64,000 nucleotides of DNA. It comes from Flavisolibacter longurius (GTDB taxonomy: Bacteria; Bacteroidota; Bacteroidia; Chitinophagales; Chitinophagaceae). The position numbers were made by a program, and so were the translations under genes. Below, in pieces: positions 1 through 64,000 of the stretch (position 1 is the first letter of the stretch; the number at the start of each line of letters is the position of its first letter). The notes under the pieces were generated by a model. It was not told where the DNA came from and searched no databases. It worked only from the letters and a program-made list of their open reading frames with translations. Location: contig JACJGO010000011.1 in NCBI GenBank assembly GCA_014163555.1, positions 1-64,000 on the forward strand, given 5' to 3'.

Positions 1-75
1 TGGAAGCAGATCGCTTACCGCTGCCCATTCACCATCGCTCAACCAAACACCACCTTGCATCACACACTTTTCCAT
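1..75 (-). CDS. possible N-terminus of an unidentified protein, cut by the window edge
   Basis: A minus-strand frame opens with ATG at 75 and stays open for 25 codons to the window edge, beginning MEKCVMQGGVW. A stop lies in frame about 20 bases upstream, and a purine-rich GGATAGGG precedes the ATG and could act as a ribosome binding site. It would be divergent from the enoyl-CoA hydratase gene. Too little is present to name a family, and chance openness over 75 bases is quite possible. Confidence 0.3.
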   Translation of the reverse strand, partial: MEKCVMQGGVWLSDGEWAAVSDLLP

Positions 76-135
76 CCCTATCCACAAAGCCCATACCTAT
101 TCAAAACCATTTTTGAGATAAGCTCTAGTATAATA

Positions 136-170
136 TTGAATAACCAATATCTCCCCCGCCCTTATTTTTG
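136..170 (+). promoter_or_regulatory. candidate promoter of the enoyl-CoA hydratase gene
   Basis: TATTTTTG at 163-170 fits the Bacteroidota -7 consensus TANNTTTG, with TTG at 136-138 as a possible -33 box, although the 24-base spacing is long. The start codon is 14 bases downstream, so the leader would be short. Confidence 0.4.
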
Positions 171-184
171 AAAAAATTTGCTGT

Positions 185-955
185 ATGTACCAAACCCTTT
201 TGACCCAAATAGAAAATGGCATTCTCACGGTAACCATCAACCGCCCCGATAAACTCAATGCACTGAACCGCGATGTGATGGCCGACCTGGATTCCGTGCT
301 GAACGAAATTGAATCCAACAGCGAGATCAAAGCCGTGATCCTCACCGGAGCCGGGCAAAAAGGGTTTGTGGCAGGTGCTGATATCACCGAATTTCTTGGA
401 CTGAGCAAGGAAGACGGCATGGCACTGGCAAAAAAAGGACAGGACATTTTCTTTCGCATTGAAAACAACAGCAAACCCATTGTAGCCGCGGTAAACGGAT
501 TTGCCCTTGGCGGCGGTTGCGAACTGGCCATGGCCTGTCATTTCCGGATTGCCAGCGAAGGCGCAAAGTTTGGCCAGCCCGAAGTGAACCTGGGCCTGAT
601 CCCTGGATACGGCGGCACCCAACGCCTGGTTCATCTTATTGGAAAAGGCCGTGCCCTTGAGCTATTGCTATCCGGCAATATGGTTGATGCACAAACAGCT
701 TTGCAATATGGATTGGTGAATCACGTAGTTCCGCAGGAAGAACTCCTGAACAAAACAAGATCGATCCTGGACATAATCACGGCCAAAGCACCGTTGGCAA
801 TCAGCAAATGCATAACGGCAGCCAACGCAGCCTATACCCCCAATGGCTACCAAACCGAAGTGGAAGCCTTTGGCGATTCCTTCGCTACCGAAGACATGAA
901 AGAAGGAACAGCCGCTTTTTTGGAAAAACGAAAACCATCTTTTCAAGGCAAATAA
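185..955 (+). CDS. enoyl-CoA hydratase/isomerase family protein (crotonase)
   Basis: A 256-residue cytoplasmic crotonase-fold enzyme, the usual length for the family. It probably hydrates trans-2-enoyl-CoA in fatty acid or amino acid breakdown. Seen in the sequence: the N-terminal NRPDKLNALN motif, the oxyanion-hole segment AGADITEF near residue 65, ALGGGCELAM with Glu113, and GQPEVNLGLIPG with Glu133. These two glutamates match the pair that activates water in true hydratases, so hydratase activity is more likely than a pure isomerase or decarboxylase role. The ATG at 185 lies just downstream of a TANNTTTG box. The gene stands alone, with no beta-oxidation partners next to it, so the exact substrate (short-chain enoyl-CoA, crotonyl-CoA, methylglutaconyl-CoA) cannot be fixed. 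Confidence 0.93.
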   Translation: MYQTLLTQIENGILTVTINRPDKLNALNRDVMADLDSVLNEIESNSEIKAVILTGAGQKGFVAGADITEFLGLSKEDGMALAKKGQDIFFRIENNSKPIVAAVNGFALGGGCELAMACHFRIASEGAKFGQPEVNLGLIPGYGGTQRLVHLIGKGRALELLLSGNMVDAQTALQYGLVNHVVPQEELLNKTRSILDIITAKAPLAISKCITAANAAYTPNGYQTEVEAFGDSFATEDMKEGTAAFLEKRKPSFQGK

Positions 956-1066
956 ATAATAGCCTGGAAGGCGGCAAGACGGGAAGGCTTTTACGAAAAA
1001 ATTTCAACAGCATGTAATCCTGAATAAAGGCCATGAAAGTTGAGAGTTGGTGCAGGTACTTGTTAC

Positions 1067-1091
1067 CTACTGCCGACTGCCAACTGCCTAC
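1067..1091. repeat. tandem heptamer array, word CNACTGC
   Basis: CTACTGC, CGACTGC, CAACTGC and a partial CTAC follow one another with an exact 7-base period in the gap between two convergent genes. An imperfect inverted counterpart (AGTTGGTGCAGGTA) lies about 20 bases upstream. The same word recurs inside the E1 dehydrogenase gene at 17334-17368. Confidence 0.75.
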
Positions 1092-1121
1092 TTTCTTCCT
1101 TCCCACCTTCCCGGCAAAAAA

Positions 1122-1766
1122 TCATCCCGGGAAAATGCGCACTGTTTTTACATACCGTCCCTGGTAATAGGCGTTGAGAGGTGTAATGGTTACGCCGTTG
1201 GCCTTGCCCGATGTAGAATGAATGAATTGAAGCGTATCGGTATTGGCAACCACAATGCCCATGTGACCCACAAACCGCTCGGTACTGTCGGTACCGGTAA
1301 ACAGGATGAGGTCACCCGGCCGGGCCAACTTTGCATCCACTTCTTTCCCAACATTGGTAAAATCAATGGACGACCTGGGCACGATAATACCAAAATGGTT
1401 AAAAACATAAGTAATAAACCCGGAGCAATCGAAACCTTTTGCCGGGTCGGTGGAGCCATACAGGTAGGGCACACCCATTAGGGTTTTGGCATAACTTACC
1501 ACCTGCTCGGGGGCAACGCCTTTGGTATCAATGGACCCTGGCAGGGTTACTGAAGTCTTTTGCACGGTGTCCAGTTGTCCGCCCATCCTTACCGTATCAA
1601 TGCTATCCCCGTCAGCCGCACCGGTGCTATCACCAACCGGCTTTTTGGCCAGCAACGAATCGGTTACTTGCAGGCTGGCACTCTCCCCGTTATTCTTATT
1701 GATAAAAAGACTGGTTACCTGCCAGCCAATAAATAACACCGCCAAAACAATGATTACCCGTATCAT
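1122..1766 (-). CDS. NlpC/P60 family cell-wall hydrolase, membrane-anchored
   Basis: A 214-residue protein with an N-terminal hydrophobic segment (about residues 2-22) that acts as a membrane anchor or uncleaved signal, a Thr/Ser/Asp-rich linker to about residue 85, and a C-terminal NlpC/P60 domain. The catalytic triad is visible: Cys114 in GFDCSG, His168 in VGHMGIV and His183 in FIHS. Family members are gamma-D-glutamyl-diamino acid endopeptidases that cut peptidoglycan stem peptides in the periplasm. I chose the ATG at 1766; a GTG two codons upstream is the alternative. The gene is transcribed alone and converges on the enoyl-CoA hydratase gene. The precise peptide bond cut is not shown by the sequence. 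Confidence 0.9.
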   Translation of the reverse strand: MIRVIIVLAVLFIGWQVTSLFINKNNGESASLQVTDSLLAKKPVGDSTGAADGDSIDTVRMGGQLDTVQKTSVTLPGSIDTKGVAPEQVVSYAKTLMGVPYLYGSTDPAKGFDCSGFITYVFNHFGIIVPRSSIDFTNVGKEVDAKLARPGDLILFTGTDSTERFVGHMGIVVANTDTLQFIHSTSGKANGVTITPLNAYYQGRYVKTVRIFPG

Positions 1767-1871
1767 AACCACAGCGGTTCAAAAAAAGGTCCAAATTCCA
1801 GTAACGCAGTCTTTCCCAACAATTGTGGCACCCTAACCTCAAACCACTTTCTTAAGACCTTCCCTGAAACC

Positions 1872-1924
1872 AATATCCCAATATCCCAATATCCTACTAT
1901 CCTATCATCGAATATCCAATATCT
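1872..1924. repeat. tandem octamer array, word AATATCCC
   Basis: AATATCCC, AATATCCC, AATATCCT and ACTATCCT run at an exact 8-base period from 1872 to 1903, followed by degenerate 7-base copies to 1924. The array lies upstream of fumC, just before its promoter. It belongs to the same class of variable-word arrays as other loci in this window. Confidence 0.75.
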
Positions 1925-1950
1925 GCCCTCCAATCCCCACCTCCCACAAC

Positions 1951-1958
1951 TATCTTTG
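1951..1958 (+). promoter_or_regulatory. -7 box of the fumC promoter
   Basis: TATCTTTG is a perfect match to the Bacteroidota TANNTTTG element. It lies 19 bases before the fumC ATG, predicting a leader of about 15 bases. No clear TTTG box is seen at -33. Confidence 0.65.
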
Positions 1959-1977
1959 CGCTCTTTAAACCATTGCT

Positions 1978-3384
1978 ATGTCAAATTACCGCATTGAAAA
2001 AGATACCATGGGCGAAGTGCAGGTGCCTGCTGATGCCATTTATGGTGCACAAACGCAACGTAGTATCGAGAACTTCAAAATTGCCCAGGACATCAACCGG
2101 ATGCCCAAAGAAATTATCCGTGCCTTTGCCTACCTGAAAAAAGCCGCCGCCATTACCAACTTCGAGGCGGGTGTGCTTCCCGAAGAAAAAAAAGCCCTGA
2201 TCAGCCAGGTTTGCGAGGAGATCCTGGAGGGAAAACTGGATGATTCGTTTCCACTGGTAGTGTGGCAAACCGGTAGCGGTACGCAAAGCAATATGAATGT
2301 GAACGAAGTGGTAGCCTATCGTGCCCATGTGATGAATGGCGGAAGCCTTACCGACAAAGACAAAGTGCTGCATCCCAACGACGATGTCAACAAGTCGCAG
2401 AGTTCCAACGACACCTTCCCTACCGCTATGCACATTGCGGCCTATAAAATATTGATCGAGACCACCATCCCGGGTATTGAAAAGCTACGCAACACCCTGG
2501 CTGAGAAAAGCAAGGCCTTTATGAACGTGGTGAAGATTGGCCGTACGCATTTTATGGATGCTACCCCGCTTACGCTCGGACAGGAATTCAGCGGTTATGT
2601 TTCGCAACTCGACCACGGCCTTAAAGCCATAAAAAATACCCTGGACCATCTTTCCGAACTGGCACTGGGCGGTACGGCGGTTGGTACCGGCATTAACACA
2701 CCTCCCGGTTATTCGGAGAATGTGGCCAAACACATTGCCAATCTTACGGGTCTTCCTTTCCGTACAGCGGAGAATAAATTTGAATCACTGGCAGCTCACG
2801 ATGCCATCGTAGAAGCCCACGGTGCCCTGAAGACAGTAGCGGTCAGCCTCATGAAAATTGCCAATGACATCCGCATGCTATCCTCCGGTCCGCGTTCGGG
2901 AATTGGTGAAATTTTTATTCCCGACAACGAGCCGGGATCTTCGATCATGCCGGGCAAGGTAAACCCCACGCAGTGCGAGGCGCTGACCATGATTGCAGCC
3001 CAGGTGCTGGGCAACGATGTGGCCATCAACATCGGCGGCTCGATGGGCCATTTTGAGCTGAATGTGTTCAAACCCATGATGATCTATAATTTCCTGCACA
3101 GCGCCCGGCTCATTGGTGATGGCTGCGTTTCGTTTACCGAAAAATGTGCGGCGGGCATCGAACCCATTAAAGCCAATATCAAAAAGCATGTGGATAACTC
3201 CCTGATGCTGGTGACTTCGTTGAATACAAAGATTGGTTATTATAAGGCTGCCGAAATTGCCCAAAAAGCCCATAAGGAAGGAACCACGCTAAAGGAAATG
3301 GCTGTAAAGCTGGGATATGTAACCCCCGAGCAGTTTGACGAGTGGGTGGTGCCTGAAAAAATGGTGGGCGACCTGCCAAAATAA
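1978..3384 (+). CDS. fumC: fumarate hydratase class II
   Basis: A 468-residue member of the fumarase/aspartase superfamily, full length. It interconverts fumarate and L-malate in the TCA cycle as a cytoplasmic homotetramer and needs no iron-sulfur cluster. The superfamily signature [11 protein letters not shown], which carries the catalytic serine loop, is present, as are [12 protein letters not shown] and the [13 protein letters not shown] region that line the active site. The KVNPTQCE continuation and the C-terminal [17 protein letters not shown] favour fumarase over aspartase or argininosuccinate lyase. The gene is single, preceded by its own TATCTTTG promoter and followed by a strong hairpin terminator. 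Confidence 0.97.
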
Positions 3385-3460
3385 ATCAAACATATAAAGT
3401 GTCACCTAATTATATATTCCGCTGGGTGAAGGACTTAGAAAAGGAATTGTTTCATTCTTA

Positions 3461-3493
3461 TAAAACAAGCTGCCTGTTTGGCAGCTTGTTTTA
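3461..3493 (+). terminator. hairpin terminator after fumC
   Basis: A perfect 14-base-pair stem (3461-3474 with 3480-3493) encloses the loop TGTTT. The A-rich 5' foot and T-rich 3' foot let it work in either direction. It ends the fumC transcript. Confidence 0.85.
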
Positions 3494-3704
3494 TGTAATG
3501 CCGTATTGAAAAAGATTAAAACGAGTATTAGCTGACTAACTGCTGTACAGAGCGGCCTGAGCCTTCCAGCTTTCAACCGCTGAAATGCAGGCCACGCTTG
3601 CATTCCTTCATTTTTCAGACGTACCGGACTGTCAATAAATAATGTTATGATAATATTATTTTTTGGCCCGCAATCCGCACCTTTGCAGCAAATTTTACAC
3701 TTTT

Positions 3705-6700
3705 ATGTTGAGAAGAATCTTATTCATGCTGACAATTAATTTATTAATTGTACAGTATTCACAAGCACAGGTGACTACAAGTAGTATCACCGGTACCGTA
3801 AAATCTGGTACCAATGAGCCCCTGGCAGGAGCCACTGTTACGGCTACTTACCAGCCAACGGGGACTGTTTACACAACCACCTCTACGCAGAATGGTCAAT
3901 TCAACATTCAAAACATGCAGGTAGGCGGACCGTACACCATTACGGTTACGTTTGTGGGTCAGCAACCCTCAACTTTCCGCGATGTATTCCTGCGCTTAGG
4001 TGAGCCTTTTGTGCTGGATGTTAACTTATCTGGCCGTGAGGCGGCACTGAGCGAGGTCGTGGTAAGTGCTACCGGTCGCAATTCGATTCTGAATGCAAAA
4101 CGTACCGGTGCTATCACAAACATCAATACCCGCCAGTTAAGCACATTGCCCACCATTACCCGCAGCCTGAACGATTTTGTACGGGTAACCCCGCAGGCGT
4201 CTTCCACCAGCACCGGTGCCATTGGTGGTGGTAACTATCGCCAGAACTACATCACAGTAGATGGCGCTGACTTCAACAACACCTTTGGTATTGGTGGCAA
4301 CCTGCCGGCCAACGGTTCGCCCATTTCTCTGGATGCCATCGGCGAAATCTCTATCAACGTAACGCCGTATGATGTCAAACAATCCGGCTTTGTGGGTAGT
4401 GCCATCAACGCTGTAACCCGTGCCGGTACCAACAGCGTTTCCGCTTCGGCTTACACCTTCTGGAGAAACCAAAACCAGCAGGGAAACAAAGTAGGTAACA
4501 ACACGCCGTTTGCCCGCCAGAACCTGCAGGAGAATACCTATGGTTTCAGAGTAGGTGGCCCTATCATCAAAAACAAACTGTTCTTTTTTATAAATGCTGA
4601 AAAAGGAGATAGAACACAGCCAGGCCAGACAAGGGTTGCGGCCACGCCTACGGCTCCCTTTGGCAGCTCTCCTGATGTATCGAGACCTACTGCCGAATTC
4701 CTGAACACAGTAAGAAGCTACCTGAAAAATACCTACAACTACGAAACCGGTAACTACCAGGGATATGACAACGTTAGCGATAATACCCGCTTTGTTGCCC
4801 GTATCGACTGGAACATTGCCCGCAACCACCGATTCAACATTCGTTACAGCCAGGTAGAAAGCAAGTCGCCCAGCTTTGTGAGCACTTCCAGAAGCCCGCT
4901 GTCGGGTTACGGTTCCGGAAACGGTCGCCAGGGTAACAACCACCTGTGGTTTGAGAACACCAACTACTTCCAGGAGTCTAACTTCTACTCTCTGGCTGCC
5001 GAATTGAACTCTACTTTCGGCAAGTTTGCCAATACGTTCCGCGGTACATTCACACACCAGAACGATCCCCGCAGCTCCAACAGTACTGTCTTCCCATTGG
5101 TAGATATCCTGGATGGAAGCAATGCCGCCGCGCCGGGTTCTGTGTTAACCACCTTTGGCTATGAGCCGTTCACTTACGGAAACCTGCGTGACGTAAGAAC
5201 CACTTCGTTTGTTGATTACGTTACCTTCCAAACCGGTAAACACAACTGGACCGTTGGTGGCCAGTTTGATATCAGCGCTACCAAAAACGGTTTCCAGCGC
5301 TTTGGTACCAGCTACTATACCTTCCGTTCCTGGGATGATTTTGTAAATGGTGAAAAGCCCGTTGATTTTGCGGTAACCTACCCGCTGAATGCAAACCTGG
5401 AGCAGGCTTTCCCCCGTTTCAAATTTGCCCAGTTTGCCCTGTATGCACAGGATGAAATTGCGATGTCAGATAAGTTACGCCTGACTTTAGGTTTGCGTGC
5501 CGAACTGCCTTCTTACCTGGACATCCCGGAAATTCAAACACACCCGCTAGTTCAAAACCTAAACTTTGAAAATGGATTAAAACTGAACACCGGCTCGTTG
5601 CCGAAGAACCGCGTTATGTGGTCGCCCCGCGTTGGTTTCAACTACGATATCAAAGGTGATCGTTCTCTTCAACTGCGCGGTGGTACTGGTATTTTTACCG
5701 GCCGTGTACCAACGGTTTGGATTGTAGCCCAGTCTGGAGACGCAGGTATGCTGCAGTTCACACAAACATATGCAACACCAAATGCTGACCGGAATAACCC
5801 GGCGGCCTTTGTTACACCCGGACCATTCAACCCCAATCCCTTCTATTATGTTCCTGGTCAGGAAGGTAACCCCGGTCAATCTTTCCCGAAAGCCGGTACA
5901 GCAATCCCAAGCACCATCAGTGCTATCGATCCTGATTTCAAATTTCCGCAGGTTTGGAAATCAAGCATTGCCTTGGATGCCCGACTGCCATGGGGTATGG
6001 TGGGTACTATTGAAGGTATCTACAACAAAGACATCAACGTAGCTTTTGGCAAAAACCCCAACCTGGTGGCGCCACAGCCGCTGAATATTGCCGGTTATCC
6101 TGACAATAGGGTGATTTATCCGGTAGCGGAAAGCGATCGTTACCTGAACCCGATCACACGTGCAGGTCAGCCTGTAGCAACGGGTGCAGCTAATGGTACC
6201 CGTTTCGACCCTGCTTACCTGACCAATGGTTCAAAAGGCTACTACTGGTCGTTAACGGCCCGTCTGGATAAGCAGTTTGCCGGTGGCTTCTCTGGTACCC
6301 TTGCCTATACCCGCAGCCAGGCCAAGAACCTGTACGACGGTAGCGGTGACCAATTGCTGAACACCTGGTCGCTGACGCAGATCATCAACAACCCAAACAA
6401 TCCGCCGCTGAGTTATGCCAACTACATCGTTCCCGATCGTATTGTGGCAGCACTGACCTACCGCAAAGAATACCTGAAGCACCTTGCTACGCAGATTTCA
6501 ATCTTCTACGAAGGTTCTATCCAGGGTCGCTTCTCGTATACCTATTCATCTGACTTCAACCGCGATGGTCAAACCAATGACCTGATCTATGTTCCGAAAG
6601 ATGCTTCTGAAATTCAGTTCGCTGACCAGTCTTACGGTTCCGGATCATCTGCTGTTACCTATACGGCCCGTCAGCAAAGTGACCTCTTCTTCCGCTTTAT

Positions 6701-7148
6701 CGAGCAGGATCCGTACCTAAGCTCACGCAGAGGACAATACGCTGAGCGGAACGGTGCCAAACTGCCCTGGCGCAACCAGTTTGATGTGAAGTTTGCACAG
6801 GACATTTTTACCAACGTTCTGGGTAAGCGCAACACCATTCAGTTCACAGTAGACATTTTCAATTTTGCCAACCTGCTGAATTCAAACTGGGGTGTTTTCG
6901 ATCAAATCAATGCAGCGGGTATTCTGGTTCCAAGAAACACAACGCCTTCGAGCAATTCGACAACAGCGAATCTCACCGTAAATGGCGTAGCTACACCGGT
7001 ACTGCCTTACACACCTGGTGGCAACACCAAGCCTTATTTCAGCCTGGCTAACGACCGTAACCAGCCTGCTACGGTTTCGTACAGACAGAACAACACGCTG
7101 ACATCTACGTATTACATGCAGTTTGGTCTTCGTTACATTTTTAACTAA
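3705..7148 (+). CDS. Oar-like TonB-dependent outer-membrane receptor
   Basis: A protein of about 1147 residues. The N-terminus MLRRILFMLTINLLIV followed by QYSQAQ is a signal peptide. Next comes a carboxypeptidase-regulatory-like beta domain (about residues 25-105), a TonB plug domain containing RNYITVDGADFNN-like and ISLDAIGEISINVTPYDV sequences, and a large beta-barrel ending in QFGLRYIFN with a terminal aromatic-X-Asn. This layout is that of Oar-type receptors, which take up large substrates through the outer membrane with TonB-ExbBD energy. Translation could also be read from a TTG at 3663, but that region includes a CACCTTTG promoter-like box, so the ATG at 3705 is preferred. There is no SusD partner next to it. 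The substrate is unknown. Confidence 0.88.
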   Translation: MLRRILFMLTINLLIVQYSQAQVTTSSITGTVKSGTNEPLAGATVTATYQPTGTVYTTTSTQNGQFNIQNMQVGGPYTITVTFVGQQPSTFRDVFLRLGEPFVLDVNLSGREAALSEVVVSATGRNSILNAKRTGAITNINTRQLSTLPTITRSLNDFVRVTPQASSTSTGAIGGGNYRQNYITVDGADFNNTFGIGGNLPANGSPISLDAIGEISINVTPYDVKQSGFVGSAINAVTRAGTNSVSASAYTFWRNQNQQGNKVGNNTPFARQNLQENTYGFRVGGPIIKNKLFFFINAEKGDRTQPGQTRVAATPTAPFGSSPDVSRPTAEFLNTVRSYLKNTYNYETGNYQGYDNVSDNTRFVARIDWNIARNHRFNIRYSQVESKSPSFVSTSRSPLSGYGSGNGRQGNNHLWFENTNYFQESNFYSLAAELNSTFGKFANTFRGTFTHQNDPRSSNSTVFPLVDILDGSNAAAPGSVLTTFGYEPFTYGNLRDVRTTSFVDYVTFQTGKHNWTVGGQFDISATKNGFQRFGTSYYTFRSWDDFVNGEKPVDFAVTYPLNANLEQAFPRFKFAQFALYAQDEIAMSDKLRLTLGLRAELPSYLDIPEIQTHPLVQNLNFENGLKLNTGSLPKNRVMWSPRVGFNYDIKGDRSLQLRGGTGIFTGRVPTVWIVAQSGDAGMLQFTQTYATPNADRNNPAAFVTPGPFNPNPFYYVPGQEGNPGQSFPKAGTAIPSTISAIDPDFKFPQVWKSSIALDARLPWGMVGTIEGIYNKDINVAFGKNPNLVAPQPLNIAGYPDNRVIYPVAESDRYLNPITRAGQPVATGAANGTRFDPAYLTNGSKGYYWSLTARLDKQFAGGFSGTLAYTRSQAKNLYDGSGDQLLNTWSLTQIINNPNNPPLSYANYIVPDRIVAALTYRKEYLKHLATQISIFYEGSIQGRFSYTYSSDFNRDGQTNDLIYVPKDASEIQFADQSYGSGSSAVTYTARQQSDLFFRFIEQDPYLSSRRGQYAERNGAKLPWRNQFDVKFAQDIFTNVLGKRNTIQFTVDIFNFANLLNSNWGVFDQINAAGILVPRNTTPSSNSTTANLTVNGVATPVLPYTPGGNTKPYFSLANDRNQPATVSYRQNNTLTSTYYMQFGLRYIFN

Positions 7149-7165
7149 GCCTTTCTGTTCCTGAT

Positions 7166-7194
7166 AAAAAGCCGCCTTTATAAGGCGGCTTTTT
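7166..7194 (+). terminator. hairpin terminator after the Oar-like receptor gene
   Basis: AAAAAGCCGCCTT at 7166-7178 pairs with AAGGCGGCTTTTT at 7182-7194 around a 3-base loop, followed by further T residues. It is a typical rho-independent terminator, symmetric enough to be bidirectional. Confidence 0.88.
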
Positions 7195-7371
7195 CATTTA
7201 GCGTCAGCTTGGTGTAAGAACGCAGCAACCGTGTAGAACTATTTCTACAAGGATTGTTTCGCTTTGTCACTTCAGTCGTAAATTCTTCGGTTTCAGGGAG
7301 TAGTACGTTCAGCCCGATTCGAGGAATAGTCTTTGCGAGCATTTTCGTATCCAACGCCTTAACACCTATCC

Positions 7372-10300
7372 ATGCAAGAACAAGAAGAAAAAACAACCAT
7401 CATAAAAAAGAGAGGCTGGCCGCAACGTGTTGCAAGGATCTTCCTGAAGACCATCCTTTTTCTCCTTTTATTTATCCTTCTCGTATTTCTGCTTATCCTC
7501 ACCCCACCGGTACAACGCTTTCTGACCGTGCGGGTAGAAAATTTCCTGGAGAAAAAACTGCAAACTAGAGTAGATATTGGCCGGATTGGTTTTGGCCTTT
7601 CCGGGAATGTATATCTAAACGATGTTTATGTGGAAGACAAAACAAAGGATACCCTTCTTTCCGGCGGAACAGTTCGGGCCAATATCAATTTCATGAAGCT
7701 TCTTTCCAACGAAGTAGAAGTAAAAGACATTGAACTCCAAAATATCACGGCAAAGATTAAACGTGTTTTACCCGACACGGCTTTCAACTATCAGTTTATC
7801 GTGGATGCTTTTGTAGCCGATCAAACAAAAAACCCCGATACGGCGCAAACCGCCCCCATGAAACTTTCTATCAGCGATATTACGCTGGACAATGTAGCCT
7901 TGCTGTACCGCGATGCCATCACCGGCATGGATGTCAGCGGCCGCATTGGTTATGCCACCACTACTATTGACAAACTGGATCCCTATACGCAAACCTTTGA
8001 CTTCCCCACCCTGATCATACGCAACAGCCGCTTGCAAATGAAACAGGTAAAGCCCCTGTTGGAACCCAAACCGCTTTCGCAGGATATTGCCGAAGCCCAG
8101 GCGCCGTCACCACTGAACCTCAGTTTTGGGGTGATCGATATCAGCAAGGTGGCAGTGCGGTACGACAACGATGTTTCTTCGTTTTATACCAACGTCAACA
8201 TCGGGAAACTAAAGGCAGACGGACGCCTACTTGACATGGAAAACAACCGGGTGCACCTGGACGAACTAACCCTGGCCAATACAACGGCGGCTGTTCGCTT
8301 AGGGAAATCACAAGGCGCTAAAGTGGTGAAAGAACAGGCAGCGCAGGAAGTGGTTGCCGAAAGTACTGCCGGCTGGGACTTCAGGGTGGCCAAACTGCGG
8401 CTGGATAACAACAATATTCGCTATGACGATGACAACATGCCGCAGCTTTCGTACGGTATGGACTATGCGCATTTAAAAGCAGATGCTCTTACCCTGCATG
8501 CCGACAATTTTGTTTTCAAGCCGGATTCAACTGCCCTTACTGTGCTGAAAGGATCTTTCCGCGAAAAGAGTGGTTTTGTGCTGAATGATGTGAAAGGCGA
8601 TCTTCTCTACGGTGCCACCCAGGCCCACTTAAAAAACCTGCTGATCAAAACACCGGGTTCCGAGATCAAACGGAATGCGGTGCTGCAATATGCTTCGCTG
8701 GAAGAACTGACCAACCGTTTTGAACGGACCGTGATGGACATTGAAGTGGTGGACAGTTATGTGCAGGTGAAGGATATTCTCACCTTTGCGCCGCAGCTTC
8801 GCAACCAACCGGCCTTTCGCAATCTGGATGACGTATGGACAATGGAGCTGGTAGGCGAAGGAACCATGGACCGCCTGCAGATTGCGCGGCTGCAGTTCGA
8901 CGGCTTTCAGGACACAAGGATAAATGCGGCCGGTACGCTGGTAGGCCTTGCCAACCCGCAAAATGCAGGTGGCAATTTTAGCATCTATAATCTGCACACC
9001 ACAAAAGCTGATATGGAGATGCTGGCAGGCAACAGTCTTGCCGGCACCGGCATCAACCTGCCACAAACCGTGGATGTATCGGGGCTGATCAGCGGCAACA
9101 CCGGCCGATTGAATACAAGACTGGACATCAATACCACCGATGGTAATCTGGACCTGCAGGGCAGCTTTGCCAATCTCACTTCACCCACTTCACTTTCCTA
9201 CGATGCTACCATCAGGGCTTCGCGGTTGCAACTCGGAAGGATCCTGGGCATGCAGGGTCAAGTGGGCACCTTAACCGGCACTGTTTCCGCCGATGGCCGC
9301 GGGGTTACTCCGGAAACCATCAATACTACGTTTAATGCGGCCATTGCCAACGTAGGCTACAACCGGTACAACTACCGCAACATTAAGGCAAGCGGTTCGC
9401 TGCGCAAAACAGCCTTTCGCATCAATGCCGATGTGGCTGATCCCAACATCGATGTAACGCTGACGGCTAGTGGCGATTATGCCGCCTATGGCCCTTACGC
9501 AATTGATGCGGATGTGGACAGTGTAAAACTGCACAATCTCAACTTCAGCGAACAGCCCATGAGTTTTCGTGGAAAGGTGGTTGGAACGGCCGATAACCTC
9601 AATACCGATGCCATCACTGCCGACCTGACGGTAACAGAAGCCTTACTGGTTTCGGGCACCAACCGGTTACCGATTGATTCGCTGCAGGTGCTGGCCGGTA
9701 ATGATGGCGAGAAATATGTGGAATTGCGAAGTGATTTTGCTACGGCAGAAATCCGGGGGCAATACAACCTGATGCAACTGGGGGACATTATTCAAAACAA
9801 TCTTGCTCCTTATTTTTCAACGGCAGCCACCGCTCCTAAACCTGTAGACCCCTACAACATTCGTTTCCAGGCCAACCTGTTTCTCTCACCGGCACTACAG
9901 GGTTTTGTGCCGGATTTAAAAGAAGCCGATAGTGTTTACCTGCAAGGAACGCTGGCAACAGGCGAAGGCCTGAATGCGGAAGTGGCCGCAGCGGAACTGG
10001 TTTACCAAACCAATACGATACGAAACTTAAGGGCGACGATTAATACCAATGACAGCGGTTTGCATGTGAATGGGATAGTAGGCCGTTTGCAAGCCGGCGG
10101 ACTGGATGTGTATACCACCCGCATCAATGCCACAACCCTTCAAAACAACATTGCTTTTTCGGTGGGCATAGATGACCAGCGGGAAAAATTGCAGTATTAC
10201 CTGAGCGGAAATGTGGCCCAGCAGGAAGATGGCAACATGGCCATCCATCTGAACAACGACAGCCTCCTGCTGAACTACGACCGCTGGCAGATTAACCCAA

Positions 10301-12435
10301 ATAACAGCATTACCGTAGGCACCGGCATTATAGCCCGGGATTTTATCCTCTCGCAAGCCAACCAGCAATTAAGTGTGCAGAGTTTGGGAACCGGCGCCGA
10401 TTCGCCACTGGAAGTAAAGCTTACCGCATTCCAGCTCAGTACATTGACATCATTTTTGCAGGCCGATTCGGCCCTGGTGGATGGTGTGGCTAATGGGTCG
10501 GTGACCTTCACCAACTTAACGCAGCAACCGCTGTTTACCGGCAACCTTACCATCAATGATCTGGCGATTCAGCGGGATACGGTAGGCAACGTAAATGCGC
10601 AGGTAAACTCAAATGGGAGCACCTACACGACAAACACAACCATCATCGGCCGAGGTAACGACATTGCCCTTACTGGCAACATCACTCCCCGCGGAAATGA
10701 CCTGGCCTTGGATCTTGACCTGAATATCCGGCGGTTTGCCCTCAATACCATGCGGGGAGCAATGAAAGATTTTATTACCGATGCCAGCGGCAACCTTTAT
10801 GGTAGTGTCAGTATTGAAGGCACCTCCACCGACCCGGATATCGACGGCAAGATTAATTTTGACAATGCGGTGATCACATCAGTTGCCATCGGCGGGCCTT
10901 TTCGCATCAACAACGAAAGCTTGGTCCTTGTCAACAACGAAGGCCTTATCATTGACAGGTTCTCCATCCGCGATTCGGCCAATAACGCTCTTACGTTTGA
11001 TGGCCGTGCAGCCACCACTAATTTCGCGAACTATAACTTCGACATCAATATCCGCGGCCGTAATTTCATGGCGGTCAATAATACCAAAAAACAGAACGAG
11101 CTTTTTTACGGAAAGCTCAACATCTCCACCACCTTGCACATTGGCGGCAACGAAACCGCACCGGTGATTGATGGAAACTTAACCGTGAATGAAGGCACTG
11201 ATTTTACCGTGGTGATACCCCAGCAGGATCCGGGTGTGGTATCCAGGGAAGGTGTGGTGCAGTTTGTGGACTTCAGCAATGCGTCCAATAACGATTCGTT
11301 GCTGATGGCACCATACGATTCGCTGAACCGGTTTTCACTCACGGGTTTTGAAGTGTCTACCAACATCTCCATTGATAAAAAGGCCGTCTTTAACATCGTC
11401 ATTGATGAAGCAAATGGCGACTTGGTAAATCTGCAGGGCGAGGCTACTCTTTCGGCAGGAGTTGATCCGAGCGGAAAGATCAATCTGACCGGTAATTATG
11501 TTATTGAACAAGGCTCTTACCAACTGAGTTATAATTTTATCCAGCGCCGTTTCGATATTGAAAAGGGCAGTCGGATTGAATGGTTTGGCGAACCCACCGC
11601 AGCCGAAGTGGATATGACGGCCATCTACATAGCCAACACCGCCCCGCTTGACCTGGTGTCGGATTACATATCTACTTCCAATAAGGATCTCCGGAACACG
11701 TACCTGCAAAAGCTTCCCTTCCAGGTAATACTGAATATGGACGGCGAACTGCTGGAACCCCAGATCAGCTTTGACATTCGGCTCCCAACAGACCGGAACT
11801 ATAACGTTTCATCGGATATTATTTCCAATGTGGATATTCGTTTGACACAGTTGCGGCAGGAGCCATCGGAATTAAACAAACAGGTATTTTCTCTCCTGCT
11901 GCTGGGTCGTTTTGTAGGCGACAACCCGTTTGAATCAAGCGGTGATGGTTTTAGTGCGAAGTCCTACGCCATGCAAAGTGTTAGCAAGCTGATGACGGAA
12001 CAACTGAACAATCTGGCTGGTAACCTCATTGCCGGTGTGGACCTGAACTTTGACGTCACCTCAAGTGACGATTACACGACTGGTACCCGGCGCAATCGCA
12101 CCGATCTGAATGTGGGCCTGAGCAAACAACTCCTCAGCAACCGGCTGACGGTTTCGGTAGGCAGCAATTTTGCCCTGCAGGGGCCGCAAAACTCCAACCA
12201 GCAAAGCAGCAACCTGGCTGGCAACGTAGCCCTGACCTATCAGCTCAGCCGCGACGGCCGTTATCTCCTGCGGGCTTACCGCAAGAATGAATATTTCGGT
12301 GTGGTGGACGGTTATATTATCGAAACCGGGTTGCGGTTTATCATTACGCTGGACTACGACAGGTTTATGGACCTGTTCCGCAAACGGCAACCCAGGGAAG
12401 GAATCAGAGAACGGCAAAACGAACCGAAGCAATGA
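7372..12435 (+). CDS. tamB: translocation and assembly module protein TamB (AsmA/DUF490 family)
   Basis: A 1687-residue protein. Residues about 10-45 hold a basic start followed by a long hydrophobic segment, an inner-membrane anchor. The rest is a very long run of beta-strand repeats typical of the AsmA-like/TamB fold, ending in the conserved TamB C-terminal domain (about residues 1300-1660, with IEKGSRIEWFGEPT and LDLVSDYIST). TamB proteins span the periplasm as hydrophobic grooves. They help insert outer-membrane proteins and are implicated in phospholipid transport between the membranes. The stop codon overlaps the start of the next gene, a TamA-type barrel protein, by four bases (ATGA), so the two are translationally coupled. 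Bacteroidota versions are often longer than the roughly 1260-residue E. coli protein, as here. Confidence 0.93.
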   Translation: MQEQEEKTTIIKKRGWPQRVARIFLKTILFLLLFILLVFLLILTPPVQRFLTVRVENFLEKKLQTRVDIGRIGFGLSGNVYLNDVYVEDKTKDTLLSGGTVRANINFMKLLSNEVEVKDIELQNITAKIKRVLPDTAFNYQFIVDAFVADQTKNPDTAQTAPMKLSISDITLDNVALLYRDAITGMDVSGRIGYATTTIDKLDPYTQTFDFPTLIIRNSRLQMKQVKPLLEPKPLSQDIAEAQAPSPLNLSFGVIDISKVAVRYDNDVSSFYTNVNIGKLKADGRLLDMENNRVHLDELTLANTTAAVRLGKSQGAKVVKEQAAQEVVAESTAGWDFRVAKLRLDNNNIRYDDDNMPQLSYGMDYAHLKADALTLHADNFVFKPDSTALTVLKGSFREKSGFVLNDVKGDLLYGATQAHLKNLLIKTPGSEIKRNAVLQYASLEELTNRFERTVMDIEVVDSYVQVKDILTFAPQLRNQPAFRNLDDVWTMELVGEGTMDRLQIARLQFDGFQDTRINAAGTLVGLANPQNAGGNFSIYNLHTTKADMEMLAGNSLAGTGINLPQTVDVSGLISGNTGRLNTRLDINTTDGNLDLQGSFANLTSPTSLSYDATIRASRLQLGRILGMQGQVGTLTGTVSADGRGVTPETINTTFNAAIANVGYNRYNYRNIKASGSLRKTAFRINADVADPNIDVTLTASGDYAAYGPYAIDADVDSVKLHNLNFSEQPMSFRGKVVGTADNLNTDAITADLTVTEALLVSGTNRLPIDSLQVLAGNDGEKYVELRSDFATAEIRGQYNLMQLGDIIQNNLAPYFSTAATAPKPVDPYNIRFQANLFLSPALQGFVPDLKEADSVYLQGTLATGEGLNAEVAAAELVYQTNTIRNLRATINTNDSGLHVNGIVGRLQAGGLDVYTTRINATTLQNNIAFSVGIDDQREKLQYYLSGNVAQQEDGNMAIHLNNDSLLLNYDRWQINPNNSITVGTGIIARDFILSQANQQLSVQSLGTGADSPLEVKLTAFQLSTLTSFLQADSALVDGVANGSVTFTNLTQQPLFTGNLTINDLAIQRDTVGNVNAQVNSNGSTYTTNTTIIGRGNDIALTGNITPRGNDLALDLDLNIRRFALNTMRGAMKDFITDASGNLYGSVSIEGTSTDPDIDGKINFDNAVITSVAIGGPFRINNESLVLVNNEGLIIDRFSIRDSANNALTFDGRAATTNFANYNFDINIRGRNFMAVNNTKKQNELFYGKLNISTTLHIGGNETAPVIDGNLTVNEGTDFTVVIPQQDPGVVSREGVVQFVDFSNASNNDSLLMAPYDSLNRFSLTGFEVSTNISIDKKAVFNIVIDEANGDLVNLQGEATLSAGVDPSGKINLTGNYVIEQGSYQLSYNFIQRRFDIEKGSRIEWFGEPTAAEVDMTAIYIANTAPLDLVSDYISTSNKDLRNTYLQKLPFQVILNMDGELLEPQISFDIRLPTDRNYNVSSDIISNVDIRLTQLRQEPSELNKQVFSLLLLGRFVGDNPFESSGDGFSAKSYAMQSVSKLMTEQLNNLAGNLIAGVDLNFDVTSSDDYTTGTRRNRTDLNVGLSKQLLSNRLTVSVGSNFALQGPQNSNQQSSNLAGNVALTYQLSRDGRYLLRAYRKNEYFGVVDGYIIETGLRFIITLDYDRFMDLFRKRQPREGIRERQNEPKQ

Positions 12436-14720
12436 TGAGAAAAAAGATCATAACAGGCATGGGCATTTGTTTTTTACTGGTTGCCTGCAGCCCCACCAAG
12501 CATATTCCGCAGGGCGATGCCCTGTACACCGGTGCCGACGTGACACTGAATGCGCAAAACGTCAAGTCGGGTCAGGAAAAAGTACTGCAGGCCGACCTGG
12601 AAGGCATGACAAGACCACGGCCCAACTCCCGCTTTTTGGGTATTCCTTTTAAGCTGATGTTCTGGAATCTTTTTTATACTGAAAAAGAAAAAGGGTTAAA
12701 AAAGAACCTGCAGAACAAACTGGGCGAACCGCCGGTACTGGCCAGCGAGGTGGACCTGGACGCCAATACCCAACTCCTGGAAAACTACCTGGAAAACAAA
12801 GGCTTTTTTGCCGCCAATGTTACTTCCGATTCCACCTGGAAAGGTAAAAAAGCCAGTGTTACCTACACGGCCAATGCCGGTAATCAGTATAAGATCCGGT
12901 CCGTCATCTTTGAGGAAGACAGCAGTTCGCAATTAACCAACGCAATCCAGTCACTCAAAGAAACCACATTGCTCAAACCGGGTGAACCCTATGACCTTGA
13001 CCTTATCAAAGGGGAAAGGCTACGGATTGACGCCCTGCTGAAAGAAAAAGGCTTTTATTATTTTAGTCCGGAGCACCTGCTGGTTCAGGTTGACAGCACC
13101 GTTGGCACCCACGAAGTGGACATGCGATTGGTGATCAAACCGGAAACACCGGCGGAAGCCAGGAGGATCTACTACATCAACGATGTATACATCTACAGCA
13201 ATTACAGCCTCAACACGGCAAGGGTAGATACCAACCGTGCACAGGGTATCTTTCATGAAGGATACTTTGTCATTGACAAAGAAGCCAAATTCAAGCCCAA
13301 GCTTTTCAGCAAAACCATGCTCTTTAAGCCTGGCGAGGTATATAACCGCACTGACCACAATCAAACGCTTCGGCGGTTGATGGACCTGAACGTGTTCAAG
13401 TTTGTAAAAAACCGCTTCTCACCGGTGGAAGCAGATACACCTAAATTGAATACTTTCTATTATCTCACCCCGCAGCCTGAAAAAGCATTGCGGGCTGAGA
13501 TTGGCGCTAATACCAAGAGCAATAACCTCAATGGTAGCGAGGTGAGTGTAGGGTTTACGCATCGCAATACCTTTCGGGCGGCCGAGCAAATGGACATCCG
13601 CGCCTATGTGGGAACGGAAGCGCAGTTCAGCGGATCGTTTCAGGGTACCAGCACGTACCGTATTGGTGGTGAAATCAATTTCAGCATACCGGGTTTTGTA
13701 ACACCTATTTTCAGCTTCAGCCCGAAGAGCAGTTATATCCCGCGAACCAATATTCAGCTGGGATACGAAGCCCTGAACCGCAGAACCCTGTATACGCTGA
13801 ACTCATTCCGTGGCGGGTTTGGCTACCTCTGGAAAGAAAGCATTGCCAAGGCGCATGAATTTTACCCTATTGCCATCACCTATGTGCAGCCGCTGAATGT
13901 TACCCGCAAGTTCGATACATCACTTCGGAACAATCCCACCCTGCAACACATTATTGATACGCAGTTTATCCTGGGCTCAACCTACCAGTACACCCTTAAC
14001 CAGGATGCCCTGGGTTTGCAACGGCGCAACACTTTTTATTTTAATGGACTGGCCGATATTTCGGGCAACGTTGCAGGGCTGCTTGTAGGAGAAAACAGCG
14101 CCGGCGAAAAACGCCTGTTCGATCTTCCTTTCTCACAATACCTGAAGCTGGAAGTGGATGGACGGTGGTACCGCCGCATAGGTTTGAATAACACCTGGGC
14201 CAACCGCATTGTGCTGGGGTATGGACTTCCGTATGGCAACTCCCGCCAACTGCCCTATATCAAACAATTTTTTACCGGTGGCAACAACAGTATCCGTGCC
14301 TTCCGCAGCCGCACCGTTGGACCGGGTACCTATCTGCCACAGTTGGTGCAGGGCTTTATTCCGGACCAAACCGGGGATATCAAACTGGAATTGAATACGG
14401 AGTTCAGGCCCAGGATTTCCGGCCCGCTGTATGGTGCCCTGTTTGTGGATGCCGGTAATATCTGGCTGGCCAATACAGATCCCAACAAGCCGGGCGCCAC
14501 CTTCAGCAAAGACTTTTTAAAAGAACTGGCGGTTGGTGCCGGTGTGGGAGTTCGTCTCGACATCCAGATTTTCGTGATCCGCCTGGATGTAGCCTTCCCG
14601 CTTCGCAAACCCTGGCTGCCGGATGGCCAACGCTGGGTCATGAACCAGGTGGATTTCAGCAATGCAGCCTGGCGAAGAGAGAATGTGATCTACAACCTCG
14701 CAATCGGTTATCCTTTTTAG
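12432..14720 (+). CDS. tamL: TamL: BamA/TamA-family outer-membrane lipoprotein
   Basis: A 762-residue Omp85-superfamily protein. The N-terminus is a lipoprotein signal with the lipobox LLVAC, placing the lipidated Cys at residue 19. That is the hallmark of the Bacteroidota TamA variant called TamL. POTRA-like domains occupy about residues 25-330, and a C-terminal beta-barrel (about 370-762) contains the surface-antigen signature around GGNNSIRAFRSRTVGPG. It should pair with the TamB encoded just upstream to assemble outer-membrane proteins. The overlap ATGA with tamB indicates coupled translation. A second ATG directly follows the first, and either gives the same signal peptide. Confidence 0.92.
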   Translation: MMRKKIITGMGICFLLVACSPTKHIPQGDALYTGADVTLNAQNVKSGQEKVLQADLEGMTRPRPNSRFLGIPFKLMFWNLFYTEKEKGLKKNLQNKLGEPPVLASEVDLDANTQLLENYLENKGFFAANVTSDSTWKGKKASVTYTANAGNQYKIRSVIFEEDSSSQLTNAIQSLKETTLLKPGEPYDLDLIKGERLRIDALLKEKGFYYFSPEHLLVQVDSTVGTHEVDMRLVIKPETPAEARRIYYINDVYIYSNYSLNTARVDTNRAQGIFHEGYFVIDKEAKFKPKLFSKTMLFKPGEVYNRTDHNQTLRRLMDLNVFKFVKNRFSPVEADTPKLNTFYYLTPQPEKALRAEIGANTKSNNLNGSEVSVGFTHRNTFRAAEQMDIRAYVGTEAQFSGSFQGTSTYRIGGEINFSIPGFVTPIFSFSPKSSYIPRTNIQLGYEALNRRTLYTLNSFRGGFGYLWKESIAKAHEFYPIAITYVQPLNVTRKFDTSLRNNPTLQHIIDTQFILGSTYQYTLNQDALGLQRRNTFYFNGLADISGNVAGLLVGENSAGEKRLFDLPFSQYLKLEVDGRWYRRIGLNNTWANRIVLGYGLPYGNSRQLPYIKQFFTGGNNSIRAFRSRTVGPGTYLPQLVQGFIPDQTGDIKLELNTEFRPRISGPLYGALFVDAGNIWLANTDPNKPGATFSKDFLKELAVGAGVGVRLDIQIFVIRLDVAFPLRKPWLPDGQRWVMNQVDFSNAAWRRENVIYNLAIGYPF

Positions 14721-14811
14721 TTAGCTGCTTGTCAATTCTGCAACAGTCATTCTGAAAATTCATTCCGGATATTTTCGTTGGAATGAGCAGGTTAGAAGTC
14801 TTACGCAATAA

Positions 14812-14846
14812 AAACCCGGCTTCTTTTCGGACAAGAAGCCGGGTTT
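14812..14846. terminator. bidirectional terminator between tamL and the DUF4136 gene
   Basis: AAACCCGGCTTCTT at 14812-14825 pairs perfectly with AAGAAGCCGGGTTT at 14833-14846 around a 7-base loop. The minus strand continues with a run of T residues. It serves two convergent genes. Confidence 0.85.
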
Positions 14847-14876
14847 ATCCACCTTATGAAACGTATCGAATTACCG

Positions 14877-15452
14877 TCACTTCATTCCTTTCGCTTTGAA
14901 ACGATAATCATTGAAAATGGAAGAGATGGCACTCCGCACTTTGGTTTCATCATTGATCATATCCGGTTTGAGGATACCCGATGCATAACCACGCCAAACC
15001 ATTTCACCCGATTTTTTATCAATAAAATTAACCATGACAGTACCTGCCTCCACTGTTGTTTCGTTTACGTTCTCCTCTGTCCTTACGGTGTCAAGACCAT
15101 TATACAACAATCGGTAGCCGTTGTAGGTAACAATCTCAGCCGGCTGCTCCAGCACGTCGAAATGCACAAGAAAGTCAGGGTTTTGCTCTGTTTGCTTATA
15201 CCCCCTTGCACTGAGTTCGTAGGCCACCGAGGCCTTAATCTTACTACGAACCGTTTCATTATTGAACACGGTTACACCATTGGGGCCAATAAAAACGGCA
15301 TCTGTGGGTATCTGGTCTACTTTGTTCGTCCAATCATAGGTCTGGTAAGCTTCTATGTTGGCATCCAGTTCCCTGTCTACACCAATGTCCTGTGCCCCTG
15401 TACTAAGGCAAAGGAAAAACAACCCGCCTGTTAACATTGCTATCTTTTTCAT
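14877..15452 (-). CDS. DUF4136 domain-containing exported protein
   Basis: A 191-residue protein. The start at 15452 gives MKKIAMLTGGLFFLCLSTGAQ, a clean type I signal peptide; an upstream in-frame extension would bury it. The mature part carries the DUF4136 pattern: a YQTYDW motif near the N-terminus, DAVFIGPNG, and a C-terminal MVWRGYASG where residues are checked against a common scale. The family is periplasmic or outer-membrane associated in Bacteroidota and has no assigned biochemical role. Lipobox cysteine is absent, so it is likely soluble in the periplasm rather than lipidated. It lies alone between two convergent or tandem neighbours with unrelated jobs. Confidence 0.82.
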   Translation of the reverse strand: MKKIAMLTGGLFFLCLSTGAQDIGVDRELDANIEAYQTYDWTNKVDQIPTDAVFIGPNGVTVFNNETVRSKIKASVAYELSARGYKQTEQNPDFLVHFDVLEQPAEIVTYNGYRLLYNGLDTVRTEENVNETTVEAGTVMVNFIDKKSGEMVWRGYASGILKPDMINDETKVRSAISSIFNDYRFKAKGMK

Positions 15453-15712
15453 AGTATCTGATTTTAAAGAATGAAATAATACAGTGAGGTTCACAGATAC
15501 TGTACCAGCGAACGAGCTGATGCGGTTAGAAACCAATTAAAAACAACGTACATATGAAAATTGCCTGCTACGCGATAGTAAACATAAAGACAAAGAAAAG
15601 CATTGCGGATTCCTGATTTCGAAGCCGGAAAATTGCAGTGGCTGCTCTTCTCCTTCAACTGGTTGTATAAGGGTAATGAGTACTTGAAAGATTTTGGAAC
15701 AGGACGTACCAC

Positions 15713-17830
15713 CTACTGCGCCAGCAATGCCTCCAGACTTTCCTGCACCTTGGTTGCATTGGGCAGCATGGCTGCTTCCAGCCCCATGTTCAGCGGTACA
15801 GCCGGAAGGTCCAGTGCTCCCAGAGCGTCAACCGGTAGATCCAGCCAGGGAAAGCAGGCTTTTGAAATGCGGCCGGCCAGGGCTTCGGCAAACGAATTGG
15901 TTTGCTGCTCTTCGGTCAGCACCAGGCATTTACCATGCTTTTTTACCGTGGCAAAAACCAGCTCTTCATCCAGTGGCGACAGGGTTCGCAGGTCAATAAT
16001 CTCAACCTGCCCCGGAAAGTTTTTGGCAGCGGCCTTGGCCCAGTACACACCCATGCCGTAGGTGATCACACAGGCCGACTCGCCACTGAATACGGCATCG
16101 TCACCAGCCTTCAGCACTACAGCGGCCTTGCCAAACGGAAGTATGTACTCACGGGATGGCTCAACCGTTTTTGCTTCTTCGGTTCCCTGCACTTTGCTCC
16201 AGTAAAGTCCTTTGTGCTCCAGCATCACCACCGGGTTGGGATCGTAAAAAGCGGCCTTCATCAGCCCCTTCATATCCGCTGCATTGCTGGGATAGGCGAT
16301 CTTGAGTCCTTTGATGCTCAGCAGGGTGGTTTCCACACTGCCGCTGTGATAGGGCCCGCCCCCATTGTAAGCACCGATGGGTACCCGAATGATGGTGGAA
16401 ACAGGAAACTTGCCACAGGAAAGGTAACAAGACTTGGAAATTTCCGTTACCAGTTGGTTGAACCCGGGATAGATATAATCAGCAAACTGCACTTCCACAA
16501 TCGGCTTTAACCCTACGGCACTCATGCCTACGGTTGAACCGATAATATAGGCTTCCTGGATAGCGGTATTATAAACGCGGTCATCGCCAAACTGCTCACC
16601 CAGGGTAGCGGCTTCGCGAAACACACCGCCTAATCTTTTGCCTACATCTTGCCCATACAACAAACATTCAGGATGATCTTCCATGATTTCGCGAATGGCA
16701 AACAGGGCCGCATCCACCATGATCACTTTGCTGGCACCGGAAGGCGAACGTTCGCCCCTTTCTTCCGTTACTGGTGTAGGTGCAAAAACATGGTGCGAAA
16801 CGGTGGCAGGATCCGGCTCCGGTGCTGCAACAGCTTTCTCAAATGCATTCCTGATGGCTTCCTCCACTTCAGCTTCCAACTGCCGGATGAAGTCTTCTCC
16901 AAAATCACTAACCACGTAATTTCTGAATTTTACATACGGATCGCTGTTGGCATGTTTGGTCAAGTCTTCTTCGGAGCGGTAAAACTCCTTGCGCACCCCG
17001 CTGGTATGGTGATTGAGCAGGCAAACCTTTGCATGCACCAGCCAGGATCGCCGGTGTTCCCGTACATCAGCAATCACCTTTTGCATCACCGCGTAGCTCT
17101 GGAAAAAATCGGTACCGTCAACCCGCACCTTGTTCAGGCCTTTGAAACCTTCAGCATATTCGTAAGCATCCATAGCCCGGCCTTCTTCCGCCGGTACACT
17201 GATGCCCCAGTCGTTGTCCTGTACCAGGTAAATGATCGGCAATTGCTTTAGCGCTGCAAACTGCAGGGCTTCCGAAACCTCGCCCTCGGTAACAGAGGCA
17301 TCGCCCAATGAGCAAATGACAACCGGCTTCTCTGTACTGCCGACTGCATACTGACTACTGCCTACTCTTTCCTTGTATTGTATGCCCTGTGCCACACCGG
17401 TAGTTGGAATGACCTGCATACCGGTGGCGCTGCTTTGATGGATAATTTTAGGTTTGTCTTCAGCAAGGGAAGCCGGGTGCGAATAATAACTCCGGCCACC
17501 GGTAAACGGATCGCCGGCCCTGGTCAGCAGTTGCAGCATCAGCTCATAAGGCGACCATCCCATACCCAGCAACATGCTTTCGTCGCGGTAATAGGGGCTT
17601 ACCCAGTCCTGCGGCTGCAGGTGAAAAGCGGTGGCCAGCTGAATGGCTTCATGTCCGCGGGAGGTTGAGTGAACGTATTTGGTAATTGGCCGGTTCGCTT
17701 CGTAGGTTTCCGCCATCACCTTCACGCTGTGCATCAGCCGGAACACTTTCAGTAAAAGATTCCTGTCGATCCCTCCTGTTCCGTTGAAGGTGAAGGTTTG
17801 TTCGTTGTTTTCCGTTCTTTCCGCAACCAT
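15713..17830 (-). CDS. fused 2-oxoacid dehydrogenase E1 (alpha + beta), branched-chain type
   Basis: A 705-residue fusion of the E1 alpha (about residues 20-350) and beta (about 368-705) subunits that are separate in most bacteria. E1 uses thiamine diphosphate to decarboxylate a 2-oxoacid and pass the acyl group to the lipoyl domain of E2. The ThDP motif is present: GDASVTEGE with Gly176-Asp177, and Asn206 in QDNDWG. The beta part shows EVQFADYIYPGFNQ and GGGPYHSGSVE. Closest in type to branched-chain (2-oxoisovalerate) or general ThDP E1 fusions of Bacteroidota; the substrate is not proven. No E2/E3 genes are adjacent. Residues about 156-167 (VGSSQYAVGSTE), just before the ThDP motif, are encoded by five heptamer repeat units and look like an inserted loop. 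Confidence 0.9.
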   Translation of the reverse strand: MVAERTENNEQTFTFNGTGGIDRNLLLKVFRLMHSVKVMAETYEANRPITKYVHSTSRGHEAIQLATAFHLQPQDWVSPYYRDESMLLGMGWSPYELMLQLLTRAGDPFTGGRSYYSHPASLAEDKPKIIHQSSATGMQVIPTTGVAQGIQYKERVGSSQYAVGSTEKPVVICSLGDASVTEGEVSEALQFAALKQLPIIYLVQDNDWGISVPAEEGRAMDAYEYAEGFKGLNKVRVDGTDFFQSYAVMQKVIADVREHRRSWLVHAKVCLLNHHTSGVRKEFYRSEEDLTKHANSDPYVKFRNYVVSDFGEDFIRQLEAEVEEAIRNAFEKAVAAPEPDPATVSHHVFAPTPVTEERGERSPSGASKVIMVDAALFAIREIMEDHPECLLYGQDVGKRLGGVFREAATLGEQFGDDRVYNTAIQEAYIIGSTVGMSAVGLKPIVEVQFADYIYPGFNQLVTEISKSCYLSCGKFPVSTIIRVPIGAYNGGGPYHSGSVETTLLSIKGLKIAYPSNAADMKGLMKAAFYDPNPVVMLEHKGLYWSKVQGTEEAKTVEPSREYILPFGKAAVVLKAGDDAVFSGESACVITYGMGVYWAKAAAKNFPGQVEIIDLRTLSPLDEELVFATVKKHGKCLVLTEEQQTNSFAEALAGRISKACFPWLDLPVDALGALDLPAVPLNMGLEAAMLPNATKVQESLEALLAQ
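17334..17368. repeat. tandem heptamer array CNACTGC inside the E1 coding sequence
   Basis: On the plus strand the units read GTACTGC, CGACTGC, ATACTGA, CTACTGC, CTACTCT, five units of exactly seven bases. The word is the same as in the intergenic array at 1067-1091. The array is read through in frame and encodes about 12 residues of the fused E1 protein. Confidence 0.8.
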
Positions 17831-17951
17831 ACATTTACCTCAGTTTTTATAGCAAGCAAATAAGATTCGTGCACAAAATAAAGAAAGCAATCCCTTTGTC
17901 AGGAATTGCTTATGTAAAAAAAATTGCAGCGGGAAAACAACGGTCGGTTCT

Positions 17952-17986
17952 TTGCCAGTTGCTTGTTGCAAATTGCCGATTGGGAT
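17952..17986. repeat. tandem heptamer array, word TTGCNNN
   Basis: TTGCCAG, TTGCTTG, TTGCAAA, TTGCCGA, TTGGGAT: five units with a 7-base period. The last base touches the stop codon of the FAH-family gene. It belongs to the class of variable-word arrays described for this window. Confidence 0.7.
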
Positions 17987-18597
17987 TACTTCACCTCCAG
18001 CGCAAACAGGCTTTGATCTTCCATAAACCCTTCCAGCTCATCCCCCACCACGGCTTCGCCAACGCCGGCCGGCGTACCGGTAAAGATCAGGTCACCGATG
18101 TTGATGGAAAAGAAATTGGAGATATAGGAGACAATGTAATCAAAGGAAAAAATCATTTCGTCGGAGTTGCCTTGCTGCACCAGCTCCTTGTTTTTATACA
18201 GGGCGAAGTTGACGGCATTTTTATTTTTTAACCCGGTTACCGGAACCCATTTGCCTACAACAGCCGAATTATCCCAGGCTTTGGCCCTTTCCCAGGGCAG
18301 TCCTTTTTGTTTTAATTCGGTTTGAATATCGCGGGCAGTGAAGTCAATGCCGACTGTAACCGCATCATAGTATTTGTTGGCAAATTTTTCCTGGATGTAT
18401 TTCCCGTTTTTGGCGATGCGCAGCACCAGTTCGGCTTCGTAGTGCAGTTCGTTGGTGAATTCGGGATAATAAAAGGGAGTGTGAGGTTGAAGCAGCGCAC
18501 TTTTAGGCTTCATAAAAATCACAGGTTCATCAGGCACTTCATTGTTAAGCTCCTTGGCATGGTCAGCATAATTCCGTCCTACGCAAAAAATTTTCAT
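17986..18597 (-). CDS. fumarylacetoacetate hydrolase (FAH) family protein
   Basis: A 203-residue single-domain FAH-fold enzyme. It starts with MKIFCVGRNYADHAKE, the classic start of short FAH-domain proteins. Metal-ligand acidic residues are visible in ELHYEAELVLRI, and the later motif VGIDFTARDIQ is typical of acylpyruvase or fumarylpyruvate hydrolase relatives. IFTGTPAGVG near the C-terminus forms part of the active site. Members hydrolyse C-C bonds of acylpyruvates, or decarboxylate oxaloacetate, in the cytoplasm. The sequence alone does not decide between these. It lies between pth and the E1 gene on the same strand but with gaps above 150 bases, so it is probably a separate transcript. 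Confidence 0.9.
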   Translation of the reverse strand: MKIFCVGRNYADHAKELNNEVPDEPVIFMKPKSALLQPHTPFYYPEFTNELHYEAELVLRIAKNGKYIQEKFANKYYDAVTVGIDFTARDIQTELKQKGLPWERAKAWDNSAVVGKWVPVTGLKNKNAVNFALYKNKELVQQGNSDEMIFSFDYIVSYISNFFSINIGDLIFTGTPAGVGEAVVGDELEGFMEDQSLFALEVK

Positions 18598-18751
18598 ATT
18601 TCAATGGTTTAAGTGAAATAACAAAGGATACTGACACCGGATTGGGTAGTTAATCCTTCTTATTACGCGGGTTCATCAAAAGAAAATCGGATTTTTTTGC
18701 AGGCAACCTGCTGTGGTTAGACGTTCAAAGTAAGTAAATAAATTTTTATCC

Positions 18752-19330
18752 TCATAGACTTATCTCAATATTATTATATTTATTCATCGTGTTGTTGATA
18801 CCGGCTGCAGCAAACGATTCAATCACTTCTACACTGGTCTCTATTTTTTTCATCACCAACGGCTCTTCTTCCTTCATCCACTTCCCTAAAACAAAATCTA
18901 CCTGTGCGCCTTTGGGATAGTGATTGCCGATGCCAAACCGCAGTTTGGGATAGGCCGTCGTGCCCAACACTTCCTGCAGGCTTTTCAATCCATTGTGGCC
19001 GCCATCGCTGCCCCCGGCCCGGATGCGGATGCGGGAAAGCGGCAGTGCCACATCATCCACCACCACCAGGATATTCTCCAGCGCAATCTTTTCTTTATCC
19101 ATCCAATACTTTACTGCTTTGCCACTCAGGTTCATATACGTGGTGGGACAAATACAGACAAAAATCTTACCCTTCCATTTTAGTTCAGCAACATAGGCCA
19201 GCCGGTCCTGCCGGAGAGTACCGCCATGCTTTTGCACAAAGGCCATCACCACATCAAAGCCAATGTTATGACGGGTATGCGCATATTCATTCCCGATATT
19301 TCCCAGGCCAACGATCAAAAACTTAACCAC
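18752..19330 (-). CDS. pth: peptidyl-tRNA hydrolase
   Basis: A 192-residue protein of usual length. It releases peptides from prematurely dropped peptidyl-tRNA so the tRNA can be recharged. The family motifs are present: GLGNIGNEYAHTRHNIGF with the catalytic His near residue 21 and the substrate-binding Asn, TYMNLSGKAV, VVDDVALPLSRIRIR and GGSDGGHNGLKS. The start is GTG at 19330, which is the only start placing KFLIVGLGN at the N-terminus as in homologues. rplY and prs lie upstream on the same strand, a common neighbourhood for pth. A terminator-like hairpin at about 19514-19545 separates rplY from pth, so pth may have its own promoter. Confidence 0.95.
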   Translation of the reverse strand: MVKFLIVGLGNIGNEYAHTRHNIGFDVVMAFVQKHGGTLRQDRLAYVAELKWKGKIFVCICPTTYMNLSGKAVKYWMDKEKIALENILVVVDDVALPLSRIRIRAGGSDGGHNGLKSLQEVLGTTAYPKLRFGIGNHYPKGAQVDFVLGKWMKEEEPLVMKKIETSVEVIESFAAAGINNTMNKYNNIEISL

Positions 19331-19504
19331 AGACTACCCAATTTTTAAAGGATTAAAATGATTCTTTTTACAGCTAATCCACCCTGTTATTTTGGACGCA
19401 CCAGAGGGAAAACGCAAGTAAAACAAATATTTAGTTCGACTACGCAACGAGGACTCTTTTTCTATTTAAACGAAATAACTTTCAGTACCGCCGGCCTGAA
19501 GGGT

Positions 19505-19545
19505 TCAAAACAAAACAGGATTGAATCTTTCGAAACAATCCTGTT
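19505..19545 (-). terminator. terminator after rplY
   Basis: AACAGGATTG at 19514-19523 pairs with CAATCCTGTT at 19536-19545. On the minus strand, downstream of rplY, the stem is followed by TTGTTTTG. The loop of 12 bases is longish, so efficiency may be moderate. Confidence 0.6.
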
Positions 19546-19576
19546 AATCCGTTCAAAATATCCGGAAAATCTGCGG

Positions 19577-20167
19577 TTATTTTTTCTTGGCAGGAGCAGC
19601 AGCAGCAGCTTCTTCCTGACGCAGCGCACGGGTGGTTACTACTGATACGATGGGAATACGAGGCGAGTTTACAATCTCGTAGTTCTCGTCTTTCACATCT
19701 TCCACACGCAGGTTCTCACCAATTTCAAGCGCTTCCACATTCACCTCGATCTGCTCACGCAAATGCTTGGGATACGTTTTCACCTTCAACGCTTTCATCT
19801 TCGGAACCAGACGGCCACCGGCACGAACGCCAGAAGCTACACCGGTGAATTTCAGCGGAATTTGAGCGATCACTTTTTTGTCTTCAACCAGTTCCAGCAG
19901 GTCAACGTGAATCAGTTGATCGGACACTTTATCAAACTGCAGGTCTTTCAAAATGCAGCGATAGGTTTTGCCGTCAACGGTTACTTCTGCCAGTTGGAAG
20001 TTTGGTGTATACACAAGACCTTTGAAAGCCTTGGCCGGAGCAGAAAAATTAATTTCCTGTGCACCCCCGTAAATTACACCAGGCACCAGTTCCTGAGAGC
20101 GAAGCTGGCGGGTGGCTGACTTGCCATGTTCGGTCCTCAGTTGTCCTTCGATTGTAATTGTCTTCAT
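19577..20167 (-). CDS. rplY: 50S ribosomal protein L25, long (CTC/TL5) form
   Basis: A 196-residue protein that binds 5S rRNA in the large subunit. The N-terminal L25 domain (about residues 1-92) contains GKSATRQLRSQELVPGVIYG, and the C-terminal TL5-type beta domain (about 100-180) is present, so this is the long general-stress form rather than the roughly 94-residue enterobacterial one. The C-terminus is a low-complexity Ala/Lys tail (EEAAAAAPAKKK). It follows prs with a 101-base gap filled by a repeat array, and precedes pth. The three-gene order is a familiar one. Confidence 0.95.
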   Translation of the reverse strand: MKTITIEGQLRTEHGKSATRQLRSQELVPGVIYGGAQEINFSAPAKAFKGLVYTPNFQLAEVTVDGKTYRCILKDLQFDKVSDQLIHVDLLELVEDKKVIAQIPLKFTGVASGVRAGGRLVPKMKALKVKTYPKHLREQIEVNVEALEIGENLRVEDVKDENYEIVNSPRIPIVSVVTTRALRQEEAAAAAPAKKK

Positions 20168-20196
20168 TTTATGAGTGTTTGTTAATAAACGTCCAC

Positions 20197-20267
20197 GTGT
20201 TCACGTGTTCACGTGTTCACGAGTTAGTTCACCAACTTGTGAACTCGTGAACAAGTAAACTTGTAAA
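20197..20267. repeat. octamer repeat hairpin between prs and rplY
   Basis: Three exact copies of GTGTTCAC occupy 20197-20220. After a short junction, an inverted arm of four octamers (CTTGTGAA, CTCGTGAA, CAAGTAAA, CTTGTAAA) fills 20236-20267. GTTCACGAGTT at 20215-20225 pairs perfectly with AACTCGTGAAC at 20242-20252, so the region can fold into a large hairpin in RNA. Confidence 0.8.
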
Positions 20268-20268
20268 C

Positions 20269-21222
20269 TTATTTATCCCTCCGCTGCGAGTGAAAAAAGA
20301 GGTTATTAATGCTCTTGTTTTCGTACGCATGGCGAATGGCCACAGCAAAAAGATCGGCCGTGGTAATGCAATGAATTTTGGACAGTTCCTGTTTCAGCGG
20401 AATCGTATCGCAAACCACCAGTTCTTCCAGCACACTTTCCTCAATGTTTTGGTAAGCGTTACCACTGAGCACCGGGTGGGTGATCATTGCCCTTACACTA
20501 CGGGCACCTTTTTCCTTTAAAAGAGCGGCCGCTTTTTTCAGCGTCCCTGCCGTGTCGCAGATATCATCGATAATAACGATATCGCGGTCGGTTACGTCAC
20601 CAATTACCACCATGCTGGAAATTTCATTGGCCCGCTTGCGGTGCTTGTCGCAAATCACCATTTCGGCTTCGAAATAAGAGGCGATTTCACGAATCCGGTT
20701 GGTGGCGCCTACGTCAGGGGCCGCAAAAGTAAGGTTTTCGAGGCGTAAGTTTGTTATATAAGGTATAAAAACGGCCGAAGAGTCGAGGTGATCCACCGGG
20801 ATATCGAAATAAGCCTGGATCTGTGGGGCGTGGAGATCCATGGTAATGATCCGGTCGGCTCCAGCTGCGGTCAGCATATTGGCAATGAGCTTCGATCCAA
20901 TGGCTACCCGGGGCCGGTCTTTCCGGTCCTGTCGGGCATAGCCATAATAAGGCATCACCACGATGATTCTTCCTGCCGAGGCCCGGCGGGCTGCGTCGAT
21001 CATCAGCAGCAGCTCCATTAAATTGTCGGAAGGAGCATAGGTGCTTTGCACCAGGAAAACAAAATCGCCGCGGATGCTTTCTAAAAAAATGGGCTGAATT
21101 TCGCCGTCGCTGAACTTTTGGATATTGATCTTACCCAACTGGCAGCCGTAGCTTTTACAGATTTGCTCTGCCAGGTTTTGCGAGCCGGTGCCCGCAAAAA
21201 TTTTGGCGTTCGGAGTTATCAT
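20269..21222 (-). CDS. prs: ribose-phosphate pyrophosphokinase
   Basis: A 317-residue PRPP synthetase of usual length. It makes phosphoribosyl pyrophosphate from ribose 5-phosphate and ATP for nucleotide, His and Trp synthesis. Visible motifs: SDGEIQPIFLESIRG near the N-terminus, RQDRKDRPRVAI for ATP binding, the metal-binding DLHAPQIQAYFDIPVDHL, and the PRPP loop DIVIIDDICDTAGTL. The start ATG at 21222 gives MITPNAKIFAGTGSQNLA, as in homologues. It probably leads the prs-rplY transcript. Confidence 0.96.
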   Translation of the reverse strand: MITPNAKIFAGTGSQNLAEQICKSYGCQLGKINIQKFSDGEIQPIFLESIRGDFVFLVQSTYAPSDNLMELLLMIDAARRASAGRIIVVMPYYGYARQDRKDRPRVAIGSKLIANMLTAAGADRIITMDLHAPQIQAYFDIPVDHLDSSAVFIPYITNLRLENLTFAAPDVGATNRIREIASYFEAEMVICDKHRKRANEISSMVVIGDVTDRDIVIIDDICDTAGTLKKAAALLKEKGARSVRAMITHPVLSGNAYQNIEESVLEELVVCDTIPLKQELSKIHCITTADLFAVAIRHAYENKSINNLFFHSQRRDK

Positions 21223-21285
21223 AACTGAAAATGTGCGGCGAAGATAGGCAGAAGCCTAGCAAAGATTTTCAGCACGTTGAGAAAA

Positions 21286-21471
21286 TTACTTCAGCGCAGT
21301 CATGCTTTCTATTTTCGGCTCATCCCCATCGGCCAGCGTTTCGGCACCGTGCATACTGTTGTAGATAGTGGTGCACACAAAAAAGGCCAGTACAACGGAA
21401 ATAATGTAAACCATCACCATGAAAAGGAAAGGATGCAGGGCACCAAAAGAAGCGTAAAATTTGCGGTTCAT
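21286..21471 (-). CDS. small single-span membrane protein, unknown function
   Basis: A 61-residue frame with a basic N-terminus (MNRKFYASFG), one strong hydrophobic segment at about residues 14-36 and an acidic C-terminal tail. It fits a small inner-membrane protein with its N-terminus in the cytoplasm. It is divergent from radC and lies 64 bases upstream of prs on the same strand, so it may head that transcript. Not recognised as a named family. Composition and position suggest a real gene. Confidence 0.55.
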   Translation of the reverse strand: MNRKFYASFGALHPFLFMVMVYIISVVLAFFVCTTIYNSMHGAETLADGDEPKIESMTALK

Positions 21472-21500
21472 AAGACTCGGTTTAGGTATTCAAAGGATTG

Positions 21501-21531
21501 TTGACAAAGCCAAAAATAAACACTAAACTTG
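21501..21531 (+). promoter_or_regulatory. radC promoter
   Basis: TTG at 21501-21503, a 20-base spacer and TAAACTTG at 21524-21531 match the Bacteroidota -33/-7 pattern with one mismatch in the -7 box. The box ends four bases before the radC ATG, which predicts a leaderless mRNA. Confidence 0.6.
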
Positions 21532-21535
21532 GGTG

Positions 21536-22228
21536 ATGCAAGGCCAGAACTACTCAATTAAACAGTGGGCAAAAGACGATAGACCCCGCGAAAAACTACT
21601 TGAAAAAGGCGCTGCGGTTTTGAGCAATTCAGAACTGCTGGCCATTCTGATCCTGAACGGCAGCGGCGGAAAGAGCGCCGTGGAGCTGGCACAGGACGTT
21701 CTGCGCCTGGGCAAAGACAACCTGAATGAATTGGGCAAACTGTCCATAAAGGAACTGACGAAAATCAAAGGAATCGGCGAAGCCAAAGCCATCACCATAG
21801 CCGCTGCGCTGGAACTGGGCCGCCGCCGGTACGCTGCCGCCTCCCTGGAGAAGCCGGTGGTGAGCAGCAGCCTGGATGTAGCCACTTACCTGCAAACCAA
21901 ACTTCGCGATTACAAGCATGAGGTTTTTGCCGTTCTTTTTTTAAACCGGGCCAACAAGATCAATGACTTTCGCATCATCAGCGAAGGCGGAATCACCGGA
22001 ACCGTGGCCGATCCGCGGATTATTTTAAAAAGAGCCCTGGAAGAAGATGCTGTGAGCCTGATTCTTTGCCACAACCACCCTTCCGGCAGCCTGAAGCCCA
22101 GCCGGGCCGACGAAGAGCTAACGCTGAAAATAAAAGAAGCTTCGCGTTACTTCGACATTAAAGTGCTGGACCACATTATTGTCAGTGAGGACGGGTATTA
22201 CAGTTTTGCGGATGAAGGGATTTTGTGA
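21536..22228 (+). CDS. radC: RadC family protein (JAB/MPN domain)
   Basis: A 230-residue protein with an N-terminal helix-hairpin-helix (GIGEAKAITIAAALELGRR) and a C-terminal JAB1/MPN metalloprotease-like domain. The zinc motif HNHPSGSLKPSRAD is intact, with an upstream glutamate in the GGITGTV region. RadC was once linked to DNA repair, but its biochemical role is still unclear. A full-length chromosomal copy like this one is normal; truncated copies ride on mobile elements. The ATG at 21536 is chosen because a -7 box ends four bases before it; a GTG one codon upstream is possible. Confidence 0.93.
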   Translation: MQGQNYSIKQWAKDDRPREKLLEKGAAVLSNSELLAILILNGSGGKSAVELAQDVLRLGKDNLNELGKLSIKELTKIKGIGEAKAITIAAALELGRRRYAAASLEKPVVSSSLDVATYLQTKLRDYKHEVFAVLFLNRANKINDFRIISEGGITGTVADPRIILKRALEEDAVSLILCHNHPSGSLKPSRADEELTLKIKEASRYFDIKVLDHIIVSEDGYYSFADEGIL

Positions 22229-22335
22229 ACAGTAAAATTGTGAACCGATAAGTTCAGATGAACGTCAATTTCTATTTGGAAATCTTCATTCTGTTTTACT
22301 TCCCAGAGTCAGGAGTAATATATCCTCTTACAATT

Positions 22336-22644
22336 TTATGCCTGTGCAGTAGGTCCACCAAATGACAATGGAATTTGTACCTCTTCCAAATCTTTAATAG
22401 CACCATTGGCGGCTTCATAGCGTTGTACATTTTCTGCCAAGGCCTTCATAAAACGTTTGGCATGCTGGGGAGTGAAAATAATCCGGCTTTTGACTTTGCT
22501 TTTCGGTGTACCCGGCATGACATTGACGAAGTCGATAACAAATTCTGCGTGAGAGTGGGTGATAACAGCAAGGTTAGCGTAGGTACCTTCCGCTACTTCT
22601 TCTGTAATCTCTATGTTGATTTGATTTTGTTGTTGTTCCTGCAT
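22336..22644 (-). CDS. DUF3467 domain-containing protein
   Basis: A 102-residue cytoplasmic protein beginning MQEQQQNQINIEITEEVAEG. The central part carries the DUF3467 pattern: GTYANLAVITHSHAEFVIDF, MPGTPKSKVKSRIIFTPQHAKRF. The family is widespread in bacteria and has no known function. A start 25 codons upstream (MIFIRK) is open but would run into the terminator of the upstream operon, so the internal ATG at 22644 is preferred. It converges with radC. Confidence 0.85.
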   Translation of the reverse strand: MQEQQQNQINIEITEEVAEGTYANLAVITHSHAEFVIDFVNVMPGTPKSKVKSRIIFTPQHAKRFMKALAENVQRYEAANGAIKDLEEVQIPLSFGGPTAQA

Positions 22645-22670
22645 AATCAAAACTACTGAAACATACCAAT

Positions 22671-22700
22671 AAAAAAATAACCCTGCTATTATGCAGGGAT
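22671..22700 (-). terminator. terminator of the susC-susD-DUF1735 operon
   Basis: CCCTGC at 22681-22686 pairs with GCAGGG at 22693-22698 around TATTAT. On the minus strand the stem is followed by TTATTTTTTTATT, a good U-tract. It sits between the DUF1735 gene and the DUF3467 gene. Confidence 0.8.
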
Positions 22701-22725
22701 ATTTTCTAATAAAAATCATTTTTGA

Positions 22726-23694
22726 TTAACGTGGACCCGTGTATTGAAAAACCAAATCAAATGAAGTTCTTGGACCACTAGCTACGGTGTTCGGCTGATA
22801 CATGAAAAACTTTACCCGCAAAACGCCATTCTCCCATTTATTTACGCCACTTGGGTCTATTTCAGCACTACGTGTATTGGAAGTATTAGGTTGTCCGTAT
22901 GCATTAACAACTTTAACAACCCGATCATTTGCGTCAAATTCAAACTCGGGCAGGAAACCACCATAGGCTGATTCTGCACCAGCGTTCAAAATCGGGAAAA
23001 GAAACAAAAAGCTGCTGCTGGATGTACCCGCATTATACATTTGCACTTTCCGTTCGCCAATAGTTACCAAGTGCACAGTTGTCGGTGACTTTGCCGTGAT
23101 ACCTGAACTAGCAACATCTACAAGCGTACCTGTCATCCGGTAAACGCCATCGTACTTATTTTTCAAGCCAACCTCTGTAACAAGATTGTTTAACTCCGAA
23201 GAAATTTTTGCTCCTTCGGCCGACGCAATTTTAAAACCCAATGCATAAGAATCATTCGGATCCAATACAGTAGCATCAGGTACTGTGAAACGAATATTTT
23301 TTGCAAACTCACCAGGGGCGAATGTAACCGTAATATTGTTTCCGCTAATCGGTGTGCTTTGATCCAAGGTATAGCTTGCAGTAGGAAGCTGCACATAGCT
23401 TGTACTGTGTGCAGTATTGTAAGCTGTTAATACGGTGGGATCCAAATTCAGGACAACAGTCAAAGGCTTGTTCAGCTCAGACTCATTTGGAACATCCCTG
23501 CGCAGATCTACTGTAAATGCCTGCGAGGTATTGACAAGATCCAGTGCAACCAACTGGTAGTCGCTTTCGGCCAGTTTCACAATGGTTTGGCCTTCATCTG
23601 TTATAGAGTCAACGCCAGGTTTTTTACAGCTAAAGGCTGCTCCAAGCAGTGCAAAGAATAAAACGAATCGGATCGATAAATTTATACTCTTCAT
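22726..23694 (-). CDS. DUF1735 (BT_3987-like) surface lipoprotein of the Sus-type locus
   Basis: A 322-residue protein with a lipoprotein signal: MKSINLSIRF, a hydrophobic core and the lipobox AAFSC followed by KKPG, with Cys near residue 23. The next 150 residues match the DUF1735 pattern of Bacteroidota glycan- or ligand-binding lipoproteins: VDLRRDVPNESELNKPLTV, ILDPNDSY-like and YALGFKI. The C-terminal part folds around DGVYRMTGTLVD and ends in a beta-rich QYTGPR tail. It is the third gene after susC- and susD-like genes and should bind the same ligand at the cell surface. The ligand is unknown because no hydrolase is linked. Confidence 0.83.
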   Translation of the reverse strand: MKSINLSIRFVLFFALLGAAFSCKKPGVDSITDEGQTIVKLAESDYQLVALDLVNTSQAFTVDLRRDVPNESELNKPLTVVLNLDPTVLTAYNTAHSTSYVQLPTASYTLDQSTPISGNNITVTFAPGEFAKNIRFTVPDATVLDPNDSYALGFKIASAEGAKISSELNNLVTEVGLKNKYDGVYRMTGTLVDVASSGITAKSPTTVHLVTIGERKVQMYNAGTSSSSFLFLFPILNAGAESAYGGFLPEFEFDANDRVVKVVNAYGQPNTSNTRSAEIDPSGVNKWENGVLRVKFFMYQPNTVASGPRTSFDLVFQYTGPR

Positions 23695-23714
23695 ATAAGT
23701 ATTTTTTTGATAAT

Positions 23715-23735
23715 GGAGCAGCACTCTGCTGCTCC
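23715..23735. other. intercistronic hairpin between susD-like and DUF1735 genes
   Basis: GGAGCAGCA at 23715-23723 pairs perfectly with TGCTGCTCC at 23727-23735 around a 3-base loop. In the direction of the operon it is not followed by a T-run, so it is more likely an mRNA processing or stability element than a terminator. Confidence 0.6.
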
Positions 23736-23748
23736 GTTTTTAAATTAT

Positions 23749-25191
23749 TTATGGCTTGTCCCACCAAACTCTTGATGTTTCAACGTCACCACCTTGCAGT
23801 CTGGAAACCGCTTCATTAACACCAGCCTGGTTCAATGAATATTCATTGCTGCCATAGGTGTATCTTCTTGGTATCTGCTTACTTGAGTTTAAGGCATTTA
23901 CCGTTGGCGTAAGTGTTGGCACACCTGTTCTTCTCCAATTTGCCCAGGCTTGAATACCATCAGGATACCAGGCAATATATTGCTGCAGATGGATCTTTTG
24001 AAGGTCAGTCGCCTCGCCTGTTAACGCCACTGAAGTTTGACTCATATACGTATTAATCGTGCCTGAAACACCCCACTGTGCCCACGACTGCTCAATACCA
24101 GCCCTGTAATTAGCTGCCACATCTGCAGTAATCCATTTTCTGAATGCTGCTTCAGCAATGGCCAATCGTACATCATCCGCACCAATAACGGTTAGTGGGG
24201 CATTTGTAGCACGCCAGGTAGAAGACAAGATCTGTGCGTAATTGGTAGGTCGAGCAATCGCTTGTTCCCTAGTCAAACCATACGGAAAACCATTTGTATT
24301 TGACCCGAAAGCTGTTTGACGTGGATCGCTTAGGGAAGCCATTAGGTCGGTCATAAACTTAGATTCTGCAAAATCCGTCCGTCCGTTATACAAAACCCAG
24401 AATGGATTTCTGAAAGCATTTACTGAACCGGTATAGTTGATTGTCAGATTGTCGGCGTTGGTAGCAATGTAACCATCGGTATCATTGTAAGCAGCAGCAA
24501 ATTCAGTAGCTGCCCATTCGCCGGGATTGGGATATACTTTGCTGGTACGCAGGGATATTAGCATGCGCAAAGAATTAGCCACTTTTTTCCAGCTGGTTGC
24601 AGAACCCGAATAAACAATGTCGCCCACTACAGTTGCCCCTGCGTCAAACTGGTCTGATGCTTCACGCAATTCCTTTACCAGGTCTTTATAGATAAGTTCC
24701 TGCGGATCATATTTCGGGCTAAGGTTCTCATTTCCCTGGAGTGCTTCAAAATAAGGCACATCGCCCCAACGGTCTGTAATTGTCCAGAATATGTAGGCTT
24801 TTAAAATCCGGGCAATGGCAATCTGGTTGTTATTTGAACCAAACTTGATAGCATTTCCTTTTGTTGCATCATCGGTATTTATGTTGATGATGTTTTGCAG
24901 GTCATATAAGGCTCCCGCATAAATACCATCAAAATCCAGGCGCGGCAAGGCATAGAGAGAAACCTCTGTGTATTGTGTCTCAGAAAACTGCTGGGCATAA
25001 AGTCCTCCGCGGGTTTGTGATGCGAAGCCACCCACCTGGGAAAGCACATTGGTCAACAAAGCGGCAGTTGAGGGAACTTCGGTTCTGTTGGGATCAACAT
25101 TTACATCCCCGAAATCCTTTATTTTATTACAACTCACCATCCACAGCGAAAGCGCTGCAGCACTCATCAAAATATATTTTCTCAATTTCAT
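23749..25191 (-). CDS. SusD/RagB-like nutrient-binding lipoprotein (SusD-like_2 type)
   Basis: A 480-residue surface lipoprotein. The signal sequence MKLRKYILMSAAALSLWMVSC places the lipidated Cys at residue 21. It begins the mature part with NKIKDFGDVNVDPN, the hallmark of the SusD/RagB superfamily 2 group whose members often follow TonB-linked SusC proteins. TPR-like helices follow, with the conserved ITDRWGDVPYFEAL region that packs against SusC. It lies 27 bases after the susC-like gene on the same strand. SusD caps the SusC barrel and delivers the ligand. This family is often peptide- or glycan-specific, and the sequence does not say which. Confidence 0.92.
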   Translation of the reverse strand: MKLRKYILMSAAALSLWMVSCNKIKDFGDVNVDPNRTEVPSTAALLTNVLSQVGGFASQTRGGLYAQQFSETQYTEVSLYALPRLDFDGIYAGALYDLQNIININTDDATKGNAIKFGSNNNQIAIARILKAYIFWTITDRWGDVPYFEALQGNENLSPKYDPQELIYKDLVKELREASDQFDAGATVVGDIVYSGSATSWKKVANSLRMLISLRTSKVYPNPGEWAATEFAAAYNDTDGYIATNADNLTINYTGSVNAFRNPFWVLYNGRTDFAESKFMTDLMASLSDPRQTAFGSNTNGFPYGLTREQAIARPTNYAQILSSTWRATNAPLTVIGADDVRLAIAEAAFRKWITADVAANYRAGIEQSWAQWGVSGTINTYMSQTSVALTGEATDLQKIHLQQYIAWYPDGIQAWANWRRTGVPTLTPTVNALNSSKQIPRRYTYGSNEYSLNQAGVNEAVSRLQGGDVETSRVWWDKP

Positions 25192-25218
25192 AATATAAAA
25201 ATTAACAGCATGAATGAA

Positions 25219-28200
25219 TTAGAAACCAATTCTGAGATTGAAACCAAATGAACGGGAACCCGGAAACTGTCCGTTTTCACCGTAAACGTTTGCGATCTCA
25301 GAAGGATCAAAATCCTTAGTGCTCGCATAAATCAACCAGGGGTTGCGGGCAACCAAAGAGATAGACGCATTTTGAATGACTTTACTCAGGTTGCCGATAC
25401 GTGTAACAGGGATTGAATAACCCAGGCTTACTTCACGCATTTTCAGGAAAGTCAGGTCATAAATAAATTCATCATATACGTTGTTGCTCACCATGCTATG
25501 GAAGTAATCCTGTGCATCGATGTATTTATCAACAACATTTTTGTTAGCATCAACACCGACTACATGAACACCACCACCGTCAGCAACGGCATCGCGGATT
25601 GGGTTTCCTTTGTCATTCAGCACAGCCGTTCTAGCCAACAGACCTGAATATGATCCCCACATATCTGACAAAGAGAAAAATTTACCACCCTTCTGAAAGT
25701 CAATGTTGACATTCAACGTGAAGTTCTTGTATGTAAATGAGTTCTGCACACCACCCGTATAATCAGGCAGTACACTTCCAAACTTTACATTCTCAGATTT
25801 CACATAATGTCCATCGGCATCCAATACTACCTGGCCATCGATATATGTTTTGCCACCACCGATCAGCATTCCCCATTGTTGGCCAGCCTGATGCACCACG
25901 AATGGCGTGGTAATACCGCTGAAACTTACACCACTTGATACGGTGATTTGATCAACCCCCGGGGCAAGCTCCACCACTTTGTTGTCAATGATCTTGGAGA
26001 AGGTGGAATTAATGTTCCAAGTAAAATCACGGCCTCTCAACGGTTGGGCAAAGAATTGCAGATCCACACCCTTTTGCGTGATCAAACCAGCGTTAAGTGT
26101 TTGGTTGGTAAACCCGCTGGCACCGTTGATCTGTACAGTAATTGGAGAATTTTTTGTTTGCTGATCGTAATACGTTGCACTAACACCCAGGCGGCTGTTT
26201 ACGAAGCGCAGGTCAAGACCCAGTTCTTTTGTTGTTCTTACGGCACCTCTCAAATTGGAGGAAACAATGGTGTTTGGTGTACCCATAACAAAATTGCCGT
26301 TCCACTGATCTGCACCAACGGCATATGTCAATGCCAAATTATAAGGGCCGGGTGCCTGTGGAACTTCACCCCATGCGGCTCTCAGTTTTCCATAGCTTAA
26401 CCAGGGAAGAGCGCTTCTTGTAAAATCACTAAACACAAAGCTTCCACCGAAAGACTTCACGAAGATGGCGTTATCATCTGCAGGCAGGGTGGAGTACCAG
26501 TCATTACGTAACGTAAATTCACCAAAAAGGAAGTTTTTATAGCCAATAGTACCTCTTGTAAATACAGCCCGGCGTCTTTCTTCTTCTCTCGTGTTTGCCT
26601 GTGTGATGGCGTCAACAGAGTTGTTCAAAGAAAAGAAGTCTGGAATATATAAACCATTACGTGTGGAGGCAGAAAGGTCACGTGATGATATTTTAACCAA
26701 TTCTGCACCGGCTAAAAGGTCGAGGCTGAAATCCTGAATTTTACGGTTGTAGTTACCAGTCAGCTCATAACGGGTATCATCAAAAATTGTTTGACGGGTG
26801 CCATAAGCAGCTCTTTCACCGGTTTGCGTGGCACTGGTTTCAATAATATAAAACTTCTTATTTTCTGTATTTGTATTTACATAATTCTTGCGTACTGCTG
26901 CTCTAAACCGAAGATTCTCATTTGCACGGAAGTTAAAGTTAACATCACCAAACAAACGGTTGCGATCAAAGAGGTTCTCAATATTATTAAAATAGCTGAA
27001 CGGATTGTACCAGTAGTTACCCTTATAAAAGTTTTCTGGCGCCCCGGGATTAAAGTTGTTTGGGTTTGCGTGGTTCCAGCTCGCCAGGTTGTTGCCCGGT
27101 GATCTTAAATCTGACAGCTCCCGCATAATATCCATATCCAGATTGCGGTGGAACCACTGGTTAAATGAACCCGTAGAACTATTGGAGTAGGCATCGTTGT
27201 TTTCCGCTTGTTGGCGCTGTGCTACATATGTGAAGTTCGCACCGATCGAGAATTTACTACTCAGATCCACACTTGCGTTTGTTGCCAGCGTGTTTCTGCG
27301 CAAATATGAATTTGGAATCAGGCCCTTAACATCCAGATTGGTGTAAGAAACCCTTGCATTGAAGTTTTCACCGGCTCTGGAAAAGTTGATGTTATTATTA
27401 TGCGTAATGCCAGTATTATAAAAATCACGGGCATTGTTTGGTTTCGGTGTTAAAGAAGCTGTTTGATAAGATCGGCTATGTCCGCCATACCATGCATACC
27501 AGGGAATATATTCCTGACCTGCCATGCGCGGTCCCCAACTGGCATCATCAGTGTAATCATGATAGAATTTGCCATTCAGCGCTTGCCATTCAGTTGGCAT
27601 ACCGGGTCTCCAGTTAAACTGCACAAGATCGCTAACACCTCCTCCGGCATAAGCATTCTGATAATTAGGCATGATATAGATGCGATCAAACTGGGAACCG
27701 GAATTAATTTCAATACCCACACCTCGTTGGTTTCTTCTTGCTTTTTTGGTATTGATTACAACCACCCCATTTGCAGCCTGCGGACCATAAATAGCCGCGC
27801 CACTAGGTCCATTCAATACAGTAAGATCTTCTACATCATCTGGGTTGATATCAACTGAGTTCACAACGGTACCATCAACCACATATAAAACGGTTTGACC
27901 AGAGATACCACCCTCGCCTCGCAGGCGGATGGTTGCATCACGACCTAAGGCAGCTACTGATTGGCTGCGCACCTGTACACCAGCAACTTTACCCGCTAAA
28001 GCGTTGTTGAGGTTAGGCTGACGAATTGTGGTTAATTGTTCAGAATTTACTACCTGTGCGTTGGATACAGTGGACCGCTGTGTTCTCCTGGTGTTGTAAC
28101 CAGTAGAAACGACCACCTCCGATAAGGCCTGATTTGTTCGCTGCAACTGAACTGTATAGGAATTTTCTGCTCCTACTGTGACTTCCCGTTGTGCAAGACC

Positions 28201-28422
28201 TTGGCTGGATACAATCAACACATTTCCGGTGTTGGCCCTGATTGAAAAATTTCCGGAAGCATCCGCTGATGTTCCTTGGTTACTTCCACGGATAACCACA
28301 CTGGCGAATGGAACAGGGTTCCCATTTTCATCGGTAATTCTACCGGTAATTGTTCTGCTTTGCGCAATTGCTGTTACGTTTAAAAGTAATAGCAATGCTA
28401 GCAAGAATTGCATTCTTCTCAT
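25219..28422 (-). CDS. SusC/RagA-type TonB-linked outer-membrane transporter
   Basis: A 1067-residue protein from the ATG at 28422 (MRRMQFLLALLLLLN, signal peptide ending near AQS). Domains in order: carboxypeptidase-regulatory-like (about 22-100, RTITGRITDENGNPVPF), TonB plug (about 110-235, with IRLRGEGGISG, TVLYVVDGTVV and AIYGPQAANGVVVINTK), and the barrel, ending in FGFNLRIGF with the terminal Phe expected for outer-membrane insertion. It imports ligands handed over by the SusD-like lipoprotein downstream. There is no adjacent sigma/anti-sigma pair, and the N-terminus has no obvious signalling extension, so control is by other means. An upstream in-frame extension of 20 codons is unlikely to be translated because it precedes the signal peptide. 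Confidence 0.93.
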   Translation of the reverse strand: MRRMQFLLALLLLLNVTAIAQSRTITGRITDENGNPVPFASVVIRGSNQGTSADASGNFSIRANTGNVLIVSSQGLAQREVTVGAENSYTVQLQRTNQALSEVVVSTGYNTRRTQRSTVSNAQVVNSEQLTTIRQPNLNNALAGKVAGVQVRSQSVAALGRDATIRLRGEGGISGQTVLYVVDGTVVNSVDINPDDVEDLTVLNGPSGAAIYGPQAANGVVVINTKKARRNQRGVGIEINSGSQFDRIYIMPNYQNAYAGGGVSDLVQFNWRPGMPTEWQALNGKFYHDYTDDASWGPRMAGQEYIPWYAWYGGHSRSYQTASLTPKPNNARDFYNTGITHNNNINFSRAGENFNARVSYTNLDVKGLIPNSYLRRNTLATNASVDLSSKFSIGANFTYVAQRQQAENNDAYSNSSTGSFNQWFHRNLDMDIMRELSDLRSPGNNLASWNHANPNNFNPGAPENFYKGNYWYNPFSYFNNIENLFDRNRLFGDVNFNFRANENLRFRAAVRKNYVNTNTENKKFYIIETSATQTGERAAYGTRQTIFDDTRYELTGNYNRKIQDFSLDLLAGAELVKISSRDLSASTRNGLYIPDFFSLNNSVDAITQANTREEERRRAVFTRGTIGYKNFLFGEFTLRNDWYSTLPADDNAIFVKSFGGSFVFSDFTRSALPWLSYGKLRAAWGEVPQAPGPYNLALTYAVGADQWNGNFVMGTPNTIVSSNLRGAVRTTKELGLDLRFVNSRLGVSATYYDQQTKNSPITVQINGASGFTNQTLNAGLITQKGVDLQFFAQPLRGRDFTWNINSTFSKIIDNKVVELAPGVDQITVSSGVSFSGITTPFVVHQAGQQWGMLIGGGKTYIDGQVVLDADGHYVKSENVKFGSVLPDYTGGVQNSFTYKNFTLNVNIDFQKGGKFFSLSDMWGSYSGLLARTAVLNDKGNPIRDAVADGGGVHVVGVDANKNVVDKYIDAQDYFHSMVSNNVYDEFIYDLTFLKMREVSLGYSIPVTRIGNLSKVIQNASISLVARNPWLIYASTKDFDPSEIANVYGENGQFPGSRSFGFNLRIGF

Positions 28423-28516
28423 GTGTACTGTTTGTTTTAGAGTTAAGTTTCCAGAACGAAAGGCTGAGAGCCTACTGAACACACTAAGAGACAGCGTCCG
28501 CCGTCTTTGTGCTGCG

Positions 28517-28546
28517 CCAAGTTATGTTTTTTTTAACACCGCCAAA
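28517..28546 (-). promoter_or_regulatory. candidate promoter of the Sus-type operon
   Basis: On the minus strand, TTTG (28543-28546) is followed after 18 bases by TAACTTGG (28517-28524), near the TTTG-N19-TANNTTTG consensus. The leader to the susC-like ATG would be about 90 bases. Confidence 0.45.
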
Positions 28547-28597
28547 AAAAATTCACAATTTTTACGGTCGGTTTTGAGAATTGATGAGTGGAAATAA

Positions 28598-30604
28598 TTA
28601 AAGCTGCCATTGAATTTGGCACTTTACATCCGATCGTTGATTACCATCAATTGTGTTTAGGCCTGAGCCAATTTCTGTTTTATCCTTATACAGCGTTTGC
28701 GCAAACCGCAACCAGATGGTCAACCTTTTGCCGGCACGAAGGGAGGTTGTAACATAGCAGCGGAAACCCCTGTCGAAAAAGGCAGGAGTGGAAAAACTAT
28801 ACAGCACATCGGATTCATATGCATAAATGCGACTGTCAAAGCTGCCCGTTTCAAAATACTGCAACCGGACATTTGCCTTCAGTTTGAGCAAAGGCTCCCA
28901 GGCAGTTTCGCCGTATACCAGAAAACCTTCTTCTTTGGATGCCAATCCCTTCTGAAACCAAAGCATTTCCGTACGGGCTTTCCATGTCAATTTTGAATTT
29001 ACCTGCGTTACCCAGTGCAACCGCAGGCTGGTGCGGCCCTGGTCAACCGGATAATTAATTACGCCATCTGTTCCGTTAAGCGGTTTGTTTTCTTTACGAA
29101 AACGCAGGTAAACCTCGGTCTTTTTGTCCGGTGTATGGGTTAGTTGGGCCAAATAATCCCAGCCTCTGGTGGGTGCCGACACCCTGTACTTGAGAAACGG
29201 GAACTGATAAAAATCCCCATAGGCGCTAACCTGCCACCCATGAGCCGGGCGAATCTGTAGCCCTGTAAACAAACCGGTTTCATTGGAAGGCAGTGTGCTT
29301 TCCATAAATGCATTGCCAAACGGAGATTGGTATTCCTTTGAAATGGCCCGGTAAAACAGGGAAAGGTCTACTTTCGGATCGATACTTATAAGGACACCCT
29401 GCACCAGGGCCTTGTGTAGTTTGCCATCTAAAGCCCATTCTCCAAAAAGGTGTATGTTTTTGTAAGTATAGCTGTAATCAACGCTGGCAAGGAAATGGTT
29501 CCGGCCGGAAAGGGCAAACCGGTTGTAAGGCTCATCCCGTTTTTGTAACGGCAAAGAAAACCGGTGGGTGATGGCATTAAAACCAACCTTCCATCCGGGT
29601 TGTTGCCAGGAAAGATTGCCTCCGGCCGAAAAATGGGTTATGCGATACCGGTCGTCGGTTTCGGTTTTTGTGCGGTAATAGCCCGATGTACCAAAAGCTG
29701 TAAACCGGTCTATGGAATCGGATTCCATATTACCGCTTATCTTTTTATAGGAAACAAAAGCAGTGGCTTCCAGTTTTCCTAACCGTACGGTGGCAGCCCC
29801 TCCCCTGCTGAAATAAAATTCACCGGCCGAACGATACGGAAGCAAAACCGGCAACTGCCGCTTGCTGTTAACCACATCGGCACTTTTGCCAAATGCCAGG
29901 GAGTTCCACTGCGTAAGGCCCTGTCCCAGGTTTACGGCATAATCACCCAACGCCAGGGCTTTGATCTGACCAAGGTTACGGGCAAAAAAATGAACCGAAT
30001 AAAAATCAAAACCCAGCTTTTGTGCTCCCCTAAAAAATTGTTCACCGGCATCTTTGTCTGCAACCAGTCCGTAATACAACAGGTTTTTATATTGGTAATT
30101 CAGGCGAAACTGCATTTGATTACGGTCGCCCAGGTAATGCGTAGGCTTGCTCCTGTCAAAACCTTTGGCTTTTTCCAGAACGCGGGCCACCCGAAAAAGT
30201 GCCGTATGCGTCCCTCCTTGAAAGCGGGCTGCCAGCGTCTCGCCAATGCTTTGCGTATTGCCAACCTTTATATACGGAAGCAGTTTAGCAATCGTAATAT
30301 GGTCAAATCCCGGTACGGCCTGCAACTCGTAGATCGAAAGAAGGGCACCAAACCGGTTCCGGTACTGCAGCAGGTTTTGAATCTGCAAGGCACTCAATAT
30401 GCGCAGCAGTGTCAGTTCTTCAGCACCGGCTTCATTCAGGTTTAAAGGATGCTTTTGGTAGTAGGCCAGTTGCTGTAAAAGGGCATCGTCCTCCAGCGCT
30501 TCATCATCAAGGTTTTCCAGTTGCTGTTCGGTATTGATAGGCACTTCCTGCGCGGAAATGTTCATGGAGCAGACCAGTAACCATATCACGAACAGCGCTT
30601 TCAT
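28598..30604 (-). CDS. exported helix-hairpin-helix protein with a C-terminal beta-barrel-like domain
   Basis: A 668-residue protein with a signal peptide (MKALFVIWLLVCSMNISAQE). Residues about 50-115 form two ComEA-like helix-hairpin-helix units: HPLNLNEAGAEELTLLRILS and then FGALLSIYELQAVPGFDHIT. The remaining 500 residues are rich in alternating beta strands with aromatic girdles (for example FSLPLQKRDEPYNRFALSG) and look like an outer-membrane barrel ending in KCQIQWQL. HhH motifs normally bind DNA in the cytoplasm or periplasm; in this Bacteroidota family the role is unknown. The start overlaps the stop of the upstream gene by four bases, so the two are co-translated. Confidence 0.75.
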   Translation of the reverse strand: MKALFVIWLLVCSMNISAQEVPINTEQQLENLDDEALEDDALLQQLAYYQKHPLNLNEAGAEELTLLRILSALQIQNLLQYRNRFGALLSIYELQAVPGFDHITIAKLLPYIKVGNTQSIGETLAARFQGGTHTALFRVARVLEKAKGFDRSKPTHYLGDRNQMQFRLNYQYKNLLYYGLVADKDAGEQFFRGAQKLGFDFYSVHFFARNLGQIKALALGDYAVNLGQGLTQWNSLAFGKSADVVNSKRQLPVLLPYRSAGEFYFSRGGAATVRLGKLEATAFVSYKKISGNMESDSIDRFTAFGTSGYYRTKTETDDRYRITHFSAGGNLSWQQPGWKVGFNAITHRFSLPLQKRDEPYNRFALSGRNHFLASVDYSYTYKNIHLFGEWALDGKLHKALVQGVLISIDPKVDLSLFYRAISKEYQSPFGNAFMESTLPSNETGLFTGLQIRPAHGWQVSAYGDFYQFPFLKYRVSAPTRGWDYLAQLTHTPDKKTEVYLRFRKENKPLNGTDGVINYPVDQGRTSLRLHWVTQVNSKLTWKARTEMLWFQKGLASKEEGFLVYGETAWEPLLKLKANVRLQYFETGSFDSRIYAYESDVLYSFSTPAFFDRGFRCYVTTSLRAGKRLTIWLRFAQTLYKDKTEIGSGLNTIDGNQRSDVKCQIQWQL

Positions 30605-31416
30605 TTTTTTGAAGAATAGAGTAAAAGCAATCCCGGCGTAGTGCCCAGGTAAGGATGAACAGAAGCTGTAACATCGAAGCGAAACCCTTTCAATTGAAAA
30701 CCCAGACCCAGGTAATAAAGCGCAGTGGCCGAACGAACCCCGGTCCTGGCCACCAGCTTTTCAGTCACCATGTATTGCAAATTGGCATTCATGCTTACGG
30801 GCTGCTCTTCTGCTTTTTCAGCTTCCAGGCCAAGAAACACCTGTGGCGAAAGATCATAACCAAGCCCCATTGTGAATACGGAGGGTATTGACTCCAGCCG
30901 GTTTTTCCCCCATGAAACACCTACAGGATTGGACGCTTGCAATCCGGCAGAAAGCTGGGAGGTTAATTGCAGCAATAGGCCGGCATCAAAGCCAACCGTG
31001 GCAGCCTTGCCATAGCCGGCTGTTTTCAGGGAAAAATAATTGAATTGAACACCCAGCGCCACCTTGCTTCCCAGTGAGCGACCATAGGCCAGGCCGGCAG
31101 AGGATTCATTGTAAGAAGGCCCGCCTAAATAATCTCCCTTCCAGGCGAAATTTCCCGAGCTTGTGGGCAGCACAAGGGCGGCGTTAAAGCTGTTGAGTGC
31201 TTTCAGGAAAAAGCGTTTTTCTGTATACAACCCGGCAGAAAAGGATTGCTGTTTGCCCAGTGCACCCAGGTTGCCGCTGGAAGAAAATGCATCCATGAAT
31301 TGGGAACTATAGCCTGTTAATCTTAGGTAAGATGACGATACGGGCTGTCGCAGGGTTTGTGCATCAGCGTTGGTATGCAATAGCAAAAATGCAAACAGGT
31401 AACGGCTGTAGGGCAT
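30601..31416 (-). CDS. outer-membrane barrel protein, PorV/PorQ-like, partner of the HhH protein
   Basis: A 271-residue protein with an N-terminal signal peptide (MPYSRYLFAFLLLHTNADAQ). The mature part alternates strands with Gly/Ser turns typical of the PorV/PorQ and UPF0164-like barrels of Bacteroidota (GSKVALGVQFNYFSLKT, GLEAEKAEEQPVSMNANLQY), ending in LLLLYSSKK. Its stop (TGA at 30601) overlaps the ATG of the HhH-barrel gene downstream. The pair probably forms a complex in the outer membrane. A TTG two codons upstream is a less likely start. It is divergent from folD. Confidence 0.65.
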   Translation of the reverse strand: MPYSRYLFAFLLLHTNADAQTLRQPVSSSYLRLTGYSSQFMDAFSSSGNLGALGKQQSFSAGLYTEKRFFLKALNSFNAALVLPTSSGNFAWKGDYLGGPSYNESSAGLAYGRSLGSKVALGVQFNYFSLKTAGYGKAATVGFDAGLLLQLTSQLSAGLQASNPVGVSWGKNRLESIPSVFTMGLGYDLSPQVFLGLEAEKAEEQPVSMNANLQYMVTEKLVARTGVRSATALYYLGLGFQLKGFRFDVTASVHPYLGTTPGLLLLYSSKK

Positions 31417-31523
31417 AAGCAATTAGTCTTTTTGAAGATATAAAAATTCTTACAGATATAAAAAATATATACTCCCTATTCTGAAAGGAATGTTACAAGC
31501 AAAAACGATGGAAGGCATCCTCC

Positions 31524-31531
31524 TATCTTTG
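31524..31531 (+). promoter_or_regulatory. folD promoter -7 box
   Basis: TATCTTTG, a perfect TANNTTTG element, ends four bases before the folD ATG. Transcription would begin at or within a few bases of the start codon. Confidence 0.65.
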
Positions 31532-31535
31532 CGGC

Positions 31536-32417
31536 ATGCAAATTTTGAACGGCAAGGAAACAGCACAGGCAATTAAGGATGCATTGAAACTGGAAGTGGC
31601 ACAACTCTCCTCCCGGGGCAACCCGGTACCCCACCTGGTGGCGATTCTGGTAGGCAACAACGGGGCCAGCGAAACCTATGTGGCTTCGAAGGTAAAAGCC
31701 TGCGAAGAAGTGGGTTTTCGCTCCACACTGATCCGGTTGGAAGAAGAGATTTCCGAATTAAAACTGCTTGAGATTATCCGCAACCTGAATGGCGATCCTG
31801 AAGTGGACGGCATCCTGGTGCAACTCCCCCTGCCGAAGCATATTTCTGATGAAGAAGTGATCAATACCATCGACCCGGCGAAGGATGTCGATGGCTTTCA
31901 TCCCAACAATGTGGGCCGCATGGTATTGGGACATCCCACCTTTGTTCCGGCTACGCCTCACGGCATTATGCTGATGCTGGAACATTATAAAATTGAAACG
32001 AAGGGCAAGCATGCCGTGGTCATTGGCCGAAGCAATATTGTAGGACGCCCCATGAGCATTTTGCTGAGTGGCGCCAGCAACCCCGGCAACTGCACGGTTA
32101 CCATCTGCCATTCCAGCACGGTTAACCTGAAAGAGATTTGCCGTTCGGCAGATATTGTTATTGCTGCGCTTGGACGCCCCGGTTTTGTTACCGAAGACAT
32201 GGTAAAAGATGGCGCCGTGGTGATTGATGTAGGAATCACCCGGGTAGAAGATCCGTCGAAAAAAAGTGGTTATCGCATCAGCGGCGACGTGGATTTTGCT
32301 AACGTAGCGCCGAAGTGTTCTTTCATTACGCCGGTACCGGGTGGTGTTGGTCCAATGACCATTGCAGCCCTGATGAAAAACACGTTCCGTGCCTGCGCTT
32401 TAAAGCATTATGAATAG
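31536..32417 (+). CDS. folD: bifunctional methylenetetrahydrofolate dehydrogenase / methenyltetrahydrofolate cyclohydrolase
   Basis: A 293-residue cytoplasmic enzyme of usual length, converting 5,10-methylene-THF to 10-formyl-THF with NADP. Seen in the sequence: [15 protein letters not shown] with the catalytic Lys, [26 protein letters not shown] of the nucleotide-binding fold, and the C-terminal [14 protein letters not shown]. The -7 box lies four bases before the ATG. An octamer repeat array follows and then queE. Confidence 0.97.
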
Positions 32418-32419
32418 GA

Positions 32420-32451
32420 ATGCGATCATGTGACAATACGATAATGTGGTA
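32420..32451. repeat. tandem octamer array abutting the queE start codon
   Basis: ATGCGATC, ATGTGACA, ATACGATA and ATGTGGTA follow at an exact 8-base period. The next octamer begins with the queE ATG itself, so the gene start is embedded in the array. The leader of queE consists almost only of repeat. Confidence 0.7.
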
Positions 32452-33102
32452 ATGAAAGAAAATTTTTTACAGGAAAAAAGTATTCTGGACCCTCACAGGG
32501 ATATACAAGCATTGCCGGTGATGGAGCATTTTTATACCCTGCAGGGCGAAGGTGTGCACCAGGGCAAGGCGGCTTATTTTATTCGCCTAGCCGGCTGCGA
32601 TGTGGGCTGCTTGTGGTGCGATGTCAAAGAAAGCTGGGAGGCCGACAAACACCCGGTCTATTCTATAGAAGAATTGTTGCAATTTGTAACGGCCACACCG
32701 GCCAGGATCGTTGTCATCACCGGCGGCGAACCCCTGCTCCACGACCTGACACCACTTACAGAAGCCCTGCACAGAGCCGGGCTTCGCACCCATATTGAAA
32801 CCTCGGGCTCCTCGCCTCTTTCCGGAGAGCTGGACTGGATCACCCTTTCGCCCAAAAAATTTAAAGCGCCGCTGGCAGACGTTTTGCCATTTGCCAGTGA
32901 GCTGAAAATCGTTGTCTTCAACAAATCTGATTTTGCCTGGGCCGAAAGCTGGGCGGCTCAGGTTTCGCCGGAATGCAGCTTGTTTTTGCAACCCGAATGG
33001 TCGAAGCGGGAACAGATGACACCGATGATCGTCGATTATATTAAAGCAAATCCTCAATGGCAGCTTTCCTTGCAAACCCATAAATACATCAATGTTCCCT
33101 AA
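32452..33102 (+). CDS. queE: 7-carboxy-7-deazaguanine synthase
   Basis: A 216-residue radical SAM enzyme of the queuosine pathway, which rearranges 6-carboxytetrahydropterin to CDG. The radical SAM cysteines are spaced as in QueE: Cys49, Cys53 and Cys56 in CDVGCLWC. The nearby VITGGEPLL motif binds SAM. The N-terminal FYTLQGEGVHQGKAAYFIRL is typical. The ATG at 32452 is preferred over a GTG at 32446. No other queuosine genes are near, so the pathway is scattered. Confidence 0.93.
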   Translation: MKENFLQEKSILDPHRDIQALPVMEHFYTLQGEGVHQGKAAYFIRLAGCDVGCLWCDVKESWEADKHPVYSIEELLQFVTATPARIVVITGGEPLLHDLTPLTEALHRAGLRTHIETSGSSPLSGELDWITLSPKKFKAPLADVLPFASELKIVVFNKSDFAWAESWAAQVSPECSLFLQPEWSKREQMTPMIVDYIKANPQWQLSLQTHKYINVP

Positions 33103-33166
33103 ATGCGGGAACGTTAAATCTTCCTTACCGTTTACAGAAAAAAGAACTCTTGGTTATCTTCATTTT

Positions 33167-35080
33167 ATGAAGAACCGCATCATCCTGTATTTCTTTACCC
33201 TTTGTTTTGCGATTACTGCCAATGCGCAGGCTGATATTACCAAAGTCGATAAAAAAGCCGTAGCGCTTTACGAACAGGCCCTGGCGCTAACCGATGCCGG
33301 CAAGTACAGGGATGCACTGGTGATTTTGCAACAGGCCATCAACCGTGACGACCGCTATATTGATGCTTATCTTTCAATGGCCGGCATTTACGGTCAGCTA
33401 AAAGATTACAAGCAAAGTGCGGCTACCTATGAAAAAGCCATGGCAATGGATGCCGCTTATACAGCAGATTATGCATTACCTTATGCCATCAACCTGGCCG
33501 GCAGTGGTGCGTTTGAAAAAGCACAGCAGGTGGTGACCACACTTCTTCAAAAGCCCAACCTTCATCCTACTACCAAAAAAGCAGCTGAGTACCGCCAAAA
33601 GACCTTTCAGTTTGCCGTGGATTATGCCAAAACAAAAGGCAACCAATCGTATGTTTTCTCACCACAAAATTTAGGTGATGCTGTTAACTCCCCCGAATCG
33701 GAATATTTTCCCTCCATGCCTATTGATGGCAAGTTGCTGGTGTTTACACGGCGCCTGAACAATTTCAACGAAGATTTTTTTGCCGCGGAAAAGAGCAGCA
33801 GTGCCTGGGACAAATCGGTTCGCCTGCCGGGACAGATCAACACGCCGCAGAACGAAGGCGCCCAGAACATTTCGCAGGATGGCAACTGGCTGGTATTTAC
33901 CGGTTGCAACCGTCCCGATGGACAGGGCAGTTGCGACATTTATATTTCGTACAAAACACCGGAAGGCTGGTCGCCGGCCTTTAATCTTGGCGGCCGCGTC
34001 AACTCCGACCAATGGGAATCGCAGCCCTCTCTTTCACCTGACAAACGCGACCTGTATTTTGCCAGTCGCCGCCACGGTGGCTTAGGCGGCAGTGACATTT
34101 ATGTTTCCCACCTGCTGCCCAGCGGCAAATGGAGCGAACCGGAAAACCTAGGCCCCGGCATCAATACACCGGGCGATGAATCCACGCCGTTTATTCATGC
34201 CGATAACCAAACCCTTTTCTTTGCTTCCAATGGCCTGCCGGGATATGGCGGCGAAGACCTGTTTGTTGTACGCAGGGGTGCAGATGGCCAGTGGGGCAAA
34301 CCCGAAAACCTGGGCTATCCGATCAATACCATCGATCATGAAGGCTCGCTGTTTATTGCAGCCGATGGCAAATCTGCCTATTATGCCAGCGACCGCAGCG
34401 ACAGCAAAGGCGGACTGGATATTTATTCGTTTGAATTGCGGGAAGATGTTCGCCCGGCAAAAACACTTTGGGTAAAAGGAAAAGTGTACGACAACAAAAC
34501 AAACAGCGGTTTGCCATCGTCGGTAGAGTTAATTGACCTGGCCTCAAAGCAAACGATCTCCAAAGTGCAAACTGACGAAACCGGGAATTACCTGATTACG
34601 CTTCCCGTAGGAAAAGATTATGCATTTAACGTAGCCCGCAAAGGCTACCTGTTCTTCTCCGATAATTATTCTCTGAAAAACAAATCAGCAGATTCTACCT
34701 ACCAGAAAGACATTCCGCTTCAGCCGATAGAAGTGGAAGCCGGCATTGTATTGCGCAACCTGTTTTTCGAAACGGCTAAATACGATATCCAACCCGAATC
34801 GGAAGTAGAGCTGAACAAAGTGGTAGAGTTTCTGCAGGAGAATCCAACGGTAAAAATTCAACTGGAAGGTCACACGGATAATGTAGGCGCTGCAGCCGAC
34901 AACCAAAAACTTTCTTCAGCCCGTGCATATTCCGTGGTAAATTATTTGGTACGCAAAGGCATCAAAGGTACCCGCCTGGTGGCCAAAGGATTTGGCGCTA
35001 CCAAACCGGTTGCGGATAACAAAACGGAAGAAGGAAGGGCGCAAAACCGCCGTACGGAATTGCGCATCCTGGAGAAGTAG
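33167..35080 (+). CDS. OmpA-family protein with TPR, PD40 propeller and CRD domains (PorE-like)
   Basis: A 637-residue protein starting with a signal peptide (MKNRIILYFFTLCFAITANAQ). In order: a TPR array (about residues 28-165), a PD40/WD40-like beta-propeller (about 190-420, repeated LYFASRRHGGLGGSDIYV-type blades), a carboxypeptidase-regulatory-like domain (about 435-520) and an OmpA peptidoglycan-binding domain (about 530-637, with LEGHTDNVGAAADNQKLS and NRRTELRIL). The order TPR-propeller-CRD-OmpA is that of PorE, which ties the type IX secretion machinery to peptidoglycan. PorE is lipidated in Porphyromonas, whereas no lipobox Cys is seen here, so this may be a paralogue. A 5' extension to 33092 is open but precedes the signal peptide. 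Confidence 0.85.
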   Translation: MKNRIILYFFTLCFAITANAQADITKVDKKAVALYEQALALTDAGKYRDALVILQQAINRDDRYIDAYLSMAGIYGQLKDYKQSAATYEKAMAMDAAYTADYALPYAINLAGSGAFEKAQQVVTTLLQKPNLHPTTKKAAEYRQKTFQFAVDYAKTKGNQSYVFSPQNLGDAVNSPESEYFPSMPIDGKLLVFTRRLNNFNEDFFAAEKSSSAWDKSVRLPGQINTPQNEGAQNISQDGNWLVFTGCNRPDGQGSCDIYISYKTPEGWSPAFNLGGRVNSDQWESQPSLSPDKRDLYFASRRHGGLGGSDIYVSHLLPSGKWSEPENLGPGINTPGDESTPFIHADNQTLFFASNGLPGYGGEDLFVVRRGADGQWGKPENLGYPINTIDHEGSLFIAADGKSAYYASDRSDSKGGLDIYSFELREDVRPAKTLWVKGKVYDNKTNSGLPSSVELIDLASKQTISKVQTDETGNYLITLPVGKDYAFNVARKGYLFFSDNYSLKNKSADSTYQKDIPLQPIEVEAGIVLRNLFFETAKYDIQPESEVELNKVVEFLQENPTVKIQLEGHTDNVGAAADNQKLSSARAYSVVNYLVRKGIKGTRLVAKGFGATKPVADNKTEEGRAQNRRTELRILEK

Positions 35081-35095
35081 TTGGCGGTTGGCAAG

Positions 35096-35152
35096 TGACG
35101 GATGACAGTTTTTTTCTATCTTACTGTCATCAGTCATCTATCATCTGTCATC
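35096..35152. repeat. heptamer repeat hairpin between the OmpA gene and dprA
   Basis: TGTCATC, AGTCATC, TATCATC, TGTCATC occupy 35125-35152 with a 7-base period. An upstream inverted copy (TGACGGATGACAG, 35096-35108) pairs with CTGTCATCAGTCA (35124-35136) with one mismatch. The T-rich loop is 15 bases. Confidence 0.75.
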
Positions 35153-35160
35153 TAAACCAA

Positions 35161-36261
35161 ATGCATTCCGAACTGCTTTATCAACTGGCCCTGACCCTTG
35201 TTCCCAATATTGGTGATGTGCATGCGAAAACGCTTGTACAACATTTTGGCGATGCCACTTCTATCTTCAAAGCCAAACAAAGTTTACTCGAAAAAATAGA
35301 AGGCATTGGGGAAATAAGAGCGAAGGCTATTAAACAGTTTGATGAATACCACATCGCAGAAACGGAGCTGAAGTTTATCGAGAAGTACAAGATCCGGCCC
35401 ATCTTCCTGAACGATGAAGCTTATCCGGGGCGCCTGCTAAATTGCTATGATTCTCCCACGCTACTTTTCTACCGGGGCGAAGCTGATTTGAATGCGTCGA
35501 AGATGGTGGCGATTGTTGGTACCCGCAGCAATACAGATTACGGGAAAGCGTTTACAGAAAAATTGGTGCAAGACATGGCTTCGCAAGACATTACTGTTAT
35601 TAGCGGATTGGCCTTTGGCATTGATGCCATTGCCCACAAAGCAGCGTTGAAACACAGCGCACCCACAATAGGGGTCGTTGGACATGGATTGAATAAGATT
35701 TATCCCTCACAGCATGCCGGCCTGGCCAAAGAGATGATCGCGGCAGGGGGTGGATTGCTGACAGAGTTTTTTCATGATGTAAAGCCGGACAAACACAATT
35801 TTCCTCTGCGCAACCGGATTGTCGCCGGCATGAGCGATTGCACTATAGTGGTGGAAACTGCCGTCAAAGGCGGAAGTATGATCACTGCAAAACTGGCCGA
35901 CGGGTACAACCGGGATGTATTTGCCGTTCCCGGCAGAACGGTTGATAAAGCCAGTGCCGGCTGCAATCATCTTATCAAATACAACAAGGCCATTCTGCTG
36001 ACCGATGCGGATGAATTGCTGGATGTAATGGGTTGGCAGGAAAAGAAAGTGGCGCCGAAAAAGCAGCGGCAACTCTTCATTGAGATGACATTGGAAGAAG
36101 AAACCATTTATCAACTCCTGCAACAAAAAGAAACACTCCACATCGACGAGATTAACTGCTTCAGCAATTTTAGCAGCAGCACAGTTGCAGCCGCCATTCT
36201 CAACCTGGAGCTACAGGGCATTGTACAAAGCCAGCCGGGGAAAATGTATAAACTGGTTTAA
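35161..36261 (+). CDS. dprA: DNA processing protein DprA/Smf
   Basis: A 366-residue protein. It loads RecA on incoming single-stranded DNA during natural transformation. Domains: N-terminal helix-hairpin-helix (about 1-80, PNIGDVHAKTLVQHFG and EGIGEIRAKAIKQF), a DprA Rossmann core (about 85-290, with VAIVGTRSNTDYGK, SGLAFGIDAIAHKAAL and FPLRNRIVAGMSD), and a C-terminal winged helix (about 300-366). All are intact. The start ATG at 35161 follows the repeat array immediately. Confidence 0.94.
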   Translation: MHSELLYQLALTLVPNIGDVHAKTLVQHFGDATSIFKAKQSLLEKIEGIGEIRAKAIKQFDEYHIAETELKFIEKYKIRPIFLNDEAYPGRLLNCYDSPTLLFYRGEADLNASKMVAIVGTRSNTDYGKAFTEKLVQDMASQDITVISGLAFGIDAIAHKAALKHSAPTIGVVGHGLNKIYPSQHAGLAKEMIAAGGGLLTEFFHDVKPDKHNFPLRNRIVAGMSDCTIVVETAVKGGSMITAKLADGYNRDVFAVPGRTVDKASAGCNHLIKYNKAILLTDADELLDVMGWQEKKVAPKKQRQLFIEMTLEEETIYQLLQQKETLHIDEINCFSNFSSSTVAAAILNLELQGIVQSQPGKMYKLV

Positions 36262-36262
36262 A

Positions 36263-36419
36263 GCCCACCTTTCCCTCCCGGTGGGAGGGCTCAGGTGGCA
36301 CACACTGCTTTTTCCATAGTCAGTTTTTATCATCCGTTGCTGACTCAAATAATAAATGATTTGTGCAAACAAGATTAGGGTCTTCGATCTGAGCCCTCCA
36401 CTGGAGGGGAAGGGGGAGG
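36263..36419. repeat. inverted pair of REP-like hairpin elements upstream of guaB
   Basis: Element A at 36263-36299 has CCCTCCC, GGT, GGGAGGG and the tail CTCAGGTGG. Element A' at 36387-36419, read on the minus strand, has CCCTCC, AGT, GGAGGG and the tail CTCAGATCG. Stem lengths differ but pairing is kept. The two face each other around about 90 bases. Confidence 0.7.
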
Positions 36420-36431
36420 CCGTTCTTCCCC

Positions 36432-36439
36432 TATCTTTG
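36432..36439 (+). promoter_or_regulatory. guaB promoter -7 box
   Basis: TATCTTTG ends three bases before the guaB ATG at 36443. This decides the start codon over the longer open frame upstream and predicts a leaderless or near-leaderless mRNA. Confidence 0.65.
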
Positions 36440-36442
36440 CCT

Positions 36443-37918
36443 ATGGCAACAAACTCCACTCCCCGAAACTTCATTGAAGGCTTAACATTCGACGATGTTC
36501 TTCTTGTACCGGCATATTCCGAGATCCTGCCGCGGGATGTTGACATCAAAACAAGTTTAACGAAAGACATCACGTTGCACATACCCATGCTTTCGGCTGC
36601 TATGGATACTGTTACCGAAGCTGCCATGGCGATTGCGCTGGCAAGAGAAGGTGGTCTGGGCATTTTGCACAAAAACATGACCATTGAAAAACAGGCCGAC
36701 CAGGTGCGGAAAGTAAAGCGCAGCGAAAGTGGCCTGATCGTAGACCCCATCACGCTGACTGTAGATGCGACCATTGGCGATGGTTTGAAATTGATGCGGG
36801 AAAACAAAATAGGTGGTATTCCTATCGTTGATGGCAAGGGCAAATTGGCCGGTATTCTCACCAACCGCGACATGCGCTTCCAGGAAAACCTGAACCGCCC
36901 GGTGAGTGAAGTCATGACAAAAGAAAACCTTATCACTGCTCCGGAAGGCACTGACCTGAAAGCAGCCGAAAAAATTCTCCGGCAAACCAAGGTGGAAAAA
37001 CTTCCCGTGGTAGATGACGATGGCAAACTCATTGGCCTGATCACATACCGGGATATTCTGCAGGTTACGTCTTATCCCAATGCGGTAAAAGATGCGTTTG
37101 GCCGTTTACGTGTAGGTGCAGCCATTGGGGTAACAAGAGATCTTCTGGACCGTGTAGCCGCTCTGCAAAATGTAGGGGTGGATGTGCTTTGCCTCGACAG
37201 TGCCCACGGTCATTCCAAAGGCATTATCGATGCACTAAAGGATGTCAAAAAGAATTTCAAAAACATCAATGTCATTGCCGGAAACGTTGCCACTACGGCA
37301 GGTGCAGAAGCGCTGGCCGATGCTGGTGCCGATGCCGTGAAAGTGGGCATTGGTCCTGGTTCAATTTGTACCACCCGTATTGTTGCGGGTGCCGGCGTAC
37401 CCCAGTTGACAGCTATTATGCAAGCCAATGCCGCCCTGCAGAAAAGAGGCATTCCGCTGATTGCGGATGGTGGTATCCGTTATACCGGTGATATGGTAAA
37501 AGCTCTTGCAGCGGGTGCTAGTTGCGTGATGATGGGAAGCGTGTTTGCCGGCACGGAAGAAAGTCCTGGCGACACCATTATTTACGAAGGAAGAAAGTTC
37601 AAGGAGTACCGCGGTATGGGTTCGCTCGGGGCCATGTCAACGGGCAGCAGCGACCGTTACTTCCAGGACCCCGAAGCCGATGTAAAAAAATATGTACCGG
37701 AAGGAATCGAAGGCCGCGTGGCGTACAAAGGCATGTTGAAAGAGATCGTTTACCAGTATGTAGGCGGACTGCGTGCCGGCATGGGTTATTGCGGTGCCAA
37801 AAGCATTGCCGATCTGCAGCAAGCTACATTTGTTAAGATCACCAACGCGGGTATGCGGGAAAGCCATGCACACGACGTAGAGATCACAAGGGAAGCGCCG
37901 AACTATTCGAGAAAGTAG
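36443..37918 (+). CDS. guaB: inosine-5'-monophosphate dehydrogenase
   Basis: A 491-residue enzyme, usual length, oxidising IMP to XMP in GMP synthesis. The start is [20 protein letters not shown]; 29 further in-frame codons upstream lie before the promoter. The TIM barrel is interrupted at about residues 95-205 by two CBS domains ([20 protein letters not shown] and [12 protein letters not shown]). The active-site loop [18 protein letters not shown] with the catalytic Cys is present, as are [11 protein letters not shown] and [10 protein letters not shown] of the flap region. Flanked on both sides by inverted REP-like elements. Confidence 0.97.
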
Positions 37919-37920
37919 GG

Positions 37921-38195
37921 CCCCCAGTCCCCCTAAAGGGGAGACTTAGGTCTACCTGAATCCTTCTTCTGCAATCATTCTTATAGCAATAACATCCTCT
38001 TAAGAAAAATGCCTGTCGTTAAACAGGCATTTTTTTATGTACCAAGCTGTAGTGCTACTATGAGTCGTCTGTTGCGTCGTACACTTGTACGTTCTGTATT
38101 TCTATTAAGCGGAAAATAAAAACTTACTGCTGTAAGAAAAGATCAAGGCCTAAAAGCATGATTGATCTAAGTCTCCCTTTTAGGAGGACAGGGGG
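37921..38195. repeat. inverted pair of REP-like elements downstream of guaB
   Basis: Element B (37921-37952) and element B' (38164-38195, minus strand) are 32 bases each and match at 28 positions. Both have a C-rich arm, a TAAA core, a G-rich arm and the tail AGACTTAG. B starts two bases after the guaB stop and B' ends at the base before the hsp15-like stop codon. Confidence 0.8.
38005..38036 (+). terminator. guaB terminator
   Basis: AAAAATGCCTGT at 38005-38016 pairs with ACAGGCATTTTT at 38023-38034 around a 6-base loop, followed by more T residues. It lies inside the loop of the inverted B/B' pair. Confidence 0.85.
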
Positions 38196-38594
38196 CTATT
38201 CTTCCTCACCAAAAAATTCATCCATCTCCCTTCTTTGCTTCTTGGTTGGCCGTCCCACTTTACTCGGACGCTTACCGGTATAGAAGGAAGCTGCCTGGAA
38301 TTGTGTGCGGTCGATTTCTTCGGCTGGCGTGAGGTCGATATAATAGTTGATGGCTTCGGAATACGCAACCCGGTTGTGCAAAAAGCCTGTCACCTTGATG
38401 ATCCATTTTTTGGCTTCTGTTTTCACTTCGTATTCATCACCGATGCTGACACTCTTGGCCGCTTTCACACCGGTACCATTCTGCTTTACTTTGCCCGTAT
38501 CGCAGGCAGTTGCCGCCAGGGTGCGGGTTTTAAACAGGCGAATGGCCCAGAGATATTTATCGATCCGTAATTTTTCTTTTTCTTCTTTTTTCAC
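38196..38594 (-). CDS. S4-domain RNA-binding protein, Hsp15/HslR-like
   Basis: A 132-residue protein with an S4 RNA-binding domain (about residues 8-70: LRIDKYLWAIRLFKTRTLAATACDTG) and a basic tail (RPSKVGRPTKKQRREMDEF). Hsp15 recycles stalled 50S subunits carrying peptidyl-tRNA after heat shock. Start is GTG at 38594, overlapping the stop of the upstream membrane gene by four bases (GTGA), so translation is coupled. The REP-like element B' abuts the stop codon. Confidence 0.88.
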   Translation of the reverse strand: MKKEEKEKLRIDKYLWAIRLFKTRTLAATACDTGKVKQNGTGVKAAKSVSIGDEYEVKTEAKKWIIKVTGFLHNRVAYSEAINYYIDLTPAEEIDRTQFQAASFYTGKRPSKVGRPTKKQRREMDEFFGEEE

Positions 38595-39028
38595 GCCGCT
38601 TCTTTTTGGCTATTCTGCAATCGAAAGAGAATGTCCTGATAGATTAATTTCCGCACTTCTCTTTCCGTTTTCCGGAACCGGTAAAACAGGGAATAATACG
38701 CTGTCACTACAAAAAACAGGAGCACCATGCTGCTGATCAGCAAAAGGCTTATTGCCGCTGCCCACCAGTTCTCTGCAAATTTATCGGCATAGTCGCTGGA
38801 AATAAACACAACGGTCAGCGAAAGAAGAAATGCATCGACCCAAATCCAGCGCACCAGTTTCTTTTTTTGCTGCACCAGATCTTTCCATGCCGGGAGGTGT
38901 GCATAGGTAGTAGAATCAATGCCAAACGAAAGCTTTCCTTTTGAGGTAATTTCCTGTAGGTCCACTTCTTTTTCCAACGCTGCTAACCGCTGCTGTATGT
39001 ATTCTTCCAATCCCGGATGCTGTTTCAT
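38591..39028 (-). CDS. membrane protein with two predicted spans, unknown function
   Basis: A 145-residue protein. The first 60 residues are charged and helical (MKQHPGLEEYIQQRLAALEKEV). Two hydrophobic segments lie at about 63-80 and 90-112, and a basic C-terminal helix (RFRKTEREVRKLIYQDILF) follows. Not recognised as a named family. It is translationally coupled to the Hsp15-like gene, which is the only clue to function. Divergent from the secreted-paralogue gene at 39070. Confidence 0.65.
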   Translation of the reverse strand: MKQHPGLEEYIQQRLAALEKEVDLQEITSKGKLSFGIDSTTYAHLPAWKDLVQQKKKLVRWIWVDAFLLSLTVVFISSDYADKFAENWWAAAISLLLISSMVLLFFVVTAYYSLFYRFRKTEREVRKLIYQDILFRLQNSQKEAA

Positions 39029-39069
39029 ATGTTCTGGATGAATTCACTAAATTAGAGAAAACTTTTGCC

Positions 39070-39432
39070 ATGAAACGGCTGCTGACCATACTGCTGACAA
39101 CATCATGCCCGATTCTGTTAATGGCCCAAACAGAAGGCATGGAAACACCAAAAACAAATGATAAAACTATGCCGCCAATTGTGCCGCAGGATAAAGCCAC
39201 ACCGGACGAAACCCTTCAGCAAAACGATACGGATTATTCAACCCTGCGCCCGAAAAACCTACAGCCCGGCGTGAACCGACTGCCATTAGACGGAACGCCT
39301 TGCATTGTTCCGGATGCCGATAAAACAGTTCCCATGCCTAATGCCTGGAAAGGCCCGTTGCGGGTACCCTTCAAAAAGAAAAAGCCGGCAGCATCGTACA
39401 ACGAAACGGCCAACAGCCCTGTCTTATTTTAA
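39070..39432 (+). CDS. small secreted protein, first of a tandem paralogue pair
   Basis: A 120-residue protein with a signal peptide (MKRLLTILLTTSCPILLMAQ), a Thr/Gln/Asp-rich stretch and a conserved C-terminal core: PGVNRLPLDGTPCIVPD, then TVPMPNAWKGPLRVPF. The core matches the next gene. There is a single Cys in the mature part, in the PCIVPD motif. An AACTTTTG box ends four bases before the ATG and may be a weak -7 element. Function unknown; probably periplasmic or surface. Confidence 0.65.
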   Translation: MKRLLTILLTTSCPILLMAQTEGMETPKTNDKTMPPIVPQDKATPDETLQQNDTDYSTLRPKNLQPGVNRLPLDGTPCIVPDADKTVPMPNAWKGPLRVPFKKKKPAASYNETANSPVLF

Positions 39433-39478
39433 ACCAAACGGCTTTTTACGCTACTCATCTTCACCTAAAAATTTTTGT

Positions 39479-39889
39479 ATGAAACGGCTGCTCTTTTTTC
39501 TTTCCTGTTGCGTTGCTTCTTTTGTCAGCAAGGCACAACTGCTTTCCGGCGACGTAGAAAAATATGAAGAGGATGCTACCTATCAGAATAGCGTCATTCA
39601 AAAATTATATGCGTTGCGAAAGCAAAGCGACACCAGCATTGTAAAGCCGCCAACACAACCTTATTATTTGGTGAATCCCAAACCCGGCATTCACCGGCTA
39701 CCGCAGGACAACATGCCCTGTATTGTTCCGGACATGAATGCAACCGTAGCCATTCCCAATACTTGGAGGGGTGAAAAAAAGATTCCGTTCCGTGGCGCAC
39801 AGCCCCAAATACCCAACCCTGCAAAGCCGTTCCGATTTTCACCTTCGCGACCACTTCTAACCTATCCCGATACAGACAAAACAAAATAA
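39479..39889 (+). CDS. small secreted protein, second of a tandem paralogue pair
   Basis: A 136-residue protein from the ATG at 39479: signal peptide MKRLLFFLSCCVASFVSKAQ, then a charged helix and the core PGIHRLPQDNMPCIVPD, TVAIPNTWRGEKKIPF, shared with its neighbour in the spacing PGxxRLPxDxxPCIVPD-x-TVxxPNxWxG. The C-terminus is Pro-rich. A longer frame starting at 39305 overlaps the upstream gene and is not used. The two genes are 46 bases apart and share a terminator, so they are one transcript. Confidence 0.7.
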   Translation: MKRLLFFLSCCVASFVSKAQLLSGDVEKYEEDATYQNSVIQKLYALRKQSDTSIVKPPTQPYYLVNPKPGIHRLPQDNMPCIVPDMNATVAIPNTWRGEKKIPFRGAQPQIPNPAKPFRFSPSRPLLTYPDTDKTK

Positions 39890-39899
39890 TTCCTATAAA

Positions 39900-39930
39900 A
39901 AAAGAGACTTGCCAAAAACAAGTCTCTTTT
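39900..39930. terminator. bidirectional terminator between the paralogue pair and the dipeptidase gene
   Basis: AAAAGAGACTTG at 39900-39911 pairs with CAAGTCTCTTTT at 39919-39930 around CCAAAAA. T residues follow on both strands, and it lies between convergent genes. Confidence 0.85.
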
Positions 39931-39951
39931 CCCTTTTGTTCCTTTCCTCTC

Positions 39952-41319
39952 TTAGCCCTGGGCAAAAAACTTATGGAAGAAAGGAATGGTTTCAATGCCC
40001 TTGTAATAATTTTCCAGGTTGTATTTTTCGTTGGGCGAATGCAGGTTATCGTTATCCAACCCAAAGCCCATGAATACAATCTTGATCCCCAATTCTTTTT
40101 CCAGGATAGAACAAATGGGAATGGAACCGCCACCGCGAACAGGGACCGGCTCTTTGCCGAATGTAGTTTGAATGGCCTTGGCCGCTGCCTTGTACCCGGT
40201 GCTGTCGATGGGTGTCATATACGGTTCGCCGCCATGATGCAGTTCTGCCTTAACGGTAACCGAATCCGGAGCATTCTTCTCGAAATAGTCAATCAGCAGT
40301 TTGGTGATTTTATCCGAAGACTGGTTTGGCACAAGACGGGCGGAAACTTTTGCATAGGCTTTTGATGGCAGCACCGTTTTAGCGCCTTCGCCGGTGTAAC
40401 CACCCCAGATGCCATTTACTTCTATGGTAGGACGAATGCCTGTTCTTTCGTTTGTAGAAAACCCTTTTTCCCCCCAGAGTTCTTTTACGCCCAGTTCATC
40501 TTTGTATTCCTGTTCATCAAACGGAGCTTTGTCCATTAATTCCCGCTCTTCTGGTGTCGCTTCCACCACATCGTCGTAAAAGCCAGGAATGGTGATATGA
40601 TTGTTCTCGTCATGAAGACCGGCAATCATCTGGCAAAGAATGGTGATAGGATTGGCCACCGCACCGCCGTAGGTTCCGCTGTGCAGGTCGCGGTTGGCAC
40701 CGGTCACTTCTACCTGGATATAAGAAAGACCACGAACACCAATGTCCAGCGAAGGATTTTCCATGCTGATCATGGAGCTGTCGCTGATAAGGATCACATC
40801 GGCCTTCAGCATGTCCTTGTGCTGGCGAACAAAATCGGCCAGGTTGGGCGAACCCACTTCTTCCTCGCCTTCGATCAGGAATTTTACGTTTGTTTCAAGG
40901 CTGTTGGTCTTCACCATTGTTTCCAATGCCTTTACATGCATATAAAATTGTCCCTTGTCGTCGGCACTGCCGCGGGCATACACTTTTCCTTCTTTGATCA
41001 CAGGCTCAAACGGGCCGCTGTGCCAAAGCTCCAGCGGATCGGCCGGCTGCACATCATAGTGACCATACACCAATACGGTAGGTTTTGACGGATCAATTAT
41101 TTTTTCGCCATACACAACAGGGTGGCCGGCGGTTTCCATAACGTCTGCTTTGTCGCAACCGGAATCGAGGAGGCGTTGCTGCACCAGTTGCGCACATCGG
41201 CGCATATCGTCTTTGTGTTCGCTTTTGGCACTCACCGATGGAATGCGAAGAAGTTCAAGCATTTCATCTAGGAATCGTTTTTCGTGTTGTTTCTGATAAT
41301 CTTTCCACGCTGTTTGCAT
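39952..41319 (-). CDS. M20 family dipeptidase
   Basis: A 455-residue metallopeptidase of the M20A/CNDP-like group from the ATG at 41319 (MQTAWKDYQKQHEKRFLDEM). The zinc ligands are visible in VYGHYDVQPADP and the acid EGEEEVGSPN, with the bridging Asp of GSADDKGQ between. The lid domain occupies about residues 205-330. It hydrolyses dipeptides in the cytoplasm; no signal peptide is seen. The open frame extends 41 codons upstream, but that part lacks family character. It is convergent with the secreted-paralogue pair. Confidence 0.93.
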   Translation of the reverse strand: MQTAWKDYQKQHEKRFLDEMLELLRIPSVSAKSEHKDDMRRCAQLVQQRLLDSGCDKADVMETAGHPVVYGEKIIDPSKPTVLVYGHYDVQPADPLELWHSGPFEPVIKEGKVYARGSADDKGQFYMHVKALETMVKTNSLETNVKFLIEGEEEVGSPNLADFVRQHKDMLKADVILISDSSMISMENPSLDIGVRGLSYIQVEVTGANRDLHSGTYGGAVANPITILCQMIAGLHDENNHITIPGFYDDVVEATPEERELMDKAPFDEQEYKDELGVKELWGEKGFSTNERTGIRPTIEVNGIWGGYTGEGAKTVLPSKAYAKVSARLVPNQSSDKITKLLIDYFEKNAPDSVTVKAELHHGGEPYMTPIDSTGYKAAAKAIQTTFGKEPVPVRGGGSIPICSILEKELGIKIVFMGFGLDNDNLHSPNEKYNLENYYKGIETIPFFHKFFAQG

Positions 41320-41560
41320 ATCGATAGAATTGAGGGCTAAAATTAGGGATAGTTCGTTTTGTAAACCGCAGAGAAAGGAGAAGCAGAGGTTTCGCGGAAG
41401 AAAAGGCCTGAACCACGGAGACCAGGAGGCACAAAGTAACACTGTGAATCACCGCGTTCCTGAGCCCCAGAGGTTCAAAAAAAGCCCATTAGCAATACGG
41501 AACGTTGAAGAGTGCAATGCAACGGATGTCCAATGGATATTCTTCCGCCGGTAACCATAA
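41320..41560. other. non-coding gap between desaturase and dipeptidase genes
   Basis: No credible gene. A purine-rich stretch at about 41378-41440 carries loosely repeated words (GCAGAG, GGAGA, CACGGAGACCAGGAGG), another degenerate repeat typical of the gaps in this part of the window. A TAATTTTAG-like box 23 bases before the dipeptidase ATG on the minus strand may be its promoter. Confidence 0.45.
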
Positions 41561-41593
41561 GAAAAAGCCTCCGTCAAAAGAATGACGAAGGCT
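41561..41593 (-). terminator. terminator of the desaturase gene
   Basis: AGCCTCCGTCA at 41566-41576 pairs with TGACGAAGGCT at 41583-41593 with one mismatch. On the minus strand the stem is followed by TTTTTC, a suitable U-tract. Confidence 0.75.
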
Positions 41594-41621
41594 CAATTTC
41601 GTATTGAAAATAACAAAACGG

Positions 41622-42365
41622 TTAAGCGGGCTGTAAGCTATGGTTCACTTTGATGACCCCCAGTTTATTCAACATCAGGATCAAAGGATAGCAGGGATCA
41701 AATTCACCTTTCTTCGCAGCAAAATTGCTGCGACTGGGATACACGTGGTGGTTGTTGTGATAACCTTCACCAAACATCAGCCAGTCGATTTTAAACAGGT
41801 TGCGGGATGTGTTGTCGGTTTCGAAATTCACGTCGCCATACTTGTGTGCATACCAGTTAATGATAACACCGTGCAGAGGACCCATTACAGCGTGAATGGG
41901 AACCAGGATCAGGAACCAGGCCGACGGTGCAAACAGAAGATACAAGGCAATGTAAACTCCGATCCAGAAAACGCGGGAACCCCAACTGCTGGCAAACATA
42001 TCGAAGCCCTTCCAGCTTGGAACGTTCTTGGTAAAGCGCGGCTCTATGGCGGTACGCTCGTATAAGATATCGGAGTAAATGTTTTTGGTGCGCCACATCA
42101 TGGCAAAAAGGTTCTTGTCGTACGAAGGTGAGTGCGGGTCAAGCTCCGTATCGGTATACGCATGGTGCATGCGGTGCATAATACCATAGGCCCGCGGACT
42201 CAGGTAAGAAGAGCCCTGGGTTAACCAGGCAAAGAAAAAGAAAAACCGTTCCCAGCCCTTACTCATGTCAAACGCTTTGTGGGCAGCATAACGGTGTTGA
42301 AAAAAGGTTTGCGAAAACAGAGAAAGGTACCAGTGGAGTAAAAAGAAAAGGATAACAAAAATCAC
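41622..42365 (-). CDS. fatty acid (acyl-CoA/acyl-lipid) desaturase
   Basis: A 247-residue integral membrane di-iron desaturase. The three histidine boxes are seen: HRYAAHK near residue 24, HRMHHAYTD near 66 and GEGYHNNHHVYPS near 210. Hydrophobic segments lie at the N-terminus, at about 40-60 and about 130-165. It introduces a cis double bond, probably delta-9, to adjust membrane fluidity. At 247 residues it is a compact form without a cytochrome b5 domain, so it needs an external electron donor. Start is GTG at 42365, just after a good promoter. Confidence 0.92.
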   Translation of the reverse strand: MIFVILFFLLHWYLSLFSQTFFQHRYAAHKAFDMSKGWERFFFFFAWLTQGSSYLSPRAYGIMHRMHHAYTDTELDPHSPSYDKNLFAMMWRTKNIYSDILYERTAIEPRFTKNVPSWKGFDMFASSWGSRVFWIGVYIALYLLFAPSAWFLILVPIHAVMGPLHGVIINWYAHKYGDVNFETDNTSRNLFKIDWLMFGEGYHNNHHVYPSRSNFAAKKGEFDPCYPLILMLNKLGVIKVNHSLQPA

Positions 42366-42373
42366 GGCTGAAA

Positions 42374-42402
42374 CAAATTAACGATTAACATTCATCTACA
42401 AA
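42374..42402 (-). promoter_or_regulatory. promoter of the desaturase gene
   Basis: On the minus strand TTTG (42399-42402) and TTAATTTG (42374-42381) are separated by 17 bases. The box ends eight bases before the GTG start, predicting a very short leader. Confidence 0.55.
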
Positions 42403-42544
42403 TCTTGCGCCATCCAAAGCGAGGCAGATAAGAGAAATTAACCCCGCAAAAGTAGGCCAACAAGGCCAATGAAACTTGTTAAGACTGAATTTTTCGGTAA
42501 CCTTTCCTTAACAAGATAGATTTCGATGGGTGATTTTATTCTCC

Positions 42545-42552
42545 TAAATTTG
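42545..42552 (+). promoter_or_regulatory. promoter -7 box with long leader before the RRM gene
   Basis: TAAATTTG is a perfect TANNTTTG match. It implies a 5' leader of about 115-120 bases before the ATG at 42676, unlike the short leaders elsewhere in the window. Long leaders are common for cold-inducible RNA-binding proteins. The rest of the 310-base gap holds no gene. Confidence 0.55.
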
Positions 42553-42675
42553 CCCTGTTATTGAGCATCGCATTAGGTTAAGTGTTGAAATCATCTGCTA
42601 CGATTTTTCCGCTGTACGTTTCACCCTTTGCTTTCTTGCCTCGACTCAGATTAATCAATTTTATTAAAAGAAAGT

Positions 42676-43011
42676 ATGAACATTTACGTTTCCAACTTGA
42701 GCTTCAACATTCAGGATGAAGACTTGAGAGAATTTTTCGCCGAGTATGGTGATGTTACTTCTGCAAAAGTTATTACCGACAAATTCACTGGCAAAAGCCG
42801 CGGCTTTGGTTTTGTGGAAATGAGCGATGACGAAGCAGCGAAAAAAGCCATTGCAGAACTGGATCAGGCTTCTGTAGACAACAGAACCATACGTGTAATG
42901 GAAGCAAAACCCAAAGAAGACAAACCGAGCCGCAGCGGCGGTGGTGGCGGCTTCCGCAGCAATGGCGGTGGCTTCAACGGCGGTGGCGGCGGTTTCAAGA
43001 AAAGATATTAA
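42676..43011 (+). CDS. RRM-domain RNA-binding protein with glycine-rich tail
   Basis: A 111-residue protein. One RNA recognition motif covers residues 1-80: RNP2 (IYVSNLSF) at 3-10 and RNP1 (KSRGFGFVEM) at about 40-49. The tail is a Gly/Asn/Ser/Phe-rich low-complexity stretch ending in FKKRY, as in plant and cyanobacterial glycine-rich RNA-binding proteins and their Bacteroidota counterparts. Likely an RNA chaperone with a cold-shock role, by analogy. The long leader and a UUCG-capped terminator fit a highly expressed single-gene transcript. Confidence 0.92.
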   Translation: MNIYVSNLSFNIQDEDLREFFAEYGDVTSAKVITDKFTGKSRGFGFVEMSDDEAAKKAIAELDQASVDNRTIRVMEAKPKEDKPSRSGGGGGFRSNGGGFNGGGGGFKKRY

Positions 43012-43024
43012 TCGTATCCGCTTT

Positions 43025-43066
43025 ACATAAAAAAAGTCCCTGCTTCGGCAGGGACTTTTTTTATGT
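43025..43066 (+). terminator. strong terminator after the RRM gene
   Basis: A perfect 19-base-pair stem (43025-43043 with 43048-43066) is capped by the very stable tetraloop TTCG, with seven A residues in the 5' foot and seven T residues in the 3' foot. It can work in both directions. Confidence 0.92.
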
Positions 43067-43217
43067 CAAACGTTAAATGTGAGACGTGAAACTGTGAGTT
43101 CATTTTATCTACAATCAGTTTTACAATAGTTTGGCAGGAGCTTTCCACTTGTGAACATGTGAACCGTGAACTTATGAACTCTCTCCCGTTTCACGCCTGA
43201 CGTTTGACGTTTCACGT
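43066..43217. repeat. composite heptamer/octamer repeat region between the RRM and PAP2 genes
   Basis: Heptamers TCAAACG, TTAAATG, TGAGACG, TGAAACT start at 43066. Octamers TTGTGAAC, ATGTGAAC, a 7-base CGTGAAC and TTATGAAC fill 43150-43180. Heptamers TTCACGC, CTGACGT, TTGACGT, TTCACGT fill 43190-43217. The outer arms are mutually inverted (GTCAAACGT matches on opposite strands). Confidence 0.75.
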
Positions 43218-43219
43218 CC

Positions 43220-44176
43220 TTAAAACCTGTAAACAAATCCCGGCGTTAATACACCTTGCTGAAAAGCGACCGTAGGATGAATGGATGGTATTTTCTTTTT
43301 TGCGGCGGCCATCCCGGCAAATCGCCGATAGTTTCGCACCGCTTGTTTTCCTGATAAATACCCCAAGGCCGCACCGGCTACCACATCGGTAATCCAGTGC
43401 TTGTTTTCGGATAGCCGGCTCACACCAACCAGCGATGCAGCAGAATAAGCAATAAGGGGTATCCAGGATTTGTTTTTGTATTGCTCGGCAAATACCGTGG
43501 CTACAGCAAAAGCCGCCGTGGTATGGCCTGACGGGAAGGAGCTGCCAATGCGGTCTTCCCTACTTTCTCGAAACATATAGAATGGTCCGTGGAAAAGCGG
43601 CTCAGGACCACCTTTTGACGAGCTGTTGATGAAGGGCCGCTGCCGGCCAGCCACCAGTTTCAGGGTTCTTTCCAAAATTCCGCTGGTAATAAATGCCTGC
43701 GCCGAAAGCAGGGTTGCGGTTTGCAGCTTTTCTTTTTTAAACAAAAAAGCATAGCTACCAATGGCACCCATGGCATACACCACGTAGGGACCACCAAACC
43801 GTGTTACCTGATGGCTGATGTCCACTAAACCACTGTTACTGTTTCGCATGTCCGCAGCAAATTGCTGAACGGGCCTGTCGGCGAACGACAAGGCTCCCAT
43901 GACCAGCGCAAACTTGCCCACATCACCCCAGTTGCGGCCCGACATGTTGAAGGGTTTGGCAAACGCTTCTTTGAGGCTAAACACCTGCAACTGCACAAAT
44001 TCTTTTGGAGTGATGCGCAGGTCTTCGGTGATTTTTTCCGTTGAAATTTGCTGAGGTGTGGTATCAGCCAGAGGATGCGTTGAAAGCGTATCGGGCAGCA
44101 CTGGCAAAGAATCCTGCTGACCGAAAGCGGCAGCAGAAAAGAAAAGGAAAGCAAGCAGCGGAATACGTTTGCGCAT
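43220..44176 (-). CDS. PAP2-family membrane phosphatase
   Basis: A 318-residue protein with a signal peptide (MRKRIPLLAFLFFSAAAFGQ), a periplasmic N-terminal stretch of about 80 residues and a PAP2 domain (about 95-280). The three catalytic motifs are present: KLVAGRQRP, SFPSGHTTAAF and SRLSENKHWITDVVAG with the catalytic His and Asp. The family dephosphorylates lipid phosphates such as undecaprenyl pyrophosphate or phosphatidic acid; which one is unknown. It is divergent from dinB. Confidence 0.9.
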   Translation of the reverse strand: MRKRIPLLAFLFFSAAAFGQQDSLPVLPDTLSTHPLADTTPQQISTEKITEDLRITPKEFVQLQVFSLKEAFAKPFNMSGRNWGDVGKFALVMGALSFADRPVQQFAADMRNSNSGLVDISHQVTRFGGPYVVYAMGAIGSYAFLFKKEKLQTATLLSAQAFITSGILERTLKLVAGRQRPFINSSSKGGPEPLFHGPFYMFRESREDRIGSSFPSGHTTAAFAVATVFAEQYKNKSWIPLIAYSAASLVGVSRLSENKHWITDVVAGAALGYLSGKQAVRNYRRFAGMAAAKKKIPSIHPTVAFQQGVLTPGFVYRF

Positions 44177-44275
44177 ACAGAGGATGGTTTTCCATGAATG
44201 TTGGACGACGACAATAACGGTCTTCTAGCAATCACCGTCAGCCTTATAACGACGGAAAATACAATTTCTTGCCCT

Positions 44276-44283
44276 TACTTTTG
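44276..44283 (+). promoter_or_regulatory. dinB promoter -7 box
   Basis: TACTTTTG, a match to TANNTTTG, ends four bases before the dinB GTG start. No TTTG at -33 is obvious. This predicts a leaderless mRNA beginning with GTG. Confidence 0.55.
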
Positions 44284-44287
44284 AAAG

Positions 44288-45457
44288 GTGAACCCTCCCC
44301 TGCGCTTTGTTGCCCACTTTGACTTGGATGCATTTTTTGTTTCGGTTGAAATACTGAAAAATCCTTCGCTACGCGGCAAACCCATCATTGTGGGCGGCGA
44401 TGGCCAGCGGGGTATTGTGGCCGCCTGTAGCTATGAGGCCCGGAAATTCGGTATTCAAAGCGCTATGCCTTCGCTTACGGCTAAGCGTCTTTGTCCACAT
44501 GCGGTATTTGTAAAAGGCAGCTACCAGGAGTACAGCCGTTATTCACGGATGGTAACCCAAATTATTGCCGATGCCGTGCCGCTTTATGAAAAAGCCTCCA
44601 TCGATGAATTTTACGTGGACCTTACGGGAATGGACAAATTTTTTGGGGTCAGTCAGTATACGAAGGAGTTACGTGAAAAGATTATTCGCGAAACTGGTCT
44701 GCCCATTTCTTATGGCTTGTCGGCCAATAAACTGGTAAGCAAAATAGCCACCAACGAGGCAAAGCCAAATGGCTTTCGGGAGGTAACACATGGCAAAGAA
44801 ACCGACTTTCTCTGGCCGCTTTCTGTGGATAAGATACCCATGGTTGGCAAGCAGACACAGGAAAGTTTACATGCTATTGGCATTTACCGCATTGAGCAAT
44901 TGGCGCAAACGCCAGTACAGCAACTGGAGTATGTGTTTGGCAAATGGGGACGAAAACTATGGGAAAAAGCGCATGGGATTTACGATTCGCCGGTAGAACC
45001 GTACAGCGAACAGAAATCGCTTTCGCATGAAAACACGTTTAGCGAAGACAGCAATGACATCCCATTTCTCCACAAAGAACTGGTGCGGCTTACTGAAAAA
45101 AGCGGCTACGATCTGCGAAAAGACGAAAAGCTTACAGGTTGCGTTACGGTCAAGATCCGTTACGAAGATTTCACCACGGTTTCAAAACAGGAAATGATTG
45201 CCTATACGGCGCTGGACAATATCTTACTTGAAAAAGTAAAAGACCTTTTTACCAAATTGTACAGGCGGGGCCAAAAAGTGCGGTTGCTGGGTGTAAAGTT
45301 TAGTCACCTGGTGCCCATGCCTTTTCAGATGAATCTTTTTGATAAATCAGTGGAGAAGCTGCAGCTCTTCAAAGCTGTTGATACCATTAAAGATCAGTTT
45401 GGAACGGGAATGATTATGAAAGCTTCCGGTATCAATGGCAAAAAGAAAGAAACCTAA
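44288..45457 (+). CDS. dinB: DNA polymerase IV (Y-family)
   Basis: A 389-residue translesion polymerase. The catalytic acids are in HFDLDAFFVSVE and YEKASIDEFYVDLTG, the steric-gate and finger residues in IVAACSYEARKFGI, and a helix-hairpin-helix thumb follows (VDKIPMVGKQTQESLHAIG). The little-finger domain occupies about 230-345. A C-terminal QMNLFD is the usual beta-clamp binding motif. The GTG start at 44288 gives MNPPLRFVAHFDLDAFF. No umuD-like or imuB gene is near. Confidence 0.95.
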   Translation: MNPPLRFVAHFDLDAFFVSVEILKNPSLRGKPIIVGGDGQRGIVAACSYEARKFGIQSAMPSLTAKRLCPHAVFVKGSYQEYSRYSRMVTQIIADAVPLYEKASIDEFYVDLTGMDKFFGVSQYTKELREKIIRETGLPISYGLSANKLVSKIATNEAKPNGFREVTHGKETDFLWPLSVDKIPMVGKQTQESLHAIGIYRIEQLAQTPVQQLEYVFGKWGRKLWEKAHGIYDSPVEPYSEQKSLSHENTFSEDSNDIPFLHKELVRLTEKSGYDLRKDEKLTGCVTVKIRYEDFTTVSKQEMIAYTALDNILLEKVKDLFTKLYRRGQKVRLLGVKFSHLVPMPFQMNLFDKSVEKLQLFKAVDTIKDQFGTGMIMKASGINGKKKET

Positions 45458-45501
45458 CTACCACCTAGAGATTTACCGTTTATACTATTCCCTATGCTTT
45501 A

Positions 45502-45559
45502 ATAAAAATGCATTCATGGTTACCGGCATTAAATCCGGCGTCTATGAATGCATTTTTAT
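45502..45559 (+). terminator. long inverted repeat after dinB, probable terminator
   Basis: ATAAAAATGCATTCAT at 45502-45517 pairs perfectly with ATGAATGCATTTTTAT at 45544-45559. The 26-base loop contains a second small dyad (CCGG...CCGG). T residues in the right arm fit a terminator. The left limit of the accessory region lies about here. Confidence 0.65.
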
Positions 45560-45588
45560 GAAAATAGTTTCAGGTAAGTTGGTAAAGG

Positions 45589-45837
45589 TTACGACGATAA
45601 CTGGTAGGTCAGGTTGGTCAGGTTGATATCATTTACCAAACCGTAAGAATTCACCGTTTCTTCCGCGTTTAAGATAACAGCATTGAAATCATTGCAAGCC
45701 ATTCTGGCTTCTTTTTCAGAGCAATTGCATAAAACAGTCAGCTCATTAAGATTTACTTCCCAATGAGTGGCTTTTGAATACTTCCTGAAAGCAAGCAGAT
45801 AAATAGAACTGGTAAATTTCAAAAGGGTTTTTTTCAT
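45589..45837 (-). CDS. small protein of unknown function
   Basis: An 82-residue frame starting MKKTLLKFTSSIYLLAFRKYS, then an acidic region with two Cys (VLCNCSEKEARMACNDF) and ending LTYQLSS. A short hydrophobic stretch near the N-terminus is too weak for a clear signal. Not recognised. It has no coding neighbour on the same strand. AT-rich composition differs from the genes to the left, in keeping with the start of an accessory region. Could be non-coding. Confidence 0.4.
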   Translation of the reverse strand: MKKTLLKFTSSIYLLAFRKYSKATHWEVNLNELTVLCNCSEKEARMACNDFNAVILNAEETVNSYGLVNDINLTNLTYQLSS

Positions 45838-46257
45838 GTCTTTAGCTTTTTTTCATAAGGTTCACCGTGGATATTGAAAGCTAAAAGACTTTTCAGTGGA
45901 TAACTTGGACCGGGTAAAGGGTAATGAGCGCAAAGATAATCGTTTCGTTGGAAGCCGCAACTGTTTCCCTGCCTTATTTCCCGTTCTTTATTACTATGCA
46001 AACCGCATGCCTCTATATAGTTGTTGCACAAAACTTTGCTGTCATTGTTTTTTTTCTTTTGATACAGGGCGAAAACAGCTTAAAACGAAACGGCATAGGA
46101 ACCGAAAAAAACGGCCATTCTATCAATTGTGAACAAACTGCTTTATTCTGCGGACAAATTGTGAAAAACATGCCTCACTCCTGTTTTGATCTGGCACAGA
46201 ACTGGTTTATCAAATCAAGGCAAAGGATCCGGTGCAGAGAATAATAGAGCAGAGCAA
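45838..46257. other. 420-base gap with no credible gene
   Basis: Several overlapping open frames on both strands are short and lack family features. A TTGTTGCAC plus AAACTTTG arrangement near 46020-46040 is a weak promoter-like candidate for the small membrane-protein gene downstream. Otherwise nothing is seen. Confidence 0.4.
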
Positions 46258-46419
46258 ATGCCGTTAAAACGAAGCTATATGAAACCAATGCAGGAACATG
46301 CCGGTTCAAGACAGGACAAGTCCGCTTTCAGGATTCTCCTCATCTTTTTGATTGTTTCACTTCTGGCAACATGGCTGATTGTTTATTTTGTCAACTTTTT
46401 GCTACGGGCAGGTTATTGA
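46258..46419 (+). CDS. small single-span membrane protein
   Basis: A 53-residue frame from the ATG at 46258 (MPLKRSYMKPMQEHAGSRQD). One strong hydrophobic segment (about residues 27-48, FRILLIFLIVSLLATWLIVYF) and a positive-inside N-terminus fit a small inner-membrane protein. An internal ATG at 46279 would give 46 residues. Not recognised. A strong hairpin about 190 bases downstream may end its transcript. Confidence 0.45.
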   Translation: MPLKRSYMKPMQEHAGSRQDKSAFRILLIFLIVSLLATWLIVYFVNFLLRAGY

Positions 46420-46507
46420 TACATTCATCTTTTTGGAATCTGCCATTCGAAAGGCACTGTTTTTACTGCTATAGATTGGAATTTTCTGAGTCGGATTGCT
46501 TCATTCA

Positions 46508-46540
46508 CACTAGTTCCCCTTCCGGAAAGGTTAACTAGTG
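46508..46540. other. dyad element centred on TTCCGGAA
   Basis: CACTAGTT at 46508-46515 is matched by AACTAGTG at 46533-46540, and the centre contains the palindrome TTCCGGAA. It is a 33-base, near-symmetric element in a gap, possibly an operator or a recombination core. No adjacent regulator or integrase is seen to support either use. Confidence 0.4.
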
Positions 46541-46606
46541 AGAATAGATTCGTTTTCTAAGAGATGTTCTTTATGCAAAGGTGATCTGAGTGAAATCCTG
46601 CGGCAT

Positions 46607-46653
46607 AAAAAAGAAATAAGCCAAAACGGGGAGGTTTTGGCTTATTTCTTTTT
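46607..46653 (+). terminator. 20-base-pair hairpin, probable terminator
   Basis: The arm at 46607-46627 pairs with 46634-46653 without mismatch (CCAAAAC with GTTTTGG at the tip, loop GGGGAG). T residues end the right arm. It is followed by AGTAGCCCCTACG, a phrase like the 3' end of tRNA genes read on the opposite strand. It lies within an 82-codon open frame that is therefore doubtful. Confidence 0.7.
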
Positions 46654-46860
46654 AGTAGCCCCTACGTTCCAATTATCGAACCAAGTAAGGGAAAGATTTA
46701 AGAAGATATACGAGTTACGGGCATTTATACCGGTTGTAGAGCTAAATGGAAGGGGCGCCAAAGTTGTTCAACTAAAGGCAAGCTAAGCTATTTACCTCCC
46801 CAACCACAATCAAACCATAAGTAAAGGATCTATAAATACCTGTATTAGGTAGTCTTTCAG

Positions 46861-47052
46861 TTATGCTCTCAGCCTTTCTTTAACTGTCTGAGAACACAGT
46901 CCGGTGTAGTGGCAGAACTCATCGATGGTAATAAACTGATGGTCCTGTTTACTGAGGGCTTCCTTAATTTTCCTGATAAGGTTACGGCCGTAACGTTCAC
47001 TTTTCCCAGTTACAATTTGAATATCCTTCGGATAGATACACAAACGTTCCAT
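46861..47052 (-). CDS. small helix-turn-helix-like protein of accessory regions
   Basis: A 63-residue protein, MERLCIYPKDIQIVTGKSERYGRN, ending ITIDEFCHYTGLCSQTVKERLRA. The C-terminal half reads like a helix-turn-helix (EFCHYTGLCSQTVKERL). Similar short proteins with the MERLxIxPKDIQxxTGKS opening occur in many Bacteroidota, often in several copies near mobile DNA (from memory). Probably DNA-binding. Its promoter region holds four 11-base-spaced CATAC boxes that it may bind itself. Confidence 0.65.
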   Translation of the reverse strand: MERLCIYPKDIQIVTGKSERYGRNLIRKIKEALSKQDHQFITIDEFCHYTGLCSQTVKERLRA

Positions 47053-47078
47053 TTCTTTTTACTTGTTTAATACATTAT

Positions 47079-47117
47079 CCATACTTCAACCATACTCAAT
47101 GTATGGCGATGTCATAC
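47079..47117. promoter_or_regulatory. operator-like array with 11-base spacing
   Basis: CCATAC at 47079, CCATAC at 47090, GTATGG (its inverse) at 47101 and TCATAC at 47112 are each exactly 11 bases apart. The middle pair makes a perfect dyad CCATAC-TCAAT-GTATGG. It lies 27 bases upstream of the small HTH gene on the minus strand and upstream of the 251-residue gene on the plus strand. Confidence 0.55.
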
Positions 47118-47290
47118 AAATTTACCAAATAAAAAGCAGTGAATAAAGCGCATTCGATGGAATAATCGGCACAAACGACAAGTAGCGGAAGTGCTGATTT
47201 GGCAAGGGTTTCAAGCTGATTTAATTTTAAAATGACAGCTGAAAAAACAGCATTTTTTTGATCACGTACCCATTAAAAACAAAATAAGAA

Positions 47291-48046
47291 ATGGCAAGGC
47301 AAAAAGGAATTATCAAATTAGACGGCACCATCGGTGACATCACTTTTTACAAATCGAAAGACGGCTATTTAGCCAGAGAAAAAGGCGGCGTTCCTGCTGA
47401 CCGTATCGCCAGTGATCCGGCCTTTCAAAGAACCCGGGAGAACGGTGCTGAATTTGGCCGGGCCGGTAAAGCGGGAAAGGTTTTGAGAACAGCCATCCGT
47501 GCCATGCTGCAAAATGCAGCGGACAGCAAAATGGTTAGTCGTCTAACTACGGAAATGGTGAAAGTAATCCAGGCAGATGCTACTAATCCAAGAGGCGAAC
47601 GAAATGTGATTGACGGCGAAGCTGAACTTTTGGAGGGTTTTGAATTTAACATCAACGGGAAGCTGGGCACCACGCTTTATGCACCTTACACTGCCACGAT
47701 CGACCGTACTGCCGGTACGCTTGCCGTCAACATTCCGGCCTTTGTTCCGCTGAACATGATCGCTGCTCCTGGCGGCTCGACCCACTTCAAGCTTGTTTCA
47801 GCCGGTGCAGAAGTTGATTTTGAAAACGGAACGTATGTCATGGATGAAAGTTCGTCTGCGGTGCTGCCCTGGGATCCAACTACAACCGCCGTTCTCAACT
47901 TGTCCAACAGTGTCACGGCAAACAGCACCCACCCTTTGTTCCTTGTTCTGGGAATTGAGTTTTACCAGGATGTCAATGGTCAAAAGTACCCTCTGAAAAA
48001 CGGAGCGTTTAATGCACTTGCCATCGTGAAAGTAAGCGGTTCCTAA
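47291..48046 (+). CDS. conserved Bacteroidota protein of unknown function
   Basis: A 251-residue protein beginning MARQKGIIKLDGTIGDITFY, a start I recall from many Bacteroidota proteins without a function. The first 110 residues are basic and helical (GRAGKAGKVLRTAIRAMLQNAADSK-type, split here by charged turns). The remainder is beta-rich (TLAVNIPAFVPLNMI, LFLVLGIEFYQ) and resembles a small jelly-roll or Ig-like module. No signal peptide or membrane span. It stands alone with its own terminator. A role in a surface or phage-like particle is possible but unsupported. Confidence 0.7.
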   Translation: MARQKGIIKLDGTIGDITFYKSKDGYLAREKGGVPADRIASDPAFQRTRENGAEFGRAGKAGKVLRTAIRAMLQNAADSKMVSRLTTEMVKVIQADATNPRGERNVIDGEAELLEGFEFNINGKLGTTLYAPYTATIDRTAGTLAVNIPAFVPLNMIAAPGGSTHFKLVSAGAEVDFENGTYVMDESSSAVLPWDPTTTAVLNLSNSVTANSTHPLFLVLGIEFYQDVNGQKYPLKNGAFNALAIVKVSGS

Positions 48047-48073
48047 TCTCTGGGCATTTCGCTTCAATTTGTC

Positions 48074-48103
48074 AAGGTCCTGCAGTTGCAGGGCCTTTTT
48101 TTG
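48074..48103 (+). terminator. terminator of the 251-residue protein gene
   Basis: AAGGTCCTGCA pairs with TGCAGGGCCTT through one T-G wobble around a 2-base loop, followed by TTTTT. Confidence 0.8.
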
Positions 48104-48591
48104 TTCAGCAAAGCCCTCAAAAGGGCAATGCTGCAAGCTGACGACGGCCTGAGGGAAAACACCAGATATACCAACCGGAGGAAAGCCGGTAAACGGAAAC
48201 GCCGGGGAGAATGCTACAACAGGAAGGAAGCCGGCGAAGATGCCGGCCGAAAACCAAACGAGGGACAGAAGGAACCGGGAAGCATGAACTACTGAGTGGG
48301 CAAACTGCCAAACGGCGACTGGTGATGATGCGGAGCTGCTTTTGCATAACAAATGATTTTTATGAGCGTCTCACCAGCGGAGGCAGATAAAAAACCAAAA
48401 GGAAGCTGTATAAAAGATGGCTTGGCGTGCCGGGTCTTGTGTTTATGCAGAACACTTTTGGTTTTTTTGTTGGATCTGTGCGGCTGCCTGCCGAAGCTAA
48501 CTTGGCTTATAAAAAACATTCTGCAAAAGCCGCCTTCATTCCAGGCGTTGGTAGTTATGCAAAAGCAGCCATCGCTGACTGCTTTCCTTTC
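48104..48591. other. GC-rich, purine-biased spacer with a 234-base imperfect palindrome
   Basis: No credible gene in about 490 bases. The first part (48104-48330) is a purine-rich run with many CCGG words. From 48335 to 48568 the sequence is a long imperfect inverted repeat: GCTGCTTTTGCATAAC at 48335-48350 is perfectly inverted at 48553-48568, and a nested pair AAAACCAAAAG / CTTTTGGTTTT lies around 48390-48400 and 48455-48466. It could fold as a cruciform, a MITE-like element or a structured RNA. Confidence 0.6.
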
Positions 48592-48942
48592 TTAGTATTC
48601 TTTCGGGAGCATCAGGCACCCATCGACTAACCATATGGTAGCAAGGTCATATGGGAAGTCGCTATACGTTATTTCTTGACTTGCCAGGTCCTTACCTTTT
48701 CCATCATTGCAAACTATTTGAAAACGCTCACCTTCCACTCTATTCAGATCCCATACCTGAAAAGGTTCAACGCTAACAGTTCTGTTGGTTTGATGACTTA
48801 TAATCAGGTCAATCAGCCAATATGCCTGACAACCTTCTGCCATCTCTTTTACACCATCAGTGTACAAAACTTTGGTCAGGTTTTGCCGGTAAAAGTTCTC
48901 TGAACCCATGCTGCTTCCGAAGTAGTGATTTGCATTTTTCAT
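48592..48942 (-). CDS. DUF6876 family protein
   Basis: A 116-residue protein from the ATG at 48942 (MKNANHYFGSSMGSENFYRQ). The DUF6876 signature is clear: LYTDGVKEMAEGCQAYWLID, QVWDLNR, and a tail with LATIWLVDGCLMLPKEY. The family is a common passenger of Bacteroidota conjugative elements and plasmids and has no known biochemical role. The open frame extends 50 codons upstream but that part is low-complexity. It is flanked by two copies of a 39-base diverged repeat. Confidence 0.85.
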   Translation of the reverse strand: MKNANHYFGSSMGSENFYRQNLTKVLYTDGVKEMAEGCQAYWLIDLIISHQTNRTVSVEPFQVWDLNRVEGERFQIVCNDGKGKDLASQEITYSDFPYDLATIWLVDGCLMLPKEY

Positions 48943-49304
48943 CGCTTTAAAAATTTTAAGATTTAAAAGAAAAAAGAGAAAAAAAGAAAGCCCTACCGTC
49001 AGGCGGCGTGGCTGGCGGCAAAGAAGCAACGCAATAAAAGAAGGCATTGTGCAGCAGGCGTTGTGTTTATGGCGGAATTTCTTTGCCGCCATAAAAAGGA
49101 GCTGTGATAGCCGCCTACCTTTGCGGCTCTCTTTTGCTTTTTTAAAACTTCGGCTTTGGTGTTCGTGCCGGCTGCGGTACGCTGCCGGTCTGCGGGAGGA
49201 CTGAAATTGTAATGAGCAGGTGCAGCGGCTAAAATAAAATTAGAAACGCTGCTCCTGCGAACTCCGGAACCAGTAAAAATCTCGTCGTATAATTAAAGGC
49301 TGAA
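48943..49304. other. spacer with direct repeats and a hairpin
   Basis: No credible gene in 362 bases. It has a 39-base copy (49033-49071) of the unit at 48409-48447, identical at 28 of 39 positions. It also has a small hairpin ATGGCGG...CCGCCAT just after it, and at 49169-49195 a 27-base element repeated at 50216-50242 with two mismatches. Confidence 0.6.
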
Positions 49305-50072
49305 CTACTGCCAAGCTTTCGCAAATTCAGCATTAGAAGCAGATTTATCAATTATGCACTCAAATATGTTGAATAAAACATCGTACATATTAAAGCGAGG
49401 TGCAGAAGGATGAAAGGAATTATATAAAATCATATTACCGTAAGAAATGCCGCCTCTTTCATTTGTAATTGAGGTTTTGTCATTTATCAATCCCGTGTCA
49501 TTTACTAATGAATGCCATGTAACAAGACCGCAACAAATAATAATATCTGGTGAAAGATATTTAATCTGCTCAGTTAGAAAGCCTGCATTTTCCACTGAGT
49601 GCTTTCTAATTTCAACATCATTGCTTTTCACATCACCTGATGTCTTTTTTACCTCTACTACAGCAACATTAGAATAGTATTCTCTCAACGAGCACTTGCT
49701 AATAATTGGAAGGCCATCTACAACTTCATCTATTAACTTAAATAAATCTTGCGCCGTAAGGCTCTTGCATTTACTTCTTCTAATTTTAGAAAAAAGTTGG
49801 TTGATACAATATGAAAGTTTTGAGATATTCAGATTGGTTTTTGATGCGCTGTACCCGTCTGGGCTTTCCATGATTGGACAAATGGAGCAACCGTCATGGC
49901 CGTATGTCTCTTTGGCATAGAAAAGAATTTTTACATTATTGATCTTTTTATTGTTCCACCTCTCTGGAACTATAGGTCCATCATAAGCAAAGCCACAATA
50001 TTCCCCATATTTCTCTTCTACTTTTAATCTATACTTCTCTAACATCCTTTTATATACCTCAATATCGAACAT
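49305..50072 (-). CDS. uracil-DNA-glycosylase-fold-like protein
   Basis: A 255-residue protein that resembles the UDG superfamily fold. The N-terminal motif VKILFYAKETYGHDG (about 47-61) takes the place of the water-activating GxDPG loop. VAVVEVKKTSG (about 136-146) is the next strand-loop, then PDIIICCG (about 175-182), and the C-terminal FHPSA (about 220-224) matches the DNA-intercalating HPS loop. Glu55 replaces the usual Asp. Four Cys in the N-terminal half (CSICP and others) could bind metal. Such diverged UDG-like proteins are often found in mobile or defence regions; substrate unknown. AT-rich and flanked by a repeated spacer element. Confidence 0.55.
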   Translation of the reverse strand: MFDIEVYKRMLEKYRLKVEEKYGEYCGFAYDGPIVPERWNNKKINNVKILFYAKETYGHDGCSICPIMESPDGYSASKTNLNISKLSYCINQLFSKIRRSKCKSLTAQDLFKLIDEVVDGLPIISKCSLREYYSNVAVVEVKKTSGDVKSNDVEIRKHSVENAGFLTEQIKYLSPDIIICCGLVTWHSLVNDTGLINDKTSITNERGGISYGNMILYNSFHPSAPRFNMYDVLFNIFECIIDKSASNAEFAKAWQ

Positions 50073-50612
50073 CTTTAAGCCATTTTAATTTATTGTAAGT
50101 AGCTATCATTTTGTTTTTTCAAACGTTATTATATTTTCAACTGAAGCAAGAAAAAGTGGATTCAAATTTAATCGGCTTATTCCACATCAAGAAGTAGATG
50201 AGAGGTTGAACAATGCGGCTGCAGTACGCTGCCGGTTTGCGGATGAATTGTGGTCAAACAAGGCGCTGGAAAGGCCCGTTAAATTAGAAACTTGCATGCG
50301 CTGACCGGCGAGACCTGTAAACGAAACCGGAGCGGTGCAGACAGGCAGACAACCGTGGCGAGATTGCCCGAAGAGCCCCATCGGAGTTAACAGCTATCGG
50401 AGTTCATCAGATAGGCAGAACCGGCGCAATGCCACAGGGCTTCGCCGGAGCGGCGAGATTGCCTACTGAAGCTCCATCAGGGTTCGCACGGACATGGCGC
50501 CACAACAGCCCCGAATAAAGGAAAGGTCATGCGCCAATGGCCGCACGGTTACGCCGTTGAACCTATTCATTTCGGGTTGAAACAAATCTTTCAAATAGAA
50601 ACCACACGTTGC
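50073..50612. other. 540-base spacer with internal direct repeats
   Basis: No credible gene. The first 90 bases are AT-rich. At 50216-50242 lies the second copy of the 27-base element of 49169-49195, and both copies are followed by AAATTAGAAAC. GGCGAGATTGCC plus a downstream CCATC-GGGTT-like tail is repeated at 50357-50388 and 50452-50484. Confidence 0.6.
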
Positions 50613-51212
50613 TTATTCATTCTTGTCAAATGCCCAGGCATATTCATCAAAATACAATGCCGGTAAGCGATAACGTCTTGCAACAATTCTTATTTCCTCT
50701 TGCAAGTCATAGTAGGATACTTCCGTAACATTCTTAATTGATGGTGGTACGTTTGGTATTGAACATGCTTTTAATGCATCGAATACTTTCTTATCTAAGG
50801 GTACGTGTAAAAACTTCTTGACTTCCCTCACTTCTGTGCTTCTGAAGTAAGGGCTATAAAAAATTAAGTGTCCAATGAAAATGTTGAAGATTTTAGTGGC
50901 ATGACCGTAAAGCAAACCGGTATGGCCTAAACGACCTACGTTTCCTCTCTTTCTTCGCAAGCAGTCATATATAATCTGAACTTGTTCAAAGTGCCATTCG
51001 TCATATTCAGCTTGGCTCATTATCGTTGTGACTTCTTCAACTGGAAGATTTGATAAACACCCAATCAGAGCAGTCTTTGTTGTTTTTACAAATACCCGAA
51101 TAACTGAATTGCCCAATGTTATTTTGATAATTCTCGTCTTTGTCCAATCTCTATATGTATCTGCATCCTGAAGACACTCAAATATTTCATTCAATGATGT
51201 TAAGTGAGCCAT
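50613..51212 (-). CDS. unknown protein of the accessory region
   Basis: A 199-residue protein from the ATG at 51212 (MAHLTSLNEIFECLQDADTY). It is probably cytoplasmic and helical in its second half, with HLIFYSPYFRSTEVREV, and ends in YRLPALYFDEYAWAFDKNE. No family recognised. It stands alone between two long GC-rich spacers, and its base composition is AT-rich like the UDG-like gene. Confidence 0.6.
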   Translation of the reverse strand: MAHLTSLNEIFECLQDADTYRDWTKTRIIKITLGNSVIRVFVKTTKTALIGCLSNLPVEEVTTIMSQAEYDEWHFEQVQIIYDCLRRKRGNVGRLGHTGLLYGHATKIFNIFIGHLIFYSPYFRSTEVREVKKFLHVPLDKKVFDALKACSIPNVPPSIKNVTEVSYYDLQEEIRIVARRYRLPALYFDEYAWAFDKNE

Positions 51213-52219
51213 ACAGTTTTCTTTCAAATGTATATCCTTGTACCCTGTGCGTTGGCAGAAAAGGTAAAAGCGCCTGCGGCAAAAAGAAGCGTCAGCTGTG
51301 CCGGGTAGTAACCGGCACTGAAGGGTGGCAGCGTAGCGAGCCGTTAAAGCCGCCGGAGAGAAACGTAGGCGGCTGCGAGTGCCTGCCCCGGTGCTGGCTG
51401 AAAAAGCTGCGAAGCGGCGTCAGACAGCAACAGTGAGACGCAAGGGTTTGGCGTGTGTTTTTTATTTTGTTTGGACGCTCTGTGCTGTGGCACAAAAACC
51501 ATGACAAACCCGTAGCCGGGGCAGGCCGCAAGGCGAGCAAAATTATTGGCAGTGGGTGGACTGAAGGCGACCGAAATGAATGTAGGACGTAGTGGAGCGG
51601 AATGGAACCCAGTGAGTATTGTAGCGTGGCTTGCGAAAAGGTATGTGCATCACTTGTGCTTTTGCTTTGTGTGTTGGATAGTGTGCCATGCCTTGCAGCA
51701 AATGGTCAAGCTGCGAACGTGGTGTAATGTAGCGGAACGAAGGACGAAATGAATGAGGTGGCATGAAGGACACAGGAGCTGCCGTGACGAATGCCGTATG
51801 AGCTGCAAGTAGTGTGACAAACTGCGAAGCGTAGCGAAGCACCCGAAGGGCAATGCAGTTGTGCCAATACCATACAAGTATCATAAACGGCTTTATTGGC
51901 ACTGCTGCATTGGTTTGGCGCATCTACTTGCCGAATAGGCATGAGGAACACCGCTTTACCTTGCAGCGTGGGCATTGTTGATGTGAGAAATCCTATCGCT
52001 TGGATTTGCACTGAAGCTGACAAGAAGCGTTGGCAAAAAGCAAGTGCCATGAGGAACGAGTGGCTCTTGCTGTGGGAAGCCGAAGGTGGCTAATGTTCTG
52101 CCTTGTGTGTTGGCTTAGCTACCATAGGCTGAAGCCAAGTTGCTCAATGGAATTATCGAACGTAAAAGTTATGGCACATCCGGAAATCACAAAAAAGCTG
52201 ATGTCAATTTAGACCGAAC
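51213..52219. other. 1-kb GC-skewed region without a credible gene
   Basis: Open frames here are short, overlap on both strands and lack family features. A hairpin GTGCCGG-GTAGTAA-CCGGCAC lies at 51298-51318. Words such as GCGAAGC and CGAAATGAATG recur between 51410 and 51840 on a G-rich plus strand. At 51851-51912 there is a 19-base-pair inverted repeat with two mismatches around a 24-base loop. It may encode a structured RNA or be decayed mobile DNA. Confidence 0.5.
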
Positions 52220-52450
52220 CTAAAAATGAGCTGTAACAACAGGAGCTTGTTCCCGTTCTGACAATGGTTCCTCTTTCGCTTCCGGTTCAGCAATAATGGA
52301 GTAAGAGATTAAGACGTTATTTTTTATTAGAAAAGCTAAGCTGTCAGGTGTTTCTGTTGTAGACAGGTAAACTTCGTTAGGTGCCGAAGTTGCAGCATTT
52401 GTATAATTTACTAACACGTTCGGAGTTGGGTTGTTAGTGAGATAGGTCAT
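52220..52450 (-). CDS. small acidic protein at the end of the defence cluster
   Basis: A 76-residue protein starting MTYLTNNPTPNVLVNYTNAA, with a C-terminal acidic run (EPEAKEEPLSEREQAPV). No family recognised. It lies 35 bases after the SDH-clan protease gene on the same strand, so it is probably co-transcribed. It might be a partner or substrate of the protease; this is inference from position only. Confidence 0.5.
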   Translation of the reverse strand: MTYLTNNPTPNVLVNYTNAATSAPNEVYLSTTETPDSLAFLIKNNVLISYSIIAEPEAKEEPLSEREQAPVVTAHF

Positions 52451-52485
52451 AGCTTCCTTGCTTTTGCAAAATAAGTAAATATATA

Positions 52486-53520
52486 TTAAGCCTGCAAATC
52501 TTCATGTTTCCAGCCCTCAAACTTTCTATTATCTTGGATGGCTGTCTGCAATATTGGTGGAGCACCTGGTTGGGTTTGCATTTGAACCTGGCTTTTTACC
52601 AAGCTACCTTCGCTAACGAAAACATCAGTGCCGCCCTCGATACTCTCTATCAACGACCTACGAACAGAATAGTTCGCATTATTATTATTGCCCAATACTA
52701 TGTTGGGGTCGAATATTCGGTTCATTTCCATTTCGTCTACGATGCTATCATACACTCCCTTGATTACATTGTAAAAATCCATAGAAGGTGTTTCAATCTT
52801 CAGTCCTAAATAATCACGCCCTTCCCTTCTATAGATGGGGTAATCATGACTTCCACTGTCAGAGCAAAGGAAATTGATGATTTTTGCCATCTTTTCGGGG
52901 TCATTACCGAAGTGCTTGCTTAACAAGTTTGTTGCCAACATCTGTATCTGCTGGCGAGAACGAAAAACGTTGCCGATAACCACCGGGTGAATTTGCTGTG
53001 AAAGTGTTGAAAATATTTTAGTTAGCTCGGTTTCGCTATGTATGTTAAGCTCTTCTTTTGCATAGTTAAAATACCCCTTTATACTTTCAACGCTTACCGG
53101 CACCCGAGCCTGTGGATTTTGTGGAAAAGCAGGGTTTTGTGGATTTAAATGACTATTCAGGGTTGGGTCAATAGGACCTAAAGTAGCCTGTTTGGTCATT
53201 ATGATGTTATTGGCACCAAGACACATCAGGGTGCCGGCACTTCTCGCCTTTGACGGCACTATTACTTCATATTCGTTACAGAACTGCTTTAGCAAATTGA
53301 TTAAACCCCAGGCAGCCATCGTGTCGCCACCTCGTGTATATAAATACAACGTGATTTTGTCTGGAAGGTTAAACTTGTCTAAATGGTTCACATACAAGTC
53401 ATGTACCTCCTGCGAGATTTGTGTTTCCATACCAGGCTTGTCGCCCGTGATATAAACCAGCAATTTTGAATTTCTCTCTTGCTCAATCTGCTTGTATAAT
53501 TCTAACCTTTCTTTCAGCAT
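52486..53520 (-). CDS. SDH-clan (ClpP/SppA-fold) serine protease
   Basis: A 344-residue protein of the serine-dehydrogenase-proteinase (SDH_sah) family with a ClpP/crotonase fold. KITLYLYTRGGDTMAAWGL (about 55-72) forms the oxyanion strand, and the nucleophile is likely Ser94 in KARSAGTLMCLGA. TLGPIDPTL (113-121) is conserved in the family. No signal peptide, so a cytoplasmic or membrane-facing protease. It follows the DUF499 ATPase gene by 102 bases on the same strand and probably belongs to the defence cluster as an effector or processing enzyme. This role is inferred. Confidence 0.8.
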   Translation of the reverse strand: MLKERLELYKQIEQERNSKLLVYITGDKPGMETQISQEVHDLYVNHLDKFNLPDKITLYLYTRGGDTMAAWGLINLLKQFCNEYEVIVPSKARSAGTLMCLGANNIIMTKQATLGPIDPTLNSHLNPQNPAFPQNPQARVPVSVESIKGYFNYAKEELNIHSETELTKIFSTLSQQIHPVVIGNVFRSRQQIQMLATNLLSKHFGNDPEKMAKIINFLCSDSGSHDYPIYRREGRDYLGLKIETPSMDFYNVIKGVYDSIVDEMEMNRIFDPNIVLGNNNNANYSVRRSLIESIEGGTDVFVSEGSLVKSQVQMQTQPGAPPILQTAIQDNRKFEGWKHEDLQA

Positions 53521-53622
53521 AATAGTTTGATTTCGATAGAAATTCCAGCAATATAAAAATTGTTATTGATATAAGTGACCCTGTCCTAAAGACATTTGCC
53601 ACCAATAATCAACTCCCAAAAT

Positions 53623-56600
53623 CTACCTCAACTCCTCATCCAATTTCAATCCCAACTGGCTGGCAGCTTCTTTTGCATTTTTATATTGCTGCTTGTTCTC
53701 GTCCAAAGGATTGCTTTCGGAAGATTTAATTCTGAACTGCACTTCGATGTCAATCTTATTGCCATTCATGGCAAAGGGTGTAATGAAGTAATTGAATAAC
53801 TCATGATACCGCTCCAGCGGAACTTTACCGGAAATGATAATTTCCCGGAAGGCCCTAACAGCCGCCGGCTCTTCTTTACCACCGGGTTCGGGGGTAGGCT
53901 CCGACACACCGGAAGGCCGCTCCTCACCACCGCTTGGCAGCGTGGTGGGTTGTGCCGGCTGTGGTTGGGGTTTCAAAGATTTATCTACCAGCCAAAAAAG
54001 GCTCTCCGTTACTTCAAAAAAAGGAACGATTTCTTTCAGGTAATACTTCTCAAAGGTTACACCATCACCGGAAGCAATGCAGAATTGCCCTTCGTTGCAA
54101 AAACGTAATAGGCTTTTCGACACGGCTTCTTCACCGGTTATCATTGGCTTATCATCATAGCGGAGAAAGGCTTCGTAAACGTCCTTTGCTTTAATTGGTT
54201 GCTCCAGTGTCGGCAGGAGATTGTTATTGCGTAAAGTATTTAAGCCAACAGCATTCAGCAGCCATTCTTCTTCTTTTAGCGCATCAACGATATTGTTGTT
54301 TACCTGGCTGTCCAAACTGTCTTTAAACTGCTTCAGGATGATTTTCTCAACGCCATTTTTTACCGAATACTTTGCCAGAATAGAATAGGCCGTAACAATG
54401 GACACATCGGATTGGCGGGATGCTTCATCCATCCTGCGCTTGATGTCATCTTTCTGGTCTTTTTCTATTTGCCCGCCGTAGTCGAGCCCAATTTTTTGGC
54501 AGGCCAAAAACTCCCTTACATCGGAATGCAGCTTGCTGATGCCAATTTCTGAACACAACAGGAAGAGTATGGTGTTGCGGTAAATCCGTTCGCTGTTGCC
54601 TTTTTTAGTGGCCAGCTTTTCAATCACTGGTTTTGTTTTCCCATTGACTGTATCAGGGTTAGCAAGATACTTTGGGCTTAGAATTATCAGCGTAGGCTTT
54701 AGCTGCTCGGGGATGTCTGACAAAGGGTCAATCAGCACGTTAAAGCTGTGCATGAACCTTTCCTTTTCTTTTATCCTCCGGATTACTTCGGCTTCAATAT
54801 CAGGCACCTGAATGTCAGATTTTGCCTGATTAATCAGGATATTGATATTGGGCTTGGTGTGAAACCAATACCGTTTTCCTGCACCGCCTGTCTGTGCATA
54901 GTACAGGTAATAAGCCGAGCTTTCTAATTCGTCTAATGCACCATTAATGCTATTGTGATTGAAACCATCGGGCACCAGCAAATGGAGCTTAATGTCGGGT
55001 ATTGACAATCCTTTGTTGGCGCCATCGCTGCCAAAAGAGTTCATCAGAATAACGGTAGCTATGGATTGGGTTAAGTACCATTGCCCGTATTCCCTTTTAT
55101 TGCTATCTACTTTGAAGGCATTGGACGAGGAGCCGGAAACGTCGGCAGATATAACAGCATCGTAACCGTTTCCATACAGCCTTTTCAATTGGCCGGTCAG
55201 CGCATCTAAATTGGAAAGATTAATGTGACCCGAATGAATGAGCAGATTAGGACCTGTCAGCGATTGTTGCCGTTTCCAAAGGTCGCTTACGATAGCTGCC
55301 AGTAGGCGTAAAACACCTCTGGTTCTTTGAAAGTCGTGGTGACTTGCCCAGCGTACTTTAAAGATGTCTATCAGCTCGGGATGGAAAGGGTACGATTTAA
55401 TAATCTTTTGCTTGTATTCCGTTTTGTTGGCATTGCCCGGAAGCTCCGTCCACAACTGCTGGTACAGTTCCAGGTATTTTGATGCAGTGGCTTCCAGTAC
55501 GTTTTCATCACCCACTTCTTCAAACAACCTCCGGCGGATTACTTCATAAATCTCTTCGTCTGCCACGGGCTGTGTATCGGCACCCACACGGCTTACTCTT
55601 TTTTGCAGACTGTTTAGGATTGCCTGTGCTTCTGGTGTATTGCCCACTTCCTGCGGACTGGCCGGCAGCGTAATTAGGGCTACACAATTGTTGGTGCCTG
55701 CTACCGCTTCGGTCAGCTCCTGCATAAAAGAAATGGTTTGGTCGGCTAAGCTGCTATTGCCCACCTTTCTGCCCGATGCCTTCACGCAATAATCTGCCAA
55801 CTCGTCTATGAGTATCAGGGCCGGTTTGCACTGCTCCAATACTTTTTTAAACAATCCTGCCGGTGCGATTAATTGCTCGTCGTTCTTTCTAATGATTTCA
55901 TAAGCGGCCACACCTCCTAACTGGTAAGCCAATTCACCCCAAATGGTTTGAATTAAAATGCCTTCTTTGGTGGTTCTGCCGTTTGCAGCATCGTTGGTGG
56001 TGTTGGTAAACACGGCAATGTTAGCAGTGTCAAATTCGGGTAGTCCGGTGTATTGCACTAAAGCGGCAGCTTTGGTTGTTTGCTCTATGCTACGACCCCG
56101 CTTGCACACATGATAGAGCGAAATCAGCGTATGGGTTTTACCGCCACCAAAGCCAGTTTGCAGCGAAATGACCCGGTTCTCTGCATCTTCTTTGCCATTA
56201 AGACCTTTTATCACAGTACGGGCAACATTTTTCAATCCTGTGGTAAAAAAGGTTTTTTCAAAAAACGCATCGGCATTGTTATAAATTTCCGGCCCGGTAT
56301 TCAGGGCAACATCGGCCAGGTTGGCGGCAAATACACTTTCATCAAGCCGTCCCTGCTTTATATCAAAATGCGGAGTTACCACCTGAAACCAGGGCTGTAA
56401 TCTGCCTGAATGCTGCGGTTTTGCTTCTACTACGTGTGGAACTGCTTCGGCGGGTTTAGCATCCTGCAGACGGGTTAGTTCGGCTTCCAGGTCAGGCATT
56501 TTAATCAACCGGGCAATGGTTTTCATGTGTATCCATGCCTTTGTTGCTTCATCGGCTTCCAGGTTGTCGTAATGCGCCACTACGTTTCTCACCTCCGTAA

Positions 56601-56904
56601 TTTCGCCCAGCCAATTGGGTAAATCATTTGCTTTTTTTCCAAAGTCGGCTTTCAACAAGTCTTTGTTTACAATAGAAAATGATTTGAAATGTTTATAATC
56701 TATCATTTCTACCGGCTCTCTGCCACTTCGCAGGCCCTCGTTCCAATACCGCTGCTGGTCGTAATTAAGACATTTGAAAAATTCAGCCGGCCATTGGTCG
56801 CCTGATTTTTGCATCAGTAGCGAGGCTACATAAGGGCGAAAGCCTTCGATAAAAAGAGAGAGTGCTTTGGATAAATTATCACGTTGTTGTTGGTTGATTT
56901 CCAT
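53623..56904 (-). CDS. DUF499 AAA-type ATPase with N-terminal Swt1/HEPN-like domain
   Basis: A 1093-residue protein. Residues about 1-135 form an Swt1-type HEPN-like helical domain with the motif EVRNVVAHYDN, an R-x4-H pair (Arg106, His111) as in HEPN nucleases. The DUF499 ATPase core follows: Walker A GFGGGKTH at 251-258 and Walker B ALILIDELADY at about 362-372. Residues about 960-1010 are a Pro-rich linker, and the C-terminal domain is small. DUF499 proteins occur beside DUF1156 methyltransferases in predicted restriction-like defence loci. The start lies 20 bases after the methyltransferase stop. Confidence 0.88.
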   Translation of the reverse strand: MEINQQQRDNLSKALSLFIEGFRPYVASLLMQKSGDQWPAEFFKCLNYDQQRYWNEGLRSGREPVEMIDYKHFKSFSIVNKDLLKADFGKKANDLPNWLGEITEVRNVVAHYDNLEADEATKAWIHMKTIARLIKMPDLEAELTRLQDAKPAEAVPHVVEAKPQHSGRLQPWFQVVTPHFDIKQGRLDESVFAANLADVALNTGPEIYNNADAFFEKTFFTTGLKNVARTVIKGLNGKEDAENRVISLQTGFGGGKTHTLISLYHVCKRGRSIEQTTKAAALVQYTGLPEFDTANIAVFTNTTNDAANGRTTKEGILIQTIWGELAYQLGGVAAYEIIRKNDEQLIAPAGLFKKVLEQCKPALILIDELADYCVKASGRKVGNSSLADQTISFMQELTEAVAGTNNCVALITLPASPQEVGNTPEAQAILNSLQKRVSRVGADTQPVADEEIYEVIRRRLFEEVGDENVLEATASKYLELYQQLWTELPGNANKTEYKQKIIKSYPFHPELIDIFKVRWASHHDFQRTRGVLRLLAAIVSDLWKRQQSLTGPNLLIHSGHINLSNLDALTGQLKRLYGNGYDAVISADVSGSSSNAFKVDSNKREYGQWYLTQSIATVILMNSFGSDGANKGLSIPDIKLHLLVPDGFNHNSINGALDELESSAYYLYYAQTGGAGKRYWFHTKPNINILINQAKSDIQVPDIEAEVIRRIKEKERFMHSFNVLIDPLSDIPEQLKPTLIILSPKYLANPDTVNGKTKPVIEKLATKKGNSERIYRNTILFLLCSEIGISKLHSDVREFLACQKIGLDYGGQIEKDQKDDIKRRMDEASRQSDVSIVTAYSILAKYSVKNGVEKIILKQFKDSLDSQVNNNIVDALKEEEWLLNAVGLNTLRNNNLLPTLEQPIKAKDVYEAFLRYDDKPMITGEEAVSKSLLRFCNEGQFCIASGDGVTFEKYYLKEIVPFFEVTESLFWLVDKSLKPQPQPAQPTTLPSGGEERPSGVSEPTPEPGGKEEPAAVRAFREIIISGKVPLERYHELFNYFITPFAMNGNKIDIEVQFRIKSSESNPLDENKQQYKNAKEAASQLGLKLDEELR

Positions 56905-56924
56905 ACAAGCCAGAAAAAAGAAGG

Positions 56925-59900
56925 TTATTGATTAAACAGTGCTGTCTGCTCTGCTTTTGGTAATTCGGTGGTTTTGCTTTCCCTGATTAAGCTTTCTTTA
57001 TTGGTCAGCAGGCCAATGGCTGCTTTGTGCTCATCGCTGCCGGCGGGTAATATTTCTGCCAGCGAGGTAAGCACCCGCCAAAAGCTGCTTTCGGGAGAAG
57101 CGGCTTTTTTGGCAATGTACTGCAGCAGGAGATTGCGCTTGGTGCCCTGAAACAGTAGCATGGCCTTGTGTACCTGGTCTATCAAAAAGCTGTCGGGCTT
57201 TTCGCCGAGGTTCTTATTCAGTTTCAGTCGTTCTTCTGCCGTGCCTAAGGTTTGCTTGTTGCCGTTTTTTATTAGGATATGTTCTGTAAACAGTTGCGCC
57301 ACGTTGATGCTTAACCCTACCCGGCTTAATTTGGCGGCATCATCAAAATCGCTTTCAGCAAAACCATATAGTTGAAGCCAACCTATGTAAAACTTGGTAA
57401 AGTCGTCGCCATCAAAACCCTTCAGTAATGCATCAAAGGCGCTTTCCCTTGCCATCTTTAGCAATTCGGCTACGGTCACTTCGCTGCCATCGCCTTTTTC
57501 CACTTTTTCGTACTTGCCAAACTCACTGACTGCCTGACCGAAACAAGCGGTTAACAAGTCGGCACCTCGGAAACCAAGTTTATAAAGCTCTTCAACTTCT
57601 TTTACTACCGTTTTTTCAATGGCTTTCTTGACTTCCTTAAAATCACCCAAACTACTTCTTTCAGATGGCCTACAAGCAACTGTGACAGAGGATGATAAAA
57701 AAGATTTGTTTTGTTTCAAACCACCTTTCTTTTCAGTATCTATTGCCCAACTACCGGTAATATTCATTCTTGCTCCTAAAATGGAATTGCAGAGGGTTGT
57801 CCATGCTTCGGTGCTTTGATGAGCAAACATGATGCTTACTATGTCTTTTGTTTGATATTCTATAGCATCAAAAATTTGCAACAACTTTTTCTCAAAATGC
57901 TGTTTTGCTCTTTCCTTACTTCCTCCATGGTGATGTTTCAATGCTGTACACTCTTCGCTTTTCGGAGTTTGTGGAGTTGCGAAATTTAAAGGGTATTCTC
58001 TACCTAAAGTTTTTTTAAGCCATACATAATAAAAGTCAGAAAGGTCAGCATATGCCATTGCATCGTAATAAGGAGGGTCTGTGATAACGGCATCAATACT
58101 CTTGTTTTGGAACTGATTTTTTTCACCGCTGGTTGAATTATAAACTTTGGAATGATTAAATAAAAATCCCTCGGAATTGATATATCTTACAATCCATGAA
58201 ATTTGTTCTAATCGAAATACGTTGACTTCTGGATAATCAAAAACCATAGGAATGGCTTGCCTTCCAAACAAATCAACAACTTTCTCGCCTCCTAAATCAA
58301 TTAAGCCGAAACTTGTAAGACGAGATGCCATTCTATTTATCCATATACCTAAATATGTTTGAAGTGCCAATTTATAATCAGTAGTCAAAAACTTTACATC
58401 GGATAGTACCTGGATAGTTTTTTCAACAAGCATGTTTAAAGCAACCAATTGTCTATCTGAAAAAAGTTGTCCCCATTCAGTGATACCCCAACCAAATGTA
58501 TCGCCCCCAGCAGAGTTACGTTGCATCTTTTCTCTTGGGCGGTCGCTGACTTTAACTCTATTAAGAACTTCTAAATCCTTGTCTGTCGGCAAACGGTATT
58601 CTTTACCTTTTTTTCCTTCATATATGACAGCTAACATTCTTTCGCCTAAGCCTCCAGTAATGTTTTGTTCTTTTATTTGTTTTACATCAGTGAGATTTTG
58701 ACAAACAGGGCATTTCAGATTGCCGCTACTGTTCCACCCTTCAAGTTTCTTTTCATCATATTTTCCCTGTCTTATTTCAAATTCTATTCTTTTTCCACGA
58801 ATTAGCGGATTTAAGTAGACCTGTTTTGACTTTGTATTTGCAAGGTAAAAGCCTCTCAAGAGCGGGACTTCAGCTTTACAACTTGGATTGTTGCAAATCC
58901 CAACTCTCGCCCAGTAATACGCTAAAGGTTCATTGCCGTTATCATCCGAAGGATAATATTTACCTATTTCTTTCTTTGCGAAGGACAAGACTTGGTTTGC
59001 ATAATATTCAAAGTCAAAAGAAAGCTGGTTCTCAATTCTAACAGCGATTACTTCACCGTTTGAGACGATGTGATTGCTTAGAGGTAATTGCATCAACACC
59101 TGTTTACCATATCGGGAAACAAATTCGTCCTTGCTGTAGATGATAGGCTTGCCATACTTCTGCGGAAATTCTATACTTCCTTTTTGTATGATATGGGCAA
59201 CCGGGTTGATGTCGTTGCCAAACGTCCGGCAGCCCAATCGTGCTGCTTCCAGCGGTATGGCACCGCCACCAGCAAAGGGGTCAAACACCTTTGGCATTTT
59301 GGCTAAAAATGCTTCAATGGCTCTTTCTAAGTTGTCCGTTTTCTCCTTAACCGTTTCAGTATGAAGGTGCCGGTCAACAATGCTATACAGTTCTTCTTCG
59401 GCCCTTTTCATGGCGTTGTAATGAACATCAAAATCGGCCAGCAAGGCTTTTGCTGTTGCGGTATTATCGGCAGCACTGTTGTAGGCTACCCAAATCAGCT
59501 GGCGGGCTTTGTTGATGATGATTTCGTTGTTCTTACTATCCCATTTAATCAGGCTAAAGTCGCTAAGCTGGTTTGCCGCACCTGGCTTCGGTTTTTGGTG
59601 AAGCAGGTGTTGCTGCATTTCTTCGGTAAACTTGCCAATGAACATTTGCAGGCGGTTCCGGAAGTTAACCTCCATTGGGTCGTACACGGATGTCCACGGA
59701 ATATCCAGGTAAGGTTTGTAAGGGTCACCTGGATTGTTCTCTTGGCCTAAAAGTAGATGGATAGCGTCTTTAAAAGCCTGTGGGCAATGTTCATCCAGCG
59801 GGTCGGGCACCAGGGAGGCAAACACCACTGCCCGGCATACCGGCAGGGGACGGCGTGCCCACCACTTATGCAAAGAGGATATATGACCATGTTGAATACG

Positions 59901-59975
59901 GTCGTCTCTAACGCACTCTGCCGATATTTCCTTAATCGGCATGGCTACTTCAATTAGCTTTTTTGGTTGGCTCAT
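56925..59975 (-). CDS. DUF1156 DNA methyltransferase with zinc ribbon
   Basis: A 1016-residue protein. The N-terminus (KKLIEVAMPIKEISAECVRD, then LHKWWARRPLPVCRAV) is the DUF1156 signature. SAM motif I is FDPFAGGGAIPLEA (about 231-244) and the catalytic motif is TDPPYYDAM (about 632-640), as in N6-adenine or N4-cytosine methyltransferases. Between them are two CxxC-type pairs (near residues 361-366 and 422-425) that can form a zinc ribbon. It presumably protects host DNA while the helicase and ATPase act on foreign DNA. The start overlaps the upstream stop by four bases (ATGA). Confidence 0.9.
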   Translation of the reverse strand: MSQPKKLIEVAMPIKEISAECVRDDRIQHGHISSLHKWWARRPLPVCRAVVFASLVPDPLDEHCPQAFKDAIHLLLGQENNPGDPYKPYLDIPWTSVYDPMEVNFRNRLQMFIGKFTEEMQQHLLHQKPKPGAANQLSDFSLIKWDSKNNEIIINKARQLIWVAYNSAADNTATAKALLADFDVHYNAMKRAEEELYSIVDRHLHTETVKEKTDNLERAIEAFLAKMPKVFDPFAGGGAIPLEAARLGCRTFGNDINPVAHIIQKGSIEFPQKYGKPIIYSKDEFVSRYGKQVLMQLPLSNHIVSNGEVIAVRIENQLSFDFEYYANQVLSFAKKEIGKYYPSDDNGNEPLAYYWARVGICNNPSCKAEVPLLRGFYLANTKSKQVYLNPLIRGKRIEFEIRQGKYDEKKLEGWNSSGNLKCPVCQNLTDVKQIKEQNITGGLGERMLAVIYEGKKGKEYRLPTDKDLEVLNRVKVSDRPREKMQRNSAGGDTFGWGITEWGQLFSDRQLVALNMLVEKTIQVLSDVKFLTTDYKLALQTYLGIWINRMASRLTSFGLIDLGGEKVVDLFGRQAIPMVFDYPEVNVFRLEQISWIVRYINSEGFLFNHSKVYNSTSGEKNQFQNKSIDAVITDPPYYDAMAYADLSDFYYVWLKKTLGREYPLNFATPQTPKSEECTALKHHHGGSKERAKQHFEKKLLQIFDAIEYQTKDIVSIMFAHQSTEAWTTLCNSILGARMNITGSWAIDTEKKGGLKQNKSFLSSSVTVACRPSERSSLGDFKEVKKAIEKTVVKEVEELYKLGFRGADLLTACFGQAVSEFGKYEKVEKGDGSEVTVAELLKMARESAFDALLKGFDGDDFTKFYIGWLQLYGFAESDFDDAAKLSRVGLSINVAQLFTEHILIKNGNKQTLGTAEERLKLNKNLGEKPDSFLIDQVHKAMLLFQGTKRNLLLQYIAKKAASPESSFWRVLTSLAEILPAGSDEHKAAIGLLTNKESLIRESKTTELPKAEQTALFNQ

Positions 59976-60799
59976 TCGGTATCTTTTATTCCTTTTATTG
60001 TTTCCAAAACCAGTTTGAACTTCAGCACTATGTCATCGTTTCTTTCCCGCACCCCAAACATCCCGTTTATCTCCTCTTCATTAAATCCTCTTAACTGGTG
60101 TTGTAGTATATTAATTACTTTTTCTTTCAACGTGTCATTCTTATTTAAAATGGGTTTCATATGCCTGCCCAGCATTCTTGCAGCGGCAATCTGCAGGTCA
60201 AAATCTCCCTCCAGCAGGTCGTCATAATTGCCACTAAACAACACCTCCCCTGCTATTTCACCATAATGCTTTACTAAAAAGTAATAGTCATCCAGGTCTT
60301 TTGCCCGGCGGTCCGGCTTTTCATCATAGGCAATCAGCTTCATTACACATAACCCCGGCAAGGTGACAACTTTGAAGCTGCCTTCTATTACCACCGCTTC
60401 TTCTGTTACTTCTTTACAGCCATATACCGATAGCTCGGTGGTTGGATTTTCTAAAACCACCTCACCATCTCTTTCAATACCTCCAAACGGTATCAGGTCT
60501 ACCGTTCCTCCAAAATAAAACCGGTAAGGTTCTTTATTATCTCTTTCAAACCCTTCCTCATTTACCAGGTATTGCGTAAGCGTATTCCAAGTTTCCCGGT
60601 CTTTTATATACACACAGTAATCAATATCCCGTGTGGTTCGTTTGTCTAATGACAAGTGATTGGTCCAAACATCACGGGATTGTGCGCCAATTAAATAATA
60701 GTCTATATCAAATTTCATAAAGGCCCGTTCCAGCGCATCGAAGATGCCTTTATATACTTCTTTTACTTCGTCAAAATTGGTTTTGTAAATATTGCTCAT
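59972..60799 (-). CDS. AbiEii-like nucleotidyltransferase (toxin of a type IV-like pair)
   Basis: A 275-residue protein with a nucleotidyltransferase fold. The catalytic acids are visible: Asp58 and Asp60 in TTRDIDYCV, and Asp101 in GTVDLIPFG. The GS-like loop reads LIGAQSRDVW. The middle region resembles AbiEii proteins, which cooperate with an AbiEi partner in abortive infection. Its start lies inside the AbiEi-like gene (29-base overlap) and its stop overlaps the methyltransferase start by four bases. Both overlaps indicate coupled translation. Confidence 0.82.
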   Translation of the reverse strand: MSNIYKTNFDEVKEVYKGIFDALERAFMKFDIDYYLIGAQSRDVWTNHLSLDKRTTRDIDYCVYIKDRETWNTLTQYLVNEEGFERDNKEPYRFYFGGTVDLIPFGGIERDGEVVLENPTTELSVYGCKEVTEEAVVIEGSFKVVTLPGLCVMKLIAYDEKPDRRAKDLDDYYFLVKHYGEIAGEVLFSGNYDDLLEGDFDLQIAAARMLGRHMKPILNKNDTLKEKVINILQHQLRGFNEEEINGMFGVRERNDDIVLKFKLVLETIKGIKDTE

Positions 60800-61775
60800 A
60801 TAGTTTTTGCGCTGTTTCCATACACCTGCGGTCGGCTGTGTTCATCAAATCGGTATAGGCCAACAAGGGAGGCACTACATTATCATTTACCTCATCGTAG
60901 TGCCAGAATTTTTTAAACACCTTGATATTTCCATTGTCATCTGGCACCATCCGGTAGTTTTTAATCAGGTCGGCCCTTGTTTCAATTGTGTACAAGGTTA
61001 ATTCAGCCGGCTTCAGGTATTCTGTAAATATGTCTCCTGCCGGTTCGCCGCCCCACCAGGTTTTACCATTTTTCAGTGGCAGGCTTTTCCACTTTCCAAA
61101 ATCTTCTTCTTTCAAAAAGCGGAAGGTGCCTACTTGTAAGGTTGGCTTTAGACGTTCAGCATAGGCTGCCATCCATTTTTCTAACAATCCTTTTTTATTG
61201 TGCAGCTTCCATTGGTCTTTGGTCAGCTTTATCAAAAAATCTTGCTCTTTAAGGCCGGTTATCACATAGTTGATGTTGCCGAGAGCAACCTCTGTCAACT
61301 GGGCAATTTCCCGGTAGGGCATATTCAAAAATTCTTCGTTCAGCAAAAAGTGAAAAATCACTTTCAAGCCAGTCTTGGTAAAAGCCCTGTTCACTTTCTC
61401 CACCTTAGTTGGCAAAGGCTTTTGTACATCTAACCAAAGAAGCAAGTCGGGTTGCTTTAGGTAAATGTTGCCGTTCGTTTCGAGGTAAGCCACACCCTTT
61501 TCACGTAAATCCTCCTTTACTTTTGGAAAAATATGATTTGCCACAATCAGGAGTGGGTTGAACCTTTCAGCCATTTTAAATAGCTCCGGCAGTTGATAAT
61601 TGCGCACCTCTTTCTTTATTTCTGTAATCAGCTTGATAGTATTGCCGTTAATTTTCAACTCTACCTGTCCATCCATTTCTTTTGGTCCTGCGGCTGTCCA
61701 TTTGCCTTTAATTCCAGCATTCCTTTCCAGATTTTCAAGAGCAATATGTATGGCTTCAGCTTCTTGCATGTTCAT
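60771..61775 (-). CDS. AbiEi-like antitoxin/transcriptional regulator
   Basis: A 334-residue protein from the ATG at 61775 (MNMQEAEAIHIALENLERN). The N-terminal half contains a restriction-endonuclease-like alpha/beta stretch (VELKINGNTIKLITEIKKEV), then a winged-helix-like segment (about 150-205: NMPYREIAQLTEVALGNINY). It matches the AbiEi family antitoxin type seen in Bacteroidota. A TTG 10 codons upstream is open but lies in a GTGAAC repeat word. It lies between the helicase and the nucleotidyltransferase genes. Confidence 0.78.
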   Translation of the reverse strand: MNMQEAEAIHIALENLERNAGIKGKWTAAGPKEMDGQVELKINGNTIKLITEIKKEVRNYQLPELFKMAERFNPLLIVANHIFPKVKEDLREKGVAYLETNGNIYLKQPDLLLWLDVQKPLPTKVEKVNRAFTKTGLKVIFHFLLNEEFLNMPYREIAQLTEVALGNINYVITGLKEQDFLIKLTKDQWKLHNKKGLLEKWMAAYAERLKPTLQVGTFRFLKEEDFGKWKSLPLKNGKTWWGGEPAGDIFTEYLKPAELTLYTIETRADLIKNYRMVPDDNGNIKVFKKFWHYDEVNDNVVPPLLAYTDLMNTADRRCMETAQKLYEQYLQNQF

Positions 61776-61797
61776 TAATTTTTGATGTACACGAAAC

Positions 61798-61820
61798 GTG
61801 AACAATGAAAATTTGTGAAC
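61798..61820. repeat. two GTGAAC repeat words between helicase and AbiEi-like genes
   Basis: CGTGAAC and TTGTGAAC occur within a 40-base gap. The word is the one seen in the arrays at 20197-20267 and 43150-43180. Only two degenerate units are present. Confidence 0.4.
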
Positions 61821-61826
61821 ACAAAC

Positions 61827-64000
61827 CTAAGAATTAAGTTTGGCTTTCCATTCAGCCATTGGTAAAAAATATTGTATTCCCTTGCTTTTCAATTGGAAAG
61901 AGAGATTTTTTGCCGGGTTTTGAATGCGGAATAAAGCTGGGCTTGTTTTGCAATCAGTCACAATGTAGAGCCAGGCACATTCGCCCAACTGGGCCAATCG
62001 GTTCATCTCGTTTTCGCTCACCATCACGCTGCCATCTCCGCCGCTACGCCCTTTAACTTCAATGTACCGTTTCAGTGCAAAAGGGCTTACGCTTCGTATA
62101 TCATAGCCTTCGTTGTTGGCAGATACATCCTGGGGCTGCCATCCGTCATTCTGTTCATACTCCATTGCCACCTGCATGGCAATTGCTTCGGCTTCGTCGT
62201 CCCGGCTCATTCCATAATGACCTGCATACTCCACCTGTGTAAGTGGCACGACGTAAGCACAGCCAAGCACTTCCGGCGCTTTGGGGCTTAACTGCATCAT
62301 CAGTTCTAAATTGGCCAAGCGGCTATTCTTTTTGCTTATCAGCTCATTAATGCGCTCCTGCTTCTTGAATATCTTTTCCTGCACTTTGGTATCGCCATAA
62401 AGCACCTTTGTTTGCAGTTCCTGGATTTGGATTTGCAAATCCATGATGACTTGCGTAAAAGCCGTTTCAAGGTATTTTTTACGGTCTTGCAGGTCTTTTA
62501 GAATATGCTGCCGGGTATGTTCAAACTGCTGTTCGGTAATGTGCTCAAAGCTCCATTGCACCACTTCATCATTATTGATGACCGCCGGCGGGTCAATGGG
62601 CTTTGTAAAATCGGCCGGCGCATGAAGGTCAATAAACTTAGCAGGAGAAGTAACATGAAAGTCTCCGGCTTTGTCCTGGTACACCATTACCAAATGCTCG
62701 TCAGCAATGCTATCGTCTTTTTTGCTGGGCCGGTTGTCAACTATCTGCGACTTTACAAAGAAGGCGAAATAGTCTTCTTTGTCATCGGGAGAAATCAGGA
62801 TAGTGCCTTTCAGCATGTCTTCCTTGTATTGTTTGCGAACGACATTTATCAAACTATCAAACACCGCATTGCCAGGATTGATGTAATGCACTTTACCTAA
62901 ATCACCAATGTTCTGGTAATCCAAAAACACCTGTTTGTCGAAGCAAAACAAGAGGGACTTGATAGCATCGTAGTGTATACGATACGTGTCTCTTAACTCC
63001 GCAATAATTGCATCGGGCATTTTGTCAATGCGGTAAATGGACTGCCGCAATTCTTTGAACTGACCGCCTAAATGCGCAAATGCTTTCTCGAAAAACAGCC
63101 GGATATAAATTGGCTGCAGCCGCTTTTCATCGGAGTTTTCCTTCAGGGTTTTAGCATCCCGGTAGTCAACGGAACTGTGGGCCAGCTTCTCTTTTTGCTC
63201 TTTGATTTTTTCGGTAAACTTTAGCTTCAAGGTTTCATCATCCTGCGCCAGAAAGTCATCCAATGCTGTGGACTTACCGTTGAAAACAGAATTGATAATG
63301 GCATCAAGGCTTACGTTTTCCAATACGTCCTGAATAACATCATAAACCCTATCGTCGCCCATTCCTTCACGGATAATATCCAGCTTTGTAAGAAGGCGTT
63401 CCAACACTTTCCCTTCTTTGGTATTGCTTGCCACCATATTAAACACCAACACATTCTGTTTCTGTCCATACCTGTGTATGCGTCCCATGCGCTGCTCTAA
63501 CCGGTTGGGGTTCCAAGGAATATCCCAGTTAATGAGCAAACGGCAAAACTGCAAGTTGATACCTTCCCCTGCGGCATCTGTCGCTATCAGGATTTGTGTT
63601 TCCGGCTTGGCAAACGCCCATTGCGCCTCTCTTCGTTCATCAACGGATTTCCCACCGTGAATGGTTGCCACGTTATATCCGCCGCTCTTTGTTAAACGTT
63701 GTTCCAGGTAAACCAAGGTGTCTTTATGCTCGGTGAATATGACGAGTTTTTCGCCATGCTCCAAAACACCTTGTGATTTGAGTAAATCCTGCAATTGCTG
63801 AAATTTCTTTTCCTCCTGCTTCCGGTTGTACAGGTTCTCTGCCATCTCGTACAGCTTTTTTACTTCGTTTGCTTCCTGCTGTATCTCCTGCAAACTTTTG
63901 GCAGTGGTAAAGAGCTTGAACTTCCGTGGGTCGGAAAGAATATTTTCCAAGGCGTCTCTTTCTTCATCTTCCAACTCTTCGTAGTCTTCAATATTGTCCA
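61827..64000 (-). CDS. SNF2-type helicase with DUF3883 C-terminus, 5' end outside the window
   Basis: A frame of about 724 codons, open through the right edge, so the N-terminal helicase lobe is missing here. Seen are the helicase C-lobe with EKLVIFTEHKDTLVYLEQRL (motif IV), IATDAAGEGINLQFCRLLIN (motif V) and RLEQRMGRIHRYGQ (motif VI) in the first 210 residues. A long helical linker follows, then a DUF3883 domain at the C-terminus with YDIRSVSPFALKRYIEVKGR and SENEMNRL, a PD-(D/E)XK-like fold with an EVK catalytic signature. It heads the gene cluster and should translocate along DNA to expose or cut it. Confidence 0.9.
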   Translation of the reverse strand, partial: DNIEDYEELEDEERDALENILSDPRKFKLFTTAKSLQEIQQEANEVKKLYEMAENLYNRKQEEKKFQQLQDLLKSQGVLEHGEKLVIFTEHKDTLVYLEQRLTKSGGYNVATIHGGKSVDERREAQWAFAKPETQILIATDAAGEGINLQFCRLLINWDIPWNPNRLEQRMGRIHRYGQKQNVLVFNMVASNTKEGKVLERLLTKLDIIREGMGDDRVYDVIQDVLENVSLDAIINSVFNGKSTALDDFLAQDDETLKLKFTEKIKEQKEKLAHSSVDYRDAKTLKENSDEKRLQPIYIRLFFEKAFAHLGGQFKELRQSIYRIDKMPDAIIAELRDTYRIHYDAIKSLLFCFDKQVFLDYQNIGDLGKVHYINPGNAVFDSLINVVRKQYKEDMLKGTILISPDDKEDYFAFFVKSQIVDNRPSKKDDSIADEHLVMVYQDKAGDFHVTSPAKFIDLHAPADFTKPIDPPAVINNDEVVQWSFEHITEQQFEHTRQHILKDLQDRKKYLETAFTQVIMDLQIQIQELQTKVLYGDTKVQEKIFKKQERINELISKKNSRLANLELMMQLSPKAPEVLGCAYVVPLTQVEYAGHYGMSRDDEAEAIAMQVAMEYEQNDGWQPQDVSANNEGYDIRSVSPFALKRYIEVKGRSGGDGSVMVSENEMNRLAQLGECAWLYIVTDCKTSPALFRIQNPAKNLSFQLKSKGIQYFLPMAEWKAKLNS

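Follow-up and report, generated by a model that had tools for sequence, protein, structure and literature searches.

The window, as we call the whole 64,000-nucleotide stretch of DNA analysed here, contains a gene for a fused alpha-beta 2-oxoacid dehydrogenase E1 (positions 15713–17830, minus strand, 705 aa, frame intact), in the interior of which lies a tandem heptamer array resembling one in a noncoding gap of the same window. This raises the question of how repeat DNA of an intergenic type comes to code part of a conserved enzyme, and whether it adds to the protein or replaces a part of it. The open reading frame (ORF) matches the Pfam families E1_dh, Transket_pyr and Transketolase_C, all above their cut-offs, and the best-scoring NCBIfam models fall below their curated cut-offs.

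The array (17335–17366, minus strand, coding-strand unit about GGCAGTN) was identified by TRF with a period of 7, 4.6 copies, 76% matches and a score of 43. The first-pass annotation had described it as five CNACTGC heptamers; an array of about 4.6 copies is present, but in register it reads TACTGCC GACTGCA TACTGAC TACTGCC TACTCTT and only two units (viz. CGACTGC and CTACTGC) fit that word exactly, so that the array is degenerate. It codes residues 155–166 of the protein (RVGSSQYAVGST; codons at 17333–17368, minus strand), and the GD dipeptide at residues 176–177 (17300–17305, minus strand), which stands directly after the loop, ten residues on, and which we take to be the opening of the ThDP motif, agrees with the original reading of about 12 in-frame residues ahead of that motif. 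The loop is 7-periodic in comparison with dinucleotide shuffles (p = 0.002). The coding strand reads GGC AGT AGT CAG TAT GCA GTC GGC AGT, with the copies of the unit in differing frames. Since a 7-bp unit does not make up a whole number of codons, successive heptamers are read in different frames, and the periodicity therefore arises at the level of DNA, which excludes selection on the peptide as its cause; a peptide repeat, which requires a period divisible by three, is likewise ruled out.

An AlphaFold model of this E1, built from a 50-row alignment (mean pLDDT 87.7, pTM 0.90), places the residues coded by the array in a loop between a helix (residues 136–156) and a strand (residues 171–176). 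The intervening coil (residues 157–170) is predicted to be surface-exposed, and residues 161–170 have the lowest local confidence in the model (mean pLDDT 68). Foldseek searches with the model retrieved E1 and transketolase-type enzymes. Among alignments to solved relatives, the top-scoring one to an alpha chain (1um9_A from Thermus) shows a run of 11 gap residues exactly on the loop; no gap at the loop is seen in the two printed alignments to human BCKDH.

Relatives were compared in a collection holding one genome per species, in which the window's genome is labelled G000. Matches to E1 were found in 147/147 genomes of the family at E<=0.001, with weak paralogues counted, and in 16 of the 18 genomes of the genus at E<=1e-150. 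Five of the 134 E1 rows (L019, L071, L076, L079 and L080), along with 3 of the 80 other loci (L329–L331), were not parsed. The loop between the flanking motifs is 27 residues long in 61/110 parsed relatives and 22 residues long in 34/110, and the loop of the window's E1, with 26 residues, is one below the commonest length. These two lengths together account for 95 of the 110 relatives, and the array therefore replaces loop sequence and adds none. The proposal that the loop tolerates insertion accordingly holds for the presence of foreign repeat DNA and fails for a net gain in length; the lineage-unique insertion that a comparison of relatives was expected to reveal is rejected, the window's loop being no longer than those of its relatives. 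The sequence of the loop varies freely across the family, and among the loops read no array-free relative carries the same residues, as expected if these residues are coded by the heptamer and are not conserved. All of the complete heptamer-bearing E1 loops that were parsed keep the reading frame. As separate observations, the E1 genes of two MAG-type genomes, G038 and G025 (L071 and L076), shift frame at or near the loop, through decay or assembly error, and in the E1 of G074 (L074) a similar insert stands twice in tandem within the loop, which totals 102 residues with the frame kept.

The phenomenon is wider than the first-pass annotation held, as it extends to further species, to further enzymes and to a second kind of element. 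Periodicity was assessed by comparing, for each period, a run score with that of dinucleotide shuffles (1000 for loops and 300 for controls) in 185 distinct E1 loops (186 less one below the test length) and in 1600 control segments drawn from those E1 genes. Period 7 was detected at p<=0.01 in 11/185 loops against 7/1600 control segments, and at p<=0.004 in 9/185 against 2/1600, and the remaining periods from 4 to 12 were each found in 0 to 5 of the 185 loops. The largest of these counts, for period 5 (5/185 loops against 5/1600 controls at p<=0.01), was dismissed when inspection showed all five to be unremarkable loops whose matches are short. The 7-periodic loops are those of G000, G159, G150, G155, G160, G126, G082, L263, L272, L273 and L305, and different 7-bp units fill this one loop in different species (viz. 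GGCAGTN in G000, GGCAATN in G159, GCAAYCA in G150 and GGTCCAT in G160, and also ATCAACC in L272 and AACRAAC in L263, with G126 and G082 likewise differing). When 126 whole E1 frames were scanned for period-7 arrays (the script missed 7 E1 rows), the arrays ending in the loop-bearing stretch amounted to 5/8 at a threshold of 8, 4/5 at 9 and 3/3 at 10.

On a 183-row tree constructed with the loop left out and three short rows omitted, the heptamer state (12 rows, counting G004 at p = 0.013) cannot be explained by fewer than 8 changes, gains and losses being counted together. A 36-row tree groups G159, G004, G150, G000 and G153 (SH-aLRT 95), with G000 and G153 as sisters (SH-aLRT 99). Within this near clade heptamers are found in G159, G150 and G000, the 37-residue loop of G004 is weakly 7-periodic at the p value given above, and G153 carries a palindromic element. 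The arrays of G000, G159, G150 and G155 coincide in position and size, and all four may go back to a single ancestor. The arrays of G000 and G159 show an identical difference at position 5 of the unit in all four copies, a pattern with a chance of 0.012 by simulation in a test that was chosen after seeing the data.

The element in the E1 loop of the sister species G153 is a palindrome of ~160 bp that stands in place of the heptamers; its insert is predicted to fold at -82.4 kcal/mol (z -3.3), with 0/200 shuffles as stable. The listed matches to the element number 48, spread over 7 of the 18 genus genomes and including 11 partial matches in the window's genome, and 8 of the 10 loci fetched, counting the E1 query, lie within long open frames (two lie outside). 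Besides E1 itself, Pfam domains were found in six of the palindrome-bearing frames, identifying a flavodoxin-FAD reductase, an FG-GAP protein, tryptophan 2,3-dioxygenase, the DNA polymerase III alpha chain and, in two species including that of the window, cobalamin-dependent methionine synthase; the eighth frame is NuoB-like, as named by eye. Seven loci (L335, L336, L337, L339, L340, L341 and L343) were noted as carrying the element in frame within unrelated enzymes. A tie between palindromic copies and heptamer arrays was considered and rejected, as no period-7 array (threshold 8) lies within 250 nt of a palindromic copy in the nine loci for which the match position was correct, L340 being left out of the count. 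Loops of 54–102 residues in G012, G074, G083, G129 and L281 begin, as judged by eye, with similar C-rich stretches.

Arrays of comparable type occur elsewhere in the window. The noncoding array described earlier was located at 1069–1092 (type ACTGCCN, like the heptamer of the E1 array; repeat search and TRF), between an ORF ending at 955 on the plus strand and an ORF at 1122–1772 on the minus strand, and is overlapped by a mechanically called ORF with a TTG start (1047–1481). The sequence ACTGCCNACTGCC occurs 14 times in the window with <=2 mismatches, a number reached by 0/100 shuffles (mean 4.92, largest 11). TRF also identified a CTGTCAT array (35124–35153) at or just upstream of the start of the ORF at 35095–36261, where a methionine (MHSELL...) comes after the array, and a gap (43070–43217) holding several short heptamer-type arrays (TGTGAAC, CGTTTCA). 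Octamer arrays of 4 copies each are also present, CCAATATC at 1870–1902 and CACGTGTT at 20194–20225, and period 8 ranks second in the noncoding DNA of the genus sample described next.

A census of 1.64 Mb sampled from 8 genomes of the genus (threshold 11, crude ORF calls) shows period 7 to be the dominant period among noncoding arrays, with many types of heptamer unit present side by side in one genome. With the stricter ORF caller, 0.26 Mb of noncoding DNA contained 50 period-7 arrays and 1.27 Mb of core coding DNA contained 5, while 18 lay at the edges of ORFs; the looser caller placed 56 arrays in noncoding DNA and 14 within ORFs, with 3 mixed, and the 200-kb sample of G004 contained no period-7 array at threshold 11. 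For 39 of the 56 intergenic arrays, one strand or both can be read through in every frame without a stop. Of the five ORF-core arrays, G161 contributes two, both within a TrmN-like gene; the E2 gene of G000, an RsmF-like gene of G149 and a doubtful ORF of 109 aa contain one each.

The TrmN-like loop and the E2 linker behave as the E1 loop does. The TrmN-like gene, whose best NCBIfam model is TrmN with a score under the cut-off, has a loop before its SAM-binding motif that is 7-periodic at p<=0.01 in 7/16 congeneric genomes, the window's genome included; as the gene was chosen because the G161 copy held an array, the fair count is 6/15 others. Control segments of the gene gave 1/166 at period 7, periods 4–6 and 8–11 gave 0/16 loops each, and the heptamer sequence differs among the genomes (L345–L359). 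Of the 11 E2 linkers that were parsed (from 15 loci, 4 being left out), those of G000, G153 and G150 are 7-periodic at p<=0.002, and the other 8 lack this period. In the window's genome the E2 gene (L183:12503-13882, plus strand) has an array of the CCAAACN type in the linker that follows the lipoyl domain, and the RsmF-like rRNA methyltransferase of G149, so named by Pfam (L249:17394-18899, minus strand), has a long GATCTCA array in the region of its N-terminal domain. Among units picked by eye from the E1, TrmN and E2 loops, with one from the gap at 1069, 13/13 are free of stops on the coding strand, and the other strand of the units from G150, L272 and G161 would contain a stop; the variant GGCAGTA has TAG in one frame, and the G000 unit tested was the TAG-free variant.

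The extent to which a loop unit matches the repertoire of its own genome is clear for G160, weak for G000 and absent for G161. Doublets of the G160 unit GGTCCAT number 12 in G160 against 1 in the 17 other genomes of the genus. Doublets of GGCAATT occur in 8/18 genomes (G153 6, G159 4, one of these being the E1 loop, G000 3 and five others 1–2), and those of GGCAGTN number 52 in G153 (mostly in two long arrays), 8 in G159, 6 in G150 and 5 in G000, where the reversed control gives 3; there are also genomes in which this control outnumbers the unit itself. GGTCAAT, the TrmN unit of G161, forms 4 doublets in G161, two of them in the TrmN gene itself; 94 doublet sites of this unit, in long and short arrays, were noted in G151, far above any other of the 18 genomes. 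A genome-specific unit as a general rule is therefore rejected, 1/4 units being clearly genome-specific, and GGTCCAT in G160 is the one demonstrated case of within-genome sharing.

We consider it probable that repeat-generating DNA processes, represented by the dispersed heptamers and the palindromic elements, keep rewriting surface loops that tolerate change, with reading frame and length acting as a filter. Degenerate tandem heptamers of many sequences, scattered through the intergenic DNA of the genus together with dispersed palindromes of ~160 bp, would have arisen in, or been copied into, the E1 loop in several lineages, and purifying selection would have spared those cases in which the frame stays open, the length change is a multiple of three and the E1 fold remains intact. 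Under such selection on frame, length and fold, the repeat-coded residues would be neutral filler, swapped or drifting with the turnover of the repeats, and the arrays could originate by slippage in place or by templating from other arrays. Several of the observations above weigh against this reading, namely the unexceptional length of the window's loop, the degeneracy of its array, the weak (G000) or absent (G161) match of unit and genome, the weak periodicity of the G004 loop together with the lack of arrays in the G004 sample, the period-5 count, the ungapped human BCKDH alignments and the possible common descent of four of the arrays. The view that the loop is simply hypervariable, and that its 7-bp pattern arose by chance and stood out because so many genes were available to choose from, agrees with the freedom of the loop to vary across the family, but the excess of period 7 over the control segments in both the E1 loops and the TrmN-like loops, the latter also at the fair count, makes it very improbable. 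We attach as little credence to a regulatory role in which the copy number of the array toggles E1. Repeats close to gene starts act in phase variation in other bacteria, and in-gene heptamer arrays are able to shift the frame; however, every complete heptamer-bearing E1 loop parsed stays in frame, the array of the window is short and degenerate, and it lies at residues 155–166 of 705 in a housekeeping enzyme.

The more serious competitor, which we judge to be a real though somewhat less than even prospect, is a purely local origin, in which polymerase slippage favouring 7-bp steps grows heptamers within a weakly constrained loop and nothing is transferred. It accords with the differences in unit between species, with the many unit types per genome and with the lead of period 7 among the sampled noncoding arrays, and a link between heptamers and polymerase slippage has been proposed in earlier work, according to excerpts of two later papers (PMC4679880; PMC4692102). 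The excess of GGTCCAT doublets in G160, which hints at sharing within a genome, and the position-5 difference common to G000 and G159, with the post hoc character stated above, stand against it, and a coding array can grow by 21-bp steps only, so that pure slippage would be slow inside a gene. At the other end lies a dedicated or semi-dedicated process of template switching or gene conversion between arrays, which would rewrite the loops of housekeeping enzymes with the current heptamer of the genome. We regard such a process as unlikely; if it is true, conserved proteins would keep drawing loop sequence from noncoding repeats.

Rewriting of loops by repeat DNA has partial precedents, which are compared here on the basis of excerpts of the sources cited. 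Direct repeats of TAACTGA are described from Beggiatoaceae, cyanobacteria and five Bacteroidetes as one fixed unit located mostly just upstream of start codons, with insertion inside ORFs thought to succeed mainly at protein ends, and some intergenic regions of Bacteroidetes carry other heptamers as well (PMC4679880). The arrays studied here resemble them as short heptamer arrays, mostly intergenic and partly within ORFs, but differ, as far as the excerpts describe that system, in having many lineage-specific units, interior loops of conserved enzymes and a site shared across species; the units of the window and of the loops are not TAACTGA, and the E1 array lies well inside its gene. Heptamers are the commonest long simple repeats (Mrazek 2007, as cited in PMC4692102), and the present arrays, as tandem 7-bp units dispersed at many, chiefly noncoding places, belong with the short tandemly repeated heptamers (STRR, or long simple sequence repeats). 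The heptameric repeats of Xanthomonas and Nostoc are likewise degenerate, dispersed through the genome and largely intergenic; their units are of a fixed type, form G-quadruplexes and are depleted on the coding strand, and a recurrent enzyme loop, unlike here, is not reported for them in the excerpts of that source (PMC4692102). In the P6b loop of the Nostoc tRNA-Leu(UAA) intron, two classes of repeat motif have been independently replaced across lineages (PMC4476775), which resembles the exchange of repeat classes in one structural loop seen here, although P6b is an RNA loop of an intron and the E1 loop is protein-coding. Rickettsia palindromic elements are inserted in frame into unrelated genes including DnaE2, and two Xanthomonas species carry REPs within recB at much the same site (PMC10969869; PMC3733652). 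These resemble the G153 element and not the heptamers, and the likeness to the Rickettsia elements is one of features: they are long palindromes (about 100–150 bp), as is the G153 element, which likewise lies in frame within unrelated genes. Going by these excerpts, heptamers between genes and within some ORFs, palindromes inserted in frame, and an RNA loop whose repeat classes were repeatedly replaced are already known; a search of the open PubMed Central literature, subscription papers lying outside it, found no case of an interior enzyme loop occupied by different heptamers.

Because period 7 cannot be reached by selection at the peptide level, the loops described in this work record the birth of repeats at the DNA level within conserved enzymes. 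A single loop filled by differing heptamers and by one palindrome constitutes a natural experiment on the entry of noncoding repeats into proteins, which bears also on which loops tolerate repeats and on whether arrays are copied between sites, and E1, the TrmN-like enzyme and the E2 linker are usable as markers of repeat entry in strain collections.
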